From Fidelibacterota bacterium (GTDB lineage: Bacteria; Fidelibacterota; Marinisomatia; Marinisomatales; TCS55), in NCBI GenBank assembly GCA_012964665.1, contig DTTO01000002.1:1-49685 (forward strand): 49,685 nt of DNA, written 5' to 3'. Of the stretch, positions 1 to 49,685 are shown in pieces. Below the pieces are notes generated by a model. It was not told where the DNA came from. It was given only the letters and a program-made list of their open reading frames with translations, and searched no databases. The translations under genes were made by a program, and so were the position numbers. Numbering within the stretch: the stretch's first letter is position 1; each line of letters opens with the position of its first letter.

Positions 1-1304
1 TGAATTCGGCCTGAACGGTCAGCGTGAATCTGATGCGCTTTTTCTTTTTCTTTGTCTTTTTCCAATTTCGAAATGGAATCATTATCATCAATATCATGAA
101 GCATTTCTCCAAGATCAGGAATCACGAATGTCTCCGGGTTATCAGGTGCCAAAGCATTCCGGCCTTTCTCCGTAATATCGATAACATGTGATTTCTCTTC
201 AATGCTAAAGAAAAGGTCTTCATCAACTTCATGAAGTTTTTTATCACGCATAAAATCGGATTCAACCTGATGGGCTAATTTTTTTGTTCCACCTTCTTGG
301 AAAATTTTCATCACTTTCGGATGTTTAGGCATTCCGCGCAAAGCTTGCAATAACTTATAGCCAGCTTCTTTATCCTTCCCTTCATTCATGTGGATTTCTC
401 CTTCAGAAACAATTTGGGATATAAGGGCTTTTTGTTTTTTAACCAAGTTTTGAACAAGAGGACGTAGATCCACAAAAGATGTATCAACTGGCGCATCTAC
501 GGCACCAGAAATAATCAAAGGTGTTCGGGCTTCATCAATCAAGACAGAATCTACTTCATCCACAATGGCATATGCATGACCGCGCTGGACTTGATCCTCC
601 TTTTGAAGGGACATGTTATCCCTGAGATAATCAAATCCAAATTCATTGTTGGTGCCATAAGTAATATCACAATTATAGCTCTCACGCCGCTGATCCGGTG
701 TCATATTATTTAAAATAAAGCCAACGGTTAGCCCCAATCGCTTATAAATTTCACCCATCCATTCCGCATCGCGCTGAGCCAAGTAATCATTCACGGTAAT
801 TAATTGTACGCCACGGCCAGTAAGTGCATTGAGATAAATGGGAAAAGCAGCAACAAGTGTTTTACCTTCCCCCGTTTTCATTTCCGCTACATTACCACGA
901 TGAAGAATGATACCTCCTAAAATTTGGACATCATAAGGAACCATTTCCCAACTTAATTCACGACCAACTACCTTCCAATTGGATCCACACATACGGCGAC
1001 AGGTCTCTTTTACCATGGCAAAGGCTTCTGGAAGGATTTCTTCTAATTGATCATGTTCCGCTTTTAAAATGAATTTTTTTGCTTCATCTTTGTCACTTAT
1101 ATCATTGGCTGCTTTTTCTTCTGTCGCTTTTCTAGCAGCAATAACCATAGCTTTCAGTTCCTGGGTACGGACTTTCAATTCATCATCAGATTTCGAAAGA
1201 AGATTTTCAGCCAATTGGTTGATTTGATCAACCGCTGGCATTAACTGTTTCATTTCCCGATCTGAACGAGACCCGAAAACCTTTTTAACCAGATTTTGTA
1301 TCAT
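1..1304 (-). CDS. secA: Preprotein translocase ATPase SecA (N-terminal part, cut by window edge)
   Basis: SecA is the motor that pushes unfolded preproteins through SecYEG using ATP. About 434 N-terminal residues lie in the window and the gene runs off the left edge. Walker A (MKTGEGKT) is at about residues 142-149. The DEAD-type Walker B segment ([17 protein letters not shown]) follows near residue 245 and leads into the preprotein-crosslinking domain. The start codon ATG (1304-1302) overlaps the nusB stop in an ATGA arrangement, so the two genes are probably translationally coupled. The N-terminus ([17 protein letters not shown]) is typical of the family. secDF of the same pathway lies at 40268-43095 in this window. 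Confidence 0.97.
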
Positions 1305-1744
1305 GAAGACTTTTTCTCTGTTTCTTTGGCTATTGTTTTATATACATTATCCAATACGCCATTCACAAAGCTGGAACTTTCTTCGGTACTATATTGTTTC
1401 GCAATTTCAATCGCCTCACTGATAGACACTTTTGGTGGCACATCATCCACAAAACATATTTCACTGATGGCAACACACAATAGCAGGCGGTCTAAAAGTG
1501 CTACCCGGTCAAACTCCCAATTGTTGAGACGGCTTTTGATCTGCTCCTCACACCATTCTTTATTATCTATAGTCACATCAAATAAATTCGTAATAAAATT
1601 GCGCATATTTTCATCGAAGGATTTCCGACCAAGTGCATCTTGGAGAACTTTATTTCTATCCTCCTCTGCAATTTCATAAGCGTAAAGAGCCTGTAATACG
1701 GCCTCGCGTCCCTGTCTTCGGGGGTGGGAATTATTTTTTGCCAC
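1301..1744 (-). CDS. nusB: Transcription antitermination factor NusB
   Basis: NusB binds boxA RNA with NusE (ribosomal protein S10) and supports antitermination of rRNA transcription. At 147 residues it has the normal length. It shows the all-helical NusB pattern: an N-terminal [16 protein letters not shown], a central [15 protein letters not shown], and the C-terminal signature [17 protein letters not shown] followed by [14 protein letters not shown]. The start is GTG at 1744, and no ATG lies nearby in frame. Its last bases overlap secA by 4 bases. It follows ilvE after about 55 bases and may be the fourth gene of the thiolase-led unit. Confidence 0.95.
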
Positions 1745-1799
1745 GTTTATCTTTAATATTTATAGTTTCAAATAGAGATTTCAAATTATTCCGATTTCG

Positions 1800-2825
1800 T
1801 TAATTCGTAATTGGATAAATCCAATCGAAAGTGTCATCAATTTCTTCTCGTTGAATCCCGAGCAATGTTTTTCTTAATTCTAGGGCAATAGCACCGAATT
1901 CTCCACTCCCAATTGTATGCTTTGCACCTCCTTTTGTCACAAAACCAATAGGTGTAACAACAACTGCAGTACCGGTACAAAATACTTCATCGGCATTGAT
2001 TAGTTCATTTAAGGATAAATCTCCCTCTATAACTTCTAAACCCATTAATTCTTTTGCAATACAGATTACGGAATCACGGGTAATTCCGGGTAAGATCGAA
2101 CCACACAATCTTGGTGTTTTTAATATTTTTCCTGTCAATGCAAAAAGGTTGGCTGAACCCATTTCTTCCACACAAGTTTCATCAGAAGCTTTCATGTAAA
2201 TCACCTCGTTAAATCCTGCTGCTTTTGCTTTGGAACCGGGCAATAGCGAGGCAGAATAATTACCAATTGCCTTTGCATTTCCAATTCCTTTTGGGGCAGC
2301 ACGATGATATTGCTCTGATACTATTAAATGTAATGGTTTGACACCGCCCTTAAAATATGGTCCGACCGGTGAAACAAAGACCATAAAAAGATAATCGGAT
2401 GATGGTCCTACACTGATGGAAGGGCTGGTGCCAAAAGATATTGGGCGGATATACATGCTACCCTTCTTATAAGGTGGTACAAAATCAATATTATCGTTAA
2501 CTGTCTGCCTAACGGCATCAAGAAAATAATCCTCAGTAATTTCAGGTATACAAAGACGTCGAGTGGATTCGCCAATTCTTTTTGCATTCATCTGGGGTCG
2601 AAATAGTACAATTCGATCTTTTGCAGTATGATAAGCTTTTAGTCCTTCAAAAACGCCCTGTCCATAATTCATTACACAAGATGCGGGCGACATTTTCACT
2701 TTTCCATAAGGAACTAATCCACCATTAGCCCAAGCATTGCCCGCTTGACTTTCTGCCTGCCACATACTGCGAGTGGGTACCACTTCAAATTTTAGATTTT
2801 CCCAATCAATATTTTGTTTTTTCAT
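1800..2825 (-). CDS. ilvE: Branched-chain amino acid aminotransferase
   Basis: This PLP enzyme interconverts leucine, isoleucine and valine with their 2-oxo acids, using glutamate/2-oxoglutarate. At 341 residues it resembles the longer BCAT type (fold-type IV), which includes the eukaryotic and many bacterial enzymes. The PLP lysine is most likely K185 in GIGNAKAIGNYSAS. The phosphate-binding GSANLFAL segment and the C-terminal FCTGTAVVVTPIG loop are also present. The ATG overlaps the stop of the upstream acyl-CoA dehydrogenase (ATGA), so the genes are coupled. That neighbourhood suggests a role in branched-chain amino acid breakdown as well as synthesis, but the direction cannot be read from sequence. 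Confidence 0.93.
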   Translation of the reverse strand: MKKQNIDWENLKFEVVPTRSMWQAESQAGNAWANGGLVPYGKVKMSPASCVMNYGQGVFEGLKAYHTAKDRIVLFRPQMNAKRIGESTRRLCIPEITEDYFLDAVRQTVNDNIDFVPPYKKGSMYIRPISFGTSPSISVGPSSDYLFMVFVSPVGPYFKGGVKPLHLIVSEQYHRAAPKGIGNAKAIGNYSASLLPGSKAKAAGFNEVIYMKASDETCVEEMGSANLFALTGKILKTPRLCGSILPGITRDSVICIAKELMGLEVIEGDLSLNELINADEVFCTGTAVVVTPIGFVTKGGAKHTIGSGEFGAIALELRKTLLGIQREEIDDTFDWIYPITN

Positions 2826-3973
2826 TTTCTTTCTCTTCTTAAGAGTGAACGGGCGATGATTAATTCCTGTATCTCTGATGTCCCTTCATATATTTGGGTA
2901 ATTTTAGCATCCCGCATAAGTCTTTCAACCCCAGTTCCACGTATATATCCGTATCCACCAAAAATTTGTACACATTGTGTGGATGCATCCATAGCCACTT
3001 TTGAGGCAAAGTTTTTTGCCATGGCCGCTTCCTTTCCGAATGGTTTTCCTTCGTCCTTTAATTGCGCTGCACGATGAATAAGCAGACGAGCAGCATCTAC
3101 ATGGATGGCCATTTGTGCCAGTTTACTTTGAATAGCACCAAATTCGCCGATGGTTTTTCCAAACTGTTTACGTTCATTAGCGTATTGTATTGACCTATTC
3201 AATGATTCAGCAGCGATTCCCAACGCCTGAGTTGCAATCCCAATCCGCCCGCCATCTAGGGTGCCCAGAGCAATTTTAAAGCCTTGACCTTCTTTACCAA
3301 TTATGTTTTCCGCAGGAACTTTACAATCTTCAAGATATAACTCGCATGTGTCAGAACCGCGAATACCCAGTTTGTTTTCTTTTTTACCTATTGATAACCC
3401 ATCAAAACCCTTTTCAACGATAAAAGCTGAAATACCTTTGGATCCAACATCTTTTTCCGTTAGGCACATGAGTAAAACTATATCGGAGCTAATACCACTG
3501 GTCACCCAATTTTTTGTTCCATTAATAATATATTGATTCCCGTCCCGCTTTGCAAAGGTGCGCATATTGCTGGCATCGGACCCGGATTGGGGTTCAGATA
3601 ATGAAAAAGCACCTAGCCATTCACCACTAGCAAGCTTCGTTAAATATTTCTGTTTTTGTTTTTCACTACCATATAGATATAATAGTTGACAGACTAATGA
3701 ATTGTTTACCGACATAATCACAGTTGCTGAGGCATCTGCTTTGGCGATCTCTTCCAACGCGATGCAATAGGATAAGGAATCTATTCCGGCGCCACCATAT
3801 TCTTCTGGAATCATCATCCCCATAAAGCCTAATTCACCCATCATTTTAACTTGTTCAGCTGGAAATTGAGCATTCTCATCACGATCTATTACGCCAGGAC
3901 GGAGATGATCGTTGGCAAAGTCCCGGGCGGTCTTTTGTATCAGCTGTTGTTCCTCAGATAAATTAAAATTCAT
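2822..3973 (-). CDS. Acyl-CoA dehydrogenase (short/branched-chain or butyryl-CoA type)
   Basis: This FAD flavoenzyme introduces the trans-2,3 double bond into acyl-CoA and passes electrons to electron-transfer flavoprotein. The protein of 383 residues begins MNFNLSEEQQ. An upstream in-frame extension exists, but the AGGAGA at 3978-3983 sits 4 bases before this ATG and fixes the start. The FAD/substrate signatures are present (AFSLSEPQSGSD, then WVTSG). The catalytic base is E363 in IYEGTSEIQ, the position used by short-chain and butyryl-CoA dehydrogenases, whereas isovaleryl-CoA dehydrogenase has its base elsewhere. It lies between thiolase and ilvE, which suits fatty-acid or isoleucine/valine oxidation. 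Exact chain length is not determinable. Confidence 0.92.
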   Translation of the reverse strand: MNFNLSEEQQLIQKTARDFANDHLRPGVIDRDENAQFPAEQVKMMGELGFMGMMIPEEYGGAGIDSLSYCIALEEIAKADASATVIMSVNNSLVCQLLYLYGSEKQKQKYLTKLASGEWLGAFSLSEPQSGSDASNMRTFAKRDGNQYIINGTKNWVTSGISSDIVLLMCLTEKDVGSKGISAFIVEKGFDGLSIGKKENKLGIRGSDTCELYLEDCKVPAENIIGKEGQGFKIALGTLDGGRIGIATQALGIAAESLNRSIQYANERKQFGKTIGEFGAIQSKLAQMAIHVDAARLLIHRAAQLKDEGKPFGKEAAMAKNFASKVAMDASTQCVQIFGGYGYIRGTGVERLMRDAKITQIYEGTSEIQELIIARSLLRRERK

Positions 3974-3974
3974 T

Positions 3975-5159
3975 TTATCTCCTGACAACCATTGCCGAAG
4001 CTTCCCCACCTCCAATACATAATGTCGCCAAGCCAGTCTGCACATCCCTGTTTTTCATAGCATGAATTAAAGTGGTCAAAATACGTGCCCCACTGCCACC
4101 GATGGGATGACCAATTGCAATAGCACCACCATTCACATTGACTTTGCTGTGATCAAGTTTAAAATCTTCTATAGCCGCCATTGCCACCGGTGCAAATGCT
4201 TCATTTATCTCCCAAAGGTCAATGTCTTCAACTGTGAGGTTCGCTTTATCTAATACTTTTTGAATTGCCTTGGTCGGTGCTGTTGTAAACCATTCCGGTT
4301 CATGAGCGGCCGAAGCTTGAGCCACAACTGTAGCCAAGGATTTCAAGCCCAATTCCTTAGCTTTTTCAAGCGATATAAGCATCACAGCGGCAGCACCATC
4401 ATTAATTTTTGAAGCATTGGCGGCTGTGATAGTCCCATCCTTTTCAAAGGCAGGGTGCAGTTTCACCATTTTTTCAAAATTCGCTCGACCTGGTTCTTCA
4501 TCTGTATCAACGACCAATGAATCGCCTTTCCGCTGGGGAACGGAAACCGATACGATCTCATCAGTAAATGACCCATTCCTTTGAGCTAACTGTGCTCGGG
4601 TATAGGATTCCTTGGCGAAGTTATCTTGATCTTCTCGGCTATAATTTTTATCATGGGCACATATTTCGGCACAATTACCCATATGTTTATTACTGTATAC
4701 ATCCCATAGTCCATCCTGTATCATTGAATCAATCAACTGTCCATGACCCAGCCGATGACCATCCCGCCCTTTAGGGAGCAGGTATGGCGCCTGAGTCATA
4801 TTTTCCATTCCACCAGCGATTACAATCTCTGCATCGCCAGTTTGGATAGCCTGAGCTGCCAGCATTACTGCTTTCAAACCCGAACCACACATTTTATTAA
4901 TAGTTAGGCATTCTACTGAATTGGGTAAACCGGCACCTAAAGCTGCCTGCCGTGCCGGAGCTTGACCTTGGCCTGCAGATAAAACATTTCCCATTATAAT
5001 TTCGTCAATCATATTGCTATCAATACCGGTTTCCTCGAGGACTGCTTGTATAACACTAGAACCTAACCGATGCGCTGGAACAGGGGAAATACTACCTTGG
5101 AAGGCCCCCACTGGTGTACGCTTGGCAGACAGAATAACAACTTTTCTCAATTTAAACAT
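3975..5159 (-). CDS. atoB: Acetyl-CoA C-acetyltransferase (thiolase)
   Basis: Thiolase cleaves 3-oxoacyl-CoA with CoA, or condenses two acetyl-CoA. The 394 residues match the family. The triad is visible: acyl-accepting C91 in NKMCGSGLKAV, H351 in GHPIGGSGAR, and C381 in CIGGGEA. The first ATG (5159) is used here. A TTG three codons later (start LRKVVILSAKRTP) matches the usual family N-terminus and cannot be excluded. The stop codon TAA lies inside the ribosome-binding stretch of the next gene, leaving a single base between the two. It is the first gene of the thl-acd-ilvE run. The symbol is a best guess, since fadA-like and phaA-like roles are equally possible. Confidence 0.92.
   Translation of the reverse strand: MFKLRKVVILSAKRTPVGAFQGSISPVPAHRLGSSVIQAVLEETGIDSNMIDEIIMGNVLSAGQGQAPARQAALGAGLPNSVECLTINKMCGSGLKAVMLAAQAIQTGDAEIVIAGGMENMTQAPYLLPKGRDGHRLGHGQLIDSMIQDGLWDVYSNKHMGNCAEICAHDKNYSREDQDNFAKESYTRAQLAQRNGSFTDEIVSVSVPQRKGDSLVVDTDEEPGRANFEKMVKLHPAFEKDGTITAANASKINDGAAAVMLISLEKAKELGLKSLATVVAQASAAHEPEWFTTAPTKAIQKVLDKANLTVEDIDLWEINEAFAPVAMAAIEDFKLDHSKVNVNGGAIAIGHPIGGSGARILTTLIHAMKNRDVQTGLATLCIGGGEASAMVVRR
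3978..3983 (-). promoter_or_regulatory. Ribosome-binding site of the acyl-CoA dehydrogenase
   Basis: AGGAGA on the minus strand, 4 bases before the ATG at 3973. It overlaps the last codons of the thiolase gene. It decides the start over the in-frame upstream extension that would overlap thiolase. Confidence 0.8.
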
Positions 5160-5270
5160 CCATAATCTTTTGCGTTTTGGGAATGATATAATTACCAGCG
5201 GAGGCTGAGATAACGGGGTATCCGGTAGATTGAATGTGCTTAATCAATGAACAATAATAATTTTTTATTT

Positions 5271-5304
5271 AGCTATTTTCGTTGGACACACATCGAAAAT
5301 AGCT
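5271..5304. repeat. Perfect 11-bp inverted repeat between phoH and the thiolase operon
   Basis: The left arm agctattttcg (5271-5281) and the right arm cgaaaatagct (5294-5304) are perfectly complementary, with a 12-base spacer. It lies in the 200-base gap downstream of phoH and about 110 bases upstream of the thiolase start. As a minus-strand hairpin it is followed by AAATAAAAAATT rather than a T-run, so it is a poor intrinsic terminator. It could instead be an operator for the thiolase-led operon. The remainder of 5160-5360 shows no gene. Confidence 0.5.
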
Positions 5305-5360
5305 GTCAAAACAGGCAAGAAGTTAACAAATATGGCAGTCGATTTTTAAGTCTTTTGGTA

Positions 5361-6305
5361 CTAATTACCGTTAGACTGGTTATCATAAGCTTTGATGATA
5401 TCCCGAACTAATTTGTGGCGTACTACATCGGATTCATCTAGTTGGCTAAAGCCAATCCCATCAATGCCATTTAAAATTTCAATTACTTGCAGGAGGCCCG
5501 ATTCTGATTTCTTGGGAAGATCAATTTGAGTTACATCTCCGGTAACAATGGCACGGGAATTTACACCTAGTCTGGTTAGAAACATTTTCATCTGCATGGT
5601 GGTTGCATTTTGAGCCTCATCTAAAATCATAAAGGTATTGTTGAGTGTTCGTCCGCGCATATAAGCTAAAGGAATAACCTCAATAGTATTTTTGGCCAAT
5701 AATGGTTTTAAACGTGTGGATGGCATCATATCACCCAAAGCATCATACAAGGGCGCCAAATATGGATCCACTTTTTCTTTCAAATCTCCTGGTAAAAAAC
5801 CAAGGCTTTCCCCAGCTTCCACAGCTGGCCTGCAAAATACAATACGGTCTACTTCCCTGTTTTCGAGAGATGCTACGGCAAAAGCAACTGCCAAATAGGT
5901 TTTCCCTGTACCCGCCGGGCCCACAGCAAAGACAATATCATTGTTTTGGACTGTTTTAATATATGCTTTTTGCCCATTTGTTTGTCCTGATATAGCACCC
6001 TTACGTCCATAATGAACAACTGTGTCTAATTCATCCGTTTCATGGCCATTTTGTGATGCGGTAATATTGATTAGTGTTTTGACATCATCCTGCGTAAGTG
6101 ATCCTTTTCGGTTAAGTGTGGATCCCATTTCATGAAAAACCTCATGAATCACAGCCACCTCATCTTCCATACCTTCAATTTTTATAATATTCCCTCGTAC
6201 AATGATATTACTTGTGAAAGCATTTTCAATCAGTTTTAAGTTGGCGTCTGCCGGGCCGAACAAGCTGCCCAGATCAACACCTTTCATTTCAATTGTCTTT
6301 TCCAT
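5361..6305 (-). CDS. phoH: PhoH-like ATPase (YbeZ family)
   Basis: A cytoplasmic P-loop ATPase of the PhoH/YbeZ family, usually linked to RNA metabolism and, in many genomes, to ybeY. At 314 residues it is of standard length. A short N-terminal KH-like region (about 1-100) precedes the ATPase domain. Walker A is GPAGTGKT at 129-136 and Walker B is MILDEAQNAT near 225. The arginine-rich VTGDVTQIDLP sensor stretch follows. The ATG at 6305 has a TAGGG stretch just upstream. No ybeY is adjacent in this window. It is transcribed away from the TatT-like gene across an 87-base gap. Confidence 0.93.
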   Translation of the reverse strand: MEKTIEMKGVDLGSLFGPADANLKLIENAFTSNIIVRGNIIKIEGMEDEVAVIHEVFHEMGSTLNRKGSLTQDDVKTLINITASQNGHETDELDTVVHYGRKGAISGQTNGQKAYIKTVQNNDIVFAVGPAGTGKTYLAVAFAVASLENREVDRIVFCRPAVEAGESLGFLPGDLKEKVDPYLAPLYDALGDMMPSTRLKPLLAKNTIEVIPLAYMRGRTLNNTFMILDEAQNATTMQMKMFLTRLGVNSRAIVTGDVTQIDLPKKSESGLLQVIEILNGIDGIGFSQLDESDVVRHKLVRDIIKAYDNQSNGN

Positions 6306-6392
6306 CTACCCTAATTATTTAGTTTACTTTAACATAGAATTTAGTCAATTTCATAAGGAATTCATTAGCCTTGATCTCGGCGAAAGTATAGC

Positions 6393-7262
6393 ATGAAAAA
6401 AAAATACTATATTCTTTTTGCAGGTATTTGTTTATATGGTTCAGGATGTATAACAAAACCTGCAGTTTTAAGTCGATACCTTTCCACCGAAAAAAATATC
6501 CAATTTCTGGTGGATAAAGGTAAATCCCATTGGGAAAAACGCATTAATCCGAAAGATGCGGAAAGAGCCCGCTTGTTTTTGTCCACAGCCTATTATCAGA
6601 ATCCTAATAACGGAGAGGTATCTGCACTTTATTCAAGGGTTTGTTTTTTCATCGGATATTATTTAGAAGAAGATCCGGCTAAATCCGATTCATTGTTTAT
6701 TGAGGGTATGGAGACGTCCTGGGATTTTATTGTTTCGACAGAAGCGTATCAGGAAGGATACGCTCTCACTGAGGGAGATTCCATAGTAAAAATGATCAGT
6801 GGTATAGAAAATACACCACAAGAAATAATACCTATTTTGTATTGGTGGGTGGCAAATTATTCCCGTTTTCTTCTAACAAAACCCGTAATGGAACGCATTG
6901 GAAAGCGAGAAATTATTGAAACAGCCGTACATCGGATATTGGCTCTCAATCCAAATTTCTTTTATCATGGTGCTAATCGGATTTTTGGTGGTATTTATGC
7001 CCGCCTTCCTGGTGTGGAGTTGAGTCATTCCAAAAATAATTTTGAAAAATCTATTGCTGGAAGTCCAAATTATTTAGGTACTTATGTGATTCGTGCTCAA
7101 TACTTCCACACCAAAAGTGGTAATCGTGAAAAATTCGTGCAAGATTTACAATTTGTGCTACAGGCTGACCCAACTTTATTACCCGAAGTATCTCCTGAAA
7201 ATTTGTTAGAACAAGAAAAAGCGCGAAAACTACTGGCAAAAGAATCTGCTCTATTCGAATAA
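6393..7262 (+). CDS. TatT-like (TRAP transporter T-component) putative lipoprotein
   Basis: Predicted exported protein of 289 residues. The N-terminus is a lysine-rich signal sequence ending in LYGSGC, a plausible though not perfect lipobox with C19 as the lipidated residue. The body is helical and TPR-like. The C-terminal half follows the TatT pattern: a helix with ALNPNFFYHGANRIFGGIYA, then a HSKNNFEKSIAGSPNYLG helix pair, and the closing ENLLEQEKARKLLAK...LF. Known TatT forms a periplasmic trimer that binds the TRAP substrate-binding protein TatP. No TRAP P, Q or M gene lies nearby, so its partner is unknown. Family assignment rests on pattern resemblance. Confidence 0.65.
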   Translation: MKKKYYILFAGICLYGSGCITKPAVLSRYLSTEKNIQFLVDKGKSHWEKRINPKDAERARLFLSTAYYQNPNNGEVSALYSRVCFFIGYYLEEDPAKSDSLFIEGMETSWDFIVSTEAYQEGYALTEGDSIVKMISGIENTPQEIIPILYWWVANYSRFLLTKPVMERIGKREIIETAVHRILALNPNFFYHGANRIFGGIYARLPGVELSHSKNNFEKSIAGSPNYLGTYVIRAQYFHTKSGNREKFVQDLQFVLQADPTLLPEVSPENLLEQEKARKLLAKESALFE

Positions 7263-7314
7263 GCAATGTGCTTTTCTTCTGGCAGATAACCATTCATTCG
7301 ACTCAAATTAGTAC

Positions 7315-7905
7315 ATGATTCCAAATATAGTCTTATGGAGTTTATTTGTTCTAATCTGCATCATCCTGGCGATACTTTTCATCCCTTATCGCTTGTCAAT
7401 TGTGGGTAATATCCAATGGTTCGAAAATAAAAAGACAGGGAATGCGCATATCCATTTTGGTGGGACAAAGCGCGGAATTTCCATTTCACCCTTTCCAATA
7501 ATGCGGTTTTATTTCGGGCGTTTTGACCAACCATTTTTTTCATTTTCCCTTCCCAAAAAAAAAGAACCAAAAATAAAGAAGGATAAAATGAAACCACTAA
7601 ATAAGAAATTTAAATCAATTAAAACTTATACCATTTTAGGGAAGGAAGCCCTTGATGAAATCCATTTTGACCAATTCTTCCTAAATGGCAAGTTAGGATT
7701 TCCAAATCCAATGCACACGGGTATGATCTTTGGATGGAGTCAATTATTAGGAAATTTTATAAGAAGTAAAAATGTTGATATTTCGATCAGTCCTCAATTC
7801 AATAACCGCTTTGAAACAGATATACGAGGTAATTTCAGATTAAAATTTATCCCAGGAAAAGTCTTATGGAAGGCTGTAAAAACTTATTTCAAATTCAAGA
7901 AATGA
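7315..7905 (+). CDS. DUF2953-like membrane-anchored protein (YtfI-like)
   Basis: Protein of 196 residues with one N-terminal transmembrane helix (about 4-25), then a soluble part. The stretch KLGFPNPMHTGMIFGWSQLLG followed by VDISISPQF and a basic, hydrophobic tail resembles the DUF2953 core (G..P..TG...G...., v.i.P.F). A basic linker with many lysines lies at about 80-100. The gene ends 10 bases before the YtfJ/GerW homologue, the same neighbour that the Bacillus DUF2953 protein YtfI has. That context raises confidence in a weak match. Function is unknown. It is probably inner-membrane anchored. Confidence 0.6.
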   Translation: MIPNIVLWSLFVLICIILAILFIPYRLSIVGNIQWFENKKTGNAHIHFGGTKRGISISPFPIMRFYFGRFDQPFFSFSLPKKKEPKIKKDKMKPLNKKFKSIKTYTILGKEALDEIHFDQFFLNGKLGFPNPMHTGMIFGWSQLLGNFIRSKNVDISISPQFNNRFETDIRGNFRLKFIPGKVLWKAVKTYFKFKK

Positions 7906-7915
7906 AAGGGTTATC

Positions 7916-8308
7916 ATGAATATAGCAGAATTGATTAAAAACACCTTAAAAGAAGCCCAGGAATTAATGACCTCAAAAACAGTGGTTGGTGAACCCATTC
8001 GTACCGATACCCATACGGTCATCCCTGTATCTAAAGTAATGTTCGGCTTTGGCGGTGGAGGCAGTGAAGGCAATGAAAAGGGCAAAGTCGGTAATGGCCA
8101 AGGCGTTGGTGGCGGATGGTCAATCGAACCAGTCGCTTTTGTAGTTGTTGGAGATGATGGAGCAAAACTTATGACCATTGGTGATAAAGAATCCCTTACG
8201 GGGAAATTGATGGATCTTGCCCCTTCTGTCATTGAATCTGTTAAAGAATTTGTTGGCAAAAACCAGAATGATAATTCGGAAGAGGAAAATCCTGAGAATC
8301 AAAATTAG
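7916..8308 (+). CDS. ytfJ: GerW/YtfJ family protein
   Basis: A 130-residue protein of the GerW (YtfJ) family, named for a Bacillus spore protein needed for normal germination. It shows the family plan: an N-terminal helix (IAELIKNTLKEAQELM), then VVGEPI...HTVIPVSKVMFGFGGGG. A glycine-rich loop follows at about residues 43-67, then WSIEPVAFVVV, and an acidic, Asn-rich tail. No signal peptide is seen. A good ribosome-binding site (AAAGGG, 7905-7910) precedes the ATG. It is coupled to the DUF2953-like gene upstream. Homologues occur in many non-sporulating bacteria, where the role is unknown. Confidence 0.88.
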   Translation: MNIAELIKNTLKEAQELMTSKTVVGEPIRTDTHTVIPVSKVMFGFGGGGSEGNEKGKVGNGQGVGGGWSIEPVAFVVVGDDGAKLMTIGDKESLTGKLMDLAPSVIESVKEFVGKNQNDNSEEENPENQN

Positions 8309-8351
8309 CCTATCATCTATAATTAAATTGATTCTATAATAACTTATACAC

Positions 8352-8384
8352 TACTTCCTGAGAAGTAATAAATACAAAGGAGAG
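8352..8384 (+). promoter_or_regulatory. Small hairpin and strong ribosome-binding site before the BNR-repeat gene
   Basis: A 6-bp stem (TACTTC 8352-8357, GAAGTA 8362-8367) with a CTGA loop is followed by AAAGGAGAG (8376-8384), 6 bases before the ATG at 8391. The ribosome-binding site is among the strongest in the window and fixes the start. A TATAAT-like stretch lies just upstream, near 8335. The role of the hairpin is unknown. Confidence 0.45.
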
Positions 8385-8390
8385 ATTAAT

Positions 8391-11300
8391 ATGAAAAAAA
8401 TAATTCATTTTATTTTATTTGCTTTCGCCAGCTTATTGTTTGCTGATTCGCTAGACGTAATTTTCAAGGACGGACTTACTTGGCGCAATATAGGCCCCTT
8501 CCGTGGGGGAAGATCACTCGCAGCTGCCGGTATCCCTACCAATCCACAAACATATTATTTTGGATCAGTAGGTGGCGGTATTTGGAAAACAGAAGATGGG
8601 GGCATGATTTGGGAAAATGTTTCCGATGGATATTTTAATACTGGTTCAGTTGGAGCCGTCGCCGTTTCTGAATCTGATCCAAATGTCGTTTATGTAGGAA
8701 TGGGTGAGGCCTGCATTCGACCCGTAATGACCTCTCATGGTGATGGGGTTTATAAATCCACTGATGCTGGTGAAACATGGATACATATTGGATTAAAAGA
8801 TACCAGAACAATTTCTTCAGTGTTGGTTCATCCGAAGGATCATAACACTGTTTATGTAGCCGTTCAAGGAGATCAATATCAGGCCAGTGAATCACGAGGA
8901 ATCTACCGTTCGGTTGATGGTGGTCAAACCTGGGAAAAAGTATTATATGTAAATGAACATGCTGGGGCTAGCGGACTTAGTATGGATCGTAATAATCCAC
9001 GTATTCTTTATGCAGCATTTTGGGATCACCAGCGCAAGCCATGGCAAATGCGCAGCGGTGGAGATGGTAGCGGTATTTATAAATCCTCTGATGGTGGAAA
9101 CACTTGGAATAAACTGACCAAAGGTCTTCCGGAAACAATGGGAAAAACTGATGTAAGTGTATCTGCTGCAAATTCTAAACGTGTGTATGTAATCGTGGAA
9201 GCTGAAAAAGGTGGACTTTTCCGTTCTGATGATGGAGGAAAAAGTTTCAAACGTGTTAATAGCGATCGCGTTCTTATCGCTCGCAGCTGGTATTATATCC
9301 ATGTTTTTGCTGACCCACAAGATGAGAATGTGGTTTACGTATTGAATGCTCCATTTATGAAATCCACAGATGGGGGGAAAACATTCACAAATGTTAGTGT
9401 GCCTCACGGAGATAACCATGGCCTTTGGATAAATCCTTTGGATAATCGAAATATGATTAATGCCAACGATGGTGGTGCAAATATATCATTCAATGGAGGA
9501 ATATCTTGGTCTACCCAAAAGAATCAACCGACAGCTCAATTCTACAGAGTAATCACAGATAATCGTTTCCCTTATTACGTATACGCAGGACAACAGGATA
9601 ATTCAAGTGTGGCTGTCCCAAGTCGAACTAACGGCCGTGGCATTGATTGGTCCGATTGGTATCGCGCTGCAGGCTGTGAGAGTGCTTATCTTGCCTTTGA
9701 TCCAGATAATCCTGTTACGGTTTATGGCGGCTGTTATCAAGGACTCATTGAGAAATTTGATATCATAACAAGGAAAAGTCGAAGCATTATGGCTTATGAA
9801 TACCTTGGGTTAGGATCTGTACCAAAAGATCAAAAATACCGATTCAACTGGAATGCGCCGATCATTGCTTCTCCTCATGACCCAAGTATAATCTATCATG
9901 CAGGCAATGTCGTTTTTAAAACTTTCGATGGTGGAAATTCATGGGATGTCATCAGCCCTGATCTAACTCGGAATGAAATTGAAAAACATGATCTTGGTGG
10001 TGTTCCATTCACAAATGAAGCCGCTGGCGGTGAAGTATATAACACCATTATGTACATGGTGGAATCCACCCATGAACCTGGCACTATCTGGACCGGTTCC
10101 GATGACGGTCTTATTCACGTTACTCAGGATGATGGAAAATCCTGGGAGAATGTAACCCCTCGAGGATTAGATGAAGGCATCATCAATGCGATCGAGATTT
10201 CACCTCATGATCCCGGGACAGTTTACTTCACATTCACCCGGTATAAGTTTGGTGATCTGTCTCCTTCTATTTATCGAACCACAAATTATGGTAAAAGTTG
10301 GACGCAGCGGACTAAAGGTATAAATGGCAATGCTTTTGTAAGAGTGGTTCGAGAAGATCCGGTTCAGAAAAATCTTCTTTATGCAGGAACCGAAACTGGC
10401 CTTTATATTTCCTTTAACGGTGGAAAATTATGGGAACAATTTCAGTTGAATCTGCCTGTCGTCCCAATCACCGATCTAACGATAAGGAACAATGATCTGG
10501 TAGCTTCCACTCAAGGGCGTGCTTTTTGGATATTGGATGATTTGACCCCGATACATCAGTATAAGGATGAGTTAAATAAAAAAGATTTTCATCTATTTAA
10601 ACCAAGATATGCAATTCGTACACAAGGTGGAAGTGGTAAATCTAAAGTGATGGGTGAAAATCCACCCAATGGAGCTGTTTTACTTTATCATTTAGCTGAA
10701 AAGCCAGATAAAGAAATAAAGATAAAATTGGAAATATTAGATAATAATGAGACTGTTATCCGAACTGTTACAAATAAAAGCGGAAAACCAGCAAAATCCT
10801 TTGGAGAGTCCTATAAGTCTGCAACAATTCCTGCCAAAAAAGGTATGAATCGATTTATATGGAATTATCGAATCAATGACTTATCTACTGTACCGGATGT
10901 TTCGTTTTACGGTGGGTATGCAGGATACCGTGTTGGCCCAGGGTACTATTCGGTTCGATTAACCGTTGGCGATGAATCTATGTCACAATCATTTGAGGTC
11001 CGCCAAGATCCCCGTGTAGATATTCGTGATCGTGATTCAAAAGTTCATCAAAATATGTTGTCCGATCTATATGGACAAATAGATAATCTGCATCAATCAA
11101 TTGTTAAAGCGAGAAATATCCGTGAGCAGATTAAAACAATGAACGAATTGCTGAAATCAAATGAAGATCTGGAAAATTTGATTCAAGCAGGTGAAAAAGC
11201 AATAGAAGCTATTGATACGTGGGAAGGTAACGTGGTACAAACCAAAATGGAAACATTCCAGGATGTAGTCAATTTTCTGAATCGGCTCAACGCACATATG

Positions 11301-11495
11301 TTGGATCTACTTAGTACAATTGACAGTTCAGACCCACCCCTCACTCAGGGCCAGCGTATACGCTTTTCAGACCTATCGGAGGAATGGCAATCCTATAAGA
11401 AAAAATTGGATAATATTTTAAATGAAGAGGTTCAAGAATATAATCAGCTTTATAAACAGGAAGGGCTTCCAGCTGTTATTATACCTGATAAATAA
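8391..11495 (+). CDS. Exported BNR/sortilin-type beta-propeller protein
   Basis: Large secreted protein of 1034 residues with a clear signal peptide (KKIIHFILFAFASLLFA). About the first 700 residues hold eleven or so Asp-box/BNR repeats of the kind S-x-D-G-G-x-T-W, for example KTEDGGMIWENV, KSTDAGETW, RSVDGGQTW, KSSDGGNTW, RSDDGGKSF and KTFDGGNSW. These should build one or two propellers of the VPS10/sortilin or photosystem-II-stability-factor type. A beta-rich linker follows (about 730-860), then a helical, coiled-coil-like C-terminal part (about 880-1030). Related proteins are often called glycosyl hydrolases, but no catalytic residues can be assigned. It probably acts in the periplasm or at the cell surface. 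Confidence 0.85.
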   Translation: MKKIIHFILFAFASLLFADSLDVIFKDGLTWRNIGPFRGGRSLAAAGIPTNPQTYYFGSVGGGIWKTEDGGMIWENVSDGYFNTGSVGAVAVSESDPNVVYVGMGEACIRPVMTSHGDGVYKSTDAGETWIHIGLKDTRTISSVLVHPKDHNTVYVAVQGDQYQASESRGIYRSVDGGQTWEKVLYVNEHAGASGLSMDRNNPRILYAAFWDHQRKPWQMRSGGDGSGIYKSSDGGNTWNKLTKGLPETMGKTDVSVSAANSKRVYVIVEAEKGGLFRSDDGGKSFKRVNSDRVLIARSWYYIHVFADPQDENVVYVLNAPFMKSTDGGKTFTNVSVPHGDNHGLWINPLDNRNMINANDGGANISFNGGISWSTQKNQPTAQFYRVITDNRFPYYVYAGQQDNSSVAVPSRTNGRGIDWSDWYRAAGCESAYLAFDPDNPVTVYGGCYQGLIEKFDIITRKSRSIMAYEYLGLGSVPKDQKYRFNWNAPIIASPHDPSIIYHAGNVVFKTFDGGNSWDVISPDLTRNEIEKHDLGGVPFTNEAAGGEVYNTIMYMVESTHEPGTIWTGSDDGLIHVTQDDGKSWENVTPRGLDEGIINAIEISPHDPGTVYFTFTRYKFGDLSPSIYRTTNYGKSWTQRTKGINGNAFVRVVREDPVQKNLLYAGTETGLYISFNGGKLWEQFQLNLPVVPITDLTIRNNDLVASTQGRAFWILDDLTPIHQYKDELNKKDFHLFKPRYAIRTQGGSGKSKVMGENPPNGAVLLYHLAEKPDKEIKIKLEILDNNETVIRTVTNKSGKPAKSFGESYKSATIPAKKGMNRFIWNYRINDLSTVPDVSFYGGYAGYRVGPGYYSVRLTVGDESMSQSFEVRQDPRVDIRDRDSKVHQNMLSDLYGQIDNLHQSIVKARNIREQIKTMNELLKSNEDLENLIQAGEKAIEAIDTWEGNVVQTKMETFQDVVNFLNRLNAHMLDLLSTIDSSDPPLTQGQRIRFSDLSEEWQSYKKKLDNILNEEVQEYNQLYKQEGLPAVIIPDK

Positions 11496-11555
11496 TTTCA
11501 AGATGATTTTCTTTTCCACATTTTGATCGATGAAAGTATTTGATTTTATAATTGG

Positions 11556-12584
11556 TCAATCCCAAAAGTGAATTCTATCTTCAGGTATAAATCCGGATAA
11601 ATTTTCACGCACGAATACCTCAACAGCTTCACGATCAGATTGAGAGACTGTTATTACACCAGCATCATTAATGTACTTTTGATAATACAATTTTGATTCT
11701 GGTTTTGTTTTTCGAATCCGGTTAAAATAATCCTGTCCCATTCGAAAAACTCCTACTGTGATATCAAAAATTTCATTAAAACTAATTTCTGATTTTATTT
11801 GATTCAATAAATCCAAATAATCTTTCTCCCAATCTGAATAAAGTAGTATAGGATCAAAGCACAACCGTACTCGCCAACCCTTTTTGATTGCTTTTTGCAC
11901 TGCTTTTAGACGCTTTATTAATGGAGGTGTATCCAGTTCATTTTTATTTACCACTTTTTCGGGGGAAAGAGTCCATGCCAATAAAACCTGGTCAGTTGAT
12001 TCTATATCGCTTATAGAATCAAACATTGTACTTTTGGATCGAATTTCTAAATTCAGATCAGGTTGTGTTTTTGAATATTCAATCCACAATCGAGTCATAG
12101 GCAGAATATTTTCGAATGCCAACAAATCTGTGTTATAAGAAATAGACAACATTAATGGTTCATCCAGGTAGGGGCGAATTTTTATTTCGGATTCTACAGC
12201 CTTTTCCATATCGTCCTGATTCACGAACACCACTATATTGGCTGATGGATACATTCCCTGCAAAAAACAGTAATCACAATTATACAGGCAATTCAAAATC
12301 GGGGTGTTGTAATAAAAATTTCTAAAACCACCATCTTGAAGCATATTCGACCCTTTATAAATGAATGGTGGTTTTTTCACGGCAAGAATCAATTTCATGG
12401 AGCGCTTTTGGGTTTGAAAATCCTGCCCTGGGCGGTTAAACACGGATTTATAATCTGGGATCTCTACCACTTTTGAATTGGAAAACCGATCCAAACACAG
12501 ATTAGTGAATTCATACTCTTTGGCCGCAGATTCCAAATAAATATGAGAAAAATCAGGTAGAAAATAATTCTCGGATCGACTCAA
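11556..12584 (-). CDS. Radical-SAM protein of the spore photoproduct lyase family
   Basis: Protein of 342 residues, equal in length to Bacillus SplB. The [4Fe-4S]-binding CxxxCxxC is C99, C103, C106 in NCLYNCDYCFLQG. The opening LPDFSHIYLE is also SPL-like. Spore photoproduct lyase reverses the 5-thyminyl-dihydrothymine lesion in DNA. Its hydrogen-donor Cys normally lies in a CTSD-like motif. Here the matching stretch reads SYNTDLLAFE, so the Cys position appears to be Tyr. Y105 is kept and the second conserved Tyr is F107. Start is TTG at 12584 with AAAGGA upstream. The first 32 bases overlap the nucleosidase-like gene. The activity may therefore differ from true SPL. Confidence 0.8.
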   Translation of the reverse strand: MSRSENYFLPDFSHIYLESAAKEYEFTNLCLDRFSNSKVVEIPDYKSVFNRPGQDFQTQKRSMKLILAVKKPPFIYKGSNMLQDGGFRNFYYNTPILNCLYNCDYCFLQGMYPSANIVVFVNQDDMEKAVESEIKIRPYLDEPLMLSISYNTDLLAFENILPMTRLWIEYSKTQPDLNLEIRSKSTMFDSISDIESTDQVLLAWTLSPEKVVNKNELDTPPLIKRLKAVQKAIKKGWRVRLCFDPILLYSDWEKDYLDLLNQIKSEISFNEIFDITVGVFRMGQDYFNRIRKTKPESKLYYQKYINDAGVITVSQSDREAVEVFVRENLSGFIPEDRIHFWD

Positions 12585-13374
12585 ATATATGATTCCTTTC
12601 TTTTTTTGAATTGGGCTTTTTGATAAAATATGGAGCCAATCTTTCTAAATCATTCTCAGTTAGTTTTATATAATTTTCGGTCCACTCCATTAATTGATGC
12701 GTCTGGGTCTCTGTTAAACTGAGTTGTGAAGCCCCTCTTTGGATCATATCGAAGACTTTGTCAGATAAAATAACATTATTTGTCAATACATGATGATCCA
12801 AACTAACCAAAATGGATTTGATTAAATCAATCTGTTTAGCGATCAATCCAGTTACGTCAATAATTCGCCGCCAATCATCGATATCCATATGGTCCGAAAC
12901 CAATTTTAAAAATACCAACCGATGTAGCGGCACATATCGTGACATTTCTCGGAAAATCACACTCCCTTCCATATCCACTAATCCAGTAAAGCAATCTCTA
13001 TCTTTGTTTACACTCTTGGCCACTGTAGTAAGACTTAATTCTGTAAGTGGATGTCTACATAAAATATCTGGAATAAAGCATTGTTTGTTTTCTTCATCAA
13101 AAATGACATTCACACGATACAATTCCCCGATTTTAGTTTGATGTGGATTGCCGCCTGCAATTCCCACATTGACCACTATCGTTTGATCAAAATTTGAATA
13201 GACTTGATGCAGGTTTTGAAGTCTTTCTTTTGTTTTATCTCTACCAACTCCTGTAATCAATAGAGAAATATTATTGTTTTGATATAGGTGGGTTTTCGAA
13301 TCTTTTCTAAGTCCAAATACTTCAATGATGGGCAGTGCTTCGGCCTTCAAGGCCGTTAATATTAGAAAATGCAA
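12553..13374 (-). CDS. Nucleosidase/nucleoside phosphorylase-like protein (MTA/SAH nucleosidase superfamily)
   Basis: Protein of 273 residues. The N-terminal two thirds follow the PNP/MTAN fold: LILTALKAEA with E12 at the catalytic acid/base position of MTAN, a VVNVGIAGG loop, VDMEGS with E136 at the ribose-binding Met-Glu site, and KLVSDHMD with D161 at the catalytic Asp. It is longer than E. coli MTAN by about 40 residues, with an added helical C-terminus (about 190-273). MTAN-type enzymes hydrolyse methylthioadenosine, S-adenosylhomocysteine and 5'-deoxyadenosine, the radical-SAM by-product. The start is TTG at 13374 without a clear ribosome-binding site. Its 3' end overlaps the SPL-like gene by 32 bases, suggesting a shared process. 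Confidence 0.75.
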   Translation of the reverse strand: MHFLILTALKAEALPIIEVFGLRKDSKTHLYQNNNISLLITGVGRDKTKERLQNLHQVYSNFDQTIVVNVGIAGGNPHQTKIGELYRVNVIFDEENKQCFIPDILCRHPLTELSLTTVAKSVNKDRDCFTGLVDMEGSVIFREMSRYVPLHRLVFLKLVSDHMDIDDWRRIIDVTGLIAKQIDLIKSILVSLDHHVLTNNVILSDKVFDMIQRGASQLSLTETQTHQLMEWTENYIKLTENDLERLAPYFIKKPNSKKERNHIFESIRELFST

Positions 13375-13401
13375 AATTAGTTAAACATTAATTTGGGCTA
13401 A

Positions 13402-13680
13402 TCACCCAAAGGAAAAATGTTTGTATACGGCCTGTCGAACTTTCCATGTACATTTGAGTCCTCGCGGGAATACAACAAAATCCCCTGGTCCAATGGATAC
13501 GATTTTTCCATCTATGGTGGTAATATCAACTTGTCCTTCTAAGATATAGCAGGATTCCTGTTCGATATATTCCCATGGAAATTCCGATGCCTCACAGGAC
13601 CAGGTTGGCCATGATCGAACCTCTTTTTCCAATATTTCTTTTTCACTCAAATACTTTACAGTAATCTCAGACATTGACAT
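13402..13680 (-). CDS. Cupin-domain protein (Cupin_3/DUF861 type)
   Basis: Small single-domain cupin of 92 residues. It fits the Cupin_3 pattern: SWPTWSCEASEFPWEY, then ESCYILEGQVDITTIDG, IGPGDFVVFPRGLKCTWKV and a terminal YKHFSFG. Proteins of this type include ureidoglycolate and EutQ-like enzymes, but most are uncharacterised. Metal ligands are less complete than in classic cupins: E59-like residues are present while the first-motif histidines are absent. It overlaps the upstream alpha/beta hydrolase by 14 bases and lies 27 bases before the nucleosidase-like gene, so it belongs to this operon. Substrate is unknown. Confidence 0.82.
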   Translation of the reverse strand: MSMSEITVKYLSEKEILEKEVRSWPTWSCEASEFPWEYIEQESCYILEGQVDITTIDGKIVSIGPGDFVVFPRGLKCTWKVRQAVYKHFSFG

Positions 13681-14515
13681 CCTCCTTCAAAAAACTACGC
13701 AATTGGTTCACCATTTCAACACTATGTGTACGGGCATTGGTAACAAGATCTACCAATTCACAGTTGGGTAGTAATTCGGCTATTTTTACTGTATTCTCGT
13801 ATCCATGCAACACATCTTGCGAACCAGTAAATATTAACACTTTTTGATGGATGTTTCCCAATTTCTCCCAAATTTTGTATTTTGAACAATTGAGAGCTGA
13901 CCGCCTCATTCGGCTAGGATTCCCTTGATCAAGTGCACGTGCATATTTTTCATACTGTTTCGGATCAGCTTCCATATTTATATACTTTTTTTTCATATAC
14001 CATTTTGCCAATGGCTTAATAAAATAGAAAAGAATCGGCGGTACCATACGTATAATCCAGAGCCAATATCTTGGTGCTTGGAATTCCGCATTGGGACCGA
14101 TCAGCACGGCCATTGTTGGGCTTACTTTCATTTTGCTCATGGCATCCAAAATAACAGTGCCTCCTAAGGAACTACCAAACAAAATGTAAGGTTTATCAAA
14201 CAAATTGTGATAGACCAATACAGACGAAAGATCATCACCAAGGGATGCAATACTGAGATCTTGTTCAACCGGATGTTTCGCTGATCCTTTTTCGCGAGTC
14301 TCCAAATAATAAATCTCAAAGTCTTTCGTCATTTCTTTCAGTACGTTTTCCCAGCTATCGATGATTGACACCCATCCTGGAAGGAAAATTAACGGTGGAA
14401 ATGGGGAAGGGTTTGCTGGACGATAATGAATCTCAAATAATTTAATATTATCAGCGCCGGGTACACATCCAATAGAAAAGGAAGCCCCTTCAGCAGAAAA
14501 ACGGGAAAAGTCCAT
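13667..14515 (-). CDS. Alpha/beta-hydrolase fold protein
   Basis: Cytoplasmic serine-hydrolase-like protein of 282 residues with no signal peptide. The oxyanion-hole segment is FLPGWVS (about 44-50). The nucleophile elbow is GSSLG with S116. The acid is probably the Asp of TGSQDVLHGYEN, and the catalytic His lies in TNARTHSVEMV. A cap region with basic and aromatic residues (about 150-200) separates the two halves. The substrate cannot be told; esterase, lipase and peptidase-like members all share this layout. It overlaps the cupin gene and follows the isoaspartyl methyltransferase by 20 bases. Confidence 0.85.
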   Translation of the reverse strand: MDFSRFSAEGASFSIGCVPGADNIKLFEIHYRPANPSPFPPLIFLPGWVSIIDSWENVLKEMTKDFEIYYLETREKGSAKHPVEQDLSIASLGDDLSSVLVYHNLFDKPYILFGSSLGGTVILDAMSKMKVSPTMAVLIGPNAEFQAPRYWLWIIRMVPPILFYFIKPLAKWYMKKKYINMEADPKQYEKYARALDQGNPSRMRRSALNCSKYKIWEKLGNIHQKVLIFTGSQDVLHGYENTVKIAELLPNCELVDLVTNARTHSVEMVNQLRSFLKEDVNV

Positions 14516-14535
14516 TAGCTGACCACACTATGGAT

Positions 14536-15258
14536 TTACTTCTGATGTACCATAGGAACAAATCGAACTGGCAAAACATTCTTTTTTTGAATTTTTCCGG
14601 ATTTACTTTTAGTTAGAACCACAATTTCCTGCCAATTCGTTCCAACTGGAAGCACCATCTTTCCGCCCGGCTTAAGCTGATCAATAAGTGCTTTTGGGAT
14701 TTCCGCCGGTGCTGCCGTGCCAATAATTCTGTCAAATGGTGCTTCTTCCGGCCAACCTTTATATCCGTCGCCCCAACGGACAGTAACATTATTATAACTC
14801 AAAGCTTTCAATGTGCTATCTGCACGTTCTGCAAGCATCTTTACAATTTCAATTGTATAAACGTGTTTCACTAGCGGACTTAGTACTGCTGCCTGATAGC
14901 CGGATCCTGTGCCAATTTCCAATACCTTATATGTGGAATCCACATCCAGTGTTTCTGTCATGAATGCTACAATATAGGGCTGGGAAATTGTTTGGCCTTT
15001 ACCGATGGGCAAGGCATTATCCTGGTATGCATAATCTGCCACCCCATCAGGAACAAAACGATGCCGCGGCGTGTTTTGCATCACATCAATCACCTGATTA
15101 TTCGATATGCCTCGTCTGATAATTTGTTCACGGACCATTTTTTTCGTCCAATTCTTCCAATCGGTTTCCTGAGAAAATCCCAGTGTAATTATTGGTAGAA
15201 GTTGGAACAGCCATTTTATTTTGCCTATGATTCTCTTTTTCTTTGAATAAATCCGCAT
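14536..15258 (-). CDS. pcm: Protein-L-isoaspartate O-methyltransferase with signal peptide
   Basis: This enzyme methylates isoaspartyl residues in aged proteins with S-adenosylmethionine, starting their repair. It is 240 residues; the PCMT domain begins near residue 35. The SAM-binding motif VLEIGTGSGYQAAVL, the pre-motif LPIGKGQTISQPYIVAFM and the motif PGGKMVLPVG are all intact. Unlike E. coli Pcm, it has a basic N-terminus (KKKRIIGKIKW) then a hydrophobic stretch ending near GFSQ, which reads as a signal peptide. Export would be odd for a SAM-dependent enzyme. It heads the five-gene minus-strand unit. The ATG at 15258 is the chosen start. Confidence 0.9.
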   Translation of the reverse strand: MRIYSKKKRIIGKIKWLFQLLPIITLGFSQETDWKNWTKKMVREQIIRRGISNNQVIDVMQNTPRHRFVPDGVADYAYQDNALPIGKGQTISQPYIVAFMTETLDVDSTYKVLEIGTGSGYQAAVLSPLVKHVYTIEIVKMLAERADSTLKALSYNNVTVRWGDGYKGWPEEAPFDRIIGTAAPAEIPKALIDQLKPGGKMVLPVGTNWQEIVVLTKSKSGKIQKKNVLPVRFVPMVHQK

Positions 15259-15430
15259 TCATTATCCAATTTAAATATTCTTTATTTATGATGGGAAAAG
15301 GAGTTGATATGCATTTGAACCATTTATACGGCAAGTTAAACGGTGAAATACATATAACTCAATGGCTAACTGCGAAAATGAAAAAGATATGTAATGGAAA
15401 GGGATTAACTCCCCATTTTGAGTGCTTTAA

Positions 15431-17188
15431 TTATTTGTCCTTATCAACAATTCTGATGTTCAGCTCGGCCAATTGCTCATCAGAAACAGAATTGGGTGAT
15501 TCATCCATGGGCGATGTAGCAGAAGTTGTTTTTGGAAAAGCAATTACATCTCTAATATTATTGCTTCCAGCAAGAAGCATAACGATGCGGTCAAATCCAA
15601 AAGCAATGCCGCCATGGGGCGGTGCACCATATTTCAGGGCTTCCAATAAAAATCCAAAACGAGCCTTCGATTCTGCTTCGTCCATACCTAATAATTCAAA
15701 GATTTTAGATTGGATATCGGGACGATGATTTCGAATTGATCCCCCTGCAATTTCATAACCATTCATCGTAAGATCATAGCCACGGGATTTTAAATTGCCG
15801 GGATCGGTATCCAAATCCTCTATATTTTTAGTGGAAGGCGCGGTAAATGGGTGATGCCTTGCCAAATAGCGATTTGATTCATCATCAAATTCAAACATGG
15901 GAAATTCAGTCACCCAAATGGGTTCGTAAATACCGGAAGGCAATAACCCTTCTTGTTTTGCTACCTCAACTCGCAAGGCACCTAAAGCCACCAGTGTAAT
16001 TTCCTTTTTATCACCGATCATAAAAATTATATCACCCTCATTTATTCCCACATCAGCCATCAGTGCTTTTTGATTTTCTTCACTAAAAAACTTTGATATG
16101 CCCCCTGTAAGCTGTCCTTTTTCAGCCTTCATCCAAGCCAATCCTTTTGCCTGGTATTTTTTTACAAAGTCCGTAAACCCATCAATATTCTTTCGAGAAT
16201 ATTTGCTGCCTCCGGGGACTACCAATCCCCTTACCATTTCAACTGATTTAAAAGCATTGAATTCAGACTGATCCGTAAATGATTTTATGTTATGTAAGAA
16301 TAAATCAAAACGAGTGTCTGGCTTATCCGACCCATACTTGTCCATAGCTTCATCCCAGGTTAATCTTGGGAAGGGATCGGGCAAATCCACATCAATCACT
16401 TTTTTAAATATGTGACGGGTTAAGCTCTCCATCTGAGTATAAATAGCTTCTTCATCTACAAAGGACATTTCAATATCAATCTGTGTGAATTCAGGCTGGC
16501 GTTCCGCACGTAAATCTTCATCCCGGAAACATTTTACAATTTGGAAGTAGCGGTCATAACCGGAAATCATCAAAATCTGTTTATAAATTTGTGGCGATTG
16601 AGGCAGTGCATAAAATTTGCCGTGATGAATGCGGCTGGGAACCAAATAATCCCGTGCGCCTTCTGGTGTAGATTTCATAAGAACTGGAGTTTCTATTTCG
16701 ATAAAATTTTGATCGGACAAATAACTGCGAGTTTCCTGGTAAGCCCTATGTCGGGTCATCAAGTTATCCTGTAGTTCATCATTACGTAATTCTAGATAGC
16801 GGTATTTAAGTCGCAAATTTTCTTCCGCACTATTCCGGTCATAAATAACGAATGGCAGGGGGGCCGCCTCATTTAGTATTTCCATTTCGGTAACGATTAC
16901 TTCAATCTCTCCTGTTGTTAAATCGGGATTGTCCGCACCTTTACCTCGTTCCTGCACTGTACCTGCGATCGAAAGCACATCTTCTAAAGATAGTTTTTTT
17001 GCGGATTCAAATTCACCATTATAATTTTCACTATTGAAAATAATCTGGGTTTTTCCATAACGATCTCGAAGATCAATAAATATGACTTGTCCATGCAACC
17101 GGACAGTGTTTACCCACCCATTGAGATTGACTGACTCCCCAATGTGGTCTTTACGAAGTTCACCGCATGTGTGAGTACGTTTTAGCAT
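15431..17188 (-). CDS. aspS: Aspartyl-tRNA synthetase, possibly non-discriminating
   Basis: Class IIb synthetase that charges tRNA(Asp). The length, 585 residues, is normal for the bacterial type with its GAD insertion domain. An OB-fold anticodon domain lies at about 1-105. Motif 2 is FRDEDLRAERQPEFTQ and motif 3 is GIAFGFDRIVML. Two anticodon-domain residues matter: H32 (RLHGQ) and G84 (RGKGAD) occupy positions that are L30 and K81 in the discriminating E. coli enzyme, and His and Gly in the non-discriminating Pseudomonas enzyme. It may thus also form Asp-tRNA(Asn) for GatCAB. The 172-base gap downstream (15259-15430) holds no gene that I can support. Confidence 0.96.
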   Translation of the reverse strand: MLKRTHTCGELRKDHIGESVNLNGWVNTVRLHGQVIFIDLRDRYGKTQIIFNSENYNGEFESAKKLSLEDVLSIAGTVQERGKGADNPDLTTGEIEVIVTEMEILNEAAPLPFVIYDRNSAEENLRLKYRYLELRNDELQDNLMTRHRAYQETRSYLSDQNFIEIETPVLMKSTPEGARDYLVPSRIHHGKFYALPQSPQIYKQILMISGYDRYFQIVKCFRDEDLRAERQPEFTQIDIEMSFVDEEAIYTQMESLTRHIFKKVIDVDLPDPFPRLTWDEAMDKYGSDKPDTRFDLFLHNIKSFTDQSEFNAFKSVEMVRGLVVPGGSKYSRKNIDGFTDFVKKYQAKGLAWMKAEKGQLTGGISKFFSEENQKALMADVGINEGDIIFMIGDKKEITLVALGALRVEVAKQEGLLPSGIYEPIWVTEFPMFEFDDESNRYLARHHPFTAPSTKNIEDLDTDPGNLKSRGYDLTMNGYEIAGGSIRNHRPDIQSKIFELLGMDEAESKARFGFLLEALKYGAPPHGGIAFGFDRIVMLLAGSNNIRDVIAFPKTTSATSPMDESPNSVSDEQLAELNIRIVDKDK

Positions 17189-17208
17189 TTGCTTAATTAT
17201 TTTTATTT

Positions 17209-17237
17209 AAAAAAAAACCGCTCAAAGTTACGAGCGG
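17209..17237 (-). terminator. Intrinsic terminator of the atp operon
   Basis: On the minus strand CCGCTC (17237-17232), an 8-base loop, and GAGCGG (17223-17218) form a GC-rich stem followed at once by nine T. It sits 24 bases after the atpC stop and just before the aspS start. It should end the long ATP-synthase transcript and insulate aspS. Confidence 0.9.
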
Positions 17238-17260
17238 CTGAATTATGATTGAATTGGAAT

Positions 17261-17653
17261 TTACCGTTTGGAAACTCTTAAACGATTCACCGCCCTTTCT
17301 AATGCTGCTTTATTACGGATCGCATCTGTTTCTCTAGCTTTTATTCTTTCTTCCGCCCGCTTTAACGCATTTTCTGCGCGTGATGTATCAATTTCTTCTG
17401 TTCGTTCATAAGTTTCTAGTAACAACTCTACTTTTTCTTTAGTGATCTCAGTAAAGCCTCCGCTCGTTGCCAAAAAATGGTCTTTCCCATTTTGAGTAAC
17501 TTTAATCTCACCAATTCCTAAAGCAATGATTGCTTCACGGTGGGATGCCATAACTCCAAAAGATCCATCCAGACCAGGGCAGCGAACGTACTCTACCTGT
17601 CCTTCATCTGAAACTTTAGTTGGTGTTACGATCTCAAGTTGAAAGGAACTCAT
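17261..17653 (-). CDS. atpC: ATP synthase epsilon subunit
   Basis: Central-stalk subunit that joins the gamma rotor to the c-ring and regulates ATP hydrolysis. At 130 residues it has the N-terminal beta-sandwich (FQLEIVTPTKVSDEGQVEYVRCPG, then GSFGVMASH) and a C-terminal two-helix hairpin rich in Glu, Arg and Ala (about 85-130). The ATG directly follows the atpD stop with no gap, so translation is likely coupled. It is the last gene of the operon. Confidence 0.96.
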   Translation of the reverse strand: MSSFQLEIVTPTKVSDEGQVEYVRCPGLDGSFGVMASHREAIIALGIGEIKVTQNGKDHFLATSGGFTEITKEKVELLLETYERTEEIDTSRAENALKRAEERIKARETDAIRNKAALERAVNRLRVSKR

Positions 17654-19919
<2,266 letters not shown>

Positions 19920-19921
19920 TT

Positions 19922-21445
19922 TTAAGCGGTGAAGCCCCCCTTAAAAGCTGCAATAGCCTCATTCAGCTTTGTTTCAACATCCTTACTAATTTTACCTTCA
20001 GTTGTAATAGAATCCAATTCAGTTGCATTGTTCGCATCTAGGTAATCGAAAAGTCCTATTTCAAATTCACTCACTTTGTCTGCTGGGATATCATCTAAAT
20101 GACCATTTGTACCTGCGAAGATTATACTGATCTGCTTGGCCACATCCATTGGTACATACTGATTTTGCTTTAGAATCTCAACCATCCGTTCACCGCGGGT
20201 AAGTTGGGACAAGGTCGTTTTGTCCAGGTCTGAACCGAATTTGGCAAATGCTTCTAATTCTCGGTATTGCGCCAGATCCAAACGCAATGTTCCAGCAATA
20301 CTTTTCATGGCCTTGATTTGGGCATTACCACCTACACGTGATACAGACAAACCAACATCGATCGCCGGGCGTATACCAGAATTGAACAGATTTGTTTCCA
20401 AGTAAATCTGACCGTCTGTAATCGAAATAACATTTGTGGGTATATAGGCTGCAACATCTCCCTCTTGAGTTTCAATAATCGGCAAAGCTGTTAAAGATCC
20501 TCCACCCAACTCATCGGAGAGTTTTGATGCACGTTCAAGTAAACGACTATGCAAATAAAATACATCGCCTGGGAATGCTTCACGACCGGGAGGACGTCGA
20601 AGGACCAAAGACATTTGACGATAAGAAACTGCCTGTTTTGAAAGGTCATCGTAAATAATAAGAGCGTGTTTACCGTTATCCCGGAAATGCTCTCCCATGG
20701 CGCAGCCGGAATATGGTGCTATGTATTGCATCGGAGCTGGATCCGAGGCACTAGCTGTTACAACCGTGGTGTAATCCATGGCACCGTTGGCATCCAATTC
20801 AGCTGTAATGGTAGCAACAGTAGATGCTTTCTGTCCAATTGCTACATATATACAATAAACAGGCTCATCTGTTTGATGTGTAAATTTTTGATTAATGATC
20901 GTATCAACAGCAATAGCTGTTTTACCAGTTTGACGATCGCCAATAATCAGTTCACGCTGACCACGACCAATGGGAATCATGGAATCAATAGCCTTAATCC
21001 CTGTCTGTAAGGGTTGCTTTACAGGCTGGCGCTGCATCACGCCCAATGCTTTACGCTCAATAGGTAAATGCGCATTAGATTCAATTGGTCCCTTGCCATC
21101 AAGTGGTTCCCCTAGAGGATTTACTACACGCCCCTGCATAGCATCACCAACAGGAACTTCAATGACACGCTTAGTACGCTTGGCTAAATCACCTTCTTTT
21201 ACTTTACGGCTATCACCAAATAACACAAGGCCAACGTTGTCATCTTCCAAATTAAGTGCCATTCCAAATACACCATTGGGCAACTCAACCAATTCAGAAC
21301 TCATGACATTTTCCAGTCCGCTTACACGTGCGACACCATCACCAATTGCGATAACTTCACCAACCTCAGCTACATCAACCGATAAATCAAACTTTTCGAT
21401 TTGCTGCCGAAGTAATTCAGTTATAGCCTCTGTTTTAATTTCCAT
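19922..21445 (-). CDS. atpA: ATP synthase alpha subunit
   Basis: Non-catalytic nucleotide-binding subunit of F1, 507 residues. Walker A is [13 protein letters not shown], with the arginine-finger region SRVGGNAQ downstream ([16 protein letters not shown]). It is complete at both ends. The ATG at 21445 lies 15 bases after the atpH stop. Confidence 0.98.
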
Positions 21446-21460
21446 TATGTTTCCTTATAC

Positions 21461-21994
21461 CTAAGATTGTAATAATTTACTTTGCAGGCGATTCAATTTG
21501 CTTTTTAGTGATGCATCCAAAAATGTGTTTTCAATTCTCAATTTGATTCCTCCGACTAAATCATTATCAACTTCAATTTTAAAATCAACATTTTTATTTA
21601 TTACCCCTTTCAAATTCTCTTGTAAAGTATTGATATATGAAACTTCCATTTCTTGAGAAACATGCGCGTGAACATCGATGGTTCCAGCCTTTTCCTTATG
21701 AAGATCAGAATAGGCTTTTATAACCTGGCGTATGATATGTATAGATCTATCCTTTGCCATCAAGCCAAGAAATTCAACAACCAGAACATGGCAGAAATTC
21801 GAGAACACTTCACGAATGATTTGGATTTTTTTGTCATTGGGGATTCGTTTTGACTGGAACAAAGATTTCAATTGTGCATCTTTCTTTATCAGATTACTAA
21901 TGTGTTGCAAAGATGTATGCACTTGAACGGCCTCACCCCCTGCTGTATCGTAGAGAATAGCTGCCAGTTTTTTTGCGCGTCGATTAAGCTTCAT
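21461..21994 (-). CDS. atpH: ATP synthase delta subunit
   Basis: Peripheral-stalk subunit (OSCP-like) that ties the b dimer to the top of F1. The 177 residues are helical in the N-terminal part. The C-terminal region has the family stretch VDNDLVGGIKLRIENTFLDASLKSKLNRL. It overlaps atpF by 11 bases, so translation is probably coupled. Confidence 0.94.
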   Translation of the reverse strand: MKLNRRAKKLAAILYDTAGGEAVQVHTSLQHISNLIKKDAQLKSLFQSKRIPNDKKIQIIREVFSNFCHVLVVEFLGLMAKDRSIHIIRQVIKAYSDLHKEKAGTIDVHAHVSQEMEVSYINTLQENLKGVINKNVDFKIEVDNDLVGGIKLRIENTFLDASLKSKLNRLQSKLLQS

Positions 21995-22487
21995 AATCCT
22001 TTACTTGTGATAATGATTCATCGATTAGCGCTTTATTATCTTCAACGCTTAAATTTTTCTTGATGAGTTTTTCTGCAACAGAAATAGACAGGTGTACAAC
22101 TTCACCTTTTACCTCGGCAATAGCCTTTTCTTTTTCAACCTGAATCTGTTTTTCAGCATCAGCAGCTAGGGATTTCGCTTTTTCTTTGGCATCTTTTAAA
22201 ATCTCATCCTTTATTTTCGATGAGGCAGCTTTACTTTCAGAAAGGATTTTCTGTGCTTCCGCACGGGCTTTGTTGACTATTTCCTCCCTTTCAGAATTCA
22301 ATCGAGATAATTCCTGCTGTGCTTTTTCAGCATCTTCCAAAGATGACTGGATTAACTCCTCTCTTTCTTTCAATATTTTCAAAAGCGGATTCCAGGCAAA
22401 TTTCGCCAATACCAAAAGCAATAGTAAAAAGGTAACTATGGTCCAGACAAATAGTCCCGGATCTAGCTGGACTAAAGGATTATCCAT
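21984..22487 (-). CDS. atpF: ATP synthase b subunit
   Basis: Membrane-anchored peripheral stalk, 167 residues. One transmembrane helix (about 9-30, FVWTIVTFLLLLLVLAKFAW) is followed by a long charged coiled coil rich in Glu, Lys and Ala. Only one b-type gene is present, so the stalk should be a homodimer. It lies between atpE and atpH in the usual order. Confidence 0.95.
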   Translation of the reverse strand: MDNPLVQLDPGLFVWTIVTFLLLLLVLAKFAWNPLLKILKEREELIQSSLEDAEKAQQELSRLNSEREEIVNKARAEAQKILSESKAASSKIKDEILKDAKEKAKSLAADAEKQIQVEKEKAIAEVKGEVVHLSISVAEKLIKKNLSVEDNKALIDESLSQVKDYEA

Positions 22488-22507
22488 GATAACATCCTTA
22501 ATAATTG

Positions 22508-22732
22508 TTATTTCATCAATACAATCAACAGGGCAAATACTTCACCCAAAATTGCTACACCTTCGAGCAGAAATAAGGGCAAGTTCACTGCGGCTATAAT
22601 TTTATCAGACGCTTCTGGTTGACGGGCAATCCCTTCAGCCGCACCTGCTGCCAAGCGACCGATACCAATACCTGCTCCGATCACGATGAGTCCCAAGCCA
22701 ACACCTACACCAAACAAATGTAGATTTTCCAT
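22508..22732 (-). CDS. atpE: ATP synthase c subunit with a second membrane glutamate
   Basis: Rotor-ring proteolipid, 74 residues, two transmembrane helices joined by the conserved ARQPEA loop (36-41). E57 in LLEGVA is the expected ion-binding carboxylate. A second glutamate, E64 (ILGEVF), lies two helical turns further along the same helix, where Bacteroidetes-type subunits usually carry a small hydrophobic residue. The helix 1 glycine motif (GAGIGIG) is intact. The Na+-ring signature is missing: the Gln position on helix 1 is Ile and the Ser-Thr after the carboxylate are Gly-Val. Proton coupling is therefore more likely. AAAGGAGA precedes the gene. Confidence 0.95.
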   Translation of the reverse strand: MENLHLFGVGVGLGLIVIGAGIGIGRLAAGAAEGIARQPEASDKIIAAVNLPLFLLEGVAILGEVFALLIVLMK

Positions 22733-22740
22733 CTTACATT

Positions 22741-22748
22741 TCTCCTTT
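22741..22748 (-). promoter_or_regulatory. Strong ribosome-binding site of atpE
   Basis: AAAGGAGA on the minus strand, 8 bases before the atpE ATG. It is the best Shine-Dalgarno match among the atp genes. This fits the need for many c subunits per complex. Confidence 0.75.
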
Positions 22749-22756
22749 ATTATTGA

Positions 22757-23686
22757 TTAATGATGTACATTAATTGCCATGCCGATAAACACAGCAGACA
22801 ATAATGTGAAAACATACGCCTGCACCAAAACGACAATTATTTCTAAACCTGAAATAGCTGTGGCCAATGGTACCGAAAAAAGCGCTACTCCCATACCTGT
22901 TGTTGCGCTATTAAACATTTCTGCAAAAATAGCCATGAATGATAAAATGGCTAAAATTGCAATGTGACCCCCAGTCATGTTGGCTGCCAATCGCATAGTT
23001 AATGCGAACGGCTTTACAAACATGCCAATGATTTCGATAGGAATCAAAATTATGTATACAGGCCAGGCCAGGCCAGGTGGCACTAAATTTTTCCAATGAT
23101 TAATAAATCCATGTGCGCGGGTACCCGCTATCAGGATTGTAAAAAATGTGATAACAGCAAGGGCAGCGGTCACATTAAAATTTCCCGTAGCTGTAACGCC
23201 ACCATGCAATAGCGCATTAATAATATTGTGGTTGTCACTTGCCGGTACTTGAAATATAAAACGATTCAATACTCCAAGTAGATCAAAAATAGGTATTAAC
23301 CCAATGCCATTTGCAAATAATATGAAAAAGAAAAATGTAAGGATCATGGGTGCCCACGTTTCCGTATACTTGGAACCTATATTTGGCTTTACAATAGAAT
23401 CACGGATAAACTTTACAATCATTTCAAGCAAGTTCATCCAGCCACTTGGAACAGGATTATTCTTTTGCAAGTATTTTTGAATAGGAATGATGATGGCACA
23501 AGCAACCACAATTGCAACAATCCACAACATAAAAACATGTTTGGTTACAGATAAGTCAATCCCAAAAACAAGGGGTAAATGAATAAGTGGATGATCTAAA
23601 GAACTATTGGAAACATGGTGGATAATATTATCACCCACCTGATCCATCACGCTGGAATCGTGGGTTTGTTCACCGCCTGCTATCAT
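22757..23686 (-). CDS. atpB: ATP synthase a subunit
   Basis: Stator channel subunit facing the c-ring. The 309 residues include an extended, His- and Asp-rich N-terminal tail (about 1-50) before the first helix. The essential arginine is in LTMRLAANMTGGH on the penultimate long helix. Five to six transmembrane helices are readable. It is followed by atpE after 24 bases. Confidence 0.95.
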   Translation of the reverse strand: MIAGGEQTHDSSVMDQVGDNIIHHVSNSSLDHPLIHLPLVFGIDLSVTKHVFMLWIVAIVVACAIIIPIQKYLQKNNPVPSGWMNLLEMIVKFIRDSIVKPNIGSKYTETWAPMILTFFFFILFANGIGLIPIFDLLGVLNRFIFQVPASDNHNIINALLHGGVTATGNFNVTAALAVITFFTILIAGTRAHGFINHWKNLVPPGLAWPVYIILIPIEIIGMFVKPFALTMRLAANMTGGHIAILAILSFMAIFAEMFNSATTGMGVALFSVPLATAISGLEIIVVLVQAYVFTLLSAVFIGMAINVHH

Positions 23687-23708
23687 TTTTTTGTATCTAA
23701 AAAAATTC

Positions 23709-24059
23709 TTACGATTGAAAAAGTGACTTCAACACTAACGCTTCCAACGTATGAAACGCTAGAAAAGAGCCCGAAAAACTAAACACAAATGGGTAGGGTT
23801 CGAAAGAATAAAAGTAAATCAGAGTGGTTATATAAACACCGAATAGAACCATTTTCCCCGCAAACCCTTTTATAAGCACTTTTGTGATTGATTGTGAATC
23901 ATTGCTCCTGTACTGCAATACTAAAAACAATTCAATAGCAGCAACAATGTATGGTAAAAAAATCCCCCAAAATATTTCTAAACTATATTCAGGCCGAATG
24001 CCGGTACCCAATCCAAAAAATCCTAATGCAATTGCTGTTAAATAAATAATTGGTCTCAT
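23709..24059 (-). CDS. atpI: AtpI-like small membrane protein
   Basis: A 116-residue protein with four hydrophobic helices and few charges, placed between the atpZ-like gene and atpB. This is the usual position of AtpI, a protein linked to assembly of the c-ring and of F0. Sequence signature is weak, so the name rests on position, length and topology. The ATG overlaps the stop of the upstream gene (ATGA). Confidence 0.65.
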   Translation of the reverse strand: MRPIIYLTAIALGFFGLGTGIRPEYSLEIFWGIFLPYIVAAIELFLVLQYRSNDSQSITKVLIKGFAGKMVLFGVYITTLIYFYSFEPYPFVFSFSGSFLAFHTLEALVLKSLFQS

Positions 24060-24301
24060 TTTTTAAAAATTATTTTAGCCAATTCAAAAAAACCGATTAC
24101 AAGACCCACACCAAGACCAATGAGTAAAAATATAGGGGATGCATTAAAATAATAATCTAAAAAATAGCCAAACAACCCTAATAGTAATACCGATGCAAGT
24201 AAGGTATATGCTGCTGCTGCTGCTGGTCCGGACTGGCGGACAAATCTTTGAAACTGTTGGAGAGATTTTTCTAAGAAATTATCTGAATCACTCGTCATCA
24301 T
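24056..24301 (-). CDS. atpZ: AtpZ/AtpI-like F1F0-associated membrane protein
   Basis: About 81 residues. A charged N-terminal part (DSDNFLEKSLQQFQRFVRQSG) is followed by two transmembrane helices with a YFLDYYF and GLGVGLVIGFFE pattern typical of the AtpZ family (putative F0F1-ATPase subunit). I chose the ATG pair at 24301/24298 because the upstream in-frame extension runs inside the bactofilin gene and is not family-like. The start lies within the last codons of bactofilin. The extreme C-terminus (AKIIFKK) is basic. Confidence 0.78.
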   Translation of the reverse strand: MMTSDSDNFLEKSLQQFQRFVRQSGPAAAAAYTLLASVLLLGLFGYFLDYYFNASPIFLLIGLGVGLVIGFFELAKIIFKK

Positions 24302-24698
24302 GATCAGAATGATGATCTGCTGATGGCGTTTCAGAATGTTGTTCCGGTTCCAAAGCTGGCTCACTTCCGGCTAACACACAATGTCCTTGGAACTGGGCAC
24401 CTTCCTCTATTACCAGCATACGATAGACTAAATCACCTTTCAGTTGAGATTCTGAACCAAGCACTGCACGATTCTCAACACGAACATTGCCATCTACAGT
24501 ACCACCAATGTGGGAATCATCGGCTTGTACATTTCCATGAACTTCTCCACCCCGGGCAACTCGCACCGGGCCTTCGGAGGTAACATCACCAAATACTTTC
24601 CCATAAACAGCTACACCCCCTTGGCAGGTAATATTCCCCTGGATAACAGCATCGGCACCAATCATCGTATGTACATCTTTATTTTCATGTTTAGTCAT
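24288..24698 (-). CDS. Bactofilin (polymer-forming cytoskeletal protein)
   Basis: Bactofilins form beta-helical filaments that organise cell-wall enzymes, polarity or chromosome partition. This one is about 136 residues. The central domain (about 12-105) has the repeating turns of a right-handed beta helix, with frequent Gly-Xaa-Val strands (IQGNITCQGGVAVYGKVFGDV, then GGEVHGNVQ, GGTVDGNVRVEN). The tail is rich in Glu, His and Asp (about 115-136). The ATG at 24698 lies one base after the M23 peptidase stop; a GTG four codons earlier is possible. Its pairing with a LytM-type peptidase is a known theme in other bacteria. Confidence 0.9.
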   Translation of the reverse strand: MTKHENKDVHTMIGADAVIQGNITCQGGVAVYGKVFGDVTSEGPVRVARGGEVHGNVQADDSHIGGTVDGNVRVENRAVLGSESQLKGDLVYRMLVIEEGAQFQGHCVLAGSEPALEPEQHSETPSADHHSDHDDE

Positions 24699-24699
24699 A

Positions 24700-25476
24700 T
24701 CAATCCACACTCATGTTACTTTTATTCAATTCCGGAAAATACGACAAAGGATCCACTGCTTGCCCCTTTTTCCATATTTCGAAATGCAGGTGGGGACCAG
24801 AACTCATGCCGGAATTTCCTGATCTGGCAATAACATCGCCACGACTCACCTTTTCATGTTGATTCACTAACAATAATTTGTTATGTCCATAATATGTAAA
24901 ATACTCATTCCCATGAAATATCACTACCAGATTACCCAATTCCGGTGTCCAACTTGAAAAAACCACTTGACCTCCCGCTGAAGCCATTACTGGCTCACCA
25001 ACAGGTACAGCAATATCAACACCATAATGCTGCCGTATGTCTGCTTTCTGATTATCATACATTTCCTGCGTAAGGTATCCCTTCACTGGCATCAATGATG
25101 GAATATCCTCCAAAGGCTCTAAGTTAATTACATCATCATCCGTCGTTTGGATAAGATTTCCTTCTCCTGACTCACTGACAGCTAGGTCTGCGCCCAAGGC
25201 TTTTTGTACCACCAGTTCCATTTGCTTCATCCGTTCTAAATCACGGTATAATTCCAAAACTTTGGTGCGCTCACCAATAACTTCATCATAACGTATTTTC
25301 ATTCGCTGTTGGTCAAGGGCTTTCGGTATAAAAAATATTACGGAAAATATTAATCCAGATAAAATGGTAATTACAGTAGATAAGATAAAAATGACAGTAT
25401 TGCGTGAAAAAGAAAAACGTCGATTGGTTCCTTCATGGTCTGGAATAATATGGAAAGTATATCGGCTAGGTTTCAT
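24700..25476 (-). CDS. M23 (LytM-type) peptidoglycan endopeptidase, membrane anchored
   Basis: Protein of 258 residues: a short cytoplasmic start, one transmembrane helix (about 28-52), a coiled-coil segment (about 55-95), then an M23 zinc endopeptidase domain. The zinc ligands are visible as HYGVD (His and Asp) and the final His in GPHLHFE, with the other HxH His as catalytic base. The domain thus looks active, unlike degenerate LytM regulators. It would cut peptide crosslinks in the periplasm. The gene lies between parB and the bactofilin, and all four genes (parA, parB, M23, bactofilin) are spaced by 11 bases of overlap to 5 bases of gap. Confidence 0.92.
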   Translation of the reverse strand: MKPSRYTFHIIPDHEGTNRRFSFSRNTVIFILSTVITILSGLIFSVIFFIPKALDQQRMKIRYDEVIGERTKVLELYRDLERMKQMELVVQKALGADLAVSESGEGNLIQTTDDDVINLEPLEDIPSLMPVKGYLTQEMYDNQKADIRQHYGVDIAVPVGEPVMASAGGQVVFSSWTPELGNLVVIFHGNEYFTYYGHNKLLLVNQHEKVSRGDVIARSGNSGMSSGPHLHFEIWKKGQAVDPLSYFPELNKSNMSVD

Positions 25477-25481
25477 TTCAG

Positions 25482-26345
25482 TTATTCAACTGAACGCAAC
25501 AGGTCTAAGATGCGTTCCAAATCATCCTCAGAAAAATAGTCTACCACAATTGAACCTCCATTTTTACCTTTATGATTTAGACGAACTTTGGTCCCAAGAA
25601 TTGCTATCATTTCATCTTCGAGTTTTTGAACAGTGGCATTTTTCTTTTTCGCGTTCGATTTTTTCCTTGTGAATTTGGAATCGGTTTTAGCTTTAACTAT
25701 AGCTTCAGCGCCGCGAACAGATAGATCTCGATCCATAATTTTTCGCCAAAGTCCGAGCATGCCCGAGCGTGTTTTCATGGCCAAAATAGCTCGGCCGTGC
25801 CCTGCAAAAATCATGCTATCTCGTACACTTTTTTTAATCTCCGATGGCAATTGAAGCAATCTTAGAGAATTGGTAATTGTGGACCGACTTTTTCCTACAG
25901 ATTTGGCAATATCTATTTGGGCTAAATCAAATTCTCCTTGCAAAACAGCGTATGCCTCCGCTTCTTCAATGGGGTTTAAGTTCTCCCGTTGGATGTTCTC
26001 AATAAGAGCCATCTCCATCATTTCAGATTCATTCGTCACTTCAATAATATAGGCTGGAATTTCTTTTTGTTTGGCCAGTTTGGAAGCTCTGACACGACGT
26101 TCACCTGCAATCAGGATATAACCCCCTTTATCCAATCGTACCGTAATGGGTGTGATCACCCCTTTTTCTTTAATGGAAGCCGCAAGTTCTTCTAATGTCT
26201 TTTGATCAAAATTCTTCCTGGGCTGGTGCGGATTTTTTTTGATTTTTGAAATGGGAATGGTGGAAACGCCAGCAGATGACACAGTCTGTTCTTTCTGCGG
26301 ACGGATTAGTGCATCTAGGCCTTTTCCTAATCGCTTAGTTGCCAT
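25482..26345 (-). CDS. parB: Chromosome-partitioning protein ParB
   Basis: CTP-dependent DNA clamp that binds parS sites and spreads along DNA near the origin. Length 287. The N-terminal CTPase boxes are intact: ISKIKKNPHQPRKNF and the box with IAGERRVRASKLA, then ENIQRENLNPIEEAEAY. The helix-turn-helix region (DIAKSVGKSRSTITNSLRLLQLP) follows. The C-terminal dimer domain ends the protein. It overlaps parA by 11 bases. I saw no perfect parS palindrome nearby by eye. Confidence 0.97.
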   Translation of the reverse strand: MATKRLGKGLDALIRPQKEQTVSSAGVSTIPISKIKKNPHQPRKNFDQKTLEELAASIKEKGVITPITVRLDKGGYILIAGERRVRASKLAKQKEIPAYIIEVTNESEMMEMALIENIQRENLNPIEEAEAYAVLQGEFDLAQIDIAKSVGKSRSTITNSLRLLQLPSEIKKSVRDSMIFAGHGRAILAMKTRSGMLGLWRKIMDRDLSVRGAEAIVKAKTDSKFTRKKSNAKKKNATVQKLEDEMIAILGTKVRLNHKGKNGGSIVVDYFSEDDLERILDLLRSVE

Positions 26346-27099
26346 TATTCAGTATCTCTTCTACCAATGACATATAATTTTGCGCACCAGTTGAGTTTGC
26401 ATCATAAAGCAAGACTGGTTTCCCAAAACTGGGCGCTTCACTTAACCGTACATTACGGTGAATAACAGTCTTGAATATTTTATCTTTAAAAAAACTACGC
26501 ACTTCATCAGCTACTTGTTTGGAAAGGTTTAATCTTCCGTCGTACATAGTTAAAAGTACACCTTCTATTACAAGTTTTGGATTTAAATTTTTCTGTACCA
26601 AACGAATTGTATTCAATAGCTGCCCCAATCCTTCCAATGCATAATATTCGCATTGAATAGGAATGATTACTGAATGGCAATATGTTAATGCATTAAGTGT
26701 CAGTAATCCCAAGGAAGGAGGGCAATCAATCAAAACATAATCATATTTTTTCGAAACCTGTTTCAATGTTTTTTCCAGTTGAAATTCCCGTGCCATCAGG
26801 CCGACTAACTCAACCTCAGCCCCTACCAGATCGTTCGTAGACGTAATAATATCTAAATAATCCAATTTTGTTTTCGTTATCACATCTTGGACTGCAGTAC
26901 CTCGAATAAGCGCATCATAAATATTTCCATTAGGAGCAACCAATAATTCTTCAATACCTGTTGTGGCATTGGATTGCGGATCTAAATCAACGAGCAAAGT
27001 CTTGACCTCAGATACAGCCAGACTTACCGATAGGTTTACGGATGTAGTTGTCTTCCCAACTCCGCCTTTTTGATTGGTTAAGGAAATTATTCTACTCAT
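26335..27099 (-). CDS. parA: Chromosome-partitioning ATPase ParA (Soj)
   Basis: Walker-type ATPase that moves the ParB-bound origin. The 254 residues begin MSRIISLTNQKGGVGKTTTSVNLS, with the deviant Walker A KGGVGKT. Walker B is DYVLIDCPPSLG. There is no N-terminal helix-turn-helix, so it is the chromosomal Soj type. It heads the parAB-M23-bactofilin run. A 78-base gap separates it from the DUF5916 gene upstream. Confidence 0.97.
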   Translation of the reverse strand: MSRIISLTNQKGGVGKTTTSVNLSVSLAVSEVKTLLVDLDPQSNATTGIEELLVAPNGNIYDALIRGTAVQDVITKTKLDYLDIITSTNDLVGAEVELVGLMAREFQLEKTLKQVSKKYDYVLIDCPPSLGLLTLNALTYCHSVIIPIQCEYYALEGLGQLLNTIRLVQKNLNPKLVIEGVLLTMYDGRLNLSKQVADEVRSFFKDKIFKTVIHRNVRLSEAPSFGKPVLLYDANSTGAQNYMSLVEEILNNGN

Positions 27100-27177
27100 G
27101 ATTAGCTTTGCTTAAAACCCAAAAAAACCATGATTAATTTAGGCGCGACTGCTTTGTTGAAACAATAAGCTGCTTAT

Positions 27178-29304
27178 TTATATTTGGAATAAATAAGTCA
27201 GTTTTAATACTTGAGTATTCTGAAATAAATCATTTTTTCCTTCACTCAAATCATAGCGCTGATTTAAAACAATAAAAAGATCACTTCCCGGTGTATGAAT
27301 CCAATTAATACGACAGTATAATTGAAGTTGTTCAGAAAAATTATCATATTGTATTATAGCTTTCCCAAACCATTTTCGGTTTAATGCAACTTCAGCAGTA
27401 AAACCATAAACATTTGCTGTGAATTCGCCTTGGCTGGACATAAATATGATATTTTGGTTGGCAGATCCGTACAGGGTCAAATGATTGGAAAACTGTTTTC
27501 CAATGGAGCCAGACATGCTCGTCTTATTTCCACCAAAATAATCTCCTTTTGAAAGGGCGAAATTACCCCAAACACCCCTGCTCTGATTCGTTCTGGCAGA
27601 GAATGAAATTTTTCGATCCCTATAGTTTCCCTTCTGAATTTCCACACCATTCCCTAATGTAAATCCAGCAGTCAATTTCTCCTTATTTTGGATTACTTTT
27701 AGCCCAATTTTGTCTCGAGTTTCAAGAATAGCCTCGATACCACCATTAAGTACACCTGTTTCATGAATACCAGCATGGTTTCGTACATCTCTAGCATATA
27801 TAGTGAATCGCCATTGACGAATTAATTCATCTCCATCCCCAACCCTTGGTGTAAACCCAGCAATAATGCCCGTCCCGATCATATCCTGTCGCTGAACAAA
27901 TCCTAATGCAGGATTAAAATCTTTATCTACACGGTGCTGGCCAGTAGATAAAAAATAGCGATCATTTTTTAAATCAAGCCGCATCATTGATGCTACTGAA
28001 GGACCATCTATTTCAGAATCTTCGACCTGACTATACCATGCATTGACGCTGCTGCTACCCCAAAACCGCATTTGGCCATCAATTCCCATAACAGTATTCT
28101 GACTGCCACTGGTTGATACATCTGTTACGATTGCGCCAATGGTTGTCCGATCTCGGATATCCGTACGAAGTCGTAACGCACTGTAAGCTGTAGCAGGCAT
28201 ATCATTTTCCGCGCTAGTATGAATATTAAGACCCCCAATAGAGGTTTTACCGATTTGACCATATACTCTTGTACCACCTGACACATCTTGGTTCAAACCA
28301 ATTCGACGGCTAAAAAAGATTTCCGTTTGTTTTGGATTCCCAAAGGAAAACAACTTAGATCGGGTGAGAAAAAACTCCCGTTTTTCAGGATAAAAAAGAT
28401 TAAATCTCGTCAGGTTAATTTGAGCATTATCCGCCTCTACCTGCGCAAAATCAGTATTATAAGTCAAATTCAAAGTTAGATTTGATTTTAATCCATAGTA
28501 AATATCCACCCCACCATTGCCCATATTATCCGAAGTAGTTTCATCATCAAATGTTTGTTTCTGAGAACCACCAATTCCAAATGGTTTAATTTTAATATCA
28601 TTGCCGCGTTTAATATTTTTTAACCCAGTTAAATTTGCATACTGAGATACTTGATAAACATCTGAACTGTATTCCAGACCAATATGAGGCCAAATGACAC
28701 TTTCATTTTTTCTATTTATATATCTTTTAACTGCTAATCCCATGGTTAGCTCATCCTTACTAGGGAATCGAAGTGTATTCCAAGGGATGGCCACCTCCAA
28801 TACCCAGCCGAAATCAGTGACACGTCCTTCGCTTATGTACACCCCATCCCAAGCCCATTCATCCAGACTTGGTCGATTTTCATCGGTGATCAAAGCGTCA
28901 TCTTGAGTACCCAAAGGATTTAATTCAAAAAGATAAGCATTCCGCCGATCAAGATAAGTGTCTAAAGCAATTTCCAATTTGTCATCTCTATGAAGCCAAC
29001 CGCCTCGGTTCAAAATGGTTGCACGTATTTTTTCTGGTTCAGAATCAAAAAAGGTAAATCCAAAATAAAGATGATTATTATCGTAGAGGATTCGCATTTC
29101 GGATTCTTCACTTGGCGTACCTCCATCCTTAGGCAAGCGCTGAACAAATTCAGTGATTGGCTGAACGGTTTGCCAAATGGGTTCATCCAGAATGCCGTCC
29201 ACCGTGATGGGAGTATCGGTCAAGTGGGCAGTAACAGTTGGCCGCTCTGTAGCACTCAAACCATAAATCGTAAAAACAGCGATCAGAAAAATCCTTTGGT
29301 TCAT
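27178..29304 (-). CDS. DUF5916 outer-membrane barrel with N-terminal CBM9-like domain
   Basis: Exported protein of 708 residues. The signal peptide is NQRIFLIAVFTIYGLSA. A family-9 carbohydrate-binding-like domain (about 25-220: ITVDGILDEPIWQTVQP, LYFGFTFFD, DDKLEIALDTYLDRR) is followed by a long beta-rich region with alternating aromatic strands that ends in an aromatic LTYLFQI. This points to an outer-membrane barrel. The ATG at 29304 was chosen because the longer frame overlaps the amidohydrolase gene and lacks a leading signal peptide. Function of DUF5916 proteins is unknown. It is the last gene of the 27178-36692 run. Confidence 0.82.
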   Translation of the reverse strand: MNQRIFLIAVFTIYGLSATERPTVTAHLTDTPITVDGILDEPIWQTVQPITEFVQRLPKDGGTPSEESEMRILYDNNHLYFGFTFFDSEPEKIRATILNRGGWLHRDDKLEIALDTYLDRRNAYLFELNPLGTQDDALITDENRPSLDEWAWDGVYISEGRVTDFGWVLEVAIPWNTLRFPSKDELTMGLAVKRYINRKNESVIWPHIGLEYSSDVYQVSQYANLTGLKNIKRGNDIKIKPFGIGGSQKQTFDDETTSDNMGNGGVDIYYGLKSNLTLNLTYNTDFAQVEADNAQINLTRFNLFYPEKREFFLTRSKLFSFGNPKQTEIFFSRRIGLNQDVSGGTRVYGQIGKTSIGGLNIHTSAENDMPATAYSALRLRTDIRDRTTIGAIVTDVSTSGSQNTVMGIDGQMRFWGSSSVNAWYSQVEDSEIDGPSVASMMRLDLKNDRYFLSTGQHRVDKDFNPALGFVQRQDMIGTGIIAGFTPRVGDGDELIRQWRFTIYARDVRNHAGIHETGVLNGGIEAILETRDKIGLKVIQNKEKLTAGFTLGNGVEIQKGNYRDRKISFSARTNQSRGVWGNFALSKGDYFGGNKTSMSGSIGKQFSNHLTLYGSANQNIIFMSSQGEFTANVYGFTAEVALNRKWFGKAIIQYDNFSEQLQLYCRINWIHTPGSDLFIVLNQRYDLSEGKNDLFQNTQVLKLTYLFQI

Positions 29305-29329
29305 CTTTATAATTAGAAAATAAGTTAAC

Positions 29330-32300
29330 TTATTTTCCAGAAGGACCATCTTGCCACCACCATAATGGTGGTAATACACGCTTTTCGGGCCAAATTTGGT
29401 TCATTGTATCAGCCTCGTAAAGCGCACCATTTTTCATGACATATTTCAAAGTGTTCGTATTGCGAATATTCACTAATGGGTTTTTATCTAGGATAACGAG
29501 ATCAGCTAGTTTTCCTTTTTCAATTGAGCCAATATCATCCCCTACACCGATAATTTTCGCTCCATTGAGAGTTGCTGTACGAAGTGCTTCCATTTCAGTC
29601 ATACCACCACTTTGAAGCGCCCACAATTCCCAATGATACCCTAATCCTTGGAACTGACCATGGGCACCTACGCCAACCAATCCACCAGCGCGAATAATTT
29701 TAGTAGCTTGAGCTGCTAGTTTAGGAAATACATGTTCGTCTTTGCGAAACCAGGGACGGCGACGTGTCCTTGACTGGACAATATTATCTGGAATAAAGCG
29801 TTTCACTTTGGGGTCATCATGAACTTCTTCTGTTGTATAAAAATAGTTTTCTGCCCATGGACCACCATAAGCCACTAGCAACGTTGGCGTATATGTCATA
29901 CCGGACTGAGCTACCAGTTCTATCACATCCTTGTAAAGTGGCGTAATCGGTAACGCATGTTCATTCCCATGAAATCCATCTATTGCATGGGTTAGATCCA
30001 ATTTCAAATCTAAGGCCCCTTCTGTAGTAGGCATCATACCCAATTCATGAGCTGCTTGAACAATGAAATTGCGTTGTTTTCGATTTCCAGCTAGATATGA
30101 TTTAAGGTTCTTGGTTCGATAATGATTGCGGTATCGCTTCATCACACCCAAAACCTCATCTTTGCTTTGAAAATTGTTGATGGAGAAAATACCTGGCCCT
30201 GTATTAAAGGCTCTCGGTCCAATCAAGACTCCCGCATCGGCTAAATCCTGGTATGCAAAAATATCGTTAGTAGATGTTTGCACATCCAAGCCGGTTGTAA
30301 CACCCCAGGCAATATTCGCTAGGAAAGTCCAATTTTGGCGATCCAAAATTCCCTTACGAACCTCTCCCCAATGAGCGTGAGTATCCACAAATCCAGGAAC
30401 AATTGTTTTTCCATCTAGATCCATTACATAAGCTTCTTTAGGTATTTTCACAACATCAGAACTGCCAATTTCAACAATTCGGTTATCCTTTACTATTATC
30501 ACACCTTTTTTGATGACTTCATCCGCTTTCATGGTAATGATCCTTGCACCAGTCAAGGCTATCAATCCGTTCGGTTTGGCACGATTTGTTACCACAGTAA
30601 TTTTGATTTCAAGTGCTGGAGGAGATTGAAAATTAGATTTTACTGTATCAGTTATTGCTGATTCGAAGGAGACAGAATCTAGAGGCAAACGGTAAAATGT
30701 TGATCCAATCGACCAGGTAATCATTTTACCACCATCAGCCCAGTCGAAATAGTCGGCTCCTACATCGGTAAGTTGTACTACTGGAATTTTAGGATTGTTT
30801 ACATCTACAACTGGAGCTTTACCACCCACTTGTGGAACGGGCATCACATAAAGCTGATTATTGACTCCGGCAAGAGCCCATTTACGATCGGGGCTTAAAC
30901 GAATATCTCTGGCATTAACCGGTTTTTCACTGGAATAATACCCCTTCCCTTTTACGGCCAAATGTTCCCTGCGGTCGGTACCATCTAAGCGCACAGAAAT
31001 CAAACCATTTCCGCGACCAATACCACTATAGCTAAATCCGTTTAAATAGATGCGGTCTTGTTCATCAGTAAAATGCGGTTTACCCAAACCTCGTGCAGGC
31101 AGAATCAATTTTGTTTCACTACCATCGGTTTTTAATGAAATCAGATCCATGGGCACACTTGGCCCTCCAAATTCTCCTGGTGTACGCAACCGTTCTTTTG
31201 CTGAACCTCGCAATGCTACAATTGTTTTACCATCTGGAGAAAAAACTGGATTAGAATAAAATGCCGATGTTTTTGTGAGTTTTTGGGGTGCGCCACGGCC
31301 ATCGGCTTTTATCTTCCAAATATGCCCGCCACCAGCTTCCCAGGTAACATAGACCAAATAACGCCCATCCGGACTCCAAGAAGGGTGAAATTCACCTGTA
31401 TTATTTTTCGTAATCCTTTGATAAGACCCGTCTTTTACATTAGCCAAATAAAGATGCATCAAGGTTGAAAAGGAAATTTTTTTACCATCTGGAGCTAATA
31501 CCGGATCCATGATAATTCGAGATTCAACTGGCCCATCTTCAATCCGATAAGGAAATGTTAGTTCAGGTCCGACGTCAATTTTTACGTTTGCTGAAAATTT
31601 AATTGGCTTGAGTTTCTTTGTAGCCAGGTTCAAGCGATAAAAACCGCCGTCTTTAGTTATAATTAATTCGTTGCCGTTGGGTGTAAAATCATAAGTTGGC
31701 AATAGATCCCGAGTAAACCGGGATTCTTGATCATCACGAGTGACTGGGTATACCAACCACTCATCATCTCCGGTTTCCAGGTTACGGATTCGGAGTCCAG
31801 TCTTAGTCTGGTAACGTGTTCCATAAATTAAAAATTTTCCGTCCGGAGAAACTTTAGGTTTAATACCGCTACCCTCCGCCCTAGTAATGACATCTTCATC
31901 CCCAGTAACCATATCCCTACGGGCTATCTGCCACATGGGAAAATTTGCATTGTAAGAAAAGCCACCAATTCGTCTGGCATAAAAAATATATTTCCCATCT
32001 GGATATATGGATACACCCATGGCATTATGTCGTTGGTTCCCAGGTGTGTCAGGCTTGGGTTTGGATTTGGTGATTTGTATTCCAGTGCCTCCTTTGATAT
32101 GATACATCCAAATTTCAAAGGTACGCTGGCCCCATGAGGTCTGGGATACATATACATAATTCCCGTCATGTGAAAAAACGGGTGAGGCAAATTGCTTATC
32201 TTTTGATTTACTCAGCTGTTTGGGTTGGCTACCATCTAAATTGGCAATCCACAAATTTTCTGAACCTCCCCGGTCACTAACAAAAGCAATCATTTGTGCA

Positions 32301-32575
32301 TTCGGTGAATAAACGGGCTGAGAATCAAAAGCAATTCCAAATGTCAATTGTTGTGCGTCGCCGCCACGAAATGGAAGTGTATATAAATCTCCTAAAAGAT
32401 CAAAAATAATGGTTTTCCCATCTGAAGAAACATCCAGGGACATCCAGGTTCCCTCGGATGTGGTAAAAGCAACGTTACGGGTTGGTTTTAGGGGAAGTTT
32501 ATTCCCAAGACTATCTGCTTTTTCCTCTGCAAGGATTAAATTAAATGCCATTGAAAAAATGAATAATCGTTTCAT
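29330..32575 (-). CDS. Exported amidohydrolase with N-terminal TolB-like beta-propeller
   Basis: Protein of 1081 residues with a signal peptide (KRLFIFSMAFNLILA). The N-terminal part (about 40-650) holds many PD40 repeats of the SPDGK type, for example FSPDGKTIV, SPDGRYLVYV and VSPDGKFLIYG. The C-terminal part (about 680-1060) is an amidohydrolase. It has the metal motif HAH in VDTHAHWGE near residue 730 and the C-terminal strand KLADLVILDKNPL. In place of the usual last-ligand Asp it reads GVGAHGQFQGLG, as I recall for this WD40-like subfamily. Substrate is unknown; the neighbours suggest peptides or related amides in the periplasm. A textbook GGAGG fixes the start. Confidence 0.88.
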   Translation of the reverse strand: MKRLFIFSMAFNLILAEEKADSLGNKLPLKPTRNVAFTTSEGTWMSLDVSSDGKTIIFDLLGDLYTLPFRGGDAQQLTFGIAFDSQPVYSPNAQMIAFVSDRGGSENLWIANLDGSQPKQLSKSKDKQFASPVFSHDGNYVYVSQTSWGQRTFEIWMYHIKGGTGIQITKSKPKPDTPGNQRHNAMGVSIYPDGKYIFYARRIGGFSYNANFPMWQIARRDMVTGDEDVITRAEGSGIKPKVSPDGKFLIYGTRYQTKTGLRIRNLETGDDEWLVYPVTRDDQESRFTRDLLPTYDFTPNGNELIITKDGGFYRLNLATKKLKPIKFSANVKIDVGPELTFPYRIEDGPVESRIIMDPVLAPDGKKISFSTLMHLYLANVKDGSYQRITKNNTGEFHPSWSPDGRYLVYVTWEAGGGHIWKIKADGRGAPQKLTKTSAFYSNPVFSPDGKTIVALRGSAKERLRTPGEFGGPSVPMDLISLKTDGSETKLILPARGLGKPHFTDEQDRIYLNGFSYSGIGRGNGLISVRLDGTDRREHLAVKGKGYYSSEKPVNARDIRLSPDRKWALAGVNNQLYVMPVPQVGGKAPVVDVNNPKIPVVQLTDVGADYFDWADGGKMITWSIGSTFYRLPLDSVSFESAITDTVKSNFQSPPALEIKITVVTNRAKPNGLIALTGARIITMKADEVIKKGVIIVKDNRIVEIGSSDVVKIPKEAYVMDLDGKTIVPGFVDTHAHWGEVRKGILDRQNWTFLANIAWGVTTGLDVQTSTNDIFAYQDLADAGVLIGPRAFNTGPGIFSINNFQSKDEVLGVMKRYRNHYRTKNLKSYLAGNRKQRNFIVQAAHELGMMPTTEGALDLKLDLTHAIDGFHGNEHALPITPLYKDVIELVAQSGMTYTPTLLVAYGGPWAENYFYTTEEVHDDPKVKRFIPDNIVQSRTRRRPWFRKDEHVFPKLAAQATKIIRAGGLVGVGAHGQFQGLGYHWELWALQSGGMTEMEALRTATLNGAKIIGVGDDIGSIEKGKLADLVILDKNPLVNIRNTNTLKYVMKNGALYEADTMNQIWPEKRVLPPLWWWQDGPSGK

Positions 32576-32579
32576 TTAA

Positions 32580-32584
32580 CCTCC
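32580..32584 (-). promoter_or_regulatory. Ribosome-binding site of the TolB-amidohydrolase gene
   Basis: GGAGG on the minus strand, 4 bases before the ATG at 32575. It is a strong site that fixes the signal-peptide-bearing start. Confidence 0.75.
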
Positions 32585-32610
32585 AATTTTTCAGCCAATT
32601 GAATATTTAA

Positions 32611-33930
32611 TTATGAATTCAAGCGTTCTTTGAAAAAAAGAAAATAGACTGGAATTCCTGTGAGCACAAAGGCCAAGTCCTGAACGGATTTATCCGTTTC
32701 ATAGAAAAACCTTAGCAGAACCAGCCCGATAATACCGACCAAATAGATTGTACCTAGAATCTGATAGTAAGGTAATTGGTATCCATCCTTATTTCCTGCC
32801 TCTGAGTTACGAAATTTGAAAAACGCAACCGTCGTGAAACCGTAAAAGATAAGAACTGCAAACACCATACCGCTTACAATTGTCTCAAAGTTCTGTCGTA
32901 CTAAGATAAGCACAATCCCCCATATACAATGGGCAATGATCGCATGAGTCGGAGTTTGAAACTTTGGATGAACATGATCCAGCCATTTAAACATAAGCCC
33001 ATCCCGTGCCATGGCATAATACACTCGACTCGCAGACATCATGGTTCCATTGATACTACCGGTTGCGGAGATGATCACCATAATAGAGATCAATCCAGCA
33101 CCCATATTGCCAAATAAAGCCACAGCCGTATCAGATGCTATGATAGTACTCGATCGCATTCCTTCCAATCCAATAACTGTATGATATAATAGATTTGTAC
33201 TTAAATAAAGCAGGGCAATTAATAACATCCCATAGAGCATAGATAGGGGAATCACTTTTTTTGGTTCTTTCATTTCACCGGCCACATATCCAACCCGATC
33301 CCATCCGATAAAAGAGAAAAGCACCAACATGAGTGCAGCCACTACATTACCTGTAGGGCCAAGCGTGGCGGTGGCATGGGCGGATTCTGACAATTTTGCA
33401 AAATCACCATTTATTATGATTAGCCCCATGATCGCAAATAGCAAAAGGCCACCAATTTTTATGGATGAAGAAAATTTGTTATAAAGACTGGCCCGTTCAA
33501 CACCAATATAATTAATGGCACCAAAAATAATAATTACCGTAATGGCAACTAAATTTTTTTCAAGTTGGTCCATCGGGATGAAATAGCCAATATAATTGGC
33601 CGAAATCAAACTTAAACCCGCTGCAGGGCTGGTTCGAATTATGAACAATTGAGCCCACCCAAATAAAAAGCCCCAAAAGGGGCCAAATGCTTTTTCTATA
33701 TAAATATACTCACCGCCGGTATTTGGGAAGCGGCATCCCAATTCTGCATAAATCAGTGACCCAACATAAACAAAAATAGCTACCCCAACCCATAGCACAA
33801 TGATAACTGAAAAAGAATCCAAGTAACCAGCAATAACCTGAGGTGTAGCAAAAATTCCTGAACCGATCGTGATCCCTATCAGAAGGGAAATTCCATCAAA
33901 GAGTCCGAGAGACTTTTTAAGTTTGGTCAT
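32611..33930 (-). CDS. APC-superfamily amino acid permease
   Basis: Inner-membrane transporter of 439 residues with about 12 hydrophobic helices. The first helix carries the substrate-binding GITIGSGIFATP motif of the LAT/APC family, followed by the conserved ALxYAELGCRFPNTGGEYIYI-like stretch. It probably exchanges or imports neutral amino acids. It lies between the exported amidohydrolase and the D-aminopeptidase, which suits uptake of the amino acids those enzymes release. The 115-base gap after the M55 gene shows no feature. Confidence 0.88.
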   Translation of the reverse strand: MTKLKKSLGLFDGISLLIGITIGSGIFATPQVIAGYLDSFSVIIVLWVGVAIFVYVGSLIYAELGCRFPNTGGEYIYIEKAFGPFWGFLFGWAQLFIIRTSPAAGLSLISANYIGYFIPMDQLEKNLVAITVIIIFGAINYIGVERASLYNKFSSSIKIGGLLLFAIMGLIIINGDFAKLSESAHATATLGPTGNVVAALMLVLFSFIGWDRVGYVAGEMKEPKKVIPLSMLYGMLLIALLYLSTNLLYHTVIGLEGMRSSTIIASDTAVALFGNMGAGLISIMVIISATGSINGTMMSASRVYYAMARDGLMFKWLDHVHPKFQTPTHAIIAHCIWGIVLILVRQNFETIVSGMVFAVLIFYGFTTVAFFKFRNSEAGNKDGYQLPYYQILGTIYLVGIIGLVLLRFFYETDKSVQDLAFVLTGIPVYFLFFKERLNS

Positions 33931-34045
33931 TAATTTTTTTTAGGAGACTTTCTAACCAATTTATTTATTAAAATGCTCTTTAATACAAGCTACTAAACTA
34001 TGAACGGAATACTGCCACGACTAGGTAGTTTGATCGATTCTATCA

Positions 34046-34930
34046 TCACGGTTTCACATACTTATACATCAATCGTATCAAGGAATATGCTTCTTGCATA
34101 TTTTTTGCCGTGTATCCTACGGTATAACCATCCACCCTATCCATTCCTGGTATTGCCTGTAATACTTCTGCTTGGATCGTACTGGAAAATTTCAATTTTA
34201 TTTGGATTGAATTTTTATTTTTTAATGGTTTTATTTTTTTGAGTTTTTTCAATGCACGCTCGGTTGCAGCAAATAATTCCCTTTGCACCAATTCACCATG
34301 TTTCAGCCGGGCAACCTGTGCTGTTTCAGCCGTTTTGGTCGCCACCAATTCACAGTTGACCAATTCACCAAACTGTGTTGTGAAAACATCATCACCAGCT
34401 GCCAAAATGACTGGCACATTTAATTCACCCGCAAAAAATGCATTTAATCCACCTTCACCAACTTCAATCCCATTCAACCACAAACCCTTTACGGATCCAG
34501 ATCCGGTATGGGCTAAGAATCCCCTAGGTGTTCCAGCCCGAGCATGGTAACCTAAAAAAATTGCTGCATCAAAACTGTCATCCAAGCCTTGAACCATTCC
34601 GAATGGTTTTTTATTCCCTTGGATATATACTACCCTTGGATCCAATTGCTGATGAATAAGGTTTTGCATATCACCGTGAGAATCGTTAACTAGAATTTCC
34701 GATGGACCATTTTTAAATATGGCTTTCACCACTGCATTAACTTCATCTGTCATTAACTGCCGACCAACGTTATAATCTTTTCCACCATGACGGGTCATTT
34801 CACTAGTCCCAATACCACCGATACCTTCCATATCCACTGAAATAAAAATCTTTAATTGTTTGGCGCCAAGTATCATACCTTGGCATAAAAGAAATACAAT
34901 AAAGAAAACTCGGTATAATTTAGTTAGCAT
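34046..34930 (-). CDS. dppA: M55-family D-aminopeptidase (DppA-like), exported
   Basis: Zinc D-aminopeptidase related to Bacillus DppA, which releases D-Ala and D-Gly type residues. About 294 residues. Unlike DppA it begins with a signal peptide (about 1-22). The metal and active-site motifs are intact: SVDMEG, VNDSHGDM, FLGYHARAG, and FLAHTG, where the His aligns with the catalytic His of DppA. Later GEGGLNAFFAG and LAAGDD also match. A GTG one codon upstream is possible, but the ATG at 34930 is preferred. It starts 5 bases after the amidohydrolase stop. Confidence 0.93.
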   Translation of the reverse strand: MLTKLYRVFFIVFLLCQGMILGAKQLKIFISVDMEGIGGIGTSEMTRHGGKDYNVGRQLMTDEVNAVVKAIFKNGPSEILVNDSHGDMQNLIHQQLDPRVVYIQGNKKPFGMVQGLDDSFDAAIFLGYHARAGTPRGFLAHTGSGSVKGLWLNGIEVGEGGLNAFFAGELNVPVILAAGDDVFTTQFGELVNCELVATKTAETAQVARLKHGELVQRELFAATERALKKLKKIKPLKNKNSIQIKLKFSSTIQAEVLQAIPGMDRVDGYTVGYTAKNMQEAYSLIRLMYKYVKP

Positions 34931-34935
34931 CACTT

Positions 34936-36147
34936 TTAATCTTTTCCAAAGGGGAGCCGATTAAGTCCAATTTGACCATTGCTCATAACAAAAACTACAT
35001 CTTGAATTGTACGAATATCTTCTAAAGGATTTTTTGTGATGACGATTAAATCCGCTTCTTTTCCCACTTCAACTGTACCTGTCTTATTGGATATTTGTAA
35101 TAATTCTGCACCAACAATCGTTGCTGATTGGATCGCATCCATGGGTTTCATCCCTAAGCGCACAAAATTGACAATTTCCATTCCAACACGCGTAGTACTA
35201 TTTGGCCCATATCCCGTATCCGCACCTGTGACAATTTTAATTCCTAAATCGTAGGCCATTGTTACCGTATTTTCTAAAGCAGCCAGCATATGCTGTCCTC
35301 GAATAAATAAGACCGGGTTATCATAATCCCCGCCTGGTTCAGTTAGATCAACAACTGTTGTAAATGTTGGAACAAGATATGTGCCCATTTTTTTCATCAG
35401 TTTTAATGATTTCTCGCTGAGATAGGTCCCGTGCTCGATACTTCTTACTCCTGCTTTTATGGCAGCATAACCTCCTTCATCTCCATGCGCATGGGCCATG
35501 ACAGGGATATCGTATTTTTTTGCCTCATCTACAATTATCTTTAGTTGTGCTTCTGTATATGTTTGCTTCCGCGGATCTGTATGGGGAAGTCCTGCCCGTT
35601 CAGTACCTCTCGTTTTGATAAAATCAACACCATGGTCCGCATTGACACGGACAATTGTTCTTAGCGCGTTTTCCGAATGAATCCCATCTTTAAGCGCACC
35701 TAAGCGTGGATCAGCGAGAATTGTCTCACCTAAATTGGGTGTCACAAATACACCAGCAGCAACAATATCAGGGCCAATAAATTGTGAAGCCTTAACCATC
35801 TCACGGATCGCTACATCTTGATAATTAGGCGTACTTGCACTTCTGGCCGTGGTCACACCTGACTCCATAGCACGCCTAGCAGCATCCAAGGAACGGATAT
35901 GGGTATGTGCATCGATAAAACCTGGTAGTAACACCATACCATTCAAATCAATGATTTGATAGTTTGCTGATACCTTCCCTTGTTTTTTAATAGATACAAT
36001 TTTCCCATTGGAGACTAAAACAGTCATATTAGACTGAAGCTTTGGACTATACCCATCAATGAGATTGGCATTAATTAGCCCATAATCTTTTTGCTGAGCA
36101 GTAAGTAAGATGGTAGTAAGTAAACAGAGAGGTAGTATTCTATTCAT
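34936..36147 (-). CDS. Exported amidohydrolase (imidazolonepropionase/dipeptidase-like)
   Basis: Protein of 403 residues with a signal peptide (NRILPLCLLTTILLTA). The amidohydrolase core is complete: HTH in GFIDAHTHIRS, the segment VDFIKTRGTERAG that may supply the bridging carbamylated Lys, His ligands in VMAHAHGDEG and SIEHGTYL, and the Asp in VTGADTGYG. The C-terminal beta strand VGKEADLIVITKNPLEDI is typical. Exported members of this group include Xaa-Pro and Lys/Arg dipeptidases, but substrate cannot be called. It directly precedes dppA. Confidence 0.88.
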   Translation of the reverse strand: MNRILPLCLLTTILLTAQQKDYGLINANLIDGYSPKLQSNMTVLVSNGKIVSIKKQGKVSANYQIIDLNGMVLLPGFIDAHTHIRSLDAARRAMESGVTTARSASTPNYQDVAIREMVKASQFIGPDIVAAGVFVTPNLGETILADPRLGALKDGIHSENALRTIVRVNADHGVDFIKTRGTERAGLPHTDPRKQTYTEAQLKIIVDEAKKYDIPVMAHAHGDEGGYAAIKAGVRSIEHGTYLSEKSLKLMKKMGTYLVPTFTTVVDLTEPGGDYDNPVLFIRGQHMLAALENTVTMAYDLGIKIVTGADTGYGPNSTTRVGMEIVNFVRLGMKPMDAIQSATIVGAELLQISNKTGTVEVGKEADLIVITKNPLEDIRTIQDVVFVMSNGQIGLNRLPFGKD

Positions 36148-36149
36148 AA

Positions 36150-36692
36150 TTAGTTATGTAGGTTTGGAAATTTAATCGTCCATAATATTGCATCCAAAAT
36201 AAGACAATGGAATGATATAAAAGAAAGTCCAATTACCGACCAGCGATGGAGCTCAGGATTGATCACATCACTAGCGCTTGCTAAACCGATCGTGATTAAA
36301 AGAATAGAAATTGCTGTTACCCTGAGTTCAAACTGTATCAGGTTCCAGGTGCCAGCAGCAGGCATTTCAAGGTAGGCAAAAGTAGAATGAATCCACATCG
36401 ATGCTGAAACAAAGAAAAGTACTAGAATTATTACCATAACTGAAGCTTCTGTTTTGCCCCAAAAAAATTTCACATCCAACCCGTCCCTATAAATAAAATA
36501 ATACATAGCAATAATGTACCCAAAAGCCGCTATAAACATAGAGGTAACAATCCAGGCTCTCCAATTCTGTGGGATACCGCCCCACAAATCATTACCGGTA
36601 TTGGGGTGATTCAATAATGCATAGAGATAGCCCCCTAAAACAGCAATTCCTCCAATAATATTAATCCATAAAAATTGAATATTGGTTCGCAT
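36150..36692 (-). CDS. Five-helix membrane protein of unknown function
   Basis: A 180-residue hydrophobic protein with about five transmembrane helices (near 7-28, 46-68, 80-102, 124-143 and 150-172). It is rich in Trp and Tyr, with short polar loops (GNDLWGGIPQNWRAW, FFWGKTEAS). I do not recognise the family. Its stop lies 2 bases before the start of the exported amidohydrolase, so it appears to be the first gene of that run. It is transcribed away from tdh across a 104-base gap that must hold both promoters. Confidence 0.7.
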   Translation of the reverse strand: MRTNIQFLWINIIGGIAVLGGYLYALLNHPNTGNDLWGGIPQNWRAWIVTSMFIAAFGYIIAMYYFIYRDGLDVKFFWGKTEASVMVIILVLFFVSASMWIHSTFAYLEMPAAGTWNLIQFELRVTAISILLITIGLASASDVINPELHRWSVIGLSFISFHCLILDAILWTIKFPNLHN

Positions 36693-36796
36693 TATAGCTT
36701 CTTTTATTACTTGGTTTATTCCTTTGGGTATAGGAAGTATAACCCATTAAATTTTTTCTTTCAATCAATACATCATTTGAACGACAAAAAGTTTTT

Positions 36797-37825
36797 ATGA
36801 AAGCACTAGTAAAAAAATCACCAGAACAGGGAATTTGGATCGAAGATGTTCCTATTCCGGAATGCGGTACCAACGACGTTAAAATAAAAATTTCCCATAC
36901 AGCTATTTGCGGGACAGATTTGCAGATATATAAATGGAATGAATGGGCCCAACGGACTTTGGAACTGCCATTAATTACTGGTCATGAATTTGTAGGAATT
37001 GTAGAAGAGATTGGCCCGGGCGTTACTCATTATAAACCAGGAGACCGCGTTTCTGGAGAGGGACACATCACTTGCGGATATTGTCGTAACTGCCGTGCTG
37101 GGAAACGTCACCTTTGTCACAAGACTATTGGGGTGGGAATTCAACGTGCAGGTGCTTTTGCAGAATACCTTGTTATCCCTGAATCCAATGTTTGGCCAAT
37201 CCATGATGATATTCCCTCTGAGATCGCCGCATTCTTTGATCCATTCGGAAATGCGATACACACTGCCCTATCCTATGAATTGGTCGGGGAAGATGTCCTG
37301 ATTACCGGTGCAGGACCTATTGGAATTATGGCCACTGCCATCTGCAAATTTGTTGGTGCAAGGAATGTGGTGATTACCGATGTGAATGAATACCGGCTGA
37401 ACCTTGCGAAAAAATTGGGTGCCACGAAAACGATAAATATCTCCAAAGAAAATATTCGGGACTCTTTTGATGAATTGAATATGGTCAATGGCTTTGATGT
37501 AGGATTAGAGGTATCAGGAAACCCCTCTGCTTTTAAAGATATGCTTGAACATATGTACCATGGGGGGCGTATTGCCCTACTAGGACTTTTGCCAAAATCC
37601 ACTCAGATCAATTGGGATGATATCATATTTAAAGGTCTCCATGTTAAGGGGATTTACGGCAGAGAGATGTATGAAACATGGTATAAAATGACCCAGATGC
37701 TACGTGGTGGTTTAGATATTTCTGATGTGCTTACCCATCAGATTCCCATAAATGATTTTCAAAAAGGGTTTGAGATCATGGAATCAGGCAATTGTGGCAA
37801 AATTGTACTCGAATGGAATGCGTAA
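36797..37825 (+). CDS. tdh: L-threonine 3-dehydrogenase
   Basis: Zinc- and NAD-dependent enzyme that oxidises L-threonine to 2-amino-3-oxobutyrate. The 342 residues match E. coli Tdh closely. The catalytic zinc site includes the Cys of [10 protein letters not shown] and the His-Glu of GHEFVG. The structural zinc cysteines are in [15 protein letters not shown]. The NAD fold has GAGPIGIMA. The next gene, kbl, begins directly after the tdh stop and takes the product onward. Confidence 0.97.
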
Positions 37826-39013
37826 ATGAGTGATTCAAAACAAATTTATGAAGATACTCTTTCTCGAATAGAGGCAGAAGGGCTATACAAGAAAGAACGA
37901 ATCATTACAACACCTCAAAGCGTAGGTATTTCTACCAAAGAAGGCGGTCAGGTTCTCAACTTTTGCGCTAACAATTATCTTGGTCTAGCCGATAATCCAG
38001 ACGTGATCTCTGCGGCCAAAGACGCACTAGACAACCACGGATTTGGCATGGCTTCCGTACGATTTATCTGCGGAACTCAAGACCTTCACAAAAAATTAGA
38101 ATCTAAGATTTCACAATTTTTTGGTACAGATGATTCTATCCTATATACATCTTGTTTCGATGCCAATGGAGGATTGTTTGAAACCTTATTGACTTCTGAA
38201 GATGCGGTAATCTCTGATGCATTGAACCATGCTTCTATCATTGATGGAATAAGACTTTGTAAAGCACAGCGATACCGTTATGCTAATTCCGATATGTCTG
38301 ACCTTGAAGCAAAACTAAAGGATGCTCAAAATGCTCGTTTGAGACTCATTGCTACAGATGGTGTTTTTTCCATGGATGGCTATATCGCTAAACTGGATGA
38401 GATCACAGTATTAGCCGAAAAATATGATGCTATGCTGATGGTGGATGATTCTCATGCCACCGGTTTTATTGGTAAAACCGGACGTGGTTCAGCGGAACAC
38501 AGGGGCGTTATGGATAAGGTTGACGTTTGGACCTCCACTTTAGGCAAGGCTCTTGGCGGCGCTTCCGGAGGTTTTACCACTGGTAGAAAGGAAATTATAG
38601 ATTTACTGCGCCAACGTTCACGTCCCTACATTTTTTCAAATACGGTGGCACCGGCAATTGTGGCAGCTGGCATTAAAGTTTTTGACATGCTTTCTGGCAC
38701 CACCGCTTTAAGAGACAAACTGGAAGAAAATACTATTTATTTCCGAGAAAAAATGACTGCTGCCGGTTTTGATATAAAAGAAGGTTCACACCCCATTGTC
38801 CCAATTATGCTTTATGATGCAATGCTGGCTCAAAAAATGGCTGCAACTCTTTTGGATGAAAACATTTATGTAATTGGTTTTTTCTTTCCCGTGGTACCAA
38901 AAGGAGAAGCACGAATCCGTGTTCAAATTTCCGCAGGAATGGAAAGAGAACATTTAGATCGTGCCATAGCCGCTTTCACAAAAGTAGGGCGAGACCTGGG
39001 GGTACTCTCCTGA
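37826..39013 (+). CDS. kbl: 2-amino-3-ketobutyrate CoA ligase (glycine C-acetyltransferase)
   Basis: PLP enzyme that cleaves 2-amino-3-oxobutyrate with CoA into glycine and acetyl-CoA. Length 395. The PLP lysine is K241 in [13 protein letters not shown]. The Asp-His pair VDDSHATGF and the [14 protein letters not shown] stretch are conserved. It is fused in tandem to tdh (zero-base spacing), the standard threonine-to-glycine pathway. The stop is one base from the start of the dioxygenase gene downstream. Confidence 0.97.
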
Positions 39014-39014
39014 A

Positions 39015-40133
39015 TTGAATCTTGCTGATTATGATATAGATCCAAAACGAGGATTCCTCCCAAATCCTGACCCGATAACTAATCTTCCACAACAATATAA
39101 ATCCTGGGATGAACTTGGTGCAACTATGCCTCTATTGCTTGCAGGCGGAAAATTTCGCATTTCCGTTCGCAACTTGCCCATGCTTGATTCTAATCGATTA
39201 AATGATGGGCCTGAATTAGAACGGGCCATGATGCTTTTATCGATGTTTGCTAATGCTTACATTAATTGGGGAGAGAAAATTAAAAAATCCATTCCATCCA
39301 ATCTAGCTGTTGCTCTTTGGGAAGTGGCACATCGATTAGGTCGTCAACCCATCTCAAGTCACGCATCCATCGTCCTAAATAATTGGAAACGAATTGATAC
39401 GAGAGGGCCTCTAATTCCAGAAAATTTAGATACGGTACAAAATTTTTTAGGCGGCAAAGATGAGGACTGGTTTTTTCTGTCAACTGTAGGAGTGGAATCT
39501 GCTGGTGGCGAAGTACCAAAAATACTCATAGCTGCTATCGATGCTATTGAAACTGATAATTCTAAATTGCTGCATAAACATCTGGTAAGGCTATCAACTG
39601 CAATTGAAAAGATGCTGGTTGCCTTGAAACGTATGTATGAACATTGTGAACCTAAATTATTTTTTGAGCGCATTCGTCCATTTTTAACCGGATGGGAGCC
39701 AAAGGGTGTTATTTATGAAGGTATCGATACCAAACCAAAGATCTTTATTGGTGGAAGTGCGGCTCAAAGTTCGCTGCTTCAGGCTATCGATTCTGGCCTT
39801 GGGATTCAACACAAAAGTCAGGCCTCTGGCCCATTTCTAGCAGAAATGCGAAAATATATGCCGGCCAATCATCGTACTTTTTTAAGTCAACTTGACGCGG
39901 CTCCATCCATATCTAAATATGTAGAAAAAATCAATGATACCCTCCTATCAAATACCTTCAACTCATGTGTTTCACTATTAAATACCTTCCGCCAAAAGCA
40001 TTTAGAAATGGCTATAACCTATATTTCAAAACAGGCTAATGATGAAAAAGCCGCCACGGGAACTGGTGGAACTGAATTTGTTCAATTTCTTTCGAAAGCA
40101 AAATCCGAGACGGACTCTTCAAAAATAAACTAA
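39015..40133 (+). CDS. ido: Indoleamine 2,3-dioxygenase-like haem protein
   Basis: IDO opens the indole ring of tryptophan with O2 to give N-formylkynurenine. This 372-residue protein follows the IDO pattern throughout. The proximal haem ligand is H329 in FRQKHLEMA (human H346). F216, F217 and R221 in KLFFERIRPFL match human F226, F227 and R231. The GGSAAQSS motif and the mobile GTGG loop (GTGGTEF) are kept. Other landmarks are YMPANHRTFL and VIYEG. Start is TTG, one base after kbl; a stop lies upstream in frame and no ATG fits. No signal peptide is seen. Bacterial homologues often differ in substrate or rate, so tryptophan activity is inferred. Confidence 0.88.
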   Translation: MNLADYDIDPKRGFLPNPDPITNLPQQYKSWDELGATMPLLLAGGKFRISVRNLPMLDSNRLNDGPELERAMMLLSMFANAYINWGEKIKKSIPSNLAVALWEVAHRLGRQPISSHASIVLNNWKRIDTRGPLIPENLDTVQNFLGGKDEDWFFLSTVGVESAGGEVPKILIAAIDAIETDNSKLLHKHLVRLSTAIEKMLVALKRMYEHCEPKLFFERIRPFLTGWEPKGVIYEGIDTKPKIFIGGSAAQSSLLQAIDSGLGIQHKSQASGPFLAEMRKYMPANHRTFLSQLDAAPSISKYVEKINDTLLSNTFNSCVSLLNTFRQKHLEMAITYISKQANDEKAATGTGGTEFVQFLSKAKSETDSSKIN

Positions 40134-40267
40134 TTTGCGGTATCGTTTTCAACAGTGATTCTATCGTTGTATTAGTTATATCTAATATAAATAGGATATC
40201 CATTGCTCTCCAGAAGGGTAGAAAGGTATATTCCCCGGCTTTTTTAAGGCTATAATTATAACATTTT

Positions 40268-42169
40268 ATGAACAGTAAACTAACACCCAGATTATTGATT
40301 ATTGGTCTCATTCTCATATGGGCAATATGGGCCATTTGGCCAACCATTAGGTACCAGGGCCTATCCGATGCTGAAAAGGAGAGTATGCGGGAGGAAGGAA
40401 CAATTGAGCAAATCGAATCACGCACCATCAAACAGGGACTGGATCTTAAGGGTGGAATGTATATCGTCCTTGAAGTAGACCTGCCAACCCTGATGGAAAC
40501 CCTTGCAATAAATAAAGATAATAGATTCAACCAATCAATCACTTCCATAAGGGACCAACTGACAAGAACACCGGAAGCTGATTTTTTCACTTTATTCTCG
40601 TCAGCCTCCAATGATAACAATCTCAAGTTATCCCGTTACTACTATGATTTTGGTTCCAGTAATGAGGATATCCTTACCGCACTTGGAGAAGAATCGGAAG
40701 ACGCAATCAATCGTGTTTTGGAAATTCTTCAAAACCGTGTAGACCAATTCGGTGTCGCAGAACCAACAATTCAAAAACAGGGTAGCCAGCGCATCATTGT
40801 TGAACTAGCAGGCGTTCAGGATTCTGAAAGAGCGCGTTCCCTTTTGGAAAGCACTGCACTATTGGAATTCTTCCTGGTAAAAGATGTAAATACTACCAAT
40901 GAGATTCTGGTTAAAATTGATCAGGCTCTGAAAGGGGATGAAACCATTGCAGATGTTATAGAATCTGCATCAGTCGAAGAGGTAGAAGAAACAAAAGAAA
41001 GTAATGATCAAACTGTATCCGTTAGTGAATTGTTCGGTGAAACAGAAGAATTGGGCGCTTCATCTGACTCCGCAGTTGTTGATGAAGACATGTTCGCTGA
41101 GCGTCCTTTCTCTTCTATGCTGAGAAACCTTGGGCAGGCAATTGGTATTCCTGAAAAGAATGTTTATGCAGTTAAAAAGATTTTAGAGCGGCCAGAGGTT
41201 CGGGAAAAACTGGCTGCTGTTGGCGGTACTTTCATGTTTAGTCACAAAGTAGAAGAATATCCCCTTGTGGATGGTACGATTGAAAAAATGTACAGTCTGT
41301 ATTTGCTTGAAGACGAAGCAGAACTCACTGGCGGGGTAGTTGAAGAAGCAAAAGCAAATTTAGGTCCACAGGGATCTACCTCTGCCGGCCAACCTATTGT
41401 TAACCTGACAATGAACTCTGACGGCGCCCGTAAATGGTCGATTGTTACTGGATCCAATGTAGGCCGTCAGATTGCTATCGTTTTAGATAAAAAAGTGCAT
41501 ATGGCACCTAATATTAGGGAAAAAATTTCAGGTGGCGGAACCTTAATTGAAGGCTTTGCCAATATCAATGAAGCAAAGGATATCGCCATTGTTCTTAGAG
41601 CAGGTGCACTGCCGGCACCAGTGGACATTATTGAAGAAAGGGTTGTTGGTCCTTCACTCGGTGCTGATTCCATACGCCGTGGTACACAATCAGTACTCAT
41701 TGGTCTGGGCCTAGTTCTGATATTTATGTTGATTTATTACAAAGTTTCAGGATTGATTGCTGATTTTGCGTTGATTTGGAATATCGTTCTTGTTTTGGCT
41801 GTCCTCGCTTCTCTACAGGCAACACTCACGCTTCCAGGAATTGCAGGGTTGATTTTAACTGTAGGTATGTCCATCGACTCAAATGTTATTATCTTTGAAC
41901 GTATTCGAGAAGAATTGCGCAAAGGTAAAACACCGCGTTCTGCAGTTGACGGCGGTTATGACCGTGCGCTAACTGCTATTATCGATGCTAATGTAACAAC
42001 TTTGATTGCAGCACTGGTCTTGTGGCAGTTTGGTACGGGTCCTGTTCGTGGATTCGCGACAGTACTTTTTTGGGGAATACTAATATCCATGTTTACTGCT
42101 ATTTTTGTAACCCGTACTATCTTTAACCTTTTCACCAATCGCAAAAACTTAAGCAAGTTGAGTATATGA
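40268..42169 (+). CDS. secD: Protein-export membrane protein SecD
   Basis: SecD uses the proton gradient to pull preproteins across the membrane. 633 residues. Transmembrane helix 1 is at about 9-25, a large periplasmic region spans about 30-465, and five helices close the protein. Family motifs are present: GLDLKGGMYIVLEVD, NRVDQFGVAEPTIQKQG, and the C-terminal GMSIDSNVIIFERIREELRKGK. An acidic, low-complexity insertion (about 220-280, many Glu, Ser and Asp) interrupts the periplasmic domain. The ATG has no clear Shine-Dalgarno. A TATAAT stands at 40251. The 134-base gap upstream shows no gene. Confidence 0.96.
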   Translation: MNSKLTPRLLIIGLILIWAIWAIWPTIRYQGLSDAEKESMREEGTIEQIESRTIKQGLDLKGGMYIVLEVDLPTLMETLAINKDNRFNQSITSIRDQLTRTPEADFFTLFSSASNDNNLKLSRYYYDFGSSNEDILTALGEESEDAINRVLEILQNRVDQFGVAEPTIQKQGSQRIIVELAGVQDSERARSLLESTALLEFFLVKDVNTTNEILVKIDQALKGDETIADVIESASVEEVEETKESNDQTVSVSELFGETEELGASSDSAVVDEDMFAERPFSSMLRNLGQAIGIPEKNVYAVKKILERPEVREKLAAVGGTFMFSHKVEEYPLVDGTIEKMYSLYLLEDEAELTGGVVEEAKANLGPQGSTSAGQPIVNLTMNSDGARKWSIVTGSNVGRQIAIVLDKKVHMAPNIREKISGGGTLIEGFANINEAKDIAIVLRAGALPAPVDIIEERVVGPSLGADSIRRGTQSVLIGLGLVLIFMLIYYKVSGLIADFALIWNIVLVLAVLASLQATLTLPGIAGLILTVGMSIDSNVIIFERIREELRKGKTPRSAVDGGYDRALTAIIDANVTTLIAALVLWQFGTGPVRGFATVLFWGILISMFTAIFVTRTIFNLFTNRKNLSKLSI

Positions 42170-43095
42170 GAATTATACAAGAAACCAATATCGATTTTAT
42201 ACGACAGAGAAAGGTTTCCTTCATACTTTCTGCATTTGTGATTCTGGCCGGCATAATTTCCCTGGTGATCAATGGCGGACCTAAACTAAGTATTGACTTT
42301 AAAGGCGGTACTTTAGTCTCCGTTCAATATACAGAAGCCATGGATGTAACCACTGTGCGTACTGCCATGGGGAATGTAAATATCGACGGACAATCATTTG
42401 ATTTTAGTCGCGAAGAGATCAAACATTTTGGTGGTCCTAGCGCTATATTAATTCGTGTACCACACATTGAGGGCGCACCGCAAAATTTTGCCCAAAAAAT
42501 TGTTGATCATCTTTATAGTGCATTTCCTGAAAAAGTACCTGAAAGTAAAACGGATTTTATTTTAGGGAAGGGAACGGTTAGCCCAAAAATAGGTTCAGAA
42601 TTAAGTGGAAAAGCAGTCATGGCTATCATATCCGCCCTGGGGTTAATTCTTCTGTACATTTCCATTCGGTTTGAATTTAGATTCGCATTAGGTGCCATCG
42701 CTGCTTTGGTACATGACGTATTAATAACATTAGGGCTTTTTTCACTTCTGGGGTATGAAATCAGTTTACCCATTATTGCGGCATTTCTTACTATCGTTGG
42801 TTATTCGCTAAACGATACAATTGTTATCTTTGACCGTATTCGTGAAAATGCAAAAGCTTCCAAACGGGAAGCATATCATGGGGTTGTAAATCGAAGTATT
42901 AATGATTCCCTTTCCCGAACTGTTGTCACATCTCTCACAACATTTCTTGTAATATTTATACTTTGGCTATTTGGTGGCGAGGTCATCCACAATTTTGCCC
43001 TGGCTATGATCATTGGAGTTATTGTAGGGACTTATTCATCAATTTATATTGCCAGTCCAATTGTGGTTCAACTTCATGAAAATGCCGCTAAATAA
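42166..43095 (+). CDS. secF: Protein-export membrane protein SecF
   Basis: Partner of SecD in the Sec translocon, 309 residues with six transmembrane helices. Conserved stretches are LSIDFKGGTLVSVQ, IGSELSGKAVMAIISAL, and NDTIVIFDRIREN in helix 5. The start overlaps the secD stop by 4 bases. A strong terminator follows 15 bases after the stop. Confidence 0.97.
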   Translation: MRIIQETNIDFIRQRKVSFILSAFVILAGIISLVINGGPKLSIDFKGGTLVSVQYTEAMDVTTVRTAMGNVNIDGQSFDFSREEIKHFGGPSAILIRVPHIEGAPQNFAQKIVDHLYSAFPEKVPESKTDFILGKGTVSPKIGSELSGKAVMAIISALGLILLYISIRFEFRFALGAIAALVHDVLITLGLFSLLGYEISLPIIAAFLTIVGYSLNDTIVIFDRIRENAKASKREAYHGVVNRSINDSLSRTVVTSLTTFLVIFILWLFGGEVIHNFALAMIIGVIVGTYSSIYIASPIVVQLHENAAK

Positions 43096-43110
43096 AACTA
43101 ATAATAAATA

Positions 43111-43137
43111 AAAGCCCCCACATTTGGGGGCTTTTTT
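43111..43137 (+). terminator. Intrinsic terminator after secDF, probably bidirectional
   Basis: aaagccccca (43111-43120), loop catt, tgggggcttt (43125-43134), then a T-run. On the other strand the stem is followed by TTTTATTTATT, so it may also stop transcription from the convergent ABC exporter genes. Confidence 0.93.
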
Positions 43138-43177
43138 ATTATTTCTAATTTTAACAAAAATTGTTTTTAGAACACAT

Positions 43178-44368
43178 TTAACTCCTAAAAATGGTGCTTT
43201 CCCGGTTAAACCATTTGACACACCAAAAAATTGCCAGTCCCGCCAAGCCAAACAAAGATACATATACTTCAGTCATTAAAAATGGGTCCATCACACCAGC
43301 GATAATATCTTTAGATGCCAAAGACACATTTAATACGGGAATTAACGCAGTAATAGTATTTAACTCTATCCCCGGCAAGGTGCCTATCACTGCAGGAAAA
43401 ATAATAACAATATTCAATGGCGCCATGATACTTTGTGCTTCCTTAAAGGATTTTGCATAGATAGATAAACCCAAAAGCACAGCACTGAAAAAAGCAGCCA
43501 CAGGAAGGACTAGTGTCATAATCAATCCAATGGTTTTTGGGCTCAGAACTTCATTAATAATAACCAATATCTCCGGCGGGATTTCAGGAATTCTTTGAAT
43601 TCCTATAGCCATCCCGGCTAGGGCAATAAAGGCGGTTAAAACTGCAGCTAACATCACCACTAAGAATTTGCCCAAAACAATATCCAGACGGCTAGCTGGT
43701 GATGAAAGAATCGTTTCCAGTGTACCTCTTTCTTTTTCTCCGGCGCCTAAATCAATAGCCGGGTACATGGCCCCCATAAATCCAAAGATAATGAATACAT
43801 ATGGAAACCATCCTCCAGCGATCTTACCAAATTTTTCCTGTTTAGAAGCAATATCTTTATAGGTCAAATTGTATGCTTTTACTACTTCCGGTTTAAGATT
43901 TAAGCGGTTCATTCTTTTAGTTACTATTTGATTTTCGAATCCTTTTAAAACACCATTTATCCGATCCTTTGTAATCCCGAATGAATCCGTACCTTTAAAG
44001 TGAATGTTAATTTTTGCTTGACCATTTTGATCAATTTGGGATTGATAATCTGAATCAATATAAATGGCAGCATCTAGGTATTCATTTTGGATATAGCTCT
44101 CAACACTGTCTTCCGGGATTTGATTCAGCATGGTCACCTTATCCATATTGATAAATGCTTGAAATAAATCTGGCGCAAATTCCTGACCAAAAAATCGCAC
44201 TTTTAAGTGTTTCTCGCTGGCCTTTTTAGCCTGAGAAAATGAGATTTTAGTAATCGTACCAATAAGAACTGGAATTAAAAATAGCGGGACTACAATCATC
44301 ATGATGATTGTTCGTCTATCACGCGTGATATCGATGATTTCTTTCCGGGCAATTATGAGAAATTTCAA
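43178..44368 (-). CDS. ABC-2 type permease (NatB-like exporter)
   Basis: Membrane component of an ABC exporter, 396 residues. Helix 1 follows a short basic N-terminus (FLIIARKEIIDITRDRRT). A periplasmic domain lies at about 50-190, and five to six helices follow, with GAGEKERGTLETILSSPASR as the conserved coupling-helix motif. The start chosen is TTG at 44368: GGGAGG lies just upstream and the ATPase stop is one base away. A longer frame from 44407 would overlap the ATPase by 38 bases. The pair resembles the Na+ exporter NatAB, but substrate is uncertain. Confidence 0.87.
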   Translation of the reverse strand: MKFLIIARKEIIDITRDRRTIIMMIVVPLFLIPVLIGTITKISFSQAKKASEKHLKVRFFGQEFAPDLFQAFINMDKVTMLNQIPEDSVESYIQNEYLDAAIYIDSDYQSQIDQNGQAKINIHFKGTDSFGITKDRINGVLKGFENQIVTKRMNRLNLKPEVVKAYNLTYKDIASKQEKFGKIAGGWFPYVFIIFGFMGAMYPAIDLGAGEKERGTLETILSSPASRLDIVLGKFLVVMLAAVLTAFIALAGMAIGIQRIPEIPPEILVIINEVLSPKTIGLIMTLVLPVAAFFSAVLLGLSIYAKSFKEAQSIMAPLNIVIIFPAVIGTLPGIELNTITALIPVLNVSLASKDIIAGVMDPFLMTEVYVSLFGLAGLAIFWCVKWFNRESTIFRS

Positions 44369-44369
44369 C

Positions 44370-45140
44370 TTAGGCCTCCCCCACTCGATATATAAATTCA
44401 TCTTCAAAAGTCGCCTGTGTCATTTCAGCCTTAAATTGATCCAATGTATTATTATAAAAGAGGCGCCCATTATAAATGATTGATATATCATCGCAAACCT
44501 GATTTACTTCTCCCATACGATGGGTAGAAAAAATCACGGTCTTACCCTCTTCACGACAGGAACGTATCAAATCCATGATAGCCCTTGATGTCATTACATC
44601 CAAGCCGGCAGTGGGTTCATCAAATATCATAACTTGCGGATCATGAATAATCGTTCGCGCGATAGAGGTCTTCTGTTTCATCCCTGTACTCAACCTTGAT
44701 ATACGACGGTCAGCAAAACTGTGCATATCTAATATTTGGAATAGATGATCCTTTCGTTTTTGGAATGCGCTTTTTTCCATCCCATGAAGATCAGCAATAT
44801 ATTTCACAATTTCAGTAGGCGTTAGACGATCATAAAGTGCCGTTTGGCCTGTCATGAATCCAATTTGTTCCCGAACATTTTGGCCCTGTGAGACAGAATC
44901 AAATCCTGATACAGTAATAGAGCCGCTTGTTGGTTTTAACATTGTGGCAACCATCCGCAAAGTTGTGGTTTTCCCTGCACCATTCGGTCCAAGTAAGCCA
45001 AATATTCTCCCCGGTTGACATTCAAAACTGATATTATCTACAGCACGCAGGGTTTTAGTATTTTTATATTCATCTCCTAGTTCCTTACGCTGTTTCCTGT
45101 TGAGCGAAAAATCTTTGGAGAGGTTTTGAACCTGAATCAT
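44370..45140 (-). CDS. ABC transporter ATP-binding protein (NatA-like)
   Basis: ATPase of 256 residues powering the adjacent permease. Walker A is GPNGAGKT, the Q-loop is in GFMTGQTALY, the signature is LSTGMKQK, Walker B is VMIFDEPTAG, and the switch His is in IFSTHRM. The signature LSTGMKQ instead of LSGGQ is usual for the Nat/drug-export group. The gene ends inside the ribosome-binding region of the permease. Confidence 0.93.
   Translation of the reverse strand: MIQVQNLSKDFSLNRKQRKELGDEYKNTKTLRAVDNISFECQPGRIFGLLGPNGAGKTTTLRMVATMLKPTSGSITVSGFDSVSQGQNVREQIGFMTGQTALYDRLTPTEIVKYIADLHGMEKSAFQKRKDHLFQILDMHSFADRRISRLSTGMKQKTSIARTIIHDPQVMIFDEPTAGLDVMTSRAIMDLIRSCREEGKTVIFSTHRMGEVNQVCDDISIIYNGRLFYNNTLDQFKAEMTQATFEDEFIYRVGEA
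44375..44380 (-). promoter_or_regulatory. Ribosome-binding site for the TTG-started permease
   Basis: GGGAGG on the minus strand, 6 bases before the TTG at 44368. It lies in the last codons of the ATPase gene. It decides the permease start and implies coupled translation. Confidence 0.75.
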
Positions 45141-45275
45141 ATTTTCCTTAAAAATTAATCGGCAGGAAAGTTATCGGAAAAAATGAAAGCCCCCAATAGA
45201 AGAAAGATTTGAATTCACCATTTTTTATCCATAAAACACATTCCGCATTACATTATATTTTCTTCAGGTATTTTA

Positions 45276-46196
45276 ATGAAAACAAAGATTTATATACTTT
45301 ACGCACTCATGAGCATTTTCTGGGGGATGACCTGGTATTTCCTGAAAGTTAGTTTAATAGAAATGCCTCTCTTATGGGGTCTATCAATCCGATTCCTAAT
45401 GGCTGGAATCATTTTTTGGGGAGTTTATTATTTCAGAAAAGATCGTGTACGTTTCACTCCCGAAGTCAAAATCGTTTATTTACTAATTACATTTTTTAAC
45501 TATTCTTTATGCTACATCCTGACTTATTGGGGATTAAAATATATTTACTCAAATCTGGGGTCTATTCTTTGGAGCCTTTTCCCATTGTGCGTGGCTGTCA
45601 TGGCACATTATTATTTACCTGATGAAAAAATATCTATCAAAAAATTTGTAAGTATTGCGATAGGTTTAATCGGGACAATTCTTCTACTTTACGAAGGCGG
45701 ATCTTTAGGTGGTAGATATATATTCTATGGTATTTCAGCCATGATACTTTCCGTCGTTTTGGCGGCATGGCCCAATGTGTATTTAAAAATGCATGCTGCT
45801 AAAATCAATCCATTCCATCTCAATGCTGTTGGGATGACCAGTTCCGGATTAATCATGATGGCCGCTTCATTAATGCTGGAAACCGGACAAAAAATGCCCC
45901 TCGATGGTATGAATCTTTTTGCCTTATTTTTTCTTACCGTTCCAGGCACGGTTGTGACGTGGGGAATTTATATTTGGCTTTTTACCTATATGCGTGTCAG
46001 CCAAATAAGCTATGTGGCTTTCTTCCCCCCGGTAATTGCTATTATCATGGGTTGGCTACTGCTTGATGAGAAGTTGCCTATAATTACCATTATTGGTGCG
46101 GGGCTGATTATGCTTGGTGGATTTCTGATTAATTTTGATCCTAAGAACCGTAAAACCCACATCAAGAAAAAATTGAACCTGTTATCGGAAGACTGA
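45276..46196 (+). CDS. EamA/DMT-family transporter
   Basis: Inner-membrane protein of 306 residues with ten hydrophobic helices arranged as two EamA repeats. The first repeat has SIFWGMTWYFLK and IRFLMAGIIFW. The second ends in IAIIMGWLLLDEKLPIITIIGAGLIMLGGFLI, the classic EamA C-terminal signature. Members export amino acids or other metabolites; the substrate here is unknown. It is divergent from the ABC genes across a 135-base gap. Confidence 0.9.
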   Translation: MKTKIYILYALMSIFWGMTWYFLKVSLIEMPLLWGLSIRFLMAGIIFWGVYYFRKDRVRFTPEVKIVYLLITFFNYSLCYILTYWGLKYIYSNLGSILWSLFPLCVAVMAHYYLPDEKISIKKFVSIAIGLIGTILLLYEGGSLGGRYIFYGISAMILSVVLAAWPNVYLKMHAAKINPFHLNAVGMTSSGLIMMAASLMLETGQKMPLDGMNLFALFFLTVPGTVVTWGIYIWLFTYMRVSQISYVAFFPPVIAIIMGWLLLDEKLPIITIIGAGLIMLGGFLINFDPKNRKTHIKKKLNLLSED

Positions 46197-46223
46197 TTCT
46201 GCTTTTTCTCTGTAAATTAACAT

Positions 46224-46718
46224 ATGATACAGTATACAATTAATAATTCACCCATAGGCAAATTACTAGTTGCCCAATCAAATAAAGGTTTGACCCACAT
46301 TATATTTGAATATCAAATCCCACAATTTAAATTTATTATTAATAAAAAATATCCTGGGGAAAAAACATTGCGGGACGACAAAGCATTATATAATACAGTT
46401 CAGCAATTAAATGAATATTTTTCTGGAAATCGGCGGTCTTTTACAATCAATTTGGATCTGGCCATGCCGCCCTTCTATCAAAAAGTACTTATGACTGTCA
46501 AGAAAATTCCCTACGGTAAGACGATTTCATATCAAGAGGTAGCTAAGCGATCCGGAAGACCAAAAGCTGTTCGCGCGGCTGGATCAGCGAACGCAAAAAA
46601 TCCCCTTCCCATTGTTATCCCATGTCACCGTGTTTTAGCAACAGGTGGAGGAATAGGTGGATATGGGGGCGGACTCAAAATAAAAAATTACCTTCTGAAG
46701 CTGGAAGGAGCCTTTTAA
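46224..46718 (+). CDS. ogt: Methylated-DNA-[protein]-cysteine S-methyltransferase
   Basis: Suicide DNA-repair protein that moves the alkyl group from O6-alkylguanine to its own cysteine. The 164 residues include the active-site PCHRV with C134. Helix-turn-helix residues lie in KKIPYGKTISYQEVAKRSGRPKAVRAAGSANAKNP, with Arg in the RAAG helix for base flipping. The C-terminal GGYGGGLKIKNYLLKLEG is normal. No Ada-type regulatory domain is present, so it is the Ogt form. Confidence 0.95.
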   Translation: MIQYTINNSPIGKLLVAQSNKGLTHIIFEYQIPQFKFIINKKYPGEKTLRDDKALYNTVQQLNEYFSGNRRSFTINLDLAMPPFYQKVLMTVKKIPYGKTISYQEVAKRSGRPKAVRAAGSANAKNPLPIVIPCHRVLATGGGIGGYGGGLKIKNYLLKLEGAF

Positions 46719-46758
46719 ATTGTATTCTTTATTTCCAACAAAACCAATTTAATACATC

Positions 46759-47364
46759 ATGTGGCAATCAATTAAACGCAGAATTTTTACAGGCCTTCTG
46801 GCGATAGTACCAATTGCAGTTACCTTCTGGATTCTCAAATTTCTATTTTCATTCCTCGACGGCTTAGCCGCGCCATTCCTAGAACGTTTTGGAATTGCTA
46901 TACCAGGACTTGGAATTATTTTAACGCTGATTTTCATTTTTTTCCTTGGTCTACTAGTTTCTAATGTTTTGGGACGGACTTTATTTAATTGGGGGGAGCG
47001 CTTACTGGCAAAACTGCCGATTGTGAATACGATCTATAATGCAATTAAGCAGATCACCGGAGCTTTTTCCGGTTCAGCCTTTAAATCATTTCAGCAGGTT
47101 ATTTTTATTCAATATCCTCGCAAGGGATTATGGACTATGTGTTTCGTAACTAACCAGTCTCAAAATGAGAATGGCGAGGAATTTTATCATGTATTTGTAC
47201 CGACAACTCCAAATCCCACTTCCGGAGTTTTTATCATTACATCCAAAAAAGATGTTATCCATCCGGATATTTCGGTTGAGGATGGATTAAAAGCCATCAT
47301 TTCGGGTGGAATTTTAGATCCAGGAGAATCTCTGAGCGGCAAACTTCCTCAGTCTGATAATTAA
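46759..47364 (+). CDS. DUF502 membrane protein
   Basis: A 201-residue protein with two transmembrane helices (about 8-30 and 48-72), followed by a soluble domain. Family landmarks are RRIFTGLLAIVPIAVTFWIL, PIVNTIYNAIKQ and FVPTTPNPTSGVFIITSKKDVI, typical of DUF502. Its biochemical role is unknown. It follows ogt by 40 bases and precedes plsY, possibly one transcript. Confidence 0.92.
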   Translation: MWQSIKRRIFTGLLAIVPIAVTFWILKFLFSFLDGLAAPFLERFGIAIPGLGIILTLIFIFFLGLLVSNVLGRTLFNWGERLLAKLPIVNTIYNAIKQITGAFSGSAFKSFQQVIFIQYPRKGLWTMCFVTNQSQNENGEEFYHVFVPTTPNPTSGVFIITSKKDVIHPDISVEDGLKAIISGGILDPGESLSGKLPQSDN

Positions 47365-47450
47365 AATGGCCATCCATCCGCGTTTGGCGTCCACTCCGAT
47401 CCTGGCGGTTTATTCTTTGCAATACAAACTTTAGATGATGACCTAGGCTC

Positions 47451-48110
47451 ATGAGTGAATTCACATTCTTGATCATATTATTATTTGCCAGTTACCTGGC
47501 AGGTTCAACACCAACCAGTATTATTATGGGGCGCGTTACCCGCGGTATTGATATCCGCGAACATGGCAGCGGAAATGCTGGTGGCACAAATGTTTTCCGT
47601 GTCATTGGTTGGAAACCTGCTTTGGTTGTGATTATCGTGGATGTATTCAAAGGCTGGCTACCTTCAGCTGTATTTGCACCTACTTTTTTTCATCTCCAGC
47701 AAATTCCTGATCTGGGCGTTGTACAGATCTTGTGCGGATTTTCTGCTGTGTTGGGCCATACGTATACCCTTTTTGGAAGTTTCAAAGGTGGCAAAGGCGT
47801 AGCCACATTGGGAGGAATGTTCATCGCTCTTTTCCCTACCGCTTTTCCATTTTGTTTGGGTGTGGCTGTACTGACCATAATCCTTACCGGGTATGTATCT
47901 TTAGCATCTATCCTGGCATCATCATCACTTCCAGTTTTTTTATTTTTGCTGCCCCCATTTTTTGGTATGGAACCAGCCTCATTATCTTTAATGATCTTTA
48001 GTCTACTGATCCCGTGGTTTATTATCTTTACACACCGTAGCAATATTCAGCGACTAAGGAGTGGTAAAGAGAATCGCTTTGAAAAAGCGATGATATTTCA
48101 AAGAAAATAA
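47451..48110 (+). CDS. plsY: Acyl-phosphate:glycerol-3-phosphate acyltransferase
   Basis: PlsY makes lysophosphatidic acid from acyl-phosphate and glycerol 3-phosphate, the first step of phospholipid synthesis. 219 residues with five transmembrane helices. The three cytosolic motifs are readable: GSGNAGGTNVFR, GHTYTLFGSFKGGKGVAT, and the THRSNIQRLRSGKEN motif near the C-terminus. Its stop abuts the stop of the converging barrel gene with no bases between. Confidence 0.95.
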   Translation: MSEFTFLIILLFASYLAGSTPTSIIMGRVTRGIDIREHGSGNAGGTNVFRVIGWKPALVVIIVDVFKGWLPSAVFAPTFFHLQQIPDLGVVQILCGFSAVLGHTYTLFGSFKGGKGVATLGGMFIALFPTAFPFCLGVAVLTIILTGYVSLASILASSSLPVFLFLLPPFFGMEPASLSLMIFSLLIPWFIIFTHRSNIQRLRSGKENRFEKAMIFQRK

Positions 48111-49394
48111 TTAGATCTGGTGCCCGATTGCTAAATGGAAAGCACTATCTATCTGATTTCCATCATAAAATCCATAACCGTACTCCAAGCGAAGAACCGA
48201 AACAAATGGCATCTGTAGTTGAACTGTGACCCCTGTGCCAATAACAGGACGCATACCAAACATATCACTAAAATCCGTTTGGCTTGTGACACCCCAGTCT
48301 ATGAATGCGCCCACAGTTATACCAAATTCATATAAGTCTTGCAATGGAAAGCGGGGAACAACCACCTTCCGCAGTTCCACTGTTGATTTTAGATTATGGA
48401 ATCCAAAGCGATAGATTTGAGCTGGATCATTATAATTTAAATGTCTTGGGTAACGCCAACCACGAACCGATCCAGCTTCGCCCATCGCGGCTAAGAAGTT
48501 CTGATCTTTGTCACCAAAATTCGATTGTGTTTTTATGCCCAGAGCAATTATCCATGGCTTTGCGTTATCCAATTTGCTCAATCGTTTATATACACTAAAA
48601 GATTGTAACCATACATAATTGTTTTTGATCTCACCCTTTAGATTGATCCGACCAAAAAAGGCCTGTTTGATCAATATGCCTTTGGTTGGATTGGCATATA
48701 AATCCCGTGTGTCATAATGAAAATATCCCTGAGGTGCCAAATACTGGTAATTTAATATGATGGAATCACTCACAAAATCCATGTCCTCAAGTTCAAACCC
48801 GATTGACATTTTTCGTTCATAGCCAAAGAATCGGCCCACATTCATTTCTATGGACTTGATTTTTACATCATAAGGCAAATATGGATGGTGAAAATCCAAT
48901 TTGGCCAAAGACACATTCAAAGATACATGATCACCTGTAATCCAGGGATTGAAATAAGAAATGCCAAAAGTATTACGGCCGCCAAATGCGAATCCACCTC
49001 CTATTCGCTCATTTCGACCTCGAAAATTCTTAAATCCACCACCTGCGCCATAAGACCATCCTGTTTCTTCATCATATGCAGGTGAAGGTCCACCGATAAA
49101 CCTACCTCCAAAGAATTTGTTGTTTTCTATAATTTCATATTCTAATCGAACTGTCATATTTTCAAGTGGGATAGCCCGCCATTTTACCTCCGCAAAAATG
49201 CCAAGATTAAGGAGACGATAAAGGTCTTCCTCAGCAAGCGAACTATCTAAGGGCGCATCTAAAGGATGCTGGATCTCCCGCGTTATAATATAATCCTTGG
49301 TGAGTGTATTACCTCTATGGGTGATTTCAGAAACCGTAAGTATCTGGCAAAAACCCAGGACTGGTAGGAGAAAAAAGAATCCCCGCATTTTCAT
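48111..49394 (-). CDS. BamA/TamA-like outer-membrane protein with one POTRA-like domain
   Basis: Exported protein of 427 residues. The signal peptide is KMRGFFFLLPVLGFC. One POTRA-like domain (about 18-95: SEITHRGNTLTKDYIITREI, LYRLLNLGIFAEVKW) leads into a 16-strand-like barrel with glycine-rich turns (FIGGPSPAYDEETG, GGGFKNFRGRNERIGG) and the surface-antigen-like closing strands (GTGVTVQLQMPFVSVLRLEYGYGF). It is too short for BamA, which has five POTRA domains, so it may be a partner of an insertase or an outer-membrane transporter. Substrate is unknown. Confidence 0.82.
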   Translation of the reverse strand: MKMRGFFFLLPVLGFCQILTVSEITHRGNTLTKDYIITREIQHPLDAPLDSSLAEEDLYRLLNLGIFAEVKWRAIPLENMTVRLEYEIIENNKFFGGRFIGGPSPAYDEETGWSYGAGGGFKNFRGRNERIGGGFAFGGRNTFGISYFNPWITGDHVSLNVSLAKLDFHHPYLPYDVKIKSIEMNVGRFFGYERKMSIGFELEDMDFVSDSIILNYQYLAPQGYFHYDTRDLYANPTKGILIKQAFFGRINLKGEIKNNYVWLQSFSVYKRLSKLDNAKPWIIALGIKTQSNFGDKDQNFLAAMGEAGSVRGWRYPRHLNYNDPAQIYRFGFHNLKSTVELRKVVVPRFPLQDLYEFGITVGAFIDWGVTSQTDFSDMFGMRPVIGTGVTVQLQMPFVSVLRLEYGYGFYDGNQIDSAFHLAIGHQI

Positions 49395-49406
49395 TAAAAG
49401 TCCGTA

Positions 49407-49685
49407 TTAAATATCGATGCTTCTCAGGAGAAGTCTCTTTTGGTATTCAATCCCTTCTTCTGAATACATATCATTAATAGCGGTTTGCAGTTTTTGATCA
49501 ACCAGAATGCTGGTCATTTGAATCTGGACATGACTTTTGTCCAATTCTCTTACCTTCAAAACAGTTTGATCATTTTCATAATGATGAAAACCATCGGAAA
49601 ATTCCTTCGGTGTACCATACTCCATAAGGAATTTATATTTGATCACGTCATCAGCAGTGAGCTGAGGAAAACCGGTTGGCTTTAG
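49407..49685 (-). CDS. Unrecognised protein, C-terminal part (cut by window edge)
   Basis: The frame is open to the right edge: codons before the GTG at 49646 continue without a stop (KPTGFPQLTADDVIKY), so the true start lies outside the window. About 92 residues are visible, charged and mixed alpha/beta, with no signal, membrane helix or motif that I recognise. It ends 12 bases before the BamA-like gene on the same strand, which suggests co-transcription. Confidence 0.6.
   Translation of the reverse strand, partial: LKPTGFPQLTADDVIKYKFLMEYGTPKEFSDGFHHYENDQTVLKVRELDKSHVQIQMTSILVDQKLQTAINDMYSEEGIEYQKRLLLRSIDI

Follow-up and report, generated by a model that had tools for sequence, protein, structure and literature searches.

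An IDO1-type indoleamine 2,3-dioxygenase gene behind tdh-kbl in a Marinimicrobia genome that also encodes a TDO-based kynurenine operon

Introduction

The 49,685 nucleotide stretch of DNA analysed here (the window) belongs to a Ca. Neomarinimicrobiota (SAR406) metagenome-assembled genome (MAG), designated G000, an assembly in 75 contigs that total 1.59 Mb, with a completeness of 75.6% and a contamination of 0.18%. It carries a homologue of indoleamine 2,3-dioxygenase (IDO) directly behind tdh and kbl, two genes of threonine breakdown. This raises the question of whether the enzyme belongs functionally with threonine catabolism, or whether it would act in tryptophan breakdown or on a different substrate.

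Results

The ido product is a predicted IDO1-type haem dioxygenase

Comparison of the ido product with Pfam revealed one family only, PF01231 (350 bits, E 1.7e-104, cut-off 26), with residues 3–367 of 372 aligned to positions 2–410 of the 412 of the profile; the tryptophan 2,3-dioxygenase (TDO) family, PF03301, which is a separate family with the same predicted reaction, gave no match. A search of the PDB returned only IDO1 and IDO2 (best E 6e-60), and identity to the animal proteins was 34–37% over the whole length. An AlphaFold model built with eight related sequences as input (pLDDT 86.7, pTM 0.88) was aligned by Foldseek to human IDO1 and IDO2 structures with TM-scores of 0.91–0.94.

The first-pass annotation had reported F216, F217, R221, H329 and a GTGG loop as conserved, which made the protein look catalytically able. 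An alignment confirmed that these residues, with the GTGG loop at G349–G352, correspond to human F226, F227, R231, H346 (the proximal haem ligand) and G378–G381, so the protein is predicted to be catalytically competent. Human F163, G262-S263-A264 and D274 were also kept, and the substrate-binding residues R231, T379 and G262–A264 (human numbering) were all retained. Two pocket positions differed from the human enzyme (His in place of Y126, Thr in place of S167), and the kinetics could differ as a result; in the clade that contains human IDO1, every bacterial protein had His at position 126. The loop before GTGG was shorter than in animal IDO1/IDO2 (model residues 344–352, low confidence), and the gene further differs from the animal ones in its bacterial host and operonic position. 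A second active-site signature, Tyr126 with His167, was found in IDO-like proteins of Sphingobium, Methylocystis and haloarchaea and in long Marinimicrobia proteins.

A phylogeny of 20 sequences, one of the checks proposed at first pass, placed the five full-length Marinimicrobia IDOs in one clade (support 100/99). It was nested in a larger clade (100/100), which also held human IDO1 and the IDOs of Nonomuraea, Calditrichia, Latescibacterota and Ardenticatenaceae (Chloroflexota), apart from the divergent bacterial and the long IDO-like branches. The closest public match shared 95% identity over the whole protein and came from another Ca. Neomarinimicrobiota MAG (PBBH01000010.1). Tryptophan is degraded efficiently only by the IDO branch that includes mammals, fungi, Gemmatimonas and Streptomyces, some other bacterial and fungal branches having very low activity (PMC4217691). 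The window IDO presumably belongs to the efficient branch, judging from the human and actinobacterial members of its clade. Its likeness to the IDOs of Gemmatimonas aurantiaca and Streptomyces scabiei (Yuasa et al. 2011, cited in PMC4217691) is thus drawn through human IDO1 and the Nonomuraea protein (L149).

Two further groups of homologues were observed. Three haloarchaeal plasmids (L164, L165 and L167) encoded an IDO homologue with 30–35% identity beside a kynureninase gene (kynU), two of them also with an alpha/beta hydrolase; unlike the window IDO, these proteins carried the second signature and adjoined no threonine genes. Many genomes of the Marinimicrobia genus g22, and also G075, encoded members of a divergent family of approximately 540 amino acids, which had GTGG and HRIDHY motifs and matched PF01231 at only 25–52 bits (Table 1).

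Table 1. Positions of the features discussed in the text
Feature	Location	Strand	Basis or remark
tdh, L-threonine 3-dehydrogenase	window 36797–37825	+	First gene of the unit; NCBIfam TIGR00692 487.6 bits (cut-off 458), NF003808 563 bits
kbl, glycine C-acetyltransferase	window 37826–39013	+	No gap after tdh; NCBIfam TIGR01822 685 bits (cut-off 493)
ido, IDO1-type indoleamine 2,3-dioxygenase	window 39015–40133	+	PF01231 350 bits; TTG start; 372 aa
Spacer and secD leader	window 40134–40267	+	Last part GGTATATTCCCCGGCTTTTTTAAGGCTATAAT similar, by eye, to the post-kbl spacer of ido-less congener G005
secD	window 40268–42169	+	Ancestral downstream neighbour of kbl; PF22599/PF02355/PF21760; synteny in relatives
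secF	window 42166–43095	+	PF02355 229 bits; synteny
PF04199 cyclase, candidate formamidase	C28 12380–13159	-	PF04199 only 33 bits; putative role from family and position
TDO	C28 11274–12380	-	Profile match 363 bits
SDR	C28 10486–11274	-	
ALDH	C28 9041–10486	-	Putative role from family and position
RidA-family protein	C28 8624–9034	-	Putative role from family and position
3-HAO	C28 8096–8614	-	Profile-supported equivalog
Amidohydrolase, ACMSD type	C28 7082–8089	-	Putative role from family and position
Kynureninase	C28 5835–7085	-	Equivalog 434 bits (cut-off 246)
Flavin monooxygenase, KMO type	C28 4508–5842	-	Putative role from family and position
Divergent IDO-like proteins, ~540 aa	L028:5123–6745; L027:219–1829; L029:5418–7040		

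Genetic organisation of the tdh-kbl-ido locus

Both tdh and kbl were true equivalogs, scoring above their NCBIfam cut-offs. The TTG start of ido was separated from the end of kbl by one base (39014), as first annotated; no other common start codon was present between the preceding in-frame stop and the first of the conserved motifs. Both the TTG and its spacing from kbl recurred in the independent MAG of a close congener (G002). No promoter-like match was found on the + strand near the kbl-ido junction, in a promoter and terminator scan that gave no more sites than shuffled sequences and was therefore uninformative. An Rfam search revealed no RNA elements near the operon. A gap of one base and no obvious promoter suggest read-through from tdh-kbl into ido, which is probably co-transcribed with kbl. 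Comparison of the window genome with G002, the one pair available, gave dN/dS values of 0.25 for ido, 0.05 for tdh, 0.13 for kbl and 0.27 for secD, which on this pair places ido under purifying selection. Upstream of tdh, 34,046–36,147 of the window (- strand) encoded an M55 D-aminopeptidase family protein and an amidohydrolase, adjoining an amino-acid permease-like ORF (32,611–33,930); these genes, possibly a peptide-use cluster, were partly found in ido-less congeners too.

The common order in relatives was tdh-kbl followed by secD-secF. None of the 18 kbl loci from relatives had ido behind kbl; secD came directly next in most of them (in G005 after 123 bp). The genomes G013, G020, G021 and G024 had another gene (YwiC-like or for a secreted protein) in the gap between kbl and secD. 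The order tdh-kbl-ido-secD was restricted to the window genome and G002, ido being carried by two of the 13 genomes of the genus. As G002 was 95% identical, its arrangement is not independent. The resemblance of the stretch before secD to the kbl-secD spacer of G005 (Table 1) indicates that the secD leader is older and that ido came to lie upstream of it, behind kbl. We propose that ido was acquired or moved by the lineage of these two genomes into the 3′-end of tdh-kbl. A conserved threonine-IDO operon was rejected on the synteny of the 18 loci.

Elsewhere in the phylum, ido was not beside tdh-kbl wherever its flanks were readable. In G065 (L022:8707–10693) it followed a KynB-like cyclase, the only PF04199 match of that genome; the kynurenine operon of G065 contained nadC and lacked a cyclase, so the candidate formamidase of this genome sits with ido. 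In G046 (L026:8586–9275) a KynB-like cyclase preceded a truncated ido without the C-terminal half that would hold the proximal His, and a TDO search of G046 gave no match. In G033, ido was found near genes for Phe/Tyr catabolism. The window genome and G033 shared 54% identity in IDO and 85% in TDO, and dS between G033 and G095 was 0.215 for ido and 1.9 for TDO. Both contrasts suggest that ido has moved from lineage to lineage; for the dS values, mis-binning of short contigs is an alternative.

A kynurenine operon on a separate contig

The first-pass annotation had found no kynurenine-pathway gene near ido. This held for the window, in which the neighbouring ORFs were scanned with profiles and the rest by eye, but not for the genome. 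Family searches revealed a nine-gene kynurenine operon on contig C28 (L100:4508–13159, - strand), in one direction and nearly gapless (Table 1), so that the idea of an IDO without an accompanying pathway was rejected. The kynureninase that the first-pass annotation had suggested looking for was present; for the kynurenine formamidase there was a candidate, the PF04199 cyclase, but its match was weak and no PDB relative of it was found. The operon was flanked by folD-zapA-pheT-like and cutA-K+ channel-leuS-like genes (names read by eye). In congener G001 (L105) both the operon and its flanks were the same, so that contig C28 can be assigned to the genus.

Searches of seven genomes gave no NadA, and NadC was confined to G065; these genomes are incomplete, and on this basis the kynurenine route of the window genome looks catabolic. 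A role in NAD synthesis within the genus was considered and left unsupported by these searches and by the ACMSD- and ALDH-type genes of C28, which are of catabolic type. A literature search on Marinimicrobia and kynurenine returned no relevant paper. As the operon includes TDO, the window IDO would be a second entry enzyme beside it.

IDO and TDO occur together

A full-length IDO1-type gene was found in five of 245 Marinimicrobia genomes (G000, G002, G033, G065 and G095), in agreement, for this phylum, with the earlier remark that bacterial IDO genes are uncommon. All five also encoded TDO. Outside the phylum, sequence similarity yielded a small sample of five further genomes that encode an IDO homologue; TDO was present in four of them, namely those of Calditrichia, Latescibacterota, Nonomuraea and Ardenticatenaceae. 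A review describes TDO and IDO as exclusive of each other in bacteria (PMC4191572), and the window genome, which has both, departs from that description. Taken as a rule, this exclusivity is contradicted by the nine genomes, which are not all independent and are mostly metagenome-assembled.

Discussion

We consider it moderately likely that the window gene encodes an accessory IDO, which in a haem-dependent reaction would insert O2 into L-tryptophan across the 2,3 bond of its indole ring and yield N-formylkynurenine. Expressed by read-through from the tdh-kbl transcript, it would feed the remote C28 operon as a second entry enzyme beside TDO: the cyclase would deformylate N-formylkynurenine, and KMO-like hydroxylation, kynureninase, 3-HAO, ACMSD-like decarboxylation and the ALDH and RidA steps would follow. 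The cyclase that adjoins ido in G065 and the kynU gene that does so in haloarchaea support a kynurenine route for IDO. Against an accessory role in L-tryptophan breakdown count the rarity of ido in the genus and the weak formamidase candidate; a strict need for IDO is also doubtful, because TDO already supplies the same reaction.

The presence of TDO sharpens the question of a different substrate. It is possible, though we hold it clearly less likely, that IDO acts on compounds outside the range of TDO, such as D-tryptophan, tryptamine-like compounds or other indoles, and leaves L-tryptophan to the TDO of C28. The wider indole specificity of the IDO family (PMC4217691, PMC4191572) and the two pocket changes are in keeping with this, as is the coexistence of the two enzymes in all five Marinimicrobia and four of the five other genomes; if the two were simply redundant, that redundancy would need to have been kept on many occasions. 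However, the substrate-binding residues are kept, the neighbours of ido in G065 and the haloarchaea point to kynurenine, and no neighbouring gene specific to another indole was found. A divided labour wherever both enzymes occur can be suggested as tentatively: TDO would take L-tryptophan in the kynurenine operon, and IDO would either take another indole such as D-tryptophan or work in a different oxygen or haem regime, controlled together with general amino-acid catabolism.

A selected joint threonine-tryptophan programme, in which ido would belong functionally with tdh-kbl, appears improbable. The one-base gap, the lack of a + strand promoter-like match and the same arrangement in G002 speak for it, but G002 is no independent case, ido is absent from all 18 other kbl loci, its readable flanks elsewhere in the phylum lack tdh-kbl, and four relatives have other genes in the same gap. 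The joint catabolic programme suggested in the first-pass annotation was therefore not borne out: with ido inserted at the 3′-end of tdh-kbl and probably read from its transcript, the link with threonine would be one of expression and position rather than pathway. Slightly more improbable still is a haem protein with little or no catalytic activity, or a short-lived passenger heading for loss. The patchy distribution, the G046 remnant and the very low activity of some IDO branches speak for this reading; the complete set of catalytic residues, the dN/dS of ido and its place with human IDO1, not among proteins with the His167-type signature, speak against it. A chimeric assembly or mis-binned contig is hardly conceivable: the genome is incomplete and fragmented, yet the same order and junction occur in the G002 MAG, the flanks are syntenic with the genus, the GC3 of ido lies within the range of the window ORFs and contamination is minimal. 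An artefact at kbl-ido-secD was accordingly rejected on the evidence of G002 and the congeneric flanks.

The window ido is thus a real, somewhat unusual gene from an established family. It came to adjoin the threonine-breakdown genes by insertion in a single lineage, and it is of interest mainly because it coexists with TDO. SAR406 is thereby shown to have an IDO1-type enzyme in the same genome as a complete kynurenine operon based on TDO, and the view that bacteria have either TDO or IDO (PMC4191572) fails in at least nine of the genomes examined, from five phyla. Why one cell keeps both enzymes is now a question that can be tested directly in simple expression systems.
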